Both the position numbers and the translations under genes were made by a program. A DNA stretch of 31,878 bases from a virus. The notes beneath the pieces are model-generated. The model was not told where the DNA came from and ran no database searches. It saw nothing but the letters and a program-made list of their open reading frames with translations. This document shows, one piece after another, positions 1 to 31,878 of this stretch (the stretch's first letter is position 1; the number at the start of each line of letters is the position of its first letter). The DNA lies in IMG/VR virus record IMGVR_UViG_3300044521_000193, positions 1-31,878 of that record. The stretch is one strand, 5' to 3'.

Positions 1-2759
1 CAGGCCGCCCTCCCGACCGGTCCAGCACTACGTGCCTGGCCCACGATCTCCGTTGCCACATGAGGCGCGAGGACAGTGCCCAGCTCCTGTCCATCGAGAT
101 ACACGTGAAAGTGGTTCTGAATGGCAGCCTGCTGCGACTGCGCCCTGGAACCTCCTGCGAGAGCGGATGTACTCACCACCCGATCATTGCCCAGCGCAGC
201 AGTGGGCTGAATCAGATGATTGACCGATGCCTCGACCAGGGGCAGGCCACGCTCCATACTCTCGGCAAAGCCACGTGCCAGGTTGACACCCCACACGTCG
301 AGTTCCGTACCGGGTCCCTCCCTGGCCGGGCTGTGGAACCCGAGGAAGCCGGCGACCTTGGAGGCGACACTCTGCACGGCATTGCCCACATTTCCTATCA
401 TGCCGGTAATGCCGTTGATAAATCCCTGGATCAGGTTTTTCCCCCACTGCACCGCTTGACCGGCCCAGCCGCCGACGAAGCCGGTAATTGAGGACCACAG
501 GCTCGACAGCGGTCCAGAGATGTAAGTGGACCAGGCCGATGAGAAGAAGCCGCTAATTTTGCCCCACATGGCCGACACAGCCCCGGATATGGACGCCCAT
601 ATCCCCGCCAGGAAGGATACCACGCTGGTCCAGACCGAATGAATGAAGGCTTGAGCTTGCTGGATACGGGCCTGAATCGTGACGTACACGAGCATAAAGT
701 ACATGGTGGCCAGTGTGACAAGATAGTGCCATGCCGCCTGGATGGCAGCCACCGTATTTTGCCACGCCGACACTAACCAGGCGATGCCAGCCTTCACGAA
801 ATTCACAATGGCGTCGATCATAGCCTTGAAATAATAATTATGATTGTAGAGCCAGAGGAAAAGAGCCACGATGGCCACAATCGGCCAGGTGAAGAGCAGC
901 AACAGGGCAATCGCCCCAATCTTGACCACAGTGAGAATGGCATTCCAGGCCGCCCGTAATCCCGTTACCATGCCATTCCACATCCCCACAAAAAAATTAC
1001 CGATCGCGGCCATTGCGCCCATAAACCATCCTGAGAAGGCCGACCACACACCAGATAACCAGGAGGTAATTTGGCCCCAGTGCTGGACTGCGAGAATGAT
1101 GCCAAGCACGACAGCGGCAATGACCGCCCCGATCAAGATAAAAGGCCATGCCGCGGCCATGGTGGCAATGGCCGCGCTTCCTGCTGCAATGGCCCAGGCG
1201 ATAAATCCGGCAACAAGGGCGGGAATGGCGGTTGCGGCAAAGGCCAGGATGCCAGCACCTACGCCAACCAAAACAGCCCCGAGAATGTCGAGCGCAACCT
1301 GATTTTTGGCAAAAAATTGGATTGTATTGGCGAGACCAGTAATCAGACCACCGATGGCCCCTGCTATAAAGGAGATACCGGCTTGCACGCCACTCATGGC
1401 CTTGCCCAGTACATCATTTCTTTCTGCCCAGGCTATAAATTGCTGGATAAGCGGACCTACCACTTGTCCAAGATGCGCGATTGGTGGCCCCAACTGAGTC
1501 GAAAGAATGCTCCCAACTGTTGATAAAGCTTTGCCTGTCGCATCCATCGCACTTGCGACGTTTTTGCCCATTGTCTGAGCAAAAACGGCAAACTGAGGTG
1601 ACGAGACCAGATTACCGATAGTGATAAGGCCAGTTTTGGCCTTGTCGAAAAGCGGTCCTGTAAACGCACGCCAGGCAGCAGTAGCATTGTCCTGGAATGT
1701 CGACATCAGGCCATTGAAGGTTTGTGCCTGCGCAGCCATGCCGCCGCCAAACATTTTGTTCATGCCCGTTTGCAAACTTTTAATGGCGGCATCGGCCGGC
1801 AGCAACCCCTTTTGCGACAGAGCACGCACTTGCGAAATGCTCAACCCCATTGAGTCCGCGAGCATTTTCCAGGCTGGAATGCCCTCCGAGGTCAGTTGCA
1901 TCATGTCCTGTGCGTTGACTTTACCAGCGGCCTTCATTTGCCCAAAAACAGTGACGACTCGTTCGATATCGGCGTTAGACTTGCCCATGGCTCCCATGGC
2001 GTCTCCAATGTTGGTCAAAGTCGGAATAATTTCTTTGGTAGTAAAGCCGAAGGCCAACATTTTTTGTGCGTCGGTTGCCAGTTCTGGGAACTCAAACGGC
2101 GTGGCAGCTGCGAAATCACGCAATTGCTGTAAAAAATCTTGCGTCGCCTTGCCCTTGCCGAGCATTGTTTCAAAGGCAGTGGTCGTTTGTTCCATTGAGG
2201 CATTAGCCCCAAGGAAGGCCCCGCCCAGTTGGCCTGCGATAGAAACCATGCTCTGGATACCAAACACCGCCATACCGACGTTAGGCAGAAAATTGAGCAG
2301 ACTCCGGCCTGCGCCAAGAATAGTGGAGCCAAACCCTTGCAGAGCTGATGCACCCTTACTAAATGCTTGTGAGAGGGCCTCTTTACTTTTCGTGCTGTAA
2401 TCCATCACCGAGGAAGCGGCCTGACTCATCTGCTCTCTCACGCCAGAGGCGAACTCGGAAACGGTCGCCAGGGCCTGCTGGAACATGGATGAGGTCGCTT
2501 CCACCTCGGTACCGATTTCCGTCACAGACGCGGATTCCGACCCAACCTCGGATAAGGTCGTCCCCAGCTTCTCAGCCGCCGTGGTAGCCGCTCCCAGCTC
2601 CTCAACCGCCGTGGTAGCACTCGCAAGCGAGGTCGCAAGCTCATCAACGACCGTGGTCGCATCGCTGACACCTGCGATGGTCGAGGTCGCCTGCTCGACC
2701 CCGGACACCAGGTCGCTAATGTCAGCCAGAAACTTGACCATGATTTCGCCTAAGATCAT
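1..2759 (-). CDS. Tail tape measure protein (3' end cut by window edge)
   Basis: The reading frame stays open from the ATG at 2759 to base 1, so at least 919 residues are present and the C-terminus is missing. The tape measure sets siphovirus tail length and lines the tail lumen. Residues about 185-380 match the tape-measure N-terminal domain (MEQTTTAFETMLGKGKA, then FAAATPFEFPEL and the alternating GIPAWKML/ADSMGLS section). A long hydrophobic, Ala/Ile/Val-rich stretch at about 485-640 could be several membrane segments used for genome ejection. Near the end the motif FLGFHSPAREGPG resembles the usual tape-measure FLGIHSPS box. Residues 20-110 are Ala/Thr/Glu-rich and probably coiled. The SD GAGGA lies 6 nt before the chosen ATG; an in-frame ATG at 2765 overlaps that SD and is less likely. 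The tail chaperone pair and one unknown gene lie upstream, the expected order. Confidence 0.93.
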   Translation of the reverse strand, partial: MILGEIMVKFLADISDLVSGVEQATSTIAGVSDATTVVDELATSLASATTAVEELGAATTAAEKLGTTLSEVGSESASVTEIGTEVEATSSMFQQALATVSEFASGVREQMSQAASSVMDYSTKSKEALSQAFSKGASALQGFGSTILGAGRSLLNFLPNVGMAVFGIQSMVSIAGQLGGAFLGANASMEQTTTAFETMLGKGKATQDFLQQLRDFAAATPFEFPELATDAQKMLAFGFTTKEIIPTLTNIGDAMGAMGKSNADIERVVTVFGQMKAAGKVNAQDMMQLTSEGIPAWKMLADSMGLSISQVRALSQKGLLPADAAIKSLQTGMNKMFGGGMAAQAQTFNGLMSTFQDNATAAWRAFTGPLFDKAKTGLITIGNLVSSPQFAVFAQTMGKNVASAMDATGKALSTVGSILSTQLGPPIAHLGQVVGPLIQQFIAWAERNDVLGKAMSGVQAGISFIAGAIGGLITGLANTIQFFAKNQVALDILGAVLVGVGAGILAFAATAIPALVAGFIAWAIAAGSAAIATMAAAWPFILIGAVIAAVVLGIILAVQHWGQITSWLSGVWSAFSGWFMGAMAAIGNFFVGMWNGMVTGLRAAWNAILTVVKIGAIALLLLFTWPIVAIVALFLWLYNHNYYFKAMIDAIVNFVKAGIAWLVSAWQNTVAAIQAAWHYLVTLATMYFMLVYVTIQARIQQAQAFIHSVWTSVVSFLAGIWASISGAVSAMWGKISGFFSSAWSTYISGPLSSLWSSITGFVGGWAGQAVQWGKNLIQGFINGITGMIGNVGNAVQSVASKVAGFLGFHSPAREGPGTELDVWGVNLARGFAESMERGLPLVEASVNHLIQPTAALGNDRVVSTSALAGGSRAQSQQAAIQNHFHVYLDGQELGTVLAPHVATEIVGQARSAGPVGRAA

Positions 2760-2792
2760 TGCCATTCCTCTTCGCAACCGTAGAGACAGCAC

Positions 2793-2828
2793 AAGCCGCA
2801 TGTCTTCCACCTGGAAAGCATGCGGCTT
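2793..2828 (-). terminator. Hairpin upstream of the tape measure gene (repeat family shared with 16675-16712)
   Basis: Ten-base arms AAGCCGCATG / CATGCGGCTT enclose a 16-nt loop that can pair further (TTCC/GGAA). On the minus strand the hairpin is preceded by AGCTATCAAGCCG, the same 13 bases that begin the terminator before terS. No good U-run follows here (TTGTGCTG), so partial termination, RNA processing or mRNA stabilisation are all possible. It fills the 118-bp gap between the unknown gene ending at 2878 and the tape measure start. Confidence 0.6.
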
Positions 2829-2877
2829 GATAGCTCGTCATGTGCGTGCTGGGTGCCAGCAGCGCGTTCTTGGACGC

Positions 2878-3189
2878 TTACGAAAGCGTGGTTTTCTGTG
2901 GTTCGATAAGTGCCAGTGTTCCTTTTTGCTGGTCCACGGCCTGCCCACAACACGGACACACGGCAGAAATCTCCGCATTGACGATCACATCTACCACCGG
3001 CATAAAGGTCGTGATCTGCGCTTGTGGCAGGTGTCTGTCACCTGCCGCCAGGACCAACTCCACGCGAGTGACATGTTCAATCAGTTCGCCTGTCTCGGCG
3101 TCGGTGACGCGGGTCTCGTGCGCCGGTTTGCCCTCGTTGACGATACGCACACGTTTAACATTGGTGGAGTTCGTTTCATCAGTTGCCAT
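2878..3189 (-). CDS. Conserved-looking phage protein between tail chaperones and tape measure, function unknown
   Basis: A 103-aa protein starting at ATG 3189, inside the end of the frameshifted tail chaperone (stop at 3179-3181), so the two are probably translationally coupled. Residues 10-70 carry a beta-rich pattern (VKRVRIVNEGKPAHETRV, then TGELIEHVTRVELVL) that I associate with small proteins found near phage tail genes, but I cannot name a family with confidence. A CPCCGQ motif near residue 80 could bind a metal only as part of a larger site, since a second Cys pair is absent. The tail is polar. A structural or tail-assembly accessory role is inferred from position only. Confidence 0.8.
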   Translation of the reverse strand: MATDETNSTNVKRVRIVNEGKPAHETRVTDAETGELIEHVTRVELVLAAGDRHLPQAQITTFMPVVDVIVNAEISAVCPCCGQAVDQQKGTLALIEPQKTTLS

Positions 3190-3915
3190 GCTTACTTGCC
3201 GCCTTTTCTCGTTCGTATTTCAGTTCAAAGTAGGCCAGCCATGAGTTCAGTTCATCGCTGGTCAGTTCGCTCAAGAATTGCTGGACGTCGTGCCGGTGGA
3301 ATCGCTCGGCGAGGGCGTAATCGTTCCATCGACTACCGTTCTGCTCAAACTCGCTTTTTTTTCATCGATGTCTTCCTTGCGGAACCCGGAGAGCAGGAAC
3401 GCTGGTTTCGCGATCTCCTCGATGATTTGCCCAGGGCACGTTGTATTGAAGGCATCGCGGTCTTTGGGATTGAAAATTCGTTCGCCTGCGTGCGGATGGG
3501 GCGGATTGTTGATGCCCAGCTCCGTGTCCACCAGGCCGGGATAGAGCGGATACCACTTCACGTCGAGGTCATATTGCGCCAACGCTTCCTGGTACGCTTT
3601 CAGCTCATCAGTCGTGGCTTCCGGCCCAGGCTCAACGGGCGGCACCGGTTTTGCCGGTGCGAAATCCGGGTGAGGGTAGCGCAGTGAATACACATCCAGC
3701 CCGGCATAGAGGACACCGATATTAGCGCGTCCTGTCTTTTGATCGATGGAGGCTTGCAACACGGCAGCCCGCTCGTCGCCGTAGAGTTCCTGGATATTGA
3801 GCCATCCGCCCAGACGTTCGACATAGATGGCCTGTCGTTTGGCTTTCACGTTGCCGCCCAGTACGAGCGAGCGCACATCGGGATAGATTGGTTGTGCTGG
3901 TGCTGTATCAGACAT
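3179..3915 (-). CDS. Tail assembly chaperone, long form made by -1 ribosomal frameshift
   Basis: Translation starts at ATG 3915 in the frame of the short chaperone, slips back one base on the A8 run (3355-3362) and continues to the TGA at 3179-3181. The new-frame segment begins EKKSEFEQNGSRWNDYALAE and runs through FLSELTSDELNSWLAYFEL to ASKHGN, about 60 residues with the look of the classical siphovirus T segment (polar, with a WLAYFELKYE-type helix). The short and long forms together (lambda G and GT type) chaperone the tape measure during tail assembly. The new frame overlaps the next gene's start by 11 nt. The location just before the tape measure and the canonical A AAA AAA slip site make this call strong. 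Confidence 0.88.
3271..3915 (-). CDS. Tail assembly chaperone, short form
   Basis: A 214-aa protein read without frameshifting, ending ...TTSSNS. It corresponds to the lambda gpG-type chaperone. The body (residues 1-180) holds YVERLGGWLNIQELYGDERA, typical of these proteins, followed by a Pro-rich section. The last 30 residues after the slip site are Ser/Thr/Pro-rich filler, as expected for the default product. The SD AAAGGAAAGCGGG lies 5' of ATG 3915. Usually the short form is made in large excess over the long form; that ratio is general knowledge and cannot be read here. Confidence 0.88.
   Translation of the reverse strand: MSDTAPAQPIYPDVRSLVLGGNVKAKRQAIYVERLGGWLNIQELYGDERAAVLQASIDQKTGRANIGVLYAGLDVYSLRYPHPDFAPAKPVPPVEPGPEATTDELKAYQEALAQYDLDVKWYPLYPGLVDTELGINNPPHPHAGERIFNPKDRDAFNTTCPGQIIEEIAKPAFLLSGFRKEDIDEKKASLSRTVVDGTITPSPSDSTGTTSSNS
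3355..3362 (-). promoter_or_regulatory. Programmed -1 frameshift slippery site (A AAA AAA)
   Basis: On the minus strand the codons GAA AAA AAA GCG give eight consecutive A residues with a heptamer A AAA AAA in the correct phase for tandem -1 slippage. After slippage the reading frame runs 59 codons through a chaperone T-like sequence. Without slippage the ribosome stops at 3271-3273. Confidence 0.88.
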
Positions 3916-3951
3916 TGTTTCCCGCTTTCCTTTGTGTGTGTATGTATGATG

Positions 3952-3986
3952 GCTCAGGTCCGTGTTCCTCGCAGGAGGACCTGAGC
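3952..3986. terminator. GC-rich hairpin between tail tube paralog and tail chaperone
   Basis: Perfect 10-bp arms GCTCAGGTCC / GGACCTGAGC with a 15-nt loop. A U-run (TTTTCTT) follows only in the plus direction. On the coding (minus) strand the hairpin lies just after the tail-tube stop and before the chaperone SD, so it may attenuate or protect the mRNA, reducing chaperone output relative to tail tube. Confidence 0.5.
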
Positions 3987-3999
3987 TTTTCTTCTGTGA

Positions 4000-4962
4000 T
4001 TAGACGGCATAGAAGGAGCCGTCGAACTGCATTTCCAAGGTCGTTTCGGTCAGTTTGGCCACGTCCGTCTTCTGGCCTACCTTTTTCAGGTAGCCATAGC
4101 CTTCATAGCGGTTGCCAGTTCCGGCCACGCCTGAAAACAAGAGGTAGGTACCATTGACCAGGTCGGCAACGTACCCTTCCGCCGTTTCGGGAACCCAGAA
4201 TTTGGTGATCTGGAGCGACCCCGTGAGTTGCGTGGGTTGAAAGGTTTTGAAGGCTGAACCGCCACCTCCACCTGCGACCCCAGAGAGGGCGGTGTTCTCC
4301 TGCATCGCCATCTCGCCATCGAACTGCCAGAGCGTGATGTTGGCCAGCACAGCATAAGGGAAGTAGTTCCCGCTGCTCGCACGTACACCAATATTCGCGC
4401 CAAGTAATGGCGTGGCAAATGTCACCACACCGCCAATATGCCGCACCGTAAAACCGCTTGAGACCGTTGTCCACGCGTGGCCATTTTGCAACACAGCTAC
4501 GTTAACGGCAGGTGAGCCACCCGTTAATCCTGCTGCACTCGCTGTCATGGTAGCCTGAGTAGAAAAGCCGAGTGCGCCTGTAAATTCGACAGTCCAGGCT
4601 GTGGTAGGGCCGGGGCCGCCTGTCACTATGCACTTGTTAGCACCGATAGACGACAAGGCTTGTAAAGCCGCCTGTACAGTTGCTGCACTGGCGTTGTACG
4701 CAATTCCAGCTGTGGTTTGACCGCCAAAGGTCAAAGTGAAAGTGCCACCCGTTGGTCCACCGGTAATCGTCACCGTCTGGATTGCATCCAGTTCGGTCTG
4801 CACAGAAATCGCGATCGACCTATCCCAATAGCGATTGGCCGCTATCGACTCTATCCAGGTCGCCTTGTCGCCCGAAGGATTATTTAAAGTATCGTTGGTG
4901 AACGCCACCGAGGGGGGCGATGTGGCGAGCAACGCTCCCTGATAGCCTTGAATCGCCGCCAT
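4000..4962 (-). CDS. Tail tube-like protein with an inserted repeat domain
   Basis: A 320-aa paralog of the 131-aa protein encoded just upstream. Both begin MAAxxGYQG and both end with a matching block: AFKTFQPTQLTGSLQIT, YEGYGYLKKVGQKTDVAKL here versus PFKTFLPTLIDATCQIT, YAFSGYIKKIGVKNDVAKV there. Between these halves residues about 62-160 form an extra domain (GGTFTLTFGGQTTAGIAYNA, then VQAALQALSSIG and VTGGPGP), a Gly/Thr-rich beta fold of a kind I have seen in phage structural proteins. It may be the major tube protein with a surface-displayed insertion, or a minor decorated tube subunit. SD AGGAGG precedes ATG 4962. Confidence 0.85.
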   Translation of the reverse strand: MAAIQGYQGALLATSPPSVAFTNDTLNNPSGDKATWIESIAANRYWDRSIAISVQTELDAIQTVTITGGPTGGTFTLTFGGQTTAGIAYNASAATVQAALQALSSIGANKCIVTGGPGPTTAWTVEFTGALGFSTQATMTASAAGLTGGSPAVNVAVLQNGHAWTTVSSGFTVRHIGGVVTFATPLLGANIGVRASSGNYFPYAVLANITLWQFDGEMAMQENTALSGVAGGGGGSAFKTFQPTQLTGSLQITKFWVPETAEGYVADLVNGTYLLFSGVAGTGNRYEGYGYLKKVGQKTDVAKLTETTLEMQFDGSFYAV

Positions 4963-5007
4963 AAGTCAACATCCTCCTCTTCTGATGTGCGTACTTGGGC
5001 TGGCTTA

Positions 5008-5403
5008 TTAGGTGGTGGTGACCGTGCCGGACGGCTGAATATCATAGGTCGCTTCGTTGACTTTAGCCACGTCATTTTTCACGCCTATTTTTTTGATATA
5101 GCCACTAAAAGCATAGGTGTTGGTACCATTGTTGGGCGTCACCACGAAGGATAGAAGCGTCCCTGCGATAAGCGCGTTTTGCATCGCGAGCTGACCGTTG
5201 GTATCGGCTAAATCCCAGTTCGCGGTGATTTGACAGGTTGCATCAATGAGCGTCGGCAGAAACGTTTTGAAGGGCGATGGTGTGGCAAGCAGGACCGTTA
5301 TATCGTCCATTGCACGCTGCATATCGAACTGATTGCTTTTGATGTTGGCAATCACGTTCACCCCAATTTTGACTTGCCCTTGATAGCCTGGAGTTGCCGC
5401 CAT
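5008..5403 (-). CDS. Tail tube protein (compact paralog)
   Basis: A 131-aa protein with the small beta-barrel pattern of siphovirus tail tube subunits, ending with a strand-rich block (AFSGYIKKIGVKNDVAKVNE, ATYDIQPSGTV). The length is near the minimum for the family. It is homologous at both ends to the 320-aa neighbour downstream, showing gene duplication. SD AGGAGGT overlaps the end of the upstream gene, 6 nt before ATG 5403. Which of the two paralogs builds the tube cannot be decided from sequence. Confidence 0.85.
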   Translation of the reverse strand: MAATPGYQGQVKIGVNVIANIKSNQFDMQRAMDDITVLLATPSPFKTFLPTLIDATCQITANWDLADTNGQLAMQNALIAGTLLSFVVTPNNGTNTYAFSGYIKKIGVKNDVAKVNEATYDIQPSGTVTTT

Positions 5404-5405
5404 GG

Positions 5406-5831
5406 CTATACCTCCTGTGTTTTGAAGCGGAAGCGGGGGATGCCATGGTAGGTCAGTCCGTCGGTTTCCTGGAGACTGTTATAATTGTCAAGCTCTGCCC
5501 AGGTACATATCTGGGCAGGAGTTGCCGTTGAGAGCGTCAGGCTCTTGTGATCTAAAGCTTTGGTCATGGCGTCCAGAATGCTGAGCGTAACTTTGGATCC
5601 CATGGAGCCTTGTGTCCAGATGCCAAAGGTAATCGTGCATTCCCTGCCCCCTTTGCCCATCACGTTATCCGAGACCTGCGTATCCTGATCCATCGTAATG
5701 TAGTTAAAGGGTTGATTGACGGGAGCCTCGCCGTCAAAGATACCGGTCACGAGGCTCATCGTTGTAGCGTCGGCAGTGAGCGCAGCATAGCAAGCAGCCT
5801 TGAGCGGTGAAAGCGCATCGCCAATCGCCAT
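5406..5831 (-). CDS. Tail completion / terminator protein (DUF3168-like)
   Basis: A 141-aa protein beginning MAIGDALSPLKAACYAALTA and containing GIFDGEAPVNQPFNYITMDQ, then a block that reads as the usual strand-helix pattern (FGIWTQGSMGSKVTLSILDA) of DUF3168 / gp17-like tail terminators. These cap the tube at the head-proximal end. The start overlaps the upstream stop (TAATG). The position, after the HK97 gp10-like gene and before the tube gene, is the standard one. Confidence 0.85.
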   Translation of the reverse strand: MAIGDALSPLKAACYAALTADATTMSLVTGIFDGEAPVNQPFNYITMDQDTQVSDNVMGKGGRECTITFGIWTQGSMGSKVTLSILDAMTKALDHKSLTLSTATPAQICTWAELDNYNSLQETDGLTYHGIPRFRFKTQEV

Positions 5832-6092
5832 TTACGCCCTCTGCACTTCTTTTAAGTGATACCAGGACTTGTGGTCGCGATCGGTTTTGCTTTCATAGAT
5901 GGGACGCAACTCCGGCGTCCTGGTCGAATCTTCATCCTCCTCCGGATCAAGTGGCCGACTCACGATGAGTTCTAAGACATCGCCTCTGCGCTGGAAATCC
6001 GACGAACTCGCCCGCAGAATCTCCATATCTTCTGGCAACTGTAGGATGTCTTTCAGTACCGACATGCTCACGATAATTTTGCCTTGTGGCAT
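5832..6092 (-). CDS. Small phage protein in the connector cluster, unknown
   Basis: An 86-aa acidic protein starting at ATG 6092, preceded by SD GGAGAGGGAGA. The middle is rich in Asp/Glu (PLDPEEDEDSTRTPELRP). I do not recognise a family. It sits between the HK97 gp10-like and DUF3168-like genes and overlaps the next gene by stop-start contact, so it is cotranslated with tail-completion proteins. It may be an accessory neck or tail factor. Confidence 0.75.
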   Translation of the reverse strand: MPQGKIIVSMSVLKDILQLPEDMEILRASSSDFQRRGDVLELIVSRPLDPEEDEDSTRTPELRPIYESKTDRDHKSWYHLKEVQRA

Positions 6093-6111
6093 AAGATGAT
6101 CTCCCTCTCCT

Positions 6112-6477
6112 TTATGGCTGCAAGTCAGCCATGAGCTTGCGCTGCTCCTCCTCAAAGGCTGGATAGAGAAAAGGCCGCGCCCGCATCTTCTTGGTACCCA
6201 GCTCCACAAAACCCGCGTAATAGACCGTGTTTTGCACTGAACAGGTCATGTACCCGGGTACGTACTGAATACCGGCCCGCAGCCGCCCGCCATGATACTT
6301 CTTCTTATGGGTACTCTCCGGCGTGCCAACAGGCGCGGTTTTTTTGGCGGTGGCCTGCGTATTGATGCCTGCCTCCTGCACGCGCAGGTTAATCTCCTGC
6401 TTCTGCTGTGCCAGGTAGTTTTGCAGGTTGGCCACCACCTGATCAAGGCCACCAAACCGCACGACGAGGCTACCCAT
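6112..6477 (-). CDS. HK97 gp10-like tail completion protein
   Basis: A 121-aa protein with hallmarks of the HK97 gp10 family: MGSLVVRFGGLDQVVANLQ, an N-terminal helix with INTQATAKKTAPVGTPE, GRLRAGIQYVPG, then the conserved VYYAGFVELGTKKMRARPFL and YPAFEEE. This protein joins tail to head. ATG 6477 lies within the end of the upstream small gene (8-nt overlap), consistent with coupling. Confidence 0.93.
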   Translation of the reverse strand: MGSLVVRFGGLDQVVANLQNYLAQQKQEINLRVQEAGINTQATAKKTAPVGTPESTHKKKYHGGRLRAGIQYVPGYMTCSVQNTVYYAGFVELGTKKMRARPFLYPAFEEEQRKLMADLQP

Positions 6478-6673
6478 GACAGCGACCTCCCAGATAATAT
6501 TGCCAGAAAAAGAGCGGCCAGAGACGCACAGGAATGCCACACTTTTTGAGCGTCTGGATCATCAGCACTGGCATATACCACCAGGCAATGGTCACTGTGA
6601 AACGCAGCGTGCCAACGGGCGCGTCATGCTGGTCAGTGTTCTGGGTCATCTGTATTCCACGTGGCGGCTTCAT
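6470..6673 (-). CDS. Small hydrophobic protein in the head-tail cluster
   Basis: A 67-aa protein starting at ATG 6673 with SD AAAGGAG. The N-terminal third is polar, followed by a hydrophobic stretch (LRFTVTIAWWYMPVLMIQTL) and a second short one (PLFFWQYYLGG) that could cross or sit on a membrane. It is unusual among connector genes. It is placed between the head-closure gene (6-nt gap or less) and the gp10-like gene with overlaps on both sides, so it is very likely translated. Function unknown. Confidence 0.7.
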   Translation of the reverse strand: MKPPRGIQMTQNTDQHDAPVGTLRFTVTIAWWYMPVLMIQTLKKCGIPVRLWPLFFWQYYLGGRCHG

Positions 6674-6674
6674 G

Positions 6675-7055
6675 CTAATTGACTCCTTTCGCCTGGTCTT
6701 CTCGGCAGAAGAATTGAATCGTGATATTGGCACGGTTGGCGTTCACCGGTGGGCCAATAATACGATACGTCTTGGTGATTCCGGCTTCCACCGACGTAAT
6801 CTGCATACTCGCATCAAAAGCCATGCCTGGCGCGTAGCGAATGACAATGATCGTATTGGCTTGCGGATAGAGCTGCGCATACAGGAATTGGCGCATCAGT
6901 CCACGCACATGCGGGAAGTTCTGTATGTCGGCAAAGCACGCATAATAGTCTTGCCAGCCTTGAGAGAATCCGCCCTGCCCGTCCGCTGTTTTGACGAGTT
7001 GCTGGACGGTGATTGGACGACTGAATTGATGCGCGACGGCTTTATCCTTAGGCAT
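6675..7055 (-). CDS. Head closure / head-tail adaptor protein (SPP1 gp16-like)
   Basis: A 126-aa protein: FSRPITVQQLVKTADGQGGF, then WQDYYACFADIQNFP, YPQANTIIVIRYAPG, ITSVEAGITKTYRIIGPP, NITIQFFCRE. The order strand, WxDYYACFADI, R-Y motif, TYRI-G-PP matches the phage head closure / head-tail joining family. The start at ATG 7055 follows the upstream stop by 8 nt; the SD is weak, so reinitiation is probable. It is located between connector genes as expected. Confidence 0.87.
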   Translation of the reverse strand: MPKDKAVAHQFSRPITVQQLVKTADGQGGFSQGWQDYYACFADIQNFPHVRGLMRQFLYAQLYPQANTIIVIRYAPGMAFDASMQITSVEAGITKTYRIIGPPVNANRANITIQFFCREDQAKGVN

Positions 7056-7063
7056 GATGGACG

Positions 7064-7336
7064 TTAGCTTTCTTTTGCATCTGCGACTGGCGTCAACACC
7101 ACATCGAACTCTTGCCCGATGGGCGCATCGCCAAAGACGCGGGCGGCCGCAGAATTGGCAATCACCATGTCCAACTGGCCGCCAGGAGTGGTCGAGCCAA
7201 ATGGCTCTCCCTGGACAGGTGACAGTTTGACACGTAGCCCTTCCGTCGGTTCCCACTTATTCTGCGGTCCGGCGATATAGCAGCGCACTCGCGCCGTCTC
7301 ATCGAGCCGAAATCGTGCATTGACCTGTTGTGACAT
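7064..7336 (-). CDS. Head-tail region protein, unknown
   Basis: A 90-aa protein, MSQQVNARFRLDETARVRCY at the start, preceded by SD AGAGAGA. It is beta-rich with a Gly/Pro/Thr loop (EPFGSTTPGGQ). No family recognised. Its slot between the gp6-like connector and the head closure gene suggests a neck or minor head protein. Confidence 0.75.
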   Translation of the reverse strand: MSQQVNARFRLDETARVRCYIAGPQNKWEPTEGLRVKLSPVQGEPFGSTTPGGQLDMVIANSAAARVFGDAPIGQEFDVVLTPVADAKES

Positions 7337-7350
7337 ACGTCTCTCTCTTT

Positions 7351-8022
7351 CTATGGTGTCGCCCAATTCTTATTGAGCAGCAATTTTTTCATCAGTCCAT
7401 CCGGCAGCTCGGCACCTTCCGAGTTGTCATACCAGAACGCCACCAATTCGCCGAGAGCCTGTTTCATATCCGGCGGCATGACAAAACTCACGCCGTCATA
7501 GCCGGCCACATAGACGAACTGCCAGCGAAAGGTCGTCGGCGGATCCTGAAACCAGACGCGACCAGGTTCCCGGTCGATATCGGTGACGTAGACACCGGTA
7601 AAGGCCGTCCAGTAGCCAGGGACGCCACTATTCGGATCGGTATCGAACACCGTGTACTGGTATTTCACCGAGGTCACGCCCTGGAGTGGTGGCCGGGGCA
7701 GATCATAGTAAAACATCGCGATGCCAAATGGGTTAGCACCGAGTTCCTGGTTGTAGTGATACCAGTTTGGCTCGCGATCATCGATGGCACCACTGATGCG
7801 CCCGGACTGGGGCGCATCGATGATGTACTCGGCACGGATGGTCTGAGTGGCGAGTGCGCGACACATCACCCCTTCTGCGAATTGACGTGCAGAGGAGATG
7901 AGGCCACTGATTTTGGCGTCATTGACGGGATCAGCGAAGTCCACGCGGCAGTACCGCTTGGCCTCGACGAGCGTCAGTGGCTCAGTGGTTGGTGGCGTAA
8001 TCACGCGAAACGCTGTCCCCAT
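7351..8022 (-). CDS. Head-tail connector protein (gp6/YqbG-like)
   Basis: A 223-aa protein with the typical start TPPTTEPLTLVEAKRYCRVD followed by DDAKISGLI-type helices (NDAKISGLISSARQFAEGVM) and a C-terminal helical section (PPDMKQALGELVAFWYDNSE). This is the pattern of phage gp6-like DNA-packaging/connector proteins, which form a dodecameric ring under the portal. A beta-rich insertion at about 75-170 (YYDLPRPPLQGVTSVKYQY) is also usual for this family. SD GAAAGGACGG precedes ATG 8022. Confidence 0.9.
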   Translation of the reverse strand: MGTAFRVITPPTTEPLTLVEAKRYCRVDFADPVNDAKISGLISSARQFAEGVMCRALATQTIRAEYIIDAPQSGRISGAIDDREPNWYHYNQELGANPFGIAMFYYDLPRPPLQGVTSVKYQYTVFDTDPNSGVPGYWTAFTGVYVTDIDREPGRVWFQDPPTTFRWQFVYVAGYDGVSFVMPPDMKQALGELVAFWYDNSEGAELPDGLMKKLLLNKNWATP

Positions 8023-8045
8023 TCTTCCATCCGTCCTTTCGCCGG

Positions 8046-8462
8046 TTACACGGATGTTGGCTGATTGTGCGCATCCCCAAAGACGCCAACAATCTGATAG
8101 GCAGCACCGGTAGCTGGAGCACCGCCAACCGTTGAAATTACCTGCACATAGCGTTTGCCACCGATGTAACCGACTTTTTGGTTCATCGCGGTCGGTGCGC
8201 TGGTGATTGAGGCAAAACTGGCATTTTGCTCGGTATCAAACGCCGTGCTTGAGACATTAGACCAGGTCGCCCCATCATCGCTGTGTTGAATCTGGAAGGC
8301 GTGCGTGCCGTCCGTCCAGGTACCCGCCAACAGGTACAAGGTCAGCGATTCGTAGCCGCCATCGCTGGCCATGCGATCAAAGGTGGCCGATGTCTGGTTG
8401 GTCTTGAAGACCGGCAAAGAAAAGCCGGCTCGGACCTTGATGCGATTGACATTGTCGCGCAT
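8046..8462 (-). CDS. Head decoration-like structural protein
   Basis: A 138-aa beta-rich protein starting at ATG 8462, with SD GGAG 7 nt upstream. It contains ATFDRMASDGGYESLTLYLL, then GTHAFQIQHSDDGATWSNVS, and ends in VQVISTVGGAPATGAAY. This pattern (noise-like body, QxSxDGxTW motif) resembles small capsid-associated proteins encoded next to HK97-type major capsid genes. A decoration or cement role is inferred from position directly after the major capsid gene; no diagnostic motif proves it. Confidence 0.75.
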   Translation of the reverse strand: MRDNVNRIKVRAGFSLPVFKTNQTSATFDRMASDGGYESLTLYLLAGTWTDGTHAFQIQHSDDGATWSNVSSTAFDTEQNASFASITSAPTAMNQKVGYIGGKRYVQVISTVGGAPATGAAYQIVGVFGDAHNQPTSV

Positions 8463-8539
8463 TACTTTTTCTCCATAGGCCGCGAAATGCCTTTTGGCAC
8501 ATTGCGCGGCCATTTTGTCAAAGTGACGCCAGCCTTCGG

Positions 8540-9838
8540 TTAGCTGACGGACATTTTGATTTTCTTGATGGCCTGTGGCAGCACCACCATGCCACCGACA
8601 CGCTTCCTGGCAATAAAGCCAACCAGACCGCTCTCTGCATAGAGTTCGGAGAGGCGGGTGAGGCTCATCTGCACGCGATCAGCAATCACATACGACCGTT
8701 TAAAATCGCCAATCGCCACCGGGTACTCGTTGGCATTGTACGTGTAGTCGGGATTGGCGTCGTCCATAGCGGGCATCTCGACGTAAGGCCGGTCATAGAT
8801 GGTCGCGGGCAAACCACCAGCCGCAAACGGTTGCCAGAGCGGGCGGTTCTGCGAGTCCTTCATCAGGCGCAGATTGCCCAGTGTTGCTGTCGTAAAAATC
8901 CAGGTGGAGTTCGCCCGGTACACACTCTTGAGCGCGTGCATGCATTTGAGCAGCACATCAGGATTGAGCGTGGTGGTGCTACCTGCCGGGATGTAGCTCA
9001 CCTGGCTATTAAACATCACCCCTTCGGGTTTCTCATTCCCGTCACCCGTGATAAAGGTGCTGCCTTCCAAGTAGGCAAATTGCTCCGCCAATTCCGACTG
9101 CACAAAATCCGCAATAGGAAAGACCGAATCTTCCAGGTTCTGGAGCGAGACCTGCAGAAGCCCGCGCATCTCGTGCGGATAGATCTTGACCATGCCCAAT
9201 CGCGGATCATTCGATTGCGTATACCGCGCCTGCTCAACCGCCCAGTAGGCACTCGAGATGCCGGTACGCTTCGGGATCTCAATCCAGGCCATCGAGGTCT
9301 GGTAGACGGTCGCCAGGGCGCGGAACTGCGAGATGAGGACGATATCTTTAATCAGATCATCCACGAACTCCGGCATGGCGAAGAATCCGCCAGTCGTCGC
9401 GTCGGCGTTATACATGGTCTTGCGCTCAAGAGGCAGGTCAGAGAGTTTCACCCACTGCTTCTGCTCCGGTTTGAGCGTGTCGAGGTACGTGTCGCCTTTC
9501 GCACTGGCCTTGATGGCGGCGATGAACGAAGATTTGGCCTCATGCTTGGCGACCTGAGCTTTGACCTGCGGGCTGTCATAGCCTGCGACAATGATGCCGG
9601 GGCGCAGCGCGGCCAACTGCATGTCGCGAAAATCCTTCATCAGGCCATTTAAGTCCGCGTTCATGCGAGCCATGCCATCTTTATATTCGGCGGGCATCTG
9701 AGCCGATTGCGAGGTGAGGACATCGCCGAGGTGTTTTTGTTCTTTATCGAGCATATCCACGCGCTCATTGAGCTTATAGGTAATGCCCTTCACCTCATCC
9801 ATGATGTCACGCAGTGTGACATCGCCTGAAACTGCCAT
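8540..9838 (-). CDS. Major capsid protein, HK97 family
   Basis: 432 aa. Residues 1-110 form a helical delta-domain (coiled pattern DIMDEVKGITYKLNERVDML), normally removed by the prohead protease. The HK97 fold starts near 145 with DATTGGFFAMPEFVDDLI and continues through IEIPKRTGISSAYWAVEQ and FAYLEGSTFITGDGNEKPEG, the strongly conserved F-x-x-G-GxxxPxG motif. SD AAGGAAAG precedes ATG 9838. Neighbours are the protease/scaffold upstream and a decoration-like gene downstream. A cleavage site near residues 110-145 is expected but cannot be placed exactly. Confidence 0.96.
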   Translation of the reverse strand: MAVSGDVTLRDIMDEVKGITYKLNERVDMLDKEQKHLGDVLTSQSAQMPAEYKDGMARMNADLNGLMKDFRDMQLAALRPGIIVAGYDSPQVKAQVAKHEAKSSFIAAIKASAKGDTYLDTLKPEQKQWVKLSDLPLERKTMYNADATTGGFFAMPEFVDDLIKDIVLISQFRALATVYQTSMAWIEIPKRTGISSAYWAVEQARYTQSNDPRLGMVKIYPHEMRGLLQVSLQNLEDSVFPIADFVQSELAEQFAYLEGSTFITGDGNEKPEGVMFNSQVSYIPAGSTTTLNPDVLLKCMHALKSVYRANSTWIFTTATLGNLRLMKDSQNRPLWQPFAAGGLPATIYDRPYVEMPAMDDANPDYTYNANEYPVAIGDFKRSYVIADRVQMSLTRLSELYAESGLVGFIARKRVGGMVVLPQAIKKIKMSVS

Positions 9839-9858
9839 TGTTCTTTCCTTGTCGTCTA

Positions 9859-10521
9859 CTAGCGAACAGTGTTTCTGAGGTTTCCGAGTTGTGCTAGTGC
9901 CGAGCCAAGATCGAGATCGTCAGCAGCAGTGCCTTTATGTGCAGGCGGGTGCTGGACATGGCGACCAGGTGCGCCTCTTGTTGTGCGCGAGCTGGTCGAT
10001 TTGCCGTCCTGGGTGGCGTCATCCGGGTTACCATCCGGGTCTACATAGGTAGTTGCGCCCGTATTCTGGGCGAGATCATCGGCCATGGCGGATATCTGGT
10101 CAGAGACATCGTAGAGACCTGCGATGTGCTGACCGAGCGTCTGTAAGTCGGCTTGTGAATTGCGTGCGCCGACTTTGCGACTGTGCTGCCTGGGATTGGA
10201 CATCATGTCGTATGCGTCGGGGTCACTTTGTTGCAATTCCTGGAGATAGTTCGAGTAATCCAGGTCTACTCCCTCTTGCACCCAGGCAAGAAACTGTTGA
10301 ATAAAACCAGGCGAATTATCGTTGCCATTGAGGGCATCCTGGCAGTCTTGGAGAGGCTCGTCGCCCATGGTAAAGGCATCTTGCACCGTCTTTTGCAATG
10401 AGAAGGACAGCGAATACCATTTGTTGCGCCAATCCGCAATTTGTTGGACGCGGAAGTTGTCGTTGAAATCTTTCCGAGCAGGGGCGGCCTGCTGTTGCTT
10501 GCCTGGTATTCTGTTCGGCAT
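9859..10521 (-). CDS. Internal start: scaffold-like protein
   Basis: ATG at 10521 (MPNRIPGKQ) is preceded by a perfect AAGGAGG at 10531-10537 with 9-nt spacing, one of the better ribosome sites of the head operon although it is inside an open frame. The 220-aa product is helical, Gln/Asp-rich and low in complexity towards the end (GNPDDATQDGKSTSSRTTRG), as capsid scaffolds often are. It would assemble the prohead with the protease as its minor N-terminally extended form. Confidence 0.65.
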   Translation of the reverse strand: MPNRIPGKQQQAAPARKDFNDNFRVQQIADWRNKWYSLSFSLQKTVQDAFTMGDEPLQDCQDALNGNDNSPGFIQQFLAWVQEGVDLDYSNYLQELQQSDPDAYDMMSNPRQHSRKVGARNSQADLQTLGQHIAGLYDVSDQISAMADDLAQNTGATTYVDPDGNPDDATQDGKSTSSRTTRGAPGRHVQHPPAHKGTAADDLDLGSALAQLGNLRNTVR

Positions 10522-10830
10522 AGAGAAATTCCTCCTTGTGGCACCGGCGTGACTTTTGCTGTCTCCACTCATTCCAGACATGCTGTCCGATGGCTTTTCG
10601 TTGTACCAATCCGCAAGCCATGTGGTCATTTCGTCGATTTCTTTCGTTTGAGCACTGATGATATCTGAGGCTAGCGTTTTGAGATCGGCCTGCTTGGCGC
10701 GATCCGGAGCAAGTTCTGACATCGCAATCGCGGCCTGATGATGCTGGATCATGAGTTGCATAAACAAGATATCAAATTTCTGGCCGGAGAGGGGCTCCAA
10801 CTGCCCTGCCATGCTGGTCATGTCAGCCAT
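9859..10830 (-). CDS. Internal start: DUF305-scaffold product
   Basis: ATG at 10830 (MADMTSMAG) lies in frame inside the protease gene. It follows AAAAGGGGGTGACACG, an SD-like G-run 7 nt upstream. Initiation here would give a 323-aa protein with DUF305 at its N-terminus and the scaffold-like region behind. Overlapping protease/scaffold genes with a nested scaffold start are established for lambda (C/Nu3). That this start is used is inference from the ribosome site. Confidence 0.5.
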   Translation of the reverse strand: MADMTSMAGQLEPLSGQKFDILFMQLMIQHHQAAIAMSELAPDRAKQADLKTLASDIISAQTKEIDEMTTWLADWYNEKPSDSMSGMSGDSKSHAGATRRNFSMPNRIPGKQQQAAPARKDFNDNFRVQQIADWRNKWYSLSFSLQKTVQDAFTMGDEPLQDCQDALNGNDNSPGFIQQFLAWVQEGVDLDYSNYLQELQQSDPDAYDMMSNPRQHSRKVGARNSQADLQTLGQHIAGLYDVSDQISAMADDLAQNTGATTYVDPDGNPDDATQDGKSTSSRTTRGAPGRHVQHPPAHKGTAADDLDLGSALAQLGNLRNTVR

Positions 10831-11445
10831 CGTGTCACCCCCTTTTCGTCCATCTGGCATTCTGTTAGGTATATAAAAATTCCTTGGCTGTTGTCGGGAT
10901 TTGACCACCTCAATGGCAGCCAAATCATTCATGGGAAACACCACCGCTGATCCTTCCACAATCTCAATCTCCAACAGGTTGCGTACCATCTGGCCACCCT
11001 CTTTGACCCACTCATACTGGTGGGGAATATAGCCCATCGACTGTTTACGCAGTGTCCCCAGCTTCATGCTGGAATAGAGATCACGACCCATCTGCATATC
11101 CAGGTTGAGTTGTGTCTTCGTGAAGAGACCTGGCCGTTTCCCTCCTCCAGCTTTCACTTCATCGGCATCGAAAATGCCACCCGGAGGGATAATGTTGTAG
11201 TCGTGATTCCAGAGATAAGGCCAGAGGAAGTCATAGCCGTTAGCTGTTTTACGTGCATAGGAGAGATCGAGCGTGCGCTTAAAGGCATTCGGCATGGAGC
11301 GGTCGCCGCCGTCATCGATATTGCTCACCACGTTAAGGTATCCTTCAATGATGCCTTTCTGGTCATTTGTGGCCTTGATATCGGTGAGAATAACCTTGTA
11401 CTCTTTCACCTTTGATTGCACGATTCCCCTGCTCTTTGGCACCAT
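9859..11445 (-). CDS. HK97 prohead protease fused to DUF305 and a scaffold-like C-terminus
   Basis: About 528 aa from ATG 11445 (the upstream frame is open; a GTG at about 11421 with AGGGG before it is another possible start). Part 1 (1-190) is a U35-type prohead protease: GIIEGYLNVVSNIDDGGDR, catalytic-type His in LWNHDY (about 81), Ser in RKQSMGY (about 136) and the following acidic strand EIEIVEGSAVVF. Part 2 (about 217-283) is a DUF305 domain: LSGQKFDILFMQLMIQHHQA, AAIAMSELA, then DLKTLASDIISAQTKEIDEM and TWLADWY. Part 3 is Gln/Asp-rich, helical and scaffold-like. DUF305 proteins are usually small, often exported, metal-handling proteins. I know of no standard protease-DUF305 fusion. Internal starts at 10830 and 10521 are listed separately. 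Confidence 0.88.
   Translation of the reverse strand: MVPKSRGIVQSKVKEYKVILTDIKATNDQKGIIEGYLNVVSNIDDGGDRSMPNAFKRTLDLSYARKTANGYDFLWPYLWNHDYNIIPPGGIFDADEVKAGGGKRPGLFTKTQLNLDMQMGRDLYSSMKLGTLRKQSMGYIPHQYEWVKEGGQMVRNLLEIEIVEGSAVVFPMNDLAAIEVVKSRQQPRNFYIPNRMPDGRKGGDTMADMTSMAGQLEPLSGQKFDILFMQLMIQHHQAAIAMSELAPDRAKQADLKTLASDIISAQTKEIDEMTTWLADWYNEKPSDSMSGMSGDSKSHAGATRRNFSMPNRIPGKQQQAAPARKDFNDNFRVQQIADWRNKWYSLSFSLQKTVQDAFTMGDEPLQDCQDALNGNDNSPGFIQQFLAWVQEGVDLDYSNYLQELQQSDPDAYDMMSNPRQHSRKVGARNSQADLQTLGQHIAGLYDVSDQISAMADDLAQNTGATTYVDPDGNPDDATQDGKSTSSRTTRGAPGRHVQHPPAHKGTAADDLDLGSALAQLGNLRNTVR
10504..10533 (-). repeat. Direct repeat copy 2 flanking the DUF305 segment
   Basis: A 30-bp sequence that matches 10855-10884 at 25 of 30 positions in the same orientation, 351 bp away (117 codons, in frame). 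It encodes the RNF..PNR.PG motif and, in this copy, carries the internal ATG and part of the SD. Confidence 0.8.
10855..10884 (-). repeat. Direct repeat copy 1 flanking the DUF305 segment
   Basis: Partner of 10504-10533. It encodes RNFYIPNRMP at the end of the protease domain. The two copies bracket the DUF305 coding segment exactly, as if the segment entered by a duplication at the protease-scaffold junction. Confidence 0.8.
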
Positions 11446-11465
11446 CAGGCCATTCGGCGTCCTTC

Positions 11466-11630
11466 TCACTGCACACCTCCTAGGCAATCAATGACAAACG
11501 GGCCTTGAACGCCATCACAAAACGCTTCTGCCGCCTGTAAGGCTAATTCAATGCGCTTACATGGGGTGACAGCACTATCGCCGCCCATGTACACGATGTC
11601 ATTTTCAACGAGTCCTGCAATGCATGTCAT
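11466..11630 (-). CDS. Very short Ntn-hydrolase (proteasome-like) ORF, probably internally deleted
   Basis: A 54-aa ORF in ATGA overlap with the portal gene. It begins MTCIAGLVENDIVYMGGDSA, the typical first strand pair of proteasome-subunit-like Ntn hydrolases (nucleophile Thr2 after Met removal, and the GGDSA turn). It then jumps to RIELALQAAEAFCDGVQGPF, which looks like the family's C-terminal helix and strand. Full-length relatives are about 180-220 aa, so roughly 130 residues of the core seem missing. It is either a remnant still carried in frame or a minimal derivative. It could be a source of peptide processing in the head module if a full copy exists elsewhere. Confidence 0.65.
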   Translation of the reverse strand: MTCIAGLVENDIVYMGGDSAVTPCKRIELALQAAEAFCDGVQGPFVIDCLGGVQ

Positions 11631-14527
11631 GCGCTTCGCTCTCCTCCTCCAAAACCTTGTAAATACGTGCGATAGGTGCTGCGCTCTGGCCGACCGGTGA
11701 CGATCAGCGGGTGCCGTTTTTGCATATCCGGGCTGTCGATCTCTTCGCCGTCAGTCTCATTACCGGCGGTATCCACACGCCGGTAAAATTCAGTGCAGCG
11801 GCAATACACAATCTCACTGCCGGGTGCGCCCATCGATGAATCGCCAGGAAACATCATCTGTGCGCCACCGACATCGAACGGATCCTCAATCGGCACCTCC
11901 TGACCGTCGGCTGCTGCGTGTGTTGGCCGGGTGTGATTGTCTTCTGTGGCAAGCCAGACTTTGTTGAGGGTGAGTCCCGATTGGAGCGCGGCCTGCTGAC
12001 TGCCATAGTTGGAGGCAGCAACCACTTCGGTCGCCACAATGCGCTGGATGCGCTCTGGTGTCTGAATAACATAGAGGTTATCAACGCGCTTCACGAGCTG
12101 TGGAATAGACTCACCGGCAGCAACACCTTCTTCTAAGGCCGATTGCAGAAGAGCGAGTGTATAGGCGTTGATATTCGTCACCTTTTCACCAGCCATCGTG
12201 AGCAAATAGACCAGCACATCTGCGTTGGCAAAGTCGAGGCCCGGATTCTGCTGCTGGTCCTGGTTCTGCTGGTCATCCTTGCGCTGATAGAAGCCTGCTA
12301 CCTGCGCCTTCAAACTTTTCGCGACGCGGAAAGCGGTGGCACCCCCAACATCCTGATAGAGTTGCACCAGGATATCTTTGAGATGGGAAGCCTGTTGATT
12401 GAGTGCTGATTCGACACGTAGGGCAGCCGTCTGTGGCAAGGCTGCTTGATCCACAGCGGCCACGACCGCTGCTCGCTCCTGATCCATGTAGGCTTTGAGA
12501 CGGCTGGTGATGATAGCTTCCCATCGTTTACGCTGCAACTCGACAGTCGTGAGGTAGGCCGCTTTTGCCTCAGCAGTGTCAAGATCCAGGGCCTTGGTGG
12601 CAGTCCTTCGTCCATGTCGCCGCTTCTCACCACTATCCAGGGCATAGGCATAGCGATCATCGCCGACGGCAAGTGTCAGTTCGTCAAATGAGAGGTTCAA
12701 GGCTTTGACCGATTTCAACGGCATGGGCTTGGCGGCATCCACATAGGCCAGGGTGATGTGCGGTGTAAAGCCATGCGTGGTATCAGGCGTAAAGTCGGCA
12801 CTACGCAACGCCTCAACCAACGCCTCGCGGAAAGCAGGTAGCCCTGCGGCATCGACGGAGGCGTATACTGGCGTGGGTTCGCCAGCATCCACCGTAGTGA
12901 AGCGACCAAGGCCCGATAGAGCACCGGTGAAATACTGCTGACTTGACGCAAAGCTTGATACGACGCGCTTGAGTGCAGTAATATCACTGGGACTAAAATC
13001 GCTTTTCTCGCCAAGATAGGCCAGCGTCACGTGTAAATCGCTGGCGAGTTCACCACCAGGCACTGCTAGCAATTTGGCGTTGTCGGAATCAAGGAAGAAG
13101 GCGACCATTACACCGGTATGGTCCTGCTGGTCTTCGTCATCCTCGCTCTCAATTTCAGCCTGTTTGCGACTGCGCTTGGCAGGTGTGGAAGCTGGTAATG
13201 CTGGTGGAACTGGTGGCTGGTCCAGGATGTTTTCAGGTACCAGTGCAGGTGCAGCAGCCGGTTTTTGCAAACTCTGATCGGCGTAGTCGAGCAGCTTCTC
13301 TGTACGTACCAGCACAGTTCCCATGCGGAACACCCCACCCGCACCACCTGGCACCGGCGGCAAGCCATCAATGGCTCGTGCCTCGTCGAGCGTGCATTTC
13401 CCGGCCAGGTAGATTTTATTGGAGCGGTCGGACTTTTGCGCGAGCTGCTCTTGCAAGAATTTTTGGATGGCTGGCACCGACTCCGGTTTGTAAGCAAGAT
13501 AGAGGCCGCTTTTTCCGTTGGCGTACTTTGGCACAAGCCATCGGTTGGCGGTCGCCTCCAACTTGTCCAATATCATTGGAAAGACGGCTTCAAAATAACT
13601 GGCGAGTTTCGCCGAGTCCATGTTGTTAAAAGTGGATGCGCTGGTATCGCCGATCAACATCGGCGCGATGTTATAAATGTTGGCGATGTCACTGGCGTTG
13701 CGCATACGGGAACTGAGCCAGTCGAGTTCTGCCGGTGTGATGCTCATGGATTGCCATTTGAGACCGCCATAGAGAACTGGGGGACGTCCGGCGTTGCGCA
13801 CTCCCTGATATTTTTTTTGCAGATCGTCCTTCATCGAGGTGTAGGCAGTCTCGGTTAGCATCTGGTCCGTCACCCAGGCTCCCGGGGGGCGTGCACTGTT
13901 CTGCATAAGAGCCAGATTCCACTTATTTCCGCTGGTCTGCATATCCACCAGGATTGCGGCTACTTCTATCGGTGAGAGGCCGCGCAATGCATCATCGGGA
14001 CACCAGTACTTGGTCTGGGCCACCTGCATTTTATCCATCAATTGCTTTTCGGAGGCTGTACTGCCATAGCGATAGCCGATGATGCCCGTCTGATTCGGAA
14101 TAACTTCCACCCAGTCTGGGCGTAGCACATAGATTTCATCGGGTGGTGTTTTAAAATTATTGTTCAGATTGACAGCTTGCATAAAGCTGTTGCCACCAAG
14201 CAGCAGGCAGCCTGCCCAATCCTCAACGAATTCAGGCAGATATTGCTCAGGATTTGGGCTATACCAGCGATCCAGGAGCGGATGAACTTCGATCTCTTCG
14301 CGCTTAAAGCGGTCAGCGTAGAGGCCCCAGTCCACTGCGGCCGCGTTGCGGGCAAGATAGTTAATGCACTTGTAGACCGTGTCGTTGGTGCGGAAGCCTT
14401 CCTTCGCGTATGTCGGATAATTCCGCGCCATCTGCTGGGGCTGGTCAGTTCCGGCCATTACCACAGTCGCGGCGTACACCGGATTGATCTTCTGCTCAAT
14501 GTGCGCATGGCTCTGCTTATTATTCAT
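11627..14527 (-). CDS. Portal protein fused to a 2H phosphoesterase domain and a Mu-F-like domain
   Basis: 966 aa. Residues 1-430 are an HK97-type portal (VYKCINYLARNAAAVDWGLY, PEFVEDWAGCLLLGGNSFM, NIAPMLIGDTSASTFNNMDS). After a Pro-rich linker (about 430-470), residues 474-640 form a 2H phosphoesterase: HVTLAYLG with H499/T501 and HITLAYVD with H589/T591, the paired HxT catalytic signature. Residues about 640-790 are helical with a Gln-rich stretch. Residues about 790-925 are Mu gpF-like (RIQRIVATEVVAASNYGSQQ, then DNHTRPTHAAADGQEVP and YCRCTEFY). MuF domains sit in the virion and are often fused to effectors. 2H enzymes cut cyclic or 2',3'-phosphates; phage Acb1 (anti-CBASS) belongs to that superfamily. 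Whether this one degrades defence nucleotides is inference. The start overlaps the terL stop by one base. Confidence 0.93.
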   Translation of the reverse strand: MNNKQSHAHIEQKINPVYAATVVMAGTDQPQQMARNYPTYAKEGFRTNDTVYKCINYLARNAAAVDWGLYADRFKREEIEVHPLLDRWYSPNPEQYLPEFVEDWAGCLLLGGNSFMQAVNLNNNFKTPPDEIYVLRPDWVEVIPNQTGIIGYRYGSTASEKQLMDKMQVAQTKYWCPDDALRGLSPIEVAAILVDMQTSGNKWNLALMQNSARPPGAWVTDQMLTETAYTSMKDDLQKKYQGVRNAGRPPVLYGGLKWQSMSITPAELDWLSSRMRNASDIANIYNIAPMLIGDTSASTFNNMDSAKLASYFEAVFPMILDKLEATANRWLVPKYANGKSGLYLAYKPESVPAIQKFLQEQLAQKSDRSNKIYLAGKCTLDEARAIDGLPPVPGGAGGVFRMGTVLVRTEKLLDYADQSLQKPAAAPALVPENILDQPPVPPALPASTPAKRSRKQAEIESEDDEDQQDHTGVMVAFFLDSDNAKLLAVPGGELASDLHVTLAYLGEKSDFSPSDITALKRVVSSFASSQQYFTGALSGLGRFTTVDAGEPTPVYASVDAAGLPAFREALVEALRSADFTPDTTHGFTPHITLAYVDAAKPMPLKSVKALNLSFDELTLAVGDDRYAYALDSGEKRRHGRRTATKALDLDTAEAKAAYLTTVELQRKRWEAIITSRLKAYMDQERAAVVAAVDQAALPQTAALRVESALNQQASHLKDILVQLYQDVGGATAFRVAKSLKAQVAGFYQRKDDQQNQDQQQNPGLDFANADVLVYLLTMAGEKVTNINAYTLALLQSALEEGVAAGESIPQLVKRVDNLYVIQTPERIQRIVATEVVAASNYGSQQAALQSGLTLNKVWLATEDNHTRPTHAAADGQEVPIEDPFDVGGAQMMFPGDSSMGAPGSEIVYCRCTEFYRRVDTAGNETDGEEIDSPDMQKRHPLIVTGRPERSTYRTYLQGFGGGERSA

Positions 14528-16200
14528 CAGAAGTCACCTCCCAGATGCGTCGCAGCCCAGACGAAGGGATCAATCGGCTTTTGCGTGTTCGCCTCGGCTT
14601 CCTGTTTGGCTTGCTCTGTGGCAATCTCTTCGGCATCAAGAATGAGTTCGATGGCCTGCGCTGTGTCGATGATCTCTTTGGCCTCATCGGTATCAGGGTC
14701 GAACATGCCCGGCGTCTGGTAGGTACACGCCACCAGGCCGGCCATGCTGTAACAGTCGGCCTGGTCATCTTTGGGAGCTTTCGGAAATTTGAACAACTCT
14801 TTTTCCAGCACAAAGAGCCAGGGTGCATCCTTGAGGTGGTAGGATTTGCCATTCCTGCACCAGATGGACATGGTGGAAGCACGAGTGACTTTGTCGGCGG
14901 GTGGGTGAAACGCGACGCATGGCACCCCACGTAGCAACAAGTCTTGAATGAGGGCGAGTTGATACGCGATACTCTCGATGGCGACCAGTTGAAAGAGGAA
15001 GCGTTGATGGATGAGATAGACCTGATCCTGCTGCTCCGGGTGCGAGAGATGTTCACGGAAACAATCCAGGAGCAGGAGATCGCGAAATGGCGTGACTGCC
15101 CAGGCTTGAATGACAAAAAAGTCGGCTGTCTGTTTCTGCGAGATGGCCAGGTCAATTGTTGCGAAGAGCCAGCAGTCCTTCTTTGGTATTGGCTTGATGC
15201 CACGTGGCGTCTCGAGTAGATAGCAGCCGGTGGTTTCGTCAATCGTAAAGAAACGCCGGTGTTCTGGCGAGTAGATCGAGCCTTTCGCCGGAACGGGCCG
15301 CTGCTGGTACAGTGCCGCATAGCCCATCGGACCATGTCTGCGTTTGGCGCGATCAAGGAATTTTTGCGGGAAGCGTTCTGGCCAGAGCAATTCACCTTCG
15401 AGCTTGCGCCAGTCGTGCCAGAAGGGCGTGCCGTCGGTAAGCGTGGTGTGACATGCGAGACCTGGCTCAAACTCGGTCGCGAGATTGAGATGCACCCACT
15501 CCTCACCGGTTTCACCCTCCAAAATAAAGCCGCTCAGATCCTGCTCGTGGACGCGCTGGCCCACCACAATCATGCGCGTCGTTTGTGGATCGTTGCGGCG
15601 TGTATACCAGTTGTCGCGGAACCATTCAAGCGTGCCTTCGCGGGTGGCATCGCTACGCTTTTCATCGATGCTGTGCGGATCATCGATAAGGAGGATGTCT
15701 CCTCCTTCACCGGTAGCCGAACTGCCAACGGAGACCGCCTGCCGGTAGCCGTTTTTGTCGTTTTCAAACTTGATTTTCGCATTCTGGTCCTTGCGTAGCG
15801 TAAGAAGGTGACCATACCGTTCCTGGAACCATTGCGATTGGATAAGTCTGCGACACTTGACGTTATCACGTGTGGCAAGCGAGAGCGCGTAGGAGGAGCA
15901 GAGCCAGCGCAAGGAAGGATTTTTGATCCAGGACCAGACAAAGGCGAGTACAGCGATAATAGAGGATTTGGCGTGGCGTGGCGGCATATTGACGAGGATG
16001 CGCAGAATGCGCCCGTCAATGAGTGCCTCCAGGTGCATACAGATAGCCGCAATGTGCGGACCATCTACAAACTGGCGGCCAGGCTCAATCACCGGCCACG
16101 CTTGGCGCACGAACTCATAGAGCGAGTCGGTAGCCTCGGCTCGCGCAAATTTGTCAGCGTTAGTAAGCGTTGTCTTGTTGTCGCGCTGTAAGATTGGCAT
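14527..16200 (-). CDS. Terminase large subunit
   Basis: 557 aa. The ATPase has a Walker-A-like loop at residues 73-79 (PPRHAKS) and Walker B at 169-174 (ILLIDD followed by P). The C-terminal nuclease shows D350 (FATIDLAIS), E409 (VAIES) and D482 (DDQADCYSMAG), the acidic triad of the RNase-H-like fold. It translocates DNA into the prohead and cuts concatemers. ATG 16200 overlaps the terS end by about 40 nt. The last 60 residues are Glu/Ala-rich and probably flexible. All key residues are present, so the enzyme should be active. Confidence 0.96.
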   Translation of the reverse strand: MPILQRDNKTTLTNADKFARAEATDSLYEFVRQAWPVIEPGRQFVDGPHIAAICMHLEALIDGRILRILVNMPPRHAKSSIIAVLAFVWSWIKNPSLRWLCSSYALSLATRDNVKCRRLIQSQWFQERYGHLLTLRKDQNAKIKFENDKNGYRQAVSVGSSATGEGGDILLIDDPHSIDEKRSDATREGTLEWFRDNWYTRRNDPQTTRMIVVGQRVHEQDLSGFILEGETGEEWVHLNLATEFEPGLACHTTLTDGTPFWHDWRKLEGELLWPERFPQKFLDRAKRRHGPMGYAALYQQRPVPAKGSIYSPEHRRFFTIDETTGCYLLETPRGIKPIPKKDCWLFATIDLAISQKQTADFFVIQAWAVTPFRDLLLLDCFREHLSHPEQQDQVYLIHQRFLFQLVAIESIAYQLALIQDLLLRGVPCVAFHPPADKVTRASTMSIWCRNGKSYHLKDAPWLFVLEKELFKFPKAPKDDQADCYSMAGLVACTYQTPGMFDPDTDEAKEIIDTAQAIELILDAEEIATEQAKQEAEANTQKPIDPFVWAATHLGGDF

Positions 16201-16645
16201 CAATCGCTCTCAGCATGGCACGCTCGTCTTTGGTGAGCAGCCGTAAGTCAAAAACAACAAAATTCTGCATATCCTGTTCTTTGGCCGCCAGTTCTGCTTC
16301 CAATTCCGCAATGCGTTCGAGCAGCTGCGCTGTCTGGATCGTCTTTTCAACGACGACTTCCGCAGCTCGAATCTGGTCGCGAGAAATAGTCTTGGCCGCA
16401 TCCATATGCCGGTCTAAGGTGCCAATGGCCTTGCCAAATTTGGTCTGTAAAGTGGCAATGGCCTGGTTAACGACGCGCTTACGAGCTGCATCATAGGCCC
16501 GTTGAAAAGTCGGCTGCCCCAACCAGCGGTGTGCCGTCTTCTCACTGACCGATGTCAGGGCAGCGGCCTCGACAATACTCTTGCCCCCGACCAGAAGCAG
16601 CATCAGCTTCTCTTGTTTGGGCGTCAGGCTGTCATTTGCTGGCAT
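16160..16645 (-). CDS. Terminase small subunit
   Basis: About 161 aa from ATG 16645 (another ATG at 16669 is possible). A helix-turn-helix at 15-55 (LTPKQEKLMLLLVGG, SIVEAAALTSVSEKTAHRWL) is typical of phBC6A51/TerS-type DNA-binding proteins, followed by a helical oligomerisation region (IQTAQLLERIAELEAELAAK). It recognises the packaging site and regulates TerL. Starts further upstream fall inside the terminator hairpin (16671-16712) and are unlikely. The gene is the first of the packaging-head-tail operon after that terminator. Confidence 0.88.
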   Translation of the reverse strand: MPANDSLTPKQEKLMLLLVGGKSIVEAAALTSVSEKTAHRWLGQPTFQRAYDAARKRVVNQAIATLQTKFGKAIGTLDRHMDAAKTISRDQIRAAEVVVEKTIQTAQLLERIAELEAELAAKEQDMQNFVVFDLRLLTKDERAMLRAIDANLTARQQDNAY

Positions 16646-16670
16646 CCTCTGGCATCCTCTGCTAGACATA

Positions 16671-16712
16671 GAAAAAGCCGGATGACCTGGCAATCCAGGA
16701 ATCATCCGGCTT
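16671..16712 (-). terminator. Rho-independent terminator before terS
   Basis: Minus strand: 11-bp arms AAGCCGGATGA / TCATCCGGCTT, an inner CCTGG/CCAGG stem with tetraloop, then TTTTTC. A complete intrinsic terminator. It separates the short gene at 16755-16958 from the packaging genes, so part of the transcripts from the 17040 promoter would stop here unless antiterminated. Confidence 0.85.
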
Positions 16713-16754
16713 GATAGCTACGTGATGCTTTACAAAAGGTTTACACAGAAATTT

Positions 16755-16958
16755 TTAGAGAGCACTCATTAAATAGGATTCAGCAAACTCAAATCGCTTG
16801 ACTTCCCCGTTCGCGATCTCAATGTTGATGCGGGCAAAGCCACCATTGCGGTCTTTGATGCCGGCCAGCAGTTTTTCCAACTGTGTAATTAATTTTAAAG
16901 GAGTGTGCTCAATCTCCACCATTGTCTTTGGCTGTGTGGGCTTCGGCTGGGTATTCAT
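16755..16958 (-). CDS. Small protein, first gene of the late transcript
   Basis: A 67-aa protein from ATG 16958, SD AAGGA 8-9 nt upstream. The second half (LEKLLAGIKDRNGGFARINI, EIANGEVKRFEFAE) has the helix-two-strand pattern of very small DUF2292/YezD-like proteins, a weak resemblance. It is transcribed from the promoter at 17040-17068 and followed by a strong terminator, so it may be produced independently of the packaging operon. Confidence 0.7.
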   Translation of the reverse strand: MNTQPKPTQPKTMVEIEHTPLKLITQLEKLLAGIKDRNGGFARINIEIANGEVKRFEFAESYLMSAL

Positions 16959-16984
16959 GCGCAAAGTCCTTATAGAAACAAAAT

Positions 16985-17007
16985 GACGACCCCAGAATGG
17001 AGCCGTC
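16985..17007 (-). promoter_or_regulatory. Leader hairpin (attenuator-like)
   Basis: Minus strand: nine paired bases GACGGCTCC / GGGGTCGTC (two G-U pairs), loop ATTCT, then ATTTTGTTTC. It lies in the 5' leader between the promoter and the 67-aa gene, with the U-rich tail of an attenuator. Confidence 0.5.
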
Positions 17008-17039
17008 AGAACTGGTATCGTGTCCGTCTACTATTGTTA

Positions 17040-17068
17040 AGTATACCTGAAAAAAGTCAAGTATTCAA
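17040..17068 (-). promoter_or_regulatory. Promoter for the leftward packaging/structural transcript
   Basis: TTGAAT at 17063-17068 and TATACT at 17040-17045, 17-bp spacer, minus strand. Predicted start near 17033, about 75 nt before the 67-aa gene. Confidence 0.7.
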
Positions 17069-17181
17069 GAGAGAGAAGCAAAAACAAGGCAATGAGAATA
17101 GAGGAGATTCATCATCCATTATCCTAGAAGAACCAACCCCAAAATGTGAGGTGTGGAGCGGCTCCATCTTCACTTTGGTCC

Positions 17182-17198
17182 GATGCAATTTTTGCATC
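17182..17198. promoter_or_regulatory. Palindromic operator-like site
   Basis: GATGCAA-TTT-TTGCATC, a perfect 7-3-7 dyad in the divergent intergenic region. Size and symmetry suit a dimeric repressor. Confidence 0.45.
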
Positions 17199-17217
17199 CG
17201 CCTTTGGAAGGCATCAC

Positions 17218-17252
17218 CGTTTGGTAACATATGTTGGCGGTGTTACCAAACG
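17218..17252. promoter_or_regulatory. Long inverted repeat in the divergent control region
   Basis: Perfect 12-bp arms CGTTTGGTAACA / TGTTACCAAACG with an 11-nt loop. AT-rich arms and no immediate U-run make a protein-binding site or RNA hairpin more likely than a terminator. The stretch 17080-17290 holds no convincing gene. Confidence 0.5.
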
Positions 17253-17290
17253 CTGCATTTTCTTATCACTGACCAAAAGTAATACAGATG

Positions 17291-17319
17291 TTCAACGGGC
17301 AAGCAGTGAGGTGTATACT
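17291..17319 (+). promoter_or_regulatory. Rightward promoter
   Basis: TTCAAC (17291-17296) and TATACT (17314-17319) with a 17-bp spacer, about 40 nt before the SD of the only rightward gene. Confidence 0.65.
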
Positions 17320-17332
17320 CTATCGCATAGAG
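17318..17332. promoter_or_regulatory. Operator overlapping the rightward promoter start site
   Basis: CTCTAT-CGC-ATAGAG, a perfect 6-3-6 palindrome beginning within the -10 box and covering the predicted start (about 17325). Placement implies repression. Confidence 0.5.
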
Positions 17333-17365
17333 GGATAGACATCCATTGAAAGGAGGGAGGGGAGA

Positions 17366-17725
17366 ATGCTCAAAAACTGGCTTCGACTGGGAAACACCAT
17401 CATCAACCTGGACAATGTGGCCCACATTGTTAAGAAAGCCAAAGAAGCTGACAAAATCTACTTCGATATCAATTTTATTGATAGGCAGGTGCGTGAGTTT
17501 GCTACAGATACCGCAGAAGGTAAAGCCATTGAATACTGGCTTCAGTCGTCAGTGCCGCGCTACCTTTCTGCTGGTACTGGCGGTACTCCTATCGACAAAG
17601 GTAAGTGTAAACGTCAGGATACCGCCAGGTGTAAAGGTTTGCCAGATAGGGTTCTTGCTGGGCTTGTCTGGTATCATATCTCGATGAATACGAAGATCAG
17701 TAACTTCTTCTCTTGTTCTATGTAA
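17366..17725 (+). CDS. Only rightward gene: small protein of unknown function
   Basis: 119 aa from ATG 17366 behind a very strong SD (AAAGGAGGGAGGGGAG). The first 70 residues (MLKNWLRLGNTIINLDNVAH, then DKIYFDINFIDRQVREFATD) look like a compact alpha/beta domain. Residues after about 72 are low-quality and overlap a convincing minus-strand gene (17549-17776) antisense. Either one C-terminus is spurious or the two genes genuinely overlap tail to tail. It has its own promoter with an operator across the start site, the layout of a regulated or lysogeny-type gene, but no helix-turn-helix is visible. Confidence 0.7.
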   Translation: MLKNWLRLGNTIINLDNVAHIVKKAKEADKIYFDINFIDRQVREFATDTAEGKAIEYWLQSSVPRYLSAGTGGTPIDKGKCKRQDTARCKGLPDRVLAGLVWYHISMNTKISNFFSCSM

Positions 17726-17776
17726 CTCGTCAGTCAGCCATTGACGGATGAAAACAACGTCGAAACTGTCGCTCAT
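17549..17776 (-). CDS. Small protein, end of the 18.7 kb operon
   Basis: 75 aa starting MSDSFDVVFIRQWLTDELHR at ATG 17776, ATGA-coupled to the upstream gene (stop 17773). The first 45 residues are charged and helical (TREEVTDLRIHRDMIPDKP); the end is Thr/Ser-rich. Its last 177 bp overlap the rightward gene antisense. Coupling supports translation. Function unknown. Confidence 0.6.
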   Translation of the reverse strand: MSDSFDVVFIRQWLTDELHRTREEVTDLRIHRDMIPDKPSKNPIWQTFTPGGILTFTLTFVDRSTASTSRKVARH

Positions 17777-18030
17777 GGCTTGCTCATGGCTTGCCATGAG
17801 CGAAGGGCTAGTGCATCACTCATGAGTATGTTCTTCCATAAAAAAGCCAAGCAGCCAACCGGTGCGTTCCATAGAGCTTGAGTGGGTGGCCCCTGCTGTC
17901 TCCATCCACTTGTGCGTTGAAGCTGCTTGTCCAGCTCATGCCCTTGCTCCGGGGTTAAGGTCAGATCGGGTACACCCCAAAACGTCTTTACAAATTCAAT
18001 GAGAGATGTGATTCCTTGTGGTTTATCCAT
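17773..18030 (-). CDS. Hypothetical protein (85 aa)
   Basis: Starts at ATG 18030, sharing one base with the upstream stop (TAATG). It contains TSLIEFVKTFWGVPDLTLTP, then a Trp/Pro-rich middle and a hydrophobic stretch near the end (APVGCLAFLWKNILMSDALA). No family recognised. It is the third gene of a four-gene operon (18737 to 17549). Confidence 0.72.
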   Translation of the reverse strand: MDKPQGITSLIEFVKTFWGVPDLTLTPEQGHELDKQLQRTSGWRQQGPPTQALWNAPVGCLAFLWKNILMSDALALRSWQAMSKP

Positions 18031-18470
18031 TAGGCAGCCTTCTGACCTTCGTCAAACAGATGCAATACCTCCAACAACTCCTCTGGGCTAAAGGCATAGA
18101 CGACACCCATGCTGTCATGTTTCACGATCCAGAAAGCCGGATCGCGACCGACATAGATACCATGCTTCTCTGCCAGTTGTTTTGCCTCCCGCTCCTCCTC
18201 AAGTGAGAGTTCCCGTGGTGGTGACTGCATCTGTCCAGATATTTGCGAGCTGGCCGCTAAGGCGTCAGGGGCGGCAAGTTTACTTAAAATCGCCTGTGTT
18301 TTGGCAACCTCCGTTATAGACTCCAGTAAGTTATGCGCGTAGGCTGCGTGTTGACCGTTTGCCATATCAAGGCAGGGCAAAAAGCTATGCAGCGACTGGA
18401 TATAGGTCTGCGCAGCGCGGTCAGTCTGCGCGTATTTTTTCTGAATGGTTTCCTGGGAAAGGGCTTGCAT
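18030..18470 (-). CDS. Hypothetical protein (146 aa)
   Basis: ATG 18470 is preceded by AAGGAG. The N-terminal 75 residues are helical, Gln/Ala-rich. Residues 88-140 form an alpha/beta block (REAKQLAEKHGIYVGRDPAF, WIVKHDSMGVVYAFSPEELL). No family recognised. It is placed second in the operon after a zinc-ribbon membrane protein. Confidence 0.78.
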   Translation of the reverse strand: MQALSQETIQKKYAQTDRAAQTYIQSLHSFLPCLDMANGQHAAYAHNLLESITEVAKTQAILSKLAAPDALAASSQISGQMQSPPRELSLEEEREAKQLAEKHGIYVGRDPAFWIVKHDSMGVVYAFSPEELLEVLHLFDEGQKAA

Positions 18471-18476
18471 GGTACG

Positions 18477-18737
18477 TTAACTCCTTGCCTGATGTGGTAG
18501 TAGGTGATGCCCGCATTGCGCACAATAGCGGTCTTCTTTGGATGAGAGCGCAGGACACCGAGGACACCGTTTGAATGTTGTTGGCGTGAGACGAATGGCA
18601 AAATAAAAGGCTGCCAGAAACAAGATCGCGCAGATCGCCACCAGGGACACCTGCCTCTCAACAAGAAAATAGAGGGTCCCCACAAAAAACACGATGTTGG
18701 CCAGTGCGACGCCTGTGGATGCAACGGTTTTTGTCAT
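18477..18737 (-). CDS. Two-helix membrane protein with C-terminal zinc ribbon
   Basis: 86 aa, SD GAGGAG before ATG 18737. Two hydrophobic helices (about 6-26 and 30-50: GVALANIVFFVGTLYFLV, VAICAILFLAAFYFAI) are followed by CPRC...CAQCG, a four-Cys zinc ribbon at about 58-76. A membrane-anchored zinc protein of unknown role. First gene after the terminator and the TATAAT box at 18767. Confidence 0.8.
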   Translation of the reverse strand: MTKTVASTGVALANIVFFVGTLYFLVERQVSLVAICAILFLAAFYFAIRLTPTTFKRCPRCPALSSKEDRYCAQCGHHLLPHQARS

Positions 18738-18766
18738 AGATTCCAGCTCCTCTCTTCTTATGTTCC

Positions 18767-18772
18767 ATTATA
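18767..18772 (-). promoter_or_regulatory. Perfect -10 box after the terminator
   Basis: TATAAT on the minus strand, about 30 nt before the ATG at 18737. No good -35 lies 16-18 bp upstream because that stretch is the terminator arm, so it may use an activator or the phage sigma factor. Confidence 0.45.
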
Positions 18773-18775
18773 CCC

Positions 18776-18817
18776 AAAAAACACTTGTTCCTACCTTGTC
18801 TGAGGTAGGAACAAGTG
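18776..18817 (-). terminator. Strong intrinsic terminator downstream of the tRNA-like gene
   Basis: Perfect 14-bp arms CACTTGTTCCTACC / GGTAGGAACAAGTG (18782-18795 and 18804-18817), loop of 8, then TTTTTT on the minus strand. It ends the transcript carrying the tRNA-like sequence. Confidence 0.88.
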
Positions 18818-18857
18818 CCACTGGAAGATATCCTTTACGCGCAGTCATCGGCCCGAA

Positions 18858-18912
18858 GGTGAGGAAAAGAAGAATAGTGTCCTCACCCTCAAGTGGTCTA
18901 TTCCGCCACTTG
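18858..18912. other. Two adjacent hairpins in a gene-free, structured stretch
   Basis: Between the tRNA-like gene and its terminator (18818-19004) I find no convincing ORF. Two hairpins are visible: GGTGAGGA / TCCTCACC (18858-18887) and CAAGTGG / CCACTTG (18890-18912). The tRNA transcript probably carries about 190 nt of structured 3' trailer, which could be a separate small RNA after processing. Confidence 0.5.
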
Positions 18913-19004
18913 GACCCGCTCTGGAAAAGATTTACCCCCATTTCTCGAAAGAATGGAGCTGGCCGCCTTCCCTGCCAGAAGATGTCACTTAAAAATGGCC
19001 ATAG

Positions 19005-19078
19005 TGGCGACGGTCGGACTCGAACCGACGAGCCTCTTGCGTATGAGGCTTCCGAGCTGCCAACTGCTCTACGTCGCG
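19005..19078 (-). tRNA. tRNA-like gene, probable CAT anticodon, noncanonical anticodon arm
   Basis: The D-arm GAGC-AGTTGGCA-GCTC and the T-arm GTCGG-TTCGAGT-CCGAC are textbook. The acceptor CGCGACG / CGTCGCC pairs at six of seven positions (first pair C-C). From the D-arm, canonical spacing gives loop CTCATAC with T33, anticodon CAT and A37. However, the flanks GAAGC and GCAAG pair at only two positions, while a perfect stem AGCCTC/GAGGCT around an 8-nt loop ATACGCAA is available instead. CCA is not encoded. It has its own promoter (19138-19166) and terminator. It is a degenerate, unusual or pseudo tRNA; amino-acid identity is uncertain. Confidence 0.65.
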
Positions 19079-19137
19079 TCGATCTGGTAGCACGGCTACT
19101 CAGAGCGGCAGTCATGCTACCAGCGCATTCCATGTAC

Positions 19138-19166
19138 AGTATAGCAGAGGTGGGAAGGGAGGACAA
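19138..19166 (-). promoter_or_regulatory. Promoter of the tRNA-like gene
   Basis: TTGTCC (19161-19166), 17-bp spacer, TATACT (19138-19143) with TGC just before it (extended -10). Start near 19131. The leader holds a 7-bp hairpin GGTAGCA / TGCTACC (19086-19092, 19115-19121) that could guide 5' processing. Confidence 0.7.
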
Positions 19167-19219
19167 CAATTACAGTTTGTTCATGTTCGCGCAGTGCCGC
19201 AAATACATGAAATCCAATC

Positions 19220-19248
19220 TTGCCAGGAAGAGAGGTCTATGGGACAAT
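19220..19248 (+). promoter_or_regulatory. Possible rightward promoter of a short transcript
   Basis: TTGCCA (19220-19225), 17-bp spacer, GACAAT (19243-19248). It would yield a roughly 120-nt RNA ending in the palindrome at 19334-19379. Confidence 0.45.
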
Positions 19249-19265
19249 AACAGGAGTTATAACAC

Positions 19266-19281
19266 ACGAGGGGGTTACACA
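19266..19281 (+). repeat. Leader repeat element, copy at 19.3 kb
   Basis: 16 bases ACGAGGGGGTTACACA, exact match to 29927-29942 (minus strand). A 1-base-longer relative (six G) is at 23475-23487 on the minus strand before the 80-aa gene, and its 12-base core also occurs at 29553-29564 (minus). Confidence 0.75.
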
Positions 19282-19310
19282 TGCGCAAAGAAGAACGGTT
19301 CTCTCCATAG
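19281..19310 (+). CDS. Nine-codon ORF behind the repeated leader element
   Basis: ATG at 19281 (MRKEERFSP, stop TAG) follows ACGAGGGGGTTACAC, identical to the sequence before the gene starting at 29926. It is far too short for a domain. Either a leader peptide or a translated decoy carrying the ribosome-site element. Confidence 0.3.
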   Translation: MRKEERFSP

Positions 19311-19329
19311 CTCTTGCTAGCACAGAGAA

Positions 19330-19443
19330 GAAAACGAAGAAAACGCCGCCAAGCTCGAGCTTGGCGGCGTTTTCTTCGTAAGGTGTCGCACAAGGGCCGC
19401 GGCCTGGTCACCGCCAGGCCGTAAAGTAGAGGGGTTGGGGGAT
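19330..19443 (-). ncRNA. Candidate small RNA (promoter-hairpin-terminator unit)
   Basis: A promoter (19450-19478) is followed by about 110 nt with no start codon behind an SD. It holds a hairpin GGCCTGG / CCAGGCC (19401-19420, 6-nt loop) and ends at the palindromic terminator. The architecture is that of a free-standing small RNA; no family recognised. Confidence 0.5.
19334..19379. terminator. 46-nt perfect palindrome, bidirectional terminator
   Basis: Every base from 19334 to 19379 pairs (23-bp arms, centre CTCGAG, no loop). GC-rich core CGCCGCCAAGCTC and flanking TTTTCTTC U-rich tails in both directions. It ends the leftward early operon or small RNA and the short rightward transcript. It could also extrude as a cruciform. 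Confidence 0.85.
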
Positions 19444-19449
19444 AGAGCC

Positions 19450-19478
19450 AGTATAGCACGTCTCATGTCGCCTGAGAA
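19450..19478 (-). promoter_or_regulatory. Promoter of the candidate small RNA
   Basis: TTCTCA (19473-19478), 17-bp spacer, TATACT (19450-19455) with TGC before it. Start near 19443, just after the 93-aa gene ends. Confidence 0.55.
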
Positions 19479-19501
19479 GAGCAAGCGTTTCCCCTGCCTC
19501 T

Positions 19502-19783
19502 TCAATTTCCGAGGAGCCGTTTCCACCATGGCTTGTCCTCTTCAGGCAGGTCAGGCTCTTTTCCTTGATATCCGTCAACGAAACCGGATTGATACTGGTC
19601 GCACTCCCAACTCCCGTAGCCAAGTCCTTCGGTAATGTCGTTGATTTGCACCTGGGTCCGGGCGAGTTCTATGCAGTCCAGGCCTGGACGTTCCTCTACA
19701 TAGGTTTGCCCATCTTCGTACCCTTCATAGTAAAAGTCCTCAATCGGGGTGCGGGCCAGACGGAAGCGGTCGAGTATGCCCAT
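19502..19783 (-). CDS. Hypothetical protein (93 aa), last gene of the early operon
   Basis: SD GGAGG before ATG 19783. Tyr/Asp/Glu-rich (IEDFYYEGYEDGQTYVEERP) with a repeated aromatic-Gly-acid theme (GFVDGYQGKEPD) and a basic end (WWKRLLGN). It may be a small structured acidic protein or nucleic-acid mimic; no family recognised. Transcription probably ends at 19334-19379. Confidence 0.78.
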   Translation of the reverse strand: MGILDRFRLARTPIEDFYYEGYEDGQTYVEERPGLDCIELARTQVQINDITEGLGYGSWECDQYQSGFVDGYQGKEPDLPEEDKPWWKRLLGN

Positions 19784-19813
19784 ATATTTCCTCCGTTGTT
19801 GTGCGCCTCTTCA

Positions 19814-20128
19814 TTACAATGGATCAATGTCCAGCTCCAGGCAGCCCTCTATCCAGTTTTCTAGCTCATCGGTGGATCGTACACGAGTGATCTCTTGTCT
19901 TAATCGGGCGAGATCATTGGGGTCTCTGGCCTGCCAGCAAGGGGCATTGATGACATACTGCAAATAGGTTCGCACCGTTTCCAGTGCTTGTTGCGAGCAA
20001 GGGGAGGTGGCATCGCACCGAGAGGTGATAGAGGCTCGTACTGCTTTCGGTAAGACACCGCTCTGCTCATCGCCCCAATAGAGGGGAGTGCCAAAAGGTG
20101 GAAGATACACCGGCGGTATGGCGATCAT
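19814..20128 (-). CDS. Hypothetical protein (104 aa)
   Basis: ATG 20128 in ATGA overlap with the exonuclease stop, SD AAAGGAG. A Pro-rich N-terminus (MIAIPPVYLPPFGTPLYW) is followed by helical segments (QQALETVRTYLQYVINAPCW, LARLRQEITRVRSTDELENW). No family recognised. Confidence 0.78.
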   Translation of the reverse strand: MIAIPPVYLPPFGTPLYWGDEQSGVLPKAVRASITSRCDATSPCSQQALETVRTYLQYVINAPCWQARDPNDLARLRQEITRVRSTDELENWIEGCLELDIDPL

Positions 20129-21153
20129 GATGGGTCTCCTTTCGCAGACGTGGAGGCGTGCGCCAGCTTCCGCCTCTGCCGGTACACTCGTTGGTATGCC
20201 GCCTTTGCCGCTTTTCGCGCAGCCACCCGACGGGCTTGCTCTGCTGCTTGAGCGGCCAATGTTGTTGTACAGAAATCGCAGTATTCCTGAGTAGCCACCG
20301 GCACGCGGATAATCTGCTGACAACGACAGCGATGCCACTCTCCGGAGGCAAGCTTGTCTTCCTTTTCTTTCTGGCTCACACACCAGCCACACCATTGCTC
20401 GACATCAGACGTCTCAATGATGCGATGTTGGCACTTGGGACAGCGATGATAGAGACCGAGCTTGAGACCACATCCCTGGCAATACCAGACCTCATCTGGT
20501 TCCATGCACTCCTTGACGATGTTCTTGCAGCCACCGGCACATGGCACGTCGACCGGCAGCTTAAAGCCCTTTGGCAGCTCAAGATGCGCCTGAGCAGCCA
20601 GAGCCTGGACGATGAGTGCTGTGGCTTTTGCATCGGTAACGGCATTGTGCGCATCATCGTTTTCAATGCCAAAGCGGCGACAGGCTGTTTCGAGTCGCTG
20701 CCAGGTATAGCCACCGTAGTAGTGATGGGTTTCTCCATGGAACGCAGCGTACTGATGCATTGCACACACCGATGTGAAATCGGGCAGATTAAGACGATAC
20801 GCATATGCCGATTGATAGAGCATACGACGGTCAAAGCTTTCGTTATAGATCACGACGAGCTTGCCTTCAATAAGTGACCAGAGCGTCGGCCAGACCTGGT
20901 CAAATGTCGGAGCGTCGGCCAGCAGCTCATCGCCGATCCCATGAATATCGCGTGCGCCATCACTCACCGGTACCGTCGGCTTGATATAGCTCTGGCCAAG
21001 GACAGTGCCATCAGAGTCACAGACCGCCCACTGGATGATTTCATCCTCCTCGCCAAGACCCGTTGTTTCGGTGTCAAAGGTGACCCAGTGGCCTTCTTGT
21101 ACCAGCTTACGCGCCCAATGCAGGACGCGCTGTCGGTCAGTGACGAGACTCAT
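20125..21153 (-). CDS. DEDDh 3'-5' exonuclease with long zinc-ribbon tail
   Basis: 342 aa. Residues 20-185 are a DnaQ-like exonuclease: ExoI FDTETTGL (D27, E29), ExoII NESFDRRML (D108), ExoIII HNAVTDAKAT (H169, D174), all five catalytic residues present. After the nuclease, residues 205-296 hold many Cys pairs (CAGGC, YCQGCG, RCPKCQ, WCGWC, CRC, YCDFC), enough for two or three zinc ribbons. The tail from 300 on is basic and Ala-rich. Such enzymes proofread or degrade DNA or RNA. The extra zinc domains suggest a specific nucleic-acid or protein target. ATGA-coupled to both neighbours. Confidence 0.9.
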   Translation of the reverse strand: MSLVTDRQRVLHWARKLVQEGHWVTFDTETTGLGEEDEIIQWAVCDSDGTVLGQSYIKPTVPVSDGARDIHGIGDELLADAPTFDQVWPTLWSLIEGKLVVIYNESFDRRMLYQSAYAYRLNLPDFTSVCAMHQYAAFHGETHHYYGGYTWQRLETACRRFGIENDDAHNAVTDAKATALIVQALAAQAHLELPKGFKLPVDVPCAGGCKNIVKECMEPDEVWYCQGCGLKLGLYHRCPKCQHRIIETSDVEQWCGWCVSQKEKEDKLASGEWHRCRCQQIIRVPVATQEYCDFCTTTLAAQAAEQARRVAARKAAKAAYQRVYRQRRKLAHASTSAKGDPS

Positions 21154-21263
21154 CTGTTTTCTCCTTGCTGTCGCTCACCTCTCCCCACTGCTATTCCGAA
21201 TGCTACCATGACCGCTCTGTCAAGGAGCAGAAAGAAGATAGCAAAGAGCAATGCATTACTCAC
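21150..21263 (-). CDS. 37-aa single-helix membrane protein
   Basis: GTG 21263 behind GAGGAGGAAAG, starting inside the end of the upstream gene and ending in ATGA overlap with the exonuclease. One hydrophobic helix (NALLFAIFFLLLDRAVMVAF) and a charged tail (GRGERQQGENR). Strong SD and coupling on both sides make it real despite its size. Function unknown; a holin-like or host-membrane effector is conceivable. Confidence 0.7.
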   Translation of the reverse strand: MSNALLFAIFFLLLDRAVMVAFGIAVGRGERQQGENR

Positions 21264-21477
21264 AGCTTTCCTCCTCGATTGCCTTGGGTACCCTCTGCTG
21301 TTCGCTTTCAGATGGGAACATGAGCGATATGAGGCTACTCACACCCGACAGCCGACTTTCACCACGAAAGTCTGGCAAGCCTAACCACGTGCGATGCACT
21401 CGTGTTCGTGAAAGTTCCTCCCAATATGGATTAATCGTTTGTGTGGTGGCTGGCACTGCCAAGTCACTGTTACTCAT
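21256..21477 (-). CDS. Hypothetical protein (73 aa)
   Basis: ATG 21477, ATGA-coupled to the zinc-ribbon gene. Polar, with RTRVHRTWLGLPDFRGESRL in the middle. No family recognised. Confidence 0.68.
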   Translation of the reverse strand: MSNSDLAVPATTQTINPYWEELSRTRVHRTWLGLPDFRGESRLSGVSSLISLMFPSESEQQRVPKAIEEESCE

Positions 21478-21998
21478 GAAATATCTCGCTTTCCTTCAAC
21501 TTCCTCTTCGATCATCATGGCAGTACTCTCTCCAGCCCGCTTGATAGACAAGCGGTCGCCGGGCTGGACGTGATACATCGGTGTACCGCACTTCTCGCAC
21601 ACACAGATGTCGCTCCCGACTAGGGGCCTAAGAAAAGCTTCCAGGAGACCCGACATTATCACATAACGCCCGTCCTGGAGACAGATGTAGAGAATCATTC
21701 GCCGAACCTGCTTTCTACCTGCTCGCTCGCTCTCTCCTGCTAATGGCATGACTGGCGATACTCCCTTGAGTGATGCCAGTTCTCGTGTCATGGGGGTTGC
21801 GAGGGCAAAACCCACATCCAGCGCGATGTCCATGCGCTGGACCGCGATCCGATCACCTGGCTGGACGCAGTACATGGGTACTCCGCACTTGCACGTGCAA
21901 ACGTAGCGTCCTGGTGGCGTCCCAAGCGACCCAAGAACTTCAAGGATGCCAAGCGAAACCAGATAATTCCCGCATTCAGGGCAGACATACAAGATCAT
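21474..21998 (-). CDS. Tandem-duplicated zinc-ribbon protein
   Basis: 174 aa from ATG 21998 (ATGA overlap with the gene before). The two halves are copies. Half 1 (1-75) has [40 protein letters not shown]. Half 2 (about 115-165) has MILYICLQDGRYVIMSGLLE, CVCEKCGTPMYHVQPGDRLS. The first CxxC pair is intact in half 1 but replaced (CLQDG) in half 2, so only the N-terminal ribbon should bind zinc through four Cys. It shows duplication followed by divergence. Possibly a regulator of transcription or translation; no family name is certain. Confidence 0.83.
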   Translation of the reverse strand: MILYVCPECGNYLVSLGILEVLGSLGTPPGRYVCTCKCGVPMYCVQPGDRIAVQRMDIALDVGFALATPMTRELASLKGVSPVMPLAGESERAGRKQVRRMILYICLQDGRYVIMSGLLEAFLRPLVGSDICVCEKCGTPMYHVQPGDRLSIKRAGESTAMMIEEEVEGKRDIS

Positions 21999-22312
21999 CG
22001 CGGCTGTCCCTCCTCCATCTGTATCGGATTTGGGCGGAGTTCCACCTTGCCACACAAAAGTTCACGCTCAAGCACTGTGCCAAGAGCCTGACTGAACTGG
22101 ATGGAGAGGTCAACTGCTCGTGCTTGCACATGCGCGTCAATCTCCGGGTAGGCTTTGTCGTAAGGCCCGGTTAAGCCCACTAAGAGTTGCTGGACAATTG
22201 GCTCCATCCGCACCTCAATACTACGAATATAGGCCCGTTTGGCGGCAGCCAGGCGAACTTCGCGGTCTTGCTCAATCAGCTTTTCTACTTCTGTCAAAAT
22301 GTCATTTATCAC
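21995..22312 (-). CDS. Helical protein (105 aa)
   Basis: Starts inside the end of the sigma gene (11-nt overlap). Helical throughout ([40 protein letters not shown]), so probably a coiled-coil oligomer. No family recognised. Cotranslated with the sigma factor, making it a candidate partner or anti-sigma, which is speculation. Confidence 0.75.
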
Positions 22313-23234
22313 CGCCGACCTCCATCAATTCTGGACAGCCCGTCCGCAATGTGCGCAATGCTTTCCCCTCCAACTGACGTACACGCTCTTTCGTCAAATC
22401 AACCACCTGGCCAATATCATGCTGAGTAGCACACATTCCATCACGCAGGCCGTAGCGCATTTCCAGAATAGTACGCTCACGCACCGATAGATGTTCGGCA
22501 AGAGCCACCTGGACCTGCTTCGCTCGCATGGCATCGTGTGTCTGGTCATCAGGCAACGCTTGCATCACGTCTTCCAGATACTCGGCCAGACAGGAATACT
22601 CATCGCCGGTGTGATTACCGAGCGGTGCATCTAGCGAAAGTGGCTGCTCAGCCAGATCGAGGAGAGCTTGCACCTGTGCAAGCGGAAGATCCGCACGCCT
22701 GGCAAGTTCAAGTTGCGACGGCTCGCAGCCATACTCCTGGAACAGATGTGTTTCCAGCCGCTTGAGACGGTTGACCGCCTCAACAACATGCACCGGAATA
22801 GACAGCATGTGATTCTCAGCGAGAGCGCGGCTGATGGCCTGACGAATCCACCAGACCGCATAGGTACTAAAGCGGTAGCTGCGTTCTGGATCGAATTTTT
22901 CTACTGCCCGAATCAGGCCACCATTACCCTCTTGAATGAGATCAAAAAGTGGCAGACCGCGACCAATGGAGCGTTTGGCGATGGAGACCACCAGGCGCAA
23001 GTTAGCCTCGATCATCTGCTGACGTGCAGCATGTTCACCTCTTCTACTTCGTCGCCCTAGCATTATTTCCTGTTCGTGTGTTAACAAGGGTATCTGGCCG
23101 ATGTCATGCAGATAGCATTTGAGGGCTTCATCGTGCGTGTGATTACTATCAACAGCTTCCTGATCCAGCATGTCACCCTCCAGGACATCCCGCTCCACAT
23201 CTTCAACAACAACTCTCTCCTTGCGCCGCCTCAT
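22302..23234 (-). CDS. Phage-encoded sigma-70 factor (primary-like)
   Basis: 310 aa. Region 1.2 at about 35-62 ([20 protein letters not shown]), regions 2.1-2.4 at 70-140 ([53 protein letters not shown]), region 3 at 150-205 and region 4 at 240-298, with the -35-reading helix-turn-helix ([20 protein letters not shown]). All core-binding and promoter-melting parts are present; region 1.1 is absent. It redirects host RNA polymerase to promoters, perhaps the TATACT type seen around 17-19.5 kb. ATGA-coupled to the 80-aa gene upstream. Confidence 0.95.
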
Positions 23235-23473
23235 ACTTGCACCTCCCCACCTGCGTCAACGACATCCAGGACGGCGATGAGTCGGCCTAGATCGTCGCGA
23301 AATACGTCGGTCATACGATATCGCCTCTTCTCGACAGTTAGAAAAGAGCCGATCCGTTCTCTGCGTGCCTGTACCAATTGCTCCTCAAGGCTGTGCTGGG
23401 CGATGATCCAATGCAAGTGGCTCTCTTTAGCCTCGGCCTGCACAGCGCCCTGTGCTGTACGTTTCCTATTCAT
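23231..23473 (-). CDS. Hypothetical protein (80 aa) upstream of sigma
   Basis: ATG 23473 follows the ACGAGGGGGGTTAT leader element. Basic-acidic and helical at the N-terminus ([20 protein letters not shown]), then [20 protein letters not shown], a beta pattern. Coupled to the sigma gene by ATGA, so expression of both is set by this ribosome site. Confidence 0.78.
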
Positions 23474-23657
23474 ATAACCCCCCTCGTGTACAAAAACCTC
23501 TTTTGAAACATTGCTTCATGTACGTATGATGATACCCTTCGCGAAGGAGCATTCCTGAGTCAAAATGCTCTCTCCTCCTCGCGTTTTCTCTAGAGAACCA
23601 CCACCAAATTTCGGCTTCCCAGGCCAATCGAACCTCAATCTTTTCGGATGCAGTCAC
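23466..23657 (-). CDS. Small hypothetical protein (63 aa)
   Basis: GTG 23657 overlaps the previous stop (GTGA), with AGGA 9 nt upstream. Contains VRLAWEAEIWWWFSRENARR, a Trp-rich amphipathic helix, then basic residues. An ATG at 23684 lacks an SD. Function unknown. Confidence 0.55.
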   Translation of the reverse strand: MTASEKIEVRLAWEAEIWWWFSRENARRREHFDSGMLLREGYHHTYMKQCFKRGFCTRGGLYE

Positions 23658-23785
23658 CGCATCCGATCCTGCGTTTGGCTCCATGTAAAAGCGGTATTGC
23701 AGAGGATGTCACGCTCATCATCAGATTGCGCCGCTGTGCAGCGTGTTTTGAACTGCTCTCGTATGGCTTGCTCTTGTGTCTGCAA
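23654..23785 (-). CDS. Coiled-coil tail after an in-frame amber codon (separate ORF or readthrough)
   Basis: In the same frame as the 59-aa membrane protein, directly after its TAG (23810-23812), 51 sense codons follow: DEKRTIAKLQTQEQAIREQF, then SDDERDILCNTAFTWSQTQD. It looks like real, helical protein and ends in GTGA coupling with the next gene. The only plausible independent start is a TTG at 23785. Options are stop-codon readthrough joining membrane domain and coiled coil, a TTG start, or an amber mutation splitting an older gene. Confidence 0.45.
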   Translation of the reverse strand: MQTQEQAIREQFKTRCTAAQSDDERDILCNTAFTWSQTQDRMR

Positions 23786-23809
23786 CTTGGCAATGGTTCG
23801 CTTCTCGTC

Positions 23810-23989
23810 CTATGCTTCCAGGAGGTTACAGTAGCAGATGACCAGGATGCCGATGATCGCGCCAATGATGAGGCCGAATACTTCTCCCCTCTCTCGTATG
23901 GCTGGCAAAGCCATACCTATGATACCGCTGGAGACGATTATGGAAAGGACGGCTCTGACGAATAGAATGAGCCACCATGCTTTGTTCAT
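23810..23989 (-). CDS. 59-aa two-helix membrane protein
   Basis: ATG 23989 in ATGA overlap with the gene upstream. Helix 1 WWLILFVRAVLSIIVSSGII, helix 2 VFGLIIGAIIGILVICYC, joined by a short charged loop (RERGE). It ends at TAG followed by a further in-frame coiled-coil segment (see 23654-23785). Membrane helices plus coiled coil recall holin or spanin-like proteins, but no family is recognised. Confidence 0.72.
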   Translation of the reverse strand: MNKAWWLILFVRAVLSIIVSSGIIGMALPAIRERGEVFGLIIGAIIGILVICYCNLLEA

Positions 23990-24348
23990 CGGCTCTGGCC
24001 CCCATCAGCAGATTCCTCTCCTGCCACTTCAAGGTATCGCAATACTTCTCCTGCAACCGCAATCATTAAGCGTTTATTGGCCTCTGGTACCTGCTGCCAT
24101 GACACGGCAGATTCACGCCGTGTCTCGTACCCGAATGCCGGTGCCAATCGCTCATACGTTGTGTGAAAGAGTTCTGCTATCGTCTCAGGGGTGATCGTAC
24201 TGGGCATTTCCTTTCGCCAGTGGTAGGCAGACTTCCCGCATTGGCATGTCCAGATGATATGGAGCGTCGTTTCGCTGGTGCGAGTATAGGGGGTGCCGCA
24301 GCGATCACACCGAAAGGTTGATGGGTCAACGTTGATTGGCTTGTTCAT
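23986..24348 (-). CDS. Zinc-finger protein (120 aa)
   Basis: N-terminal four-Cys ribbon (CDRCGTPYTRTSETTLHIIW, then CQCG) at residues 14-37. Helical C-terminal region (ITPETIAELFHTTYERLAPA, RLMIAVAGEVLRYLEV). Coupled by ATGA to the 67-aa gene before and the membrane gene after. Possibly a regulator; name unknown. Confidence 0.8.
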   Translation of the reverse strand: MNKPINVDPSTFRCDRCGTPYTRTSETTLHIIWTCQCGKSAYHWRKEMPSTITPETIAELFHTTYERLAPAFGYETRRESAVSWQQVPEANKRLMIAVAGEVLRYLEVAGEESADGGQSR

Positions 24349-24548
24349 GCTCGTTCCTCGCTTGTTTGCTCTTGACTGTAGACAGCCTGATGCTGATAGA
24401 TGGTCTGACCTTCGTCAGTGTGGATTATCACCGCGCCTTTGTCGTTATCACAAAATGTATCGACCAGCATCTGGATATTCTCATTAAATGGTCCGGTATA
24501 CCGATATGGGTTCGTATCGGCGAATGATTCAAACACAATGTGCGCCAT
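24345..24548 (-). CDS. Hypothetical protein (67 aa)
   Basis: Starts MAHIVFESFADTNPYRYTGP at ATG 24548 and contains the strand-rich KGAVIIHTDEGQTIYQHQ. ATGA-coupled to the zinc-finger gene. The 75-bp gap on its 5' side (24549-24623) shows nothing more than its SD region. Confidence 0.7.
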   Translation of the reverse strand: MAHIVFESFADTNPYRYTGPFNENIQMLVDTFCDNDKGAVIIHTDEGQTIYQHQAVYSQEQTSEERA

Positions 24549-24623
24549 GTGGGATACTCACTTTCTTGGCTTTTCGATGCTTTCTTACCGAGAAACGGTC
24601 TCCATACTGAGACATTATCTCAT

Positions 24624-24794
24624 TTATACAACAATGACCTGAAAGCCGACCAGTATCATGCCAATGCTGCATACGGTTAGCAGGATCAATCCGAAAAATC
24701 CCCATGGTGACGGGTACGATTTGAACACCGTCAGAGAGCCACCGATGCAGGCGGCAATCAAGAGTCCAATCATGGTGATCGCTCTCGCATCCAT
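24624..24794 (-). CDS. 56-aa two-helix membrane protein
   Basis: ATG 24794 behind GGAAGG, which overlaps the end of the preceding gene. Helix 1 ITMIGLLIAACIGGSLTVF, helix 2 GFFGLILLTVCSIGMILVGF, with a short SYPSPW loop. Below usual annotation size. Function unknown. Confidence 0.72.
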   Translation of the reverse strand: MDARAITMIGLLIAACIGGSLTVFKSYPSPWGFFGLILLTVCSIGMILVGFQVIVV

Positions 24795-24800
24795 ATCTCG

Positions 24801-25091
24801 TTATCCTTCCGCTTCCATCCGCTCGACAGGCGGATCGACAAGTTCCAAAAATTGCCCGTTTTTTACCGCAAAATTGACCGCTCGCCACCGCACGAGAACA
24901 TCCCAGCTCTGCCGGTCAACATCTTTGATCTCCAGGTATTGGGAGATAAAGGCGTCAAAGTCGGCGGCACTGGCCTCCTCAAGATTGACCACCCGCCCGT
25001 CGGCGGTACGGAACCACGTTCGTCGCATGTCCACCAGCTTGATCTTGGTGGAACACCGGTTGCTTTCCGGTGTAGCGGCGTTCTCTGACAT
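24801..25091 (-). CDS. Hypothetical protein (96 aa)
   Basis: ATG 25091 with GAGAGGCG upstream. Pattern of an alpha/beta fold (KLVDMRRTWFRTADGRVVNL, then FDAFISQYLEIKDVDRQSWD and LVRWRAVNFAVKNGQFLELV). Family not recognised. It overlaps the 3' end of the gene candidate at 24979-25248 by 113 bp in another frame, an unusual amount for this genome. Confidence 0.8.
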   Translation of the reverse strand: MSENAATPESNRCSTKIKLVDMRRTWFRTADGRVVNLEEASAADFDAFISQYLEIKDVDRQSWDVLVRWRAVNFAVKNGQFLELVDPPVERMEAEG

Positions 25092-25248
25092 AGCGTTTTC
25101 GCCTCTCTTCTAGTCGTTCGTGTCTCATGTAGTATAAGCGCATCTTGCGCGAGAGTCCCTTTGGCGGTTCGCCATACACCACGATGTAATCGAGGATTTC
25201 ATCCACCTCGTCATTGGTCCTCTGTCGGCCAACCGTGCCACTAAACAC
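24979..25248 (-). CDS. Basic protein candidate, possibly the -1 frameshift extension of the gene upstream
   Basis: From GTG 25248 the frame encodes TNDEVDEILDYIVVYGEPPK, KMRLYYMRHERLEERRKRYV and an Arg-rich end. GTG has no SD. The frame remains open upstream to a stop at 25570-25572 and reads like a disordered linker (TYEDGGKNPAISDTENGAEI, PEETGEEAPKASSPKP) without any ATG. Relative to the membrane protein ending at 25368 it is the -1 frame. It is either a frameshift-made C-terminal domain, an assembly indel, or a weakly started small gene. Confidence 0.5.
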   Translation of the reverse strand: MFSGTVGRQRTNDEVDEILDYIVVYGEPPKGLSRKMRLYYMRHERLEERRKRYVRERRYTGKQPVFHQDQAGGHATNVVPYRRRAGGQS

Positions 25249-25367
25249 TGGTTTGGGTGAAGAGGCTTTGGGAGCCTCTTCACCGGTTTCCTCTGGTAAT
25301 TTTTGGGTAATTTCTGCACCATTTTCGGTGTCAGAAATTGCCGGATTTTTACCACCATCCTCATACG

Positions 25368-26420
25368 TTACTGGTGGCCGTTCGTCCCGTTGTTCGCTGT
25401 TGCCCCCGCCTGGTCGGGATTGTTGGGTACCAGGTGGGGTTGCCCTAAAGGGCTTTGCGGTAGTGATGCTGGTCGGATGGTCGGGGTGTTTGTCGGCTCC
25501 TGGACGTTGATACTGTTCATAAGCTGAGCAAATGCGACTGGGTCGGTGTTGTACAGATGTTCCAAGTTTTCATAGAAAGAATTGGACGATGGCGGCTGTT
25601 GCGGCAGTGGGACGTGCGTTGGTACAGGGAAAGCAGGGGGCTGTCCTGCTGTGTGTTGACCAGGTTGAACAGGTGTTTGTGCTGATTGTTGCATGGGTGG
25701 GAATCCAGCCACAAATGGAAGTCCTGTGAGCTTGCTAAAGGTCTCCATGGCCATTTTCATGGCTCCAGTTTGCAGCCGTTCTTGGACCTGGGGCGAATTG
25801 ACAAATTGCTGCATGTAGGCCACTTCATGCTCAAGGTAGGTATTGCTCAACTGCATTTGTGCTTCAAACACCTTTTGTTGATGCTCTAACTGCGCAAGCT
25901 GCTGTTCACGCTGTTGGTCGCGCTCCAAGGCGGCGGTCTCTTCCTCGAATTCTAAGTGTTCGTGGCGCTCCTGCTGACTTTTATCAAACTGGAGAATCAG
26001 GATCCAGCCGATGAGAGCCACAAACGGTGTCGCCGCCGTAAAGTTGTACCAGGTTGCCATGAGCTGATCGAGACCCTGGTTCGAGGTGAGTTCAAAGGCG
26101 AGCAACACATTCAGCAAGGATACCATGACTTCTGCTCCGGTAAAGAAGTATGCAAATTTCAACTGTTTTCCGGGCCGAAACCAGATCGCTTTTCCGAACA
26201 GTAATGCCACGATGGAGGCAGCGGTTGCCACGGCTCCAATCATCGAGAGGACGCCAAAGATGCCACCTAAAAAGTGCTTCGACATGATCTGGATGAAGGC
26301 AATGTCAGCATAGCCAACAACGGCTATCACAATGGCGTACACGCCGGATTTGAGAAAGGAGACGGTTGCCGCTTCATTAGGCGAGAGCTTCACCTTCCAT
26401 TTTTTCATACGTTCATTCAT
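25368..26420 (-). CDS. Four-helix membrane protein with coiled coil and Pro/Gln-rich tail
   Basis: 350 aa, SD AAAGGG before ATG 26420. Hydrophobic helices at about 20-45, 48-75, 88-112 and 125-148. A strongly charged coiled coil at 150-205 (LEFEEETAALERDQQREQQL) and a low-complexity Pro/Gln tail (PVQPGQHTAGQPPAFPVP). It may form a membrane scaffold with a cytoplasmic arm. No family recognised. The last 70 codons run parallel to an open -1 frame (see 24979-25248). Confidence 0.85.
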   Translation of the reverse strand: MNERMKKWKVKLSPNEAATVSFLKSGVYAIVIAVVGYADIAFIQIMSKHFLGGIFGVLSMIGAVATAASIVALLFGKAIWFRPGKQLKFAYFFTGAEVMVSLLNVLLAFELTSNQGLDQLMATWYNFTAATPFVALIGWILILQFDKSQQERHEHLEFEEETAALERDQQREQQLAQLEHQQKVFEAQMQLSNTYLEHEVAYMQQFVNSPQVQERLQTGAMKMAMETFSKLTGLPFVAGFPPMQQSAQTPVQPGQHTAGQPPAFPVPTHVPLPQQPPSSNSFYENLEHLYNTDPVAFAQLMNSINVQEPTNTPTIRPASLPQSPLGQPHLVPNNPDQAGATANNGTNGHQ

Positions 26421-26460
26421 GTGTTCGTTCCCTTTCAGAAGAGTTCGTTTTACTACTAGA

Positions 26461-26520
26461 CCTCTGAACCCTTTGCTCAGGGGTTGTATGAGCCAGTGTC
26501 GCCCCTAACGACACTGGCTC
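26461..26520. promoter_or_regulatory. Two hairpins between the repeat protein and the membrane protein
   Basis: A perfect 12-bp hairpin GAGCCAGTGTCG / CGACACTGGCTC (26490-26520, 7-nt loop) and a second 7-bp one (26461-26483, CCTCTGA / TCAGGGG with one G-T). No U-run on the coding strand. They fill the 114-bp gap before the membrane gene, so control of its translation or mRNA processing is plausible. Confidence 0.5.
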
Positions 26521-26534
26521 TGTTCTGCTGCCCC

Positions 26535-27566
26535 CTATGCTTCTTGCAGAGGGGCATAAGCACCCATCTCTAATCCAAATGTCCAGGCCACGGCCTCATC
26601 CGCGTTCGCAATCGCTGGTGGCACACGCAGATAGTACTCGCGAGCTGTAGACGTATCGCACACATGGACGTAGCGTGCCACGCGCTCCGGGTCGGGGCGA
26701 ATATCGATCTCGTAGAGTTCACCGTAGCAGCCGACGTTGATACACCGACCCCCGATCACCTGCACAAAATCAGACATGCGCTCCTGGATGACGCGGCGCA
26801 CCTCCATGTTCTCTTCGTGCAGCCAATCATCTTTCGTGAGCGTGTCAGGCTGGAGGATAAGCCTTTCAGGGATACGCACCCCGTGCCAAGCATAGAAGCC
26901 CCATCCATCGCGATAGGCTAGGCACTTGCCAGAGACCGAGTGGAGCCGCCCTTGCTCGTCACGCGCCAGGATGGTTGGTTTGCGCACCAGCCAGGCTTCC
27001 GTATGTCCGAGTCGGTAGCCCGACACCATCTCGTTGAAAAGCGCGAGATGGATGAGGTCGTTTTCCTCAAAGACTTCGTGGAAGAAACGGTAGAAGGCCA
27101 GCCAGTTCTCATCGTAGTAGGCCCTCACGCTGTCCCCCACGCTGTCCCACACGCTGGCCCTCACGCTGGCCCACACGCTGGCCCCCACGCTGTCCCCCAC
27201 GCTGTCCCACACGCTGGCCCTCACGCTGGCCCACACGCTGGCCCCCACGCTGTCCCACACGCTGGCCCTCACGCTGGCCCACACGCTGGCCCCCACGCTG
27301 TCCCACACGCTGGCCCCGCCCCCGAAATGCGCCATGACAAACGCAATGGGTGAATCGAACCACCGAATCGCCGCCGGTGGCACGAGCCCCGCGACGTGAT
27401 AGGCATCGCGCAGGTGCTGCTCCGCCGCCTGTTCGTCAATGGCAGTAGTGGCGAACAGTGCGGCAATGCGCTCCTGCGCAAACTGCCGTGCATAGGCTTG
27501 CTGCTCCGGAAGCAGTTTCTCCTGGCCGCGCATCAAGCGCGGCCAGGCAGGTAGAATCGATACCAT
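26535..27566 (-). CDS. DUF6745-like protein with SVxx tetrapeptide repeats
   Basis: 343 aa. The N-terminal part (residues 1-80) includes PAWPRLMRGQEKLLPEQQAY and AAIRWFDSPIAFVMAH, which I associate with DUF6745-type proteins. Residues 86-149 are sixteen four-residue repeats (SVWD, SVGA, SVWA, SVRA, SVGD). The C-terminal 190 residues follow YYDENWLAFYRFFHEV and include RDGWGFYAWHGVRIPERLIL and GGRCINVGCYGELYEID. Such repeats are usual in that family. Role unknown. ATGA-coupled to the 102-aa gene upstream. Confidence 0.8.
   Translation of the reverse strand: MVSILPAWPRLMRGQEKLLPEQQAYARQFAQERIAALFATTAIDEQAAEQHLRDAYHVAGLVPPAAIRWFDSPIAFVMAHFGGGASVWDSVGASVWASVRASVWDSVGASVWASVRASVWDSVGDSVGASVWASVRASVWDSVGDSVRAYYDENWLAFYRFFHEVFEENDLIHLALFNEMVSGYRLGHTEAWLVRKPTILARDEQGRLHSVSGKCLAYRDGWGFYAWHGVRIPERLILQPDTLTKDDWLHEENMEVRRVIQERMSDFVQVIGGRCINVGCYGELYEIDIRPDPERVARYVHVCDTSTAREYYLRVPPAIANADEAVAWTFGLEMGAYAPLQEA
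27120..27311 (-). repeat. 16 x 12-bp coding minisatellite (SVxx repeats)
   Basis: Exactly 192 bp of 12-base units AGCGTGnGGGnC-type. Higher order: SVWD-SVGA-SVWA-SVRA twice (48 bp), then a 60-bp variant with an added SVGD, then SVWD-SVGD-SVRA. Near-identical long units indicate recent slippage or unequal exchange. Confidence 0.92.
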
Positions 27567-27874
27567 CAGTCCATCACCATCCTGATTGCCTCTGGTGTGT
27601 ACTCCCGTTGCCGACGGATTTCATACAGACCAATAGGCAGCGTAATCGGGTGATGCTCCTGGTGAACGATGCGCACTGGTGCCATGACTTGGAGATAGAG
27701 CAGCAGGCGACCGGCGGAGAGAATGCGGACTGTATCCAGGGTCTCGACCTGATGCGCATGGCCGGTGACTTCACCTTCCACAAGGATAGGATCGTGCTGT
27801 TCAACGAGTTGGAGATCTGGTGGCAATAGCTCTTTTTGCAAAAAGAGGATATCACCCTGCCGATACGTGTTCAT
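27566..27874 (-). CDS. Hypothetical protein (102 aa), partner of the repeat protein
   Basis: SD AAAAGGAAAAA before ATG 27874. Beta-rich: RQGDILFLQKELLPPDLQLV, then ILVEGEVTGHAHQVETLDTV, a GEVTGHAH motif that I associate with small proteins encoded next to DUF6745-like genes. ATGA overlap with the repeat gene supports a functional pair. Biochemical role unknown. Confidence 0.8.
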   Translation of the reverse strand: MNTYRQGDILFLQKELLPPDLQLVEQHDPILVEGEVTGHAHQVETLDTVRILSAGRLLLYLQVMAPVRIVHQEHHPITLPIGLYEIRRQREYTPEAIRMVMD

Positions 27875-27898
27875 ACTGTTTTTCCTTTTCTTTTCTTT

Positions 27899-28009
27899 CT
27901 ACGGCATCACCACAAGAATCACGCCAGCATGGGCCAGTGCCGCACAAGCTACCATGCTCCCGATAAAAAAGCCAAGCGCAAGAGCGATCTCGCGCCACCG
28001 CTTCGCCAT
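27899..28009 (-). CDS. 36-aa single-helix membrane protein
   Basis: ATG 28009 follows the initiator stop by 7 nt, with AGGGTGA as a weak SD. Sequence MAKRWREIALALGFFIGSMV plus ACAALAHAGVILVVMP: positive N-terminus then one long helix. Function unknown. Confidence 0.6.
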   Translation of the reverse strand: MAKRWREIALALGFFIGSMVACAALAHAGVILVVMP

Positions 28010-28016
28010 GTCGTCG

Positions 28017-29432
28017 TCACCCTGCCTTTCGTTGCTGCCGTTGCGGCTCCCATCGCTCCCGCCAGGAGGAGAGACGCCTGGACTGAATCTCTGCCAGCAG
28101 CATGGGCCAGTGTGCCAGCTCCCGGATTTCGGAGCAGTAACGCGATCGCGACCAAGCGGCACACCAGAAGACTTCTAGCACCCCATCGGAGCGCACTTCA
28201 AAGTGTTCAATCTCTGGATAGTTGGATACATCTTCCTCGATCTGGGCGACCAGGATGGCATAGTCTTCCTCGGAAAGACTTGGTAATCCCGGTTGCACAC
28301 TCACAGGTTCTGCCTCTCCTTCATGGTGATCGGACACCAAAGGGGTAGGCACGAACGCTTCCACCTCATTTCCGCCTGAGCAATCACCGTCGTTACCCGG
28401 TGACAGTGGACTGATAGGCGGATACCACTGATCTTTTTCCATGGCTAGTCCGATAAGTTCGCAGTTGTTGGCCACGTGCCACAAACGTACCTGCTTGTGC
28501 TGGTGACAAGTGAATTCCACCATCCACCAGGATGGCGAATGAGCATGTGAGACGTACTGCAACATCCTATCGAGGTGCGAGATAGCGGCCTCTGCTCCAA
28601 TCAGACGAAAATAGGAGTCATCGTGTAGCCGAACCGCAGCCTCCTGCCAATTGATCGCATTCGCATGACGCTGCTTTTCACTGATGTGCGTTGGGAGCGG
28701 TGGCAGATGTTGGGCCGCCAGGTTAAGGATCGCCTCAACCGTCCACAGGTCTCCGTCCTCCTCATGTGTTTTCCAACCTGTGAGCGTCATGGACTTTGCG
28801 TCCGACCCGGACGCAGTATCTTCCTCCCTGTTTTTCTTCAAAGGGGGTTCTGCTTCACGGATTCTTCTTCTGTCACCGATTCCTGAACGTTTCGCTTCAT
28901 GTTGTGAACGACCAGGTAGCTTGTCGTTCACGAACTGAACGACATTGTTCATGCTTTGAACAGATGCCGCCAACTCTTCAGCATTTTGTTCATCAATTGA
29001 ACGATTTGTTTCATTTTCTGAACGCTGTGGGTCATGGTCGGGTGGCGGCATCCCAAATGGTTCATTTCCTGAACAGTGCTTCGCGTTTGCCTGCCACACA
29101 TCCACAATGCTAATGTGCCAGAGTTCATGACCGACATCGCCCCTGCGCTTCTTCTCAGCATGGATTAAACCAATATCATGCAGCCTGCGAATCATCTGAG
29201 AAAGGGCACCGGTCGAGAAATCTGTCTCACGTGAGAGTGCGAGGAGCGTGCGAAAACAGGTGCCACTATCCCCGCAGAGATCCTTGAGACAGGTGTAGAG
29301 CCATTTCTCGGCATGCGACAAATTTTTGTACTTGGGATGTGTGCGTACCAGGCGTGGCACCATGGCAAAAAAGCCCAACTCACGCTTGGGAGAGGCGGCT
29401 TGCTGCTGCTTCTGTTGCCCTTGCGTCGTCAT
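28017..29432 (-). CDS. Replication initiator-like protein carrying the putative origin
   Basis: 471 aa, GGGAGG before ATG 29432 (ATGA overlap with the gene upstream). Residues about 17-115 form a winged helix (LSHAEKWLYTCLKDLCGDSG, LLALSRETDFSTGALSQMIR, RLHDIGLIHAEKKRRG), as in phage O-type and plasmid initiators. Residues 119-205 are a polar linker whose DNA holds six palindromic iterons. Residues 230 to the end are a mixed domain (INWQEAAVRLHDDSYFRLIG, EDYAILVAQIEEDVSNYPEI) that could contact helicase or loader. By analogy with lambda O, the winged helix should bind the iterons. No helicase motif is present. Confidence 0.75.
   Translation of the reverse strand: MTTQGQQKQQQAASPKRELGFFAMVPRLVRTHPKYKNLSHAEKWLYTCLKDLCGDSGTCFRTLLALSRETDFSTGALSQMIRRLHDIGLIHAEKKRRGDVGHELWHISIVDVWQANAKHCSGNEPFGMPPPDHDPQRSENETNRSIDEQNAEELAASVQSMNNVVQFVNDKLPGRSQHEAKRSGIGDRRRIREAEPPLKKNREEDTASGSDAKSMTLTGWKTHEEDGDLWTVEAILNLAAQHLPPLPTHISEKQRHANAINWQEAAVRLHDDSYFRLIGAEAAISHLDRMLQYVSHAHSPSWWMVEFTCHQHKQVRLWHVANNCELIGLAMEKDQWYPPISPLSPGNDGDCSGGNEVEAFVPTPLVSDHHEGEAEPVSVQPGLPSLSEEDYAILVAQIEEDVSNYPEIEHFEVRSDGVLEVFWCAAWSRSRYCSEIRELAHWPMLLAEIQSRRLSSWRERWEPQRQQRKAG
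28797..28815. repeat. Inverted repeat beside the iterons
   Basis: TGCGTCC-N5-GGACGCA, 80 bp left of the iteron array inside the initiator gene, next to a purine/pyrimidine-skewed stretch (28820-28880). It could be part of the origin. Confidence 0.4.
28895..29074. other. Putative replication origin: six phased palindromic iterons
   Basis: GTTCA-N5-TGAAC sites start at 28895 (CTTCA variant), 28926, 28947, 28988, 29009 (TTTCA variant) and 29060. Start-to-start distances are 31, 21, 41, 21 and 51 bp, close to 3, 2, 4, 2 and 5 helical turns, so all sites face the same side of the DNA. They fall in different codon phases, so this is a DNA-level signal and not a protein repeat. Next to them, at 28797-28815, lies TGCGTCC-GACCC-GGACGCA. 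Confidence 0.82.
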
Positions 29433-29926
29433 GCCTGGCCTCCCTTCCCACCTTCCTGGTGCTGCTCTCCTGCTGGTACTTGTGTTTCTACTGTTGCTTT
29501 TGCAAGGGGATGTGTGCTACTCTTGTCCAAGACAGAGGCGTCGATTGGGAGGTAACCCCCTCGTGGTCGGCCTTCTGTTTCGTGCGCATGAATAGCTGCG
29601 CTGACCGGCTCACAACAGAGCCGGTATTGCTTCATATAGCGGCTATGCTCATCGTTGTAGGCGAGTCGGCTTTCGACCAGCCCCCGCTCTTCCAATTCGC
29701 CAAGGGCGGTTGCAAAGGACCGCCAGGCGTAAGCGTGCAGGGACTGCTCCTCAAAGTCCTGGTACGTCAGTGTCAACCACTCATGTGGGCTGGCGTTGGT
29801 ATTATTTTCCAGGACTTGTAATGCCACTGCCTGGGCATGGCTGGTGGGACAGAGATTGATATAGTCAGGATGCAGCGCAAATGGGTGGCTGTCCGGTGTA
29901 TGTGTAACGCATGATGTGCGTGTCAT
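29429..29926 (-). CDS. Winged-helix-like protein upstream of the initiator
   Basis: 165 aa from ATG 29926, directly behind the 16-base leader element. Residues 40-100 read as a winged helix (LTYQDFEEQSLHAYAWRSFA, TALGELEERGLVESRLAY, then the wing YMKQYRLC). The C-terminus is Gly/Gln-rich. It may regulate or assist the initiator. Coupled by ATGA to it, and itself coupled to the 40-codon leader ORF. An in-frame extension upstream of ATG 29926 lacks an SD and runs through the leader. Confidence 0.78.
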   Translation of the reverse strand: MTRTSCVTHTPDSHPFALHPDYINLCPTSHAQAVALQVLENNTNASPHEWLTLTYQDFEEQSLHAYAWRSFATALGELEERGLVESRLAYNDEHSRYMKQYRLCCEPVSAAIHAHETEGRPRGGYLPIDASVLDKSSTHPLAKATVETQVPAGEQHQEGGKGGQA

Positions 29927-30045
29927 TGTGTAACCCCCTCGTCTTGGCGGCTCTCCAAAGAGAACAAAAAAACGGGAAGACGCCAAATGTTTGTCGAACA
30001 TGGCAAAAAACCCTTGTAAATTTGCCAGAAAAAAGGTAGACTCAT
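29923..30045 (-). CDS. 40-aa leader ORF of the replication operon
   Basis: ATG 30045 has the best SD of the region (AAGGAGG, 6 nt spacing), and its stop overlaps the next start (ATGA). MSLPFFWQIYKGFLPCSTNI, hydrophobic with some Arg, then SRQDEGVTQ. It contains the hairpin TGGCAAA / TTTGCCA (30001-30027). Probably sets translation of the downstream gene; may also be a small membrane peptide. Confidence 0.6.
   Translation of the reverse strand: MSLPFFWQIYKGFLPCSTNIWRLPVFLFSLESRQDEGVTQ
29927..29942 (-). repeat. Leader repeat element, copy at the replication operon
   Basis: The same 16 bases as at 19266-19281, immediately before ATG 29926. The GAGGGGG part serves as SD; conservation extends beyond the SD, suggesting a shared control signal. 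Confidence 0.75.
30001..30027 (-). promoter_or_regulatory. Hairpin within the leader ORF
   Basis: Arms TGGCAAA / TTTGCCA, 13-nt loop. Ribosome movement through the leader ORF would open it, which suits attenuation-like control of the coupled gene. Confidence 0.45.
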
Positions 30046-30077
30046 AGCAGACCTCCTTGTTTTCAGAGATTAGCAAT

Positions 30078-30096
30078 CAAATTTCACGCAAATTTG
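30078..30096. promoter_or_regulatory. Operator-like palindrome before the replication operon
   Basis: CAAATTT-CACGC-AAATTTG, a perfect 7-5-7 dyad 30 nt before the leader start codon. Good dimensions for a repressor dimer. No convincing -35/-10 pair was found around it. Confidence 0.5.
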
Positions 30097-30116
30097 GTCG
30101 CGGAGGACTGCAATGG

Positions 30117-30153
30117 ACGGCGGCCCATATCTCACCTTGCGCCGCCGTTTTTT
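30117..30153 (+). terminator. Hairpin with U-run, plus direction
   Basis: ACGGCGGC / GCCGCCGT, 16-nt loop, then TTTTTT on the plus strand. It lies between the HNH gene and the replication operon. It could insulate against rightward antisense transcription or pause leftward polymerase. Confidence 0.5.
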
Positions 30154-30183
30154 GTTGCGCACGTCCCCAGCGATGGCGATTTC

Positions 30184-30522
30184 CTATGGTGGCATACAGC
30201 CCTCCTTGCTCTCACATAGAAGCAGCGGAAGTTGCCCACGCGCCATCTCCATTTGAGCGGCTTTGCGCCCACGCTGCGCACGGCTGAGATCGTAGCTCAA
30301 ATGGCATTGTAAACAAAGAACGGCCAGCCGTGCGTCTGGATTGCGCACATCATGATCGAGATGTGCGACGGAGAGAATCACCTTGCAGCGATGGCCATGA
30401 CGATTGTAGGTCCACTCGCCATGCGCCTTTTTGCACATCTGACACTGCCATCCCGCTTGAGCTTTGAGCTGATAGGTGATGTCCTTCCACCGTTTTGGAT
30501 AGAGGCGACGATCCATGGGCAT
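30184..30522 (-). CDS. HNH endonuclease
   Basis: 112 aa, SD AAAGGAG before ATG 30522. HNH fold with zinc knuckles C27-x-x-C30 (CQMC) and C70-x-x-C73 (CLQCH), catalytic His region VAHLDHD (H54, H57) and the terminal H74 (LQCHLSYD). It nicks or cuts DNA. HNH proteins often cooperate with terminase, though here the gene sits 14 kb away near replication genes, so a homing or DNA-processing role is equally possible. Confidence 0.88.
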   Translation of the reverse strand: MPMDRRLYPKRWKDITYQLKAQAGWQCQMCKKAHGEWTYNRHGHRCKVILSVAHLDHDVRNPDARLAVLCLQCHLSYDLSRAQRGRKAAQMEMARGQLPLLLCESKEGCMPP

Positions 30523-30549
30523 CGCGTGTTGCGCTCCTTTCTGTCTGCC

Positions 30550-30819
30550 CTAGAGATACAACCGGACCTTCATGCCGAGACACAGCCCGCACGTCAGGCC
30601 GTCGTTGCCTGCGAGAAAGTAATAGCCGCCGAATGGGACACGGCTCTGGCCAATCACGTAGACCGATCCATGCTCTACGTTGCCGACGATCCACTGGCCA
30701 CCGAGCTGGACGTCCAGGCGGTCGCCCGACGTTACATCACAGACCTCGGTGGCGTTTTTGACTTGATAGCGACCGCCGTTGGACGAGAAAGAGAGGACTC
30801 CTTCGACAGAGGAAGCCAT
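30550..30819 (-). CDS. DUF5348-like small beta protein
   Basis: 89 aa from ATG 30819, SD GGGAGGG overlapping the end of the preceding gene. GRYQVKNATEVCDVTSGDRL, then DVQLGGQWIVGNVEH and the closing GLCLGMKVRLYL resemble the DUF5348 pattern (GRY...TSGD...GxWxxGRVEH...GLxVRL). Function of that family is unknown to me. A more upstream frame extension lacks an SD. Confidence 0.65.
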   Translation of the reverse strand: MASSVEGVLSFSSNGGRYQVKNATEVCDVTSGDRLDVQLGGQWIVGNVEHGSVYVIGQSRVPFGGYYFLAGNDGLTCGLCLGMKVRLYL

Positions 30820-30823
30820 AACA

Positions 30824-31294
30824 CTATCCCTCCCCGATATACTGGTAGGAACCGGCAGACTGTGGCTCCGGCAAAGCCAGTCGCTGTTCAAAGGCTTCAA
30901 AGACCGTTTGCCCTTTTTCGCCCTGCAAGAGATACGGAAAAAAGACTTCCTCCATCTTGACCATCTCGATGTCAATCAGGGCCATCTGCGCAAGCACCCA
31001 ATCTTTGATGTTGGCCCAGGCCGTGCGTTGGGTCTGTTCGTCCAGGTTCTGTCTCGAGAGATGGGCTTCTCGTACAGCCTGTTCTACCAGGACGCGCACG
31101 CGCTCAAAGCGGGCCGGAATCCGGAAGGTCAGACGCTGCCCGGCGAGCTGCATCTCAAAGATGAGTCCGACGGTCTGCCCCTGGTCATCATTCTCGAACG
31201 TGATACGCCGGGCTTTATGCTGCGTCAGGCTGCGGCGAATGATAGCCAGACTTTCCTCGACCTCTAATGCTGACGTATAGTTTTTGATGCGCAC
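30824..31294 (-). CDS. Hypothetical protein (156 aa)
   Basis: GTG 31294 behind AGGAGGA, which lies inside the end of the upstream gene. N-terminal helix (LEVEESLAIIRRSLTQHKAR), two or three strands (RITFEND, TVGLIFEMQLAGQRLTFRIP), then long helices (TAWANIKDWVLAQMALIDIE). The order resembles small phage proteins that accompany recombination or DNA-binding genes, but I cannot name a family. Confidence 0.78.
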   Translation of the reverse strand: MRIKNYTSALEVEESLAIIRRSLTQHKARRITFENDDQGQTVGLIFEMQLAGQRLTFRIPARFERVRVLVEQAVREAHLSRQNLDEQTQRTAWANIKDWVLAQMALIDIEMVKMEEVFFPYLLQGEKGQTVFEAFEQRLALPEPQSAGSYQYIGEG

Positions 31295-31296
31295 AT

Positions 31297-31878
31297 TTAT
31301 CCTCCTGCTCCAAGAAAGGCCAGCAATCGTTCATCCTCGACGTGTTGCCACCAGGAGCGCGGTGGAATGACGATGCGGGCAAAACACGTTTCACACACGA
31401 GACCGTTAACTTCGTAAAATGTCGCGGGTCCGGTGAGTGTGTCGCCAAGAAAAGCGTGCAGGTGGTAGAGACCGCGCTCCTCACAGGGGCGGCCATCAGA
31501 CATGATGCCAACGCAGCGCGAGCGACTGCTCCATCGCGGCAAAAGATGCTGTGCCGCTTCATATTCGGCCTGTGCCAGGCACGCGAGCGCATCGGCACAT
31601 GACACATCGCTGCTGAATGGAGCATCCGCATCGACAGACCGCCCAGGTTCTCCATCGATAAGCTGGACAAAAAGATCGCCCCACAGAGGAAGGTGATCCA
31701 ATGCTTCGGGAGCGGAAAAGTAGAAATGAGTCGTCACCCAGTGCTGACGCTGTGTTTCATGCAGCAAAAAACAGGCCAGTGGGCAGTGCATGGCGTTGTG
31801 TCGCAGCCCGGCAGTACTTCCTTCAGGTAGCTGTTTGAGATAGGAGCGAAATTTCCAGAGAGAGATCACCGTGTTCAT
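31297..31878 (-). CDS. Hypothetical zinc-site protein (193 aa, at window edge)
   Basis: ATG at 31878, the last base of the window, so the gene may start further upstream. Contains CVGIMSDGRPCEERGLYHLH and NGLVCETCFARI, four Cys plus His that could hold a zinc. The N-terminal half has Trp/His-rich segments (RQHWVTTHFYFSAPEALDHL). Family unknown. Coupled to the 156-aa gene that follows. Confidence 0.72.
   Translation of the reverse strand: MNTVISLWKFRSYLKQLPEGSTAGLRHNAMHCPLACFLLHETQRQHWVTTHFYFSAPEALDHLPLWGDLFVQLIDGEPGRSVDADAPFSSDVSCADALACLAQAEYEAAQHLLPRWSSRSRCVGIMSDGRPCEERGLYHLHAFLGDTLTGPATFYEVNGLVCETCFARIVIPPRSWWQHVEDERLLAFLGAGG

Follow-up and report, generated by a model that had tools for sequence, protein, structure and literature searches.

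The protease gene and its domains

The window, by which we mean the whole 31,878-nt stretch of DNA that was analysed, an IMG/VR virus record, carries a minus-strand head module encoding terminase subunits, a portal, a protease, an HK97-type capsid protein, head-tail adaptors and tail proteins (Table 1). The portal, protease and capsid genes are present in that order, as for a caudovirus prohead protease (S78). The open reading frame list begins the protease gene at TTG 11487 (ORF 9859-11487, minus strand); its likeliest start is GTG 11469, which has an AGGAGG 6 nt upstream. We note a second insertion in the head proteins of the same phage, the 2H part (2'-5' RNA ligase-like) at about 12605-13120 (minus strand); in the relative L185 the portal and MuF parts are present but no 2H-phosphoesterase. 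Elsewhere in the window are an array of 16 copies of a 12-nt repeat with a 48-nt higher order (27120-27316), inside a DUF6745-containing ORF (26535-27566), and a gene of the phage for a sigma-70 factor that comprises regions 1.2, 2, 3 and 4 (22302-23234, minus strand).

Table 1. Features of the protease gene and its neighbours in the window.
Feature	Coordinates	Strand	Remarks
Portal / 2H-phosphoesterase / MuF fusion protein	11627..14527	-	966 aa; profile matches
DUF305-containing head maturation protease gene	9859..11469	-	536 aa from GTG; profile matches
Peptidase_S78 (HK97-type prohead protease) domain	10894..11373	-	Pfam E 7.6e-17, PHROG 80 E 4.4e-28
Repeat copy 1, upstream linker	10854..10884	-	peptide RNFYIPNRMP
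Segment between repeats (inserted piece)	10534..10853	-	DUF305 and Met/Ser-rich tail; absent from L211, L216, L182-L185
DUF305 helical hairpin	10600..10821	-	M-x2-HH-x5-M signature; Pfam E 1.8e-26; HH codons 10738-10743
Repeat copy 2, downstream linker	10503..10533	-	peptide RNFSMPNRIP
Helical C-terminal "KDFN" domain	9862..10473	-	common to relatives without DUF305
HK97-type major capsid protein	8540..9838	-	PHROG 10 E 9.7e-58

The S78 protease domain is modelled confidently by AF2 (pLDDT about 85-98 across most of residues 31-180), and its His89 and Ser144 are invariant in a 26-row alignment. A preliminary description of this DNA had placed a DUF305 domain inside the protease gene, and profile searches bear this out: the whole protein scores 93.5 bits against PF03713, for which the curated cut-off is 27 (E 1.8e-26), and the DUF305 segment alone gives E 1.1e-28. 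The domain is one two-helix hairpin, its best match covering positions 1-77 of the 151 in PF03713 rather than the full model. Its closest solved relatives are the CopM chains (5fej; E 1.2e-23); the window protein has no signal sequence, and its single hairpin lies inside a phage protease. AF2 models the hairpin (residues 217-290) with confidence, the helices spanning 229-251 and 261-290 at pLDDT about 90-96, and gives the linkers around it, in which both repeat peptides lie, pLDDT below 50. The C-terminal KDFN domain is modelled with low to moderate confidence; it is helical, has no confident Pfam or PHROG match and has no match in the phages collection. Scaffold is at most a tentative label for it: the capsid protein itself brings an N-terminal extension, about 130 aa long. 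Such an extension is typical of HK97-type capsid proteins.

Relatives with an empty site

Genomes and viral contigs from the window's phage group include protease relatives that are free of DUF305. In L155/L185, L157/L183, L182, L184, L209, L211, L214, L216, L217 and L221, the S78 domain runs straight into the homologous C-terminal domain across a short linker. In L211, which shares with the window 62% identity in the protease and 47% over 124 aa in the C-terminal domain, the junction contains the repeat peptide once, VVKSTLGKRSFYMPKNMPQRAKDFN (sequence across the protease/C-terminal junction, VVKSTLGKRSFYMPKNMPQRAKDFNDRY), and the repeat DNA of L211 matches the two window copies at 22/31 and 21/31 positions. 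L211 thereby supplies the empty site that the preliminary description had put forward as a check on insertion. The window's in-frame direct repeats, 351 nt apart and bracketing DUF305, had been recognised earlier; they measure 31 nt, with 26 of the 31 positions identical and a peptide consensus of RNF[YS][IM]PNR[MI]P. Among 200 codon shuffles of the protease gene, the best pair of 31-mers reached 24/31 once and otherwise at most 22, so the observed repeat exceeds chance. A simple pattern search found no peptide like RNFxxPNRxP in the capsid protein or the other main window proteins. In the protease tree the window falls within a clade supported at 98/97, all other members of which lack DUF305; an exact-peptide search with the whole window protein found no viral relative. 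Comparison with these relatives shows that the DUF305 hairpin was inserted at the flexible junction between the S78 and C-terminal domains, with duplication of the linker peptide; the duplication-linked gain suggested in the preliminary description is thus supported by L211, with its one repeat copy, and by the other DUF305-free relatives.

In L210, L213, L219 and L220 this junction is occupied by another insert, about 115 aa long, with no Pfam or PHROG match. We note that this insert has the pattern SWPLAERxxxWDxxxARxxI..., and that relatives of it occur in the head maturation protease of a Thermus phage and in the portal protein of a Streptomyces phage. The proteases of L219 and L221 are nearly identical up to the junction and divergent from it onward. 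Together with the different inserts, this contrast marks the junction as a site of module exchange; since it accepts an unrelated insert, the site may simply tolerate additions. The empty-site relatives provide a clean example of head proteases gaining domains at one junction.

Nearest cellular relatives of the DUF305 domain

The closest cellular counterparts of the window's DUF305 occur in secreted Chloroflexota proteins that have two domains, of which they form the first. The window domain is 58% identical to a secreted protein of Chloroflexi bacterium 54-19, and 54-57% identical to those in three Chloroflexota genomes; the insert resembles the first repeat plus linker of the Chloroflexota proteins (inter-domain linker, WYNEKP-SDSMS versus WYNEKPLTDTMS). 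In the DUF305 tree, which is short and weakly resolved, the window copy sits among host-type copies, beside Chloroflexi 54-19, L197 and L129 (90% SH-aLRT for its neighbour), and most other phage copies group together. The insert and the gene have equal GC content. Two of the three Chloroflexota genomes (G370, G394) belong to the same order as those with related prophage proteases (G309, G194), and the host of the window phage is probably a member of the Chloroflexota.

DUF305 recurs in phage head genes

Viral contigs were scanned by pattern, such that the counts are lower bounds rather than frequencies, many contigs being fragments, and neighbour classes rest on ORFs and profile matches. A scan seeded with phage and cellular DUF305s yielded at least 34 loci: S78 proteases with a C-terminal (at least 14) or an N-terminal DUF305 (at least one, L141), ClpP-type head proteases with a C-terminal DUF305 (at least four; L124, L125, L127, L128), a MuF minor head protein carrying DUF305 (at least one, L129), free-standing DUF305 genes within the head block (at least four; L126, L138, L140, L147), host-type secreted proteins (at least eight) and unclassified loci (at least two). 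A second scan was seeded with cellular sequences only, limiting seed bias; of at least 14 loci, at least eight are host-type, at least two are S78 fusions (L197, L198), at least two are free DUF305 genes between portal and protease (L195, L196) and at least two are unclassified. The ClpP-type head protease fold is unrelated to that of S78, and within the S78 protease tree the DUF305-fused state requires at least six changes. Comparable DUF305 additions arose separately in other, unrelated phages. Of 80 contigs whose capsid proteins are related, not one shows DUF305 in the stretch covered, so that it is dispensable for most phages.

Free-standing phage DUF305 proteins (L126, L195, L196, L138, L140) have Gly/Met/His-rich C-terminal tails, with GGGMSGM, GGGMNM and GGHSM, that look like extra metal ligands. 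DUF305 in the "Bacteriophage sp." fecal records H46-H48, which are unannotated, was set aside as likely bacterial contamination. We found no description of an association of DUF305 with phages, viruses or capsids in the open-licence literature, one apparent match to a DUF305-virus paper actually concerning DUF3050; phage P318 has a stand-alone DUF305 gene, and its paper draws no link to head genes. While each family is known singly, the combination of DUF305 with head genes, and its recurrence, appear undescribed.

Conservation, selection and mobility

The HH motif (MIQHHQ in the window) is present in all 146 extracted copies of the DUF305 domain, and in 15/15 head-associated and 61/61 host-type representatives. 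M246, H249, H250, A253, M256 and Q280 (542-aa numbering) are unchanged in all 15 head copies, which keep the M-HH-M signature. DUF305 in head genes is under purifying selection in four informative pairs of head copies, with dN/dS of 0.05 (L120/L122), 0.08 (L142/L149), 0.14 (L197/L198) and 0.20 (L124/L127); two further pairs, at 0.63 and 0.79, have dS below 0.1 and are hence little informative.

L127 and L128 share about 74% DNA identity overall, yet are 100% identical over about 270 nt spanning DUF305; similarly, L195 and L196 have a common 433-nt block at 95% between flanks that are about 74% identical or unrelated. These sharp-edged blocks show that DUF305 moves as a cassette. An HNH endonuclease gene adjoins DUF305 in L115 and a GIY-YIG gene adjoins the DUF305-fused protease in L124, making neighbouring homing endonucleases a possible vehicle; neither type of gene was seen beside the window protease gene. 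Separately, we note that many unfused S78 proteases have a recurring C-terminal motif, [ED]FExxLRDAGxSxxEA-like, which may be a procapsid-entry signal; C-terminal DUF305 fusions are without it, and the N-terminal fusion L141 keeps it.

Proposed role of DUF305 in the head

We propose, giving the idea about an even chance, that phages have separately gained DUF305 as a cassette encoding a predicted metal-binding hairpin dimer, an accessory that would be carried into the head. S78 proteases, ClpP-type proteases and MuF proteins share entry into the procapsid and little else. Since these non-homologous carriers all enter the procapsid, DUF305 is most likely carried there, and the wider survey makes such delivery plausible; attachment to non-homologous carriers, at either terminus, speaks against involvement in any single catalytic mechanism. 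The repeated gain of DUF305 by unrelated phages makes a function for it within the assembling head probable. The hairpin would ride into the procapsid on its carrier protein, fold as a hairpin that binds metal, probably Cu(I), and pair with another into a four-helix dimer, which could act as an accessory in the assembling or mature head, for example by keeping redox metal off the capsid proteins and DNA. Foldseek matches for a model of the L118 protein include CopM, in its Cu(I), Cu(II) and Ag forms, and the dimeric periplasmic DUF305 protein 7vw1 with cuprous ions; CopM binds Cu(I) tightly (PMC4335983). The cuprous dimer and the Cu(I) binding of CopM favour a metal-binding head accessory; the chief competing reading is that DUF305 dimerises its carrier. 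Alternatively, the conserved His, Met and Gln residues of phage DUF305 could be structural, and the free-standing DUF305 genes may act outside the capsid.

Dimerisation of the hairpin might by itself gather or anchor the protease in the procapsid, metal merely stabilising the bundle. The solved structure of a small DUF305 protein is dimeric (7vw0/7vw1), the hairpin is modelled as a confident bead on flexible linkers, and the [ED]xExxLRDxGxSxxEA-like motif is missing from C-terminal fusions and kept in the N-terminal fusion, as would fit a targeting function; nonetheless, free-standing DUF305 beside proteases (L126, L195, L196) offers no covalent tether, the window protease already has its own C-terminal domain, and the metal-type residues are retained in 15/15 copies, such that we consider this explanation rather unlikely. 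Another possibility is that DUF305 is a passenger cassette without a head function, tolerated at permissive linkers and spread by recombination, sometimes beside homing endonucleases. The sharp-edged exchange blocks, the endonuclease genes in L115 and L124 and the differing inserts at one junction could all be read in this way, but the low dN/dS of the four informative pairs, the independent arrival on non-homologous proteases and the scarcity of signal-less DUF305 genes outside head blocks, among the viral contigs sampled, make it improbable. We regard it as very improbable that the hairpin is a metal-responsive switch or pro-segment regulating the protease and freed when the protein cuts itself at the repeated linker peptides: although near-identical RNFxxPNRxP peptides flank it in linkers of low pLDDT, the simple pattern search found no similar peptide in the capsid or other main window proteins, and occurrence with two unrelated protease folds, at either terminus, leaves no common catalytic geometry. 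Returning to the accessory carried into the head, the recurrence of DUF305, a family known from copper-binding proteins that bacteria secrete, the selection on it and its intact metal signature would point to a step or cargo of capsid maturation that involves metal and is so far undescribed, for which the DUF305-bearing head genes are a concrete gene set for testing.

Comparison with known systems

In Pyrococcus furiosus, an encapsulated ferritin is fused to a shell of the HK97 fold (5n5e), which brings a metal-binding helical hairpin inside such a shell. The Foldseek match is weak (E 0.5-0.6), no sequence relation was found and it is not a protease fusion, making this an analogy only. By that analogy, and as a tentative suggestion that we doubt more than we believe, diverse tailed phages might load a hairpin that binds copper or another metal via any internal head protein (S78 protease, ClpP-type protease, MuF) or a gene beside the protease, as a viral counterpart of ferritin-loaded encapsulins, protecting the particle or its DNA or carrying a metal-binding protein to the next cell. 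A 622-aa phage protein named Dps (BFVD A0A6J5RFH1) aligned with both protease-DUF305 models and is a candidate protease-Dps fusion; no fusion turned up when phages were searched for Dps, 41 related records for ferritin families and viral contigs by scan.

CopM and other DUF305 proteins (PF03713; 5fej, 7vw1) resemble the window domain in sequence family, HH and Met signature and hairpin fold. However, CopM, a periplasmic or secreted protein, consists of two domains (PMC4335983), whereas the window protein has one domain and no signal peptide, inside a phage protease; the usual context of DUF305, secreted and often duplicated, which is outside the profile definition, is not that of the window copy. 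The HK97 gp4-type S78 protease shares with the window protein the protease domain, the conserved His and Ser and the gene position between portal and capsid; what sets the window protein apart is the DUF305 insertion and one more helical domain at its C-terminus. Lastly, the head proteases of L211, L216 and L182-L185 are homologous to that of the window in both the protease and the C-terminal domain, and differ from it in having no DUF305 between them.
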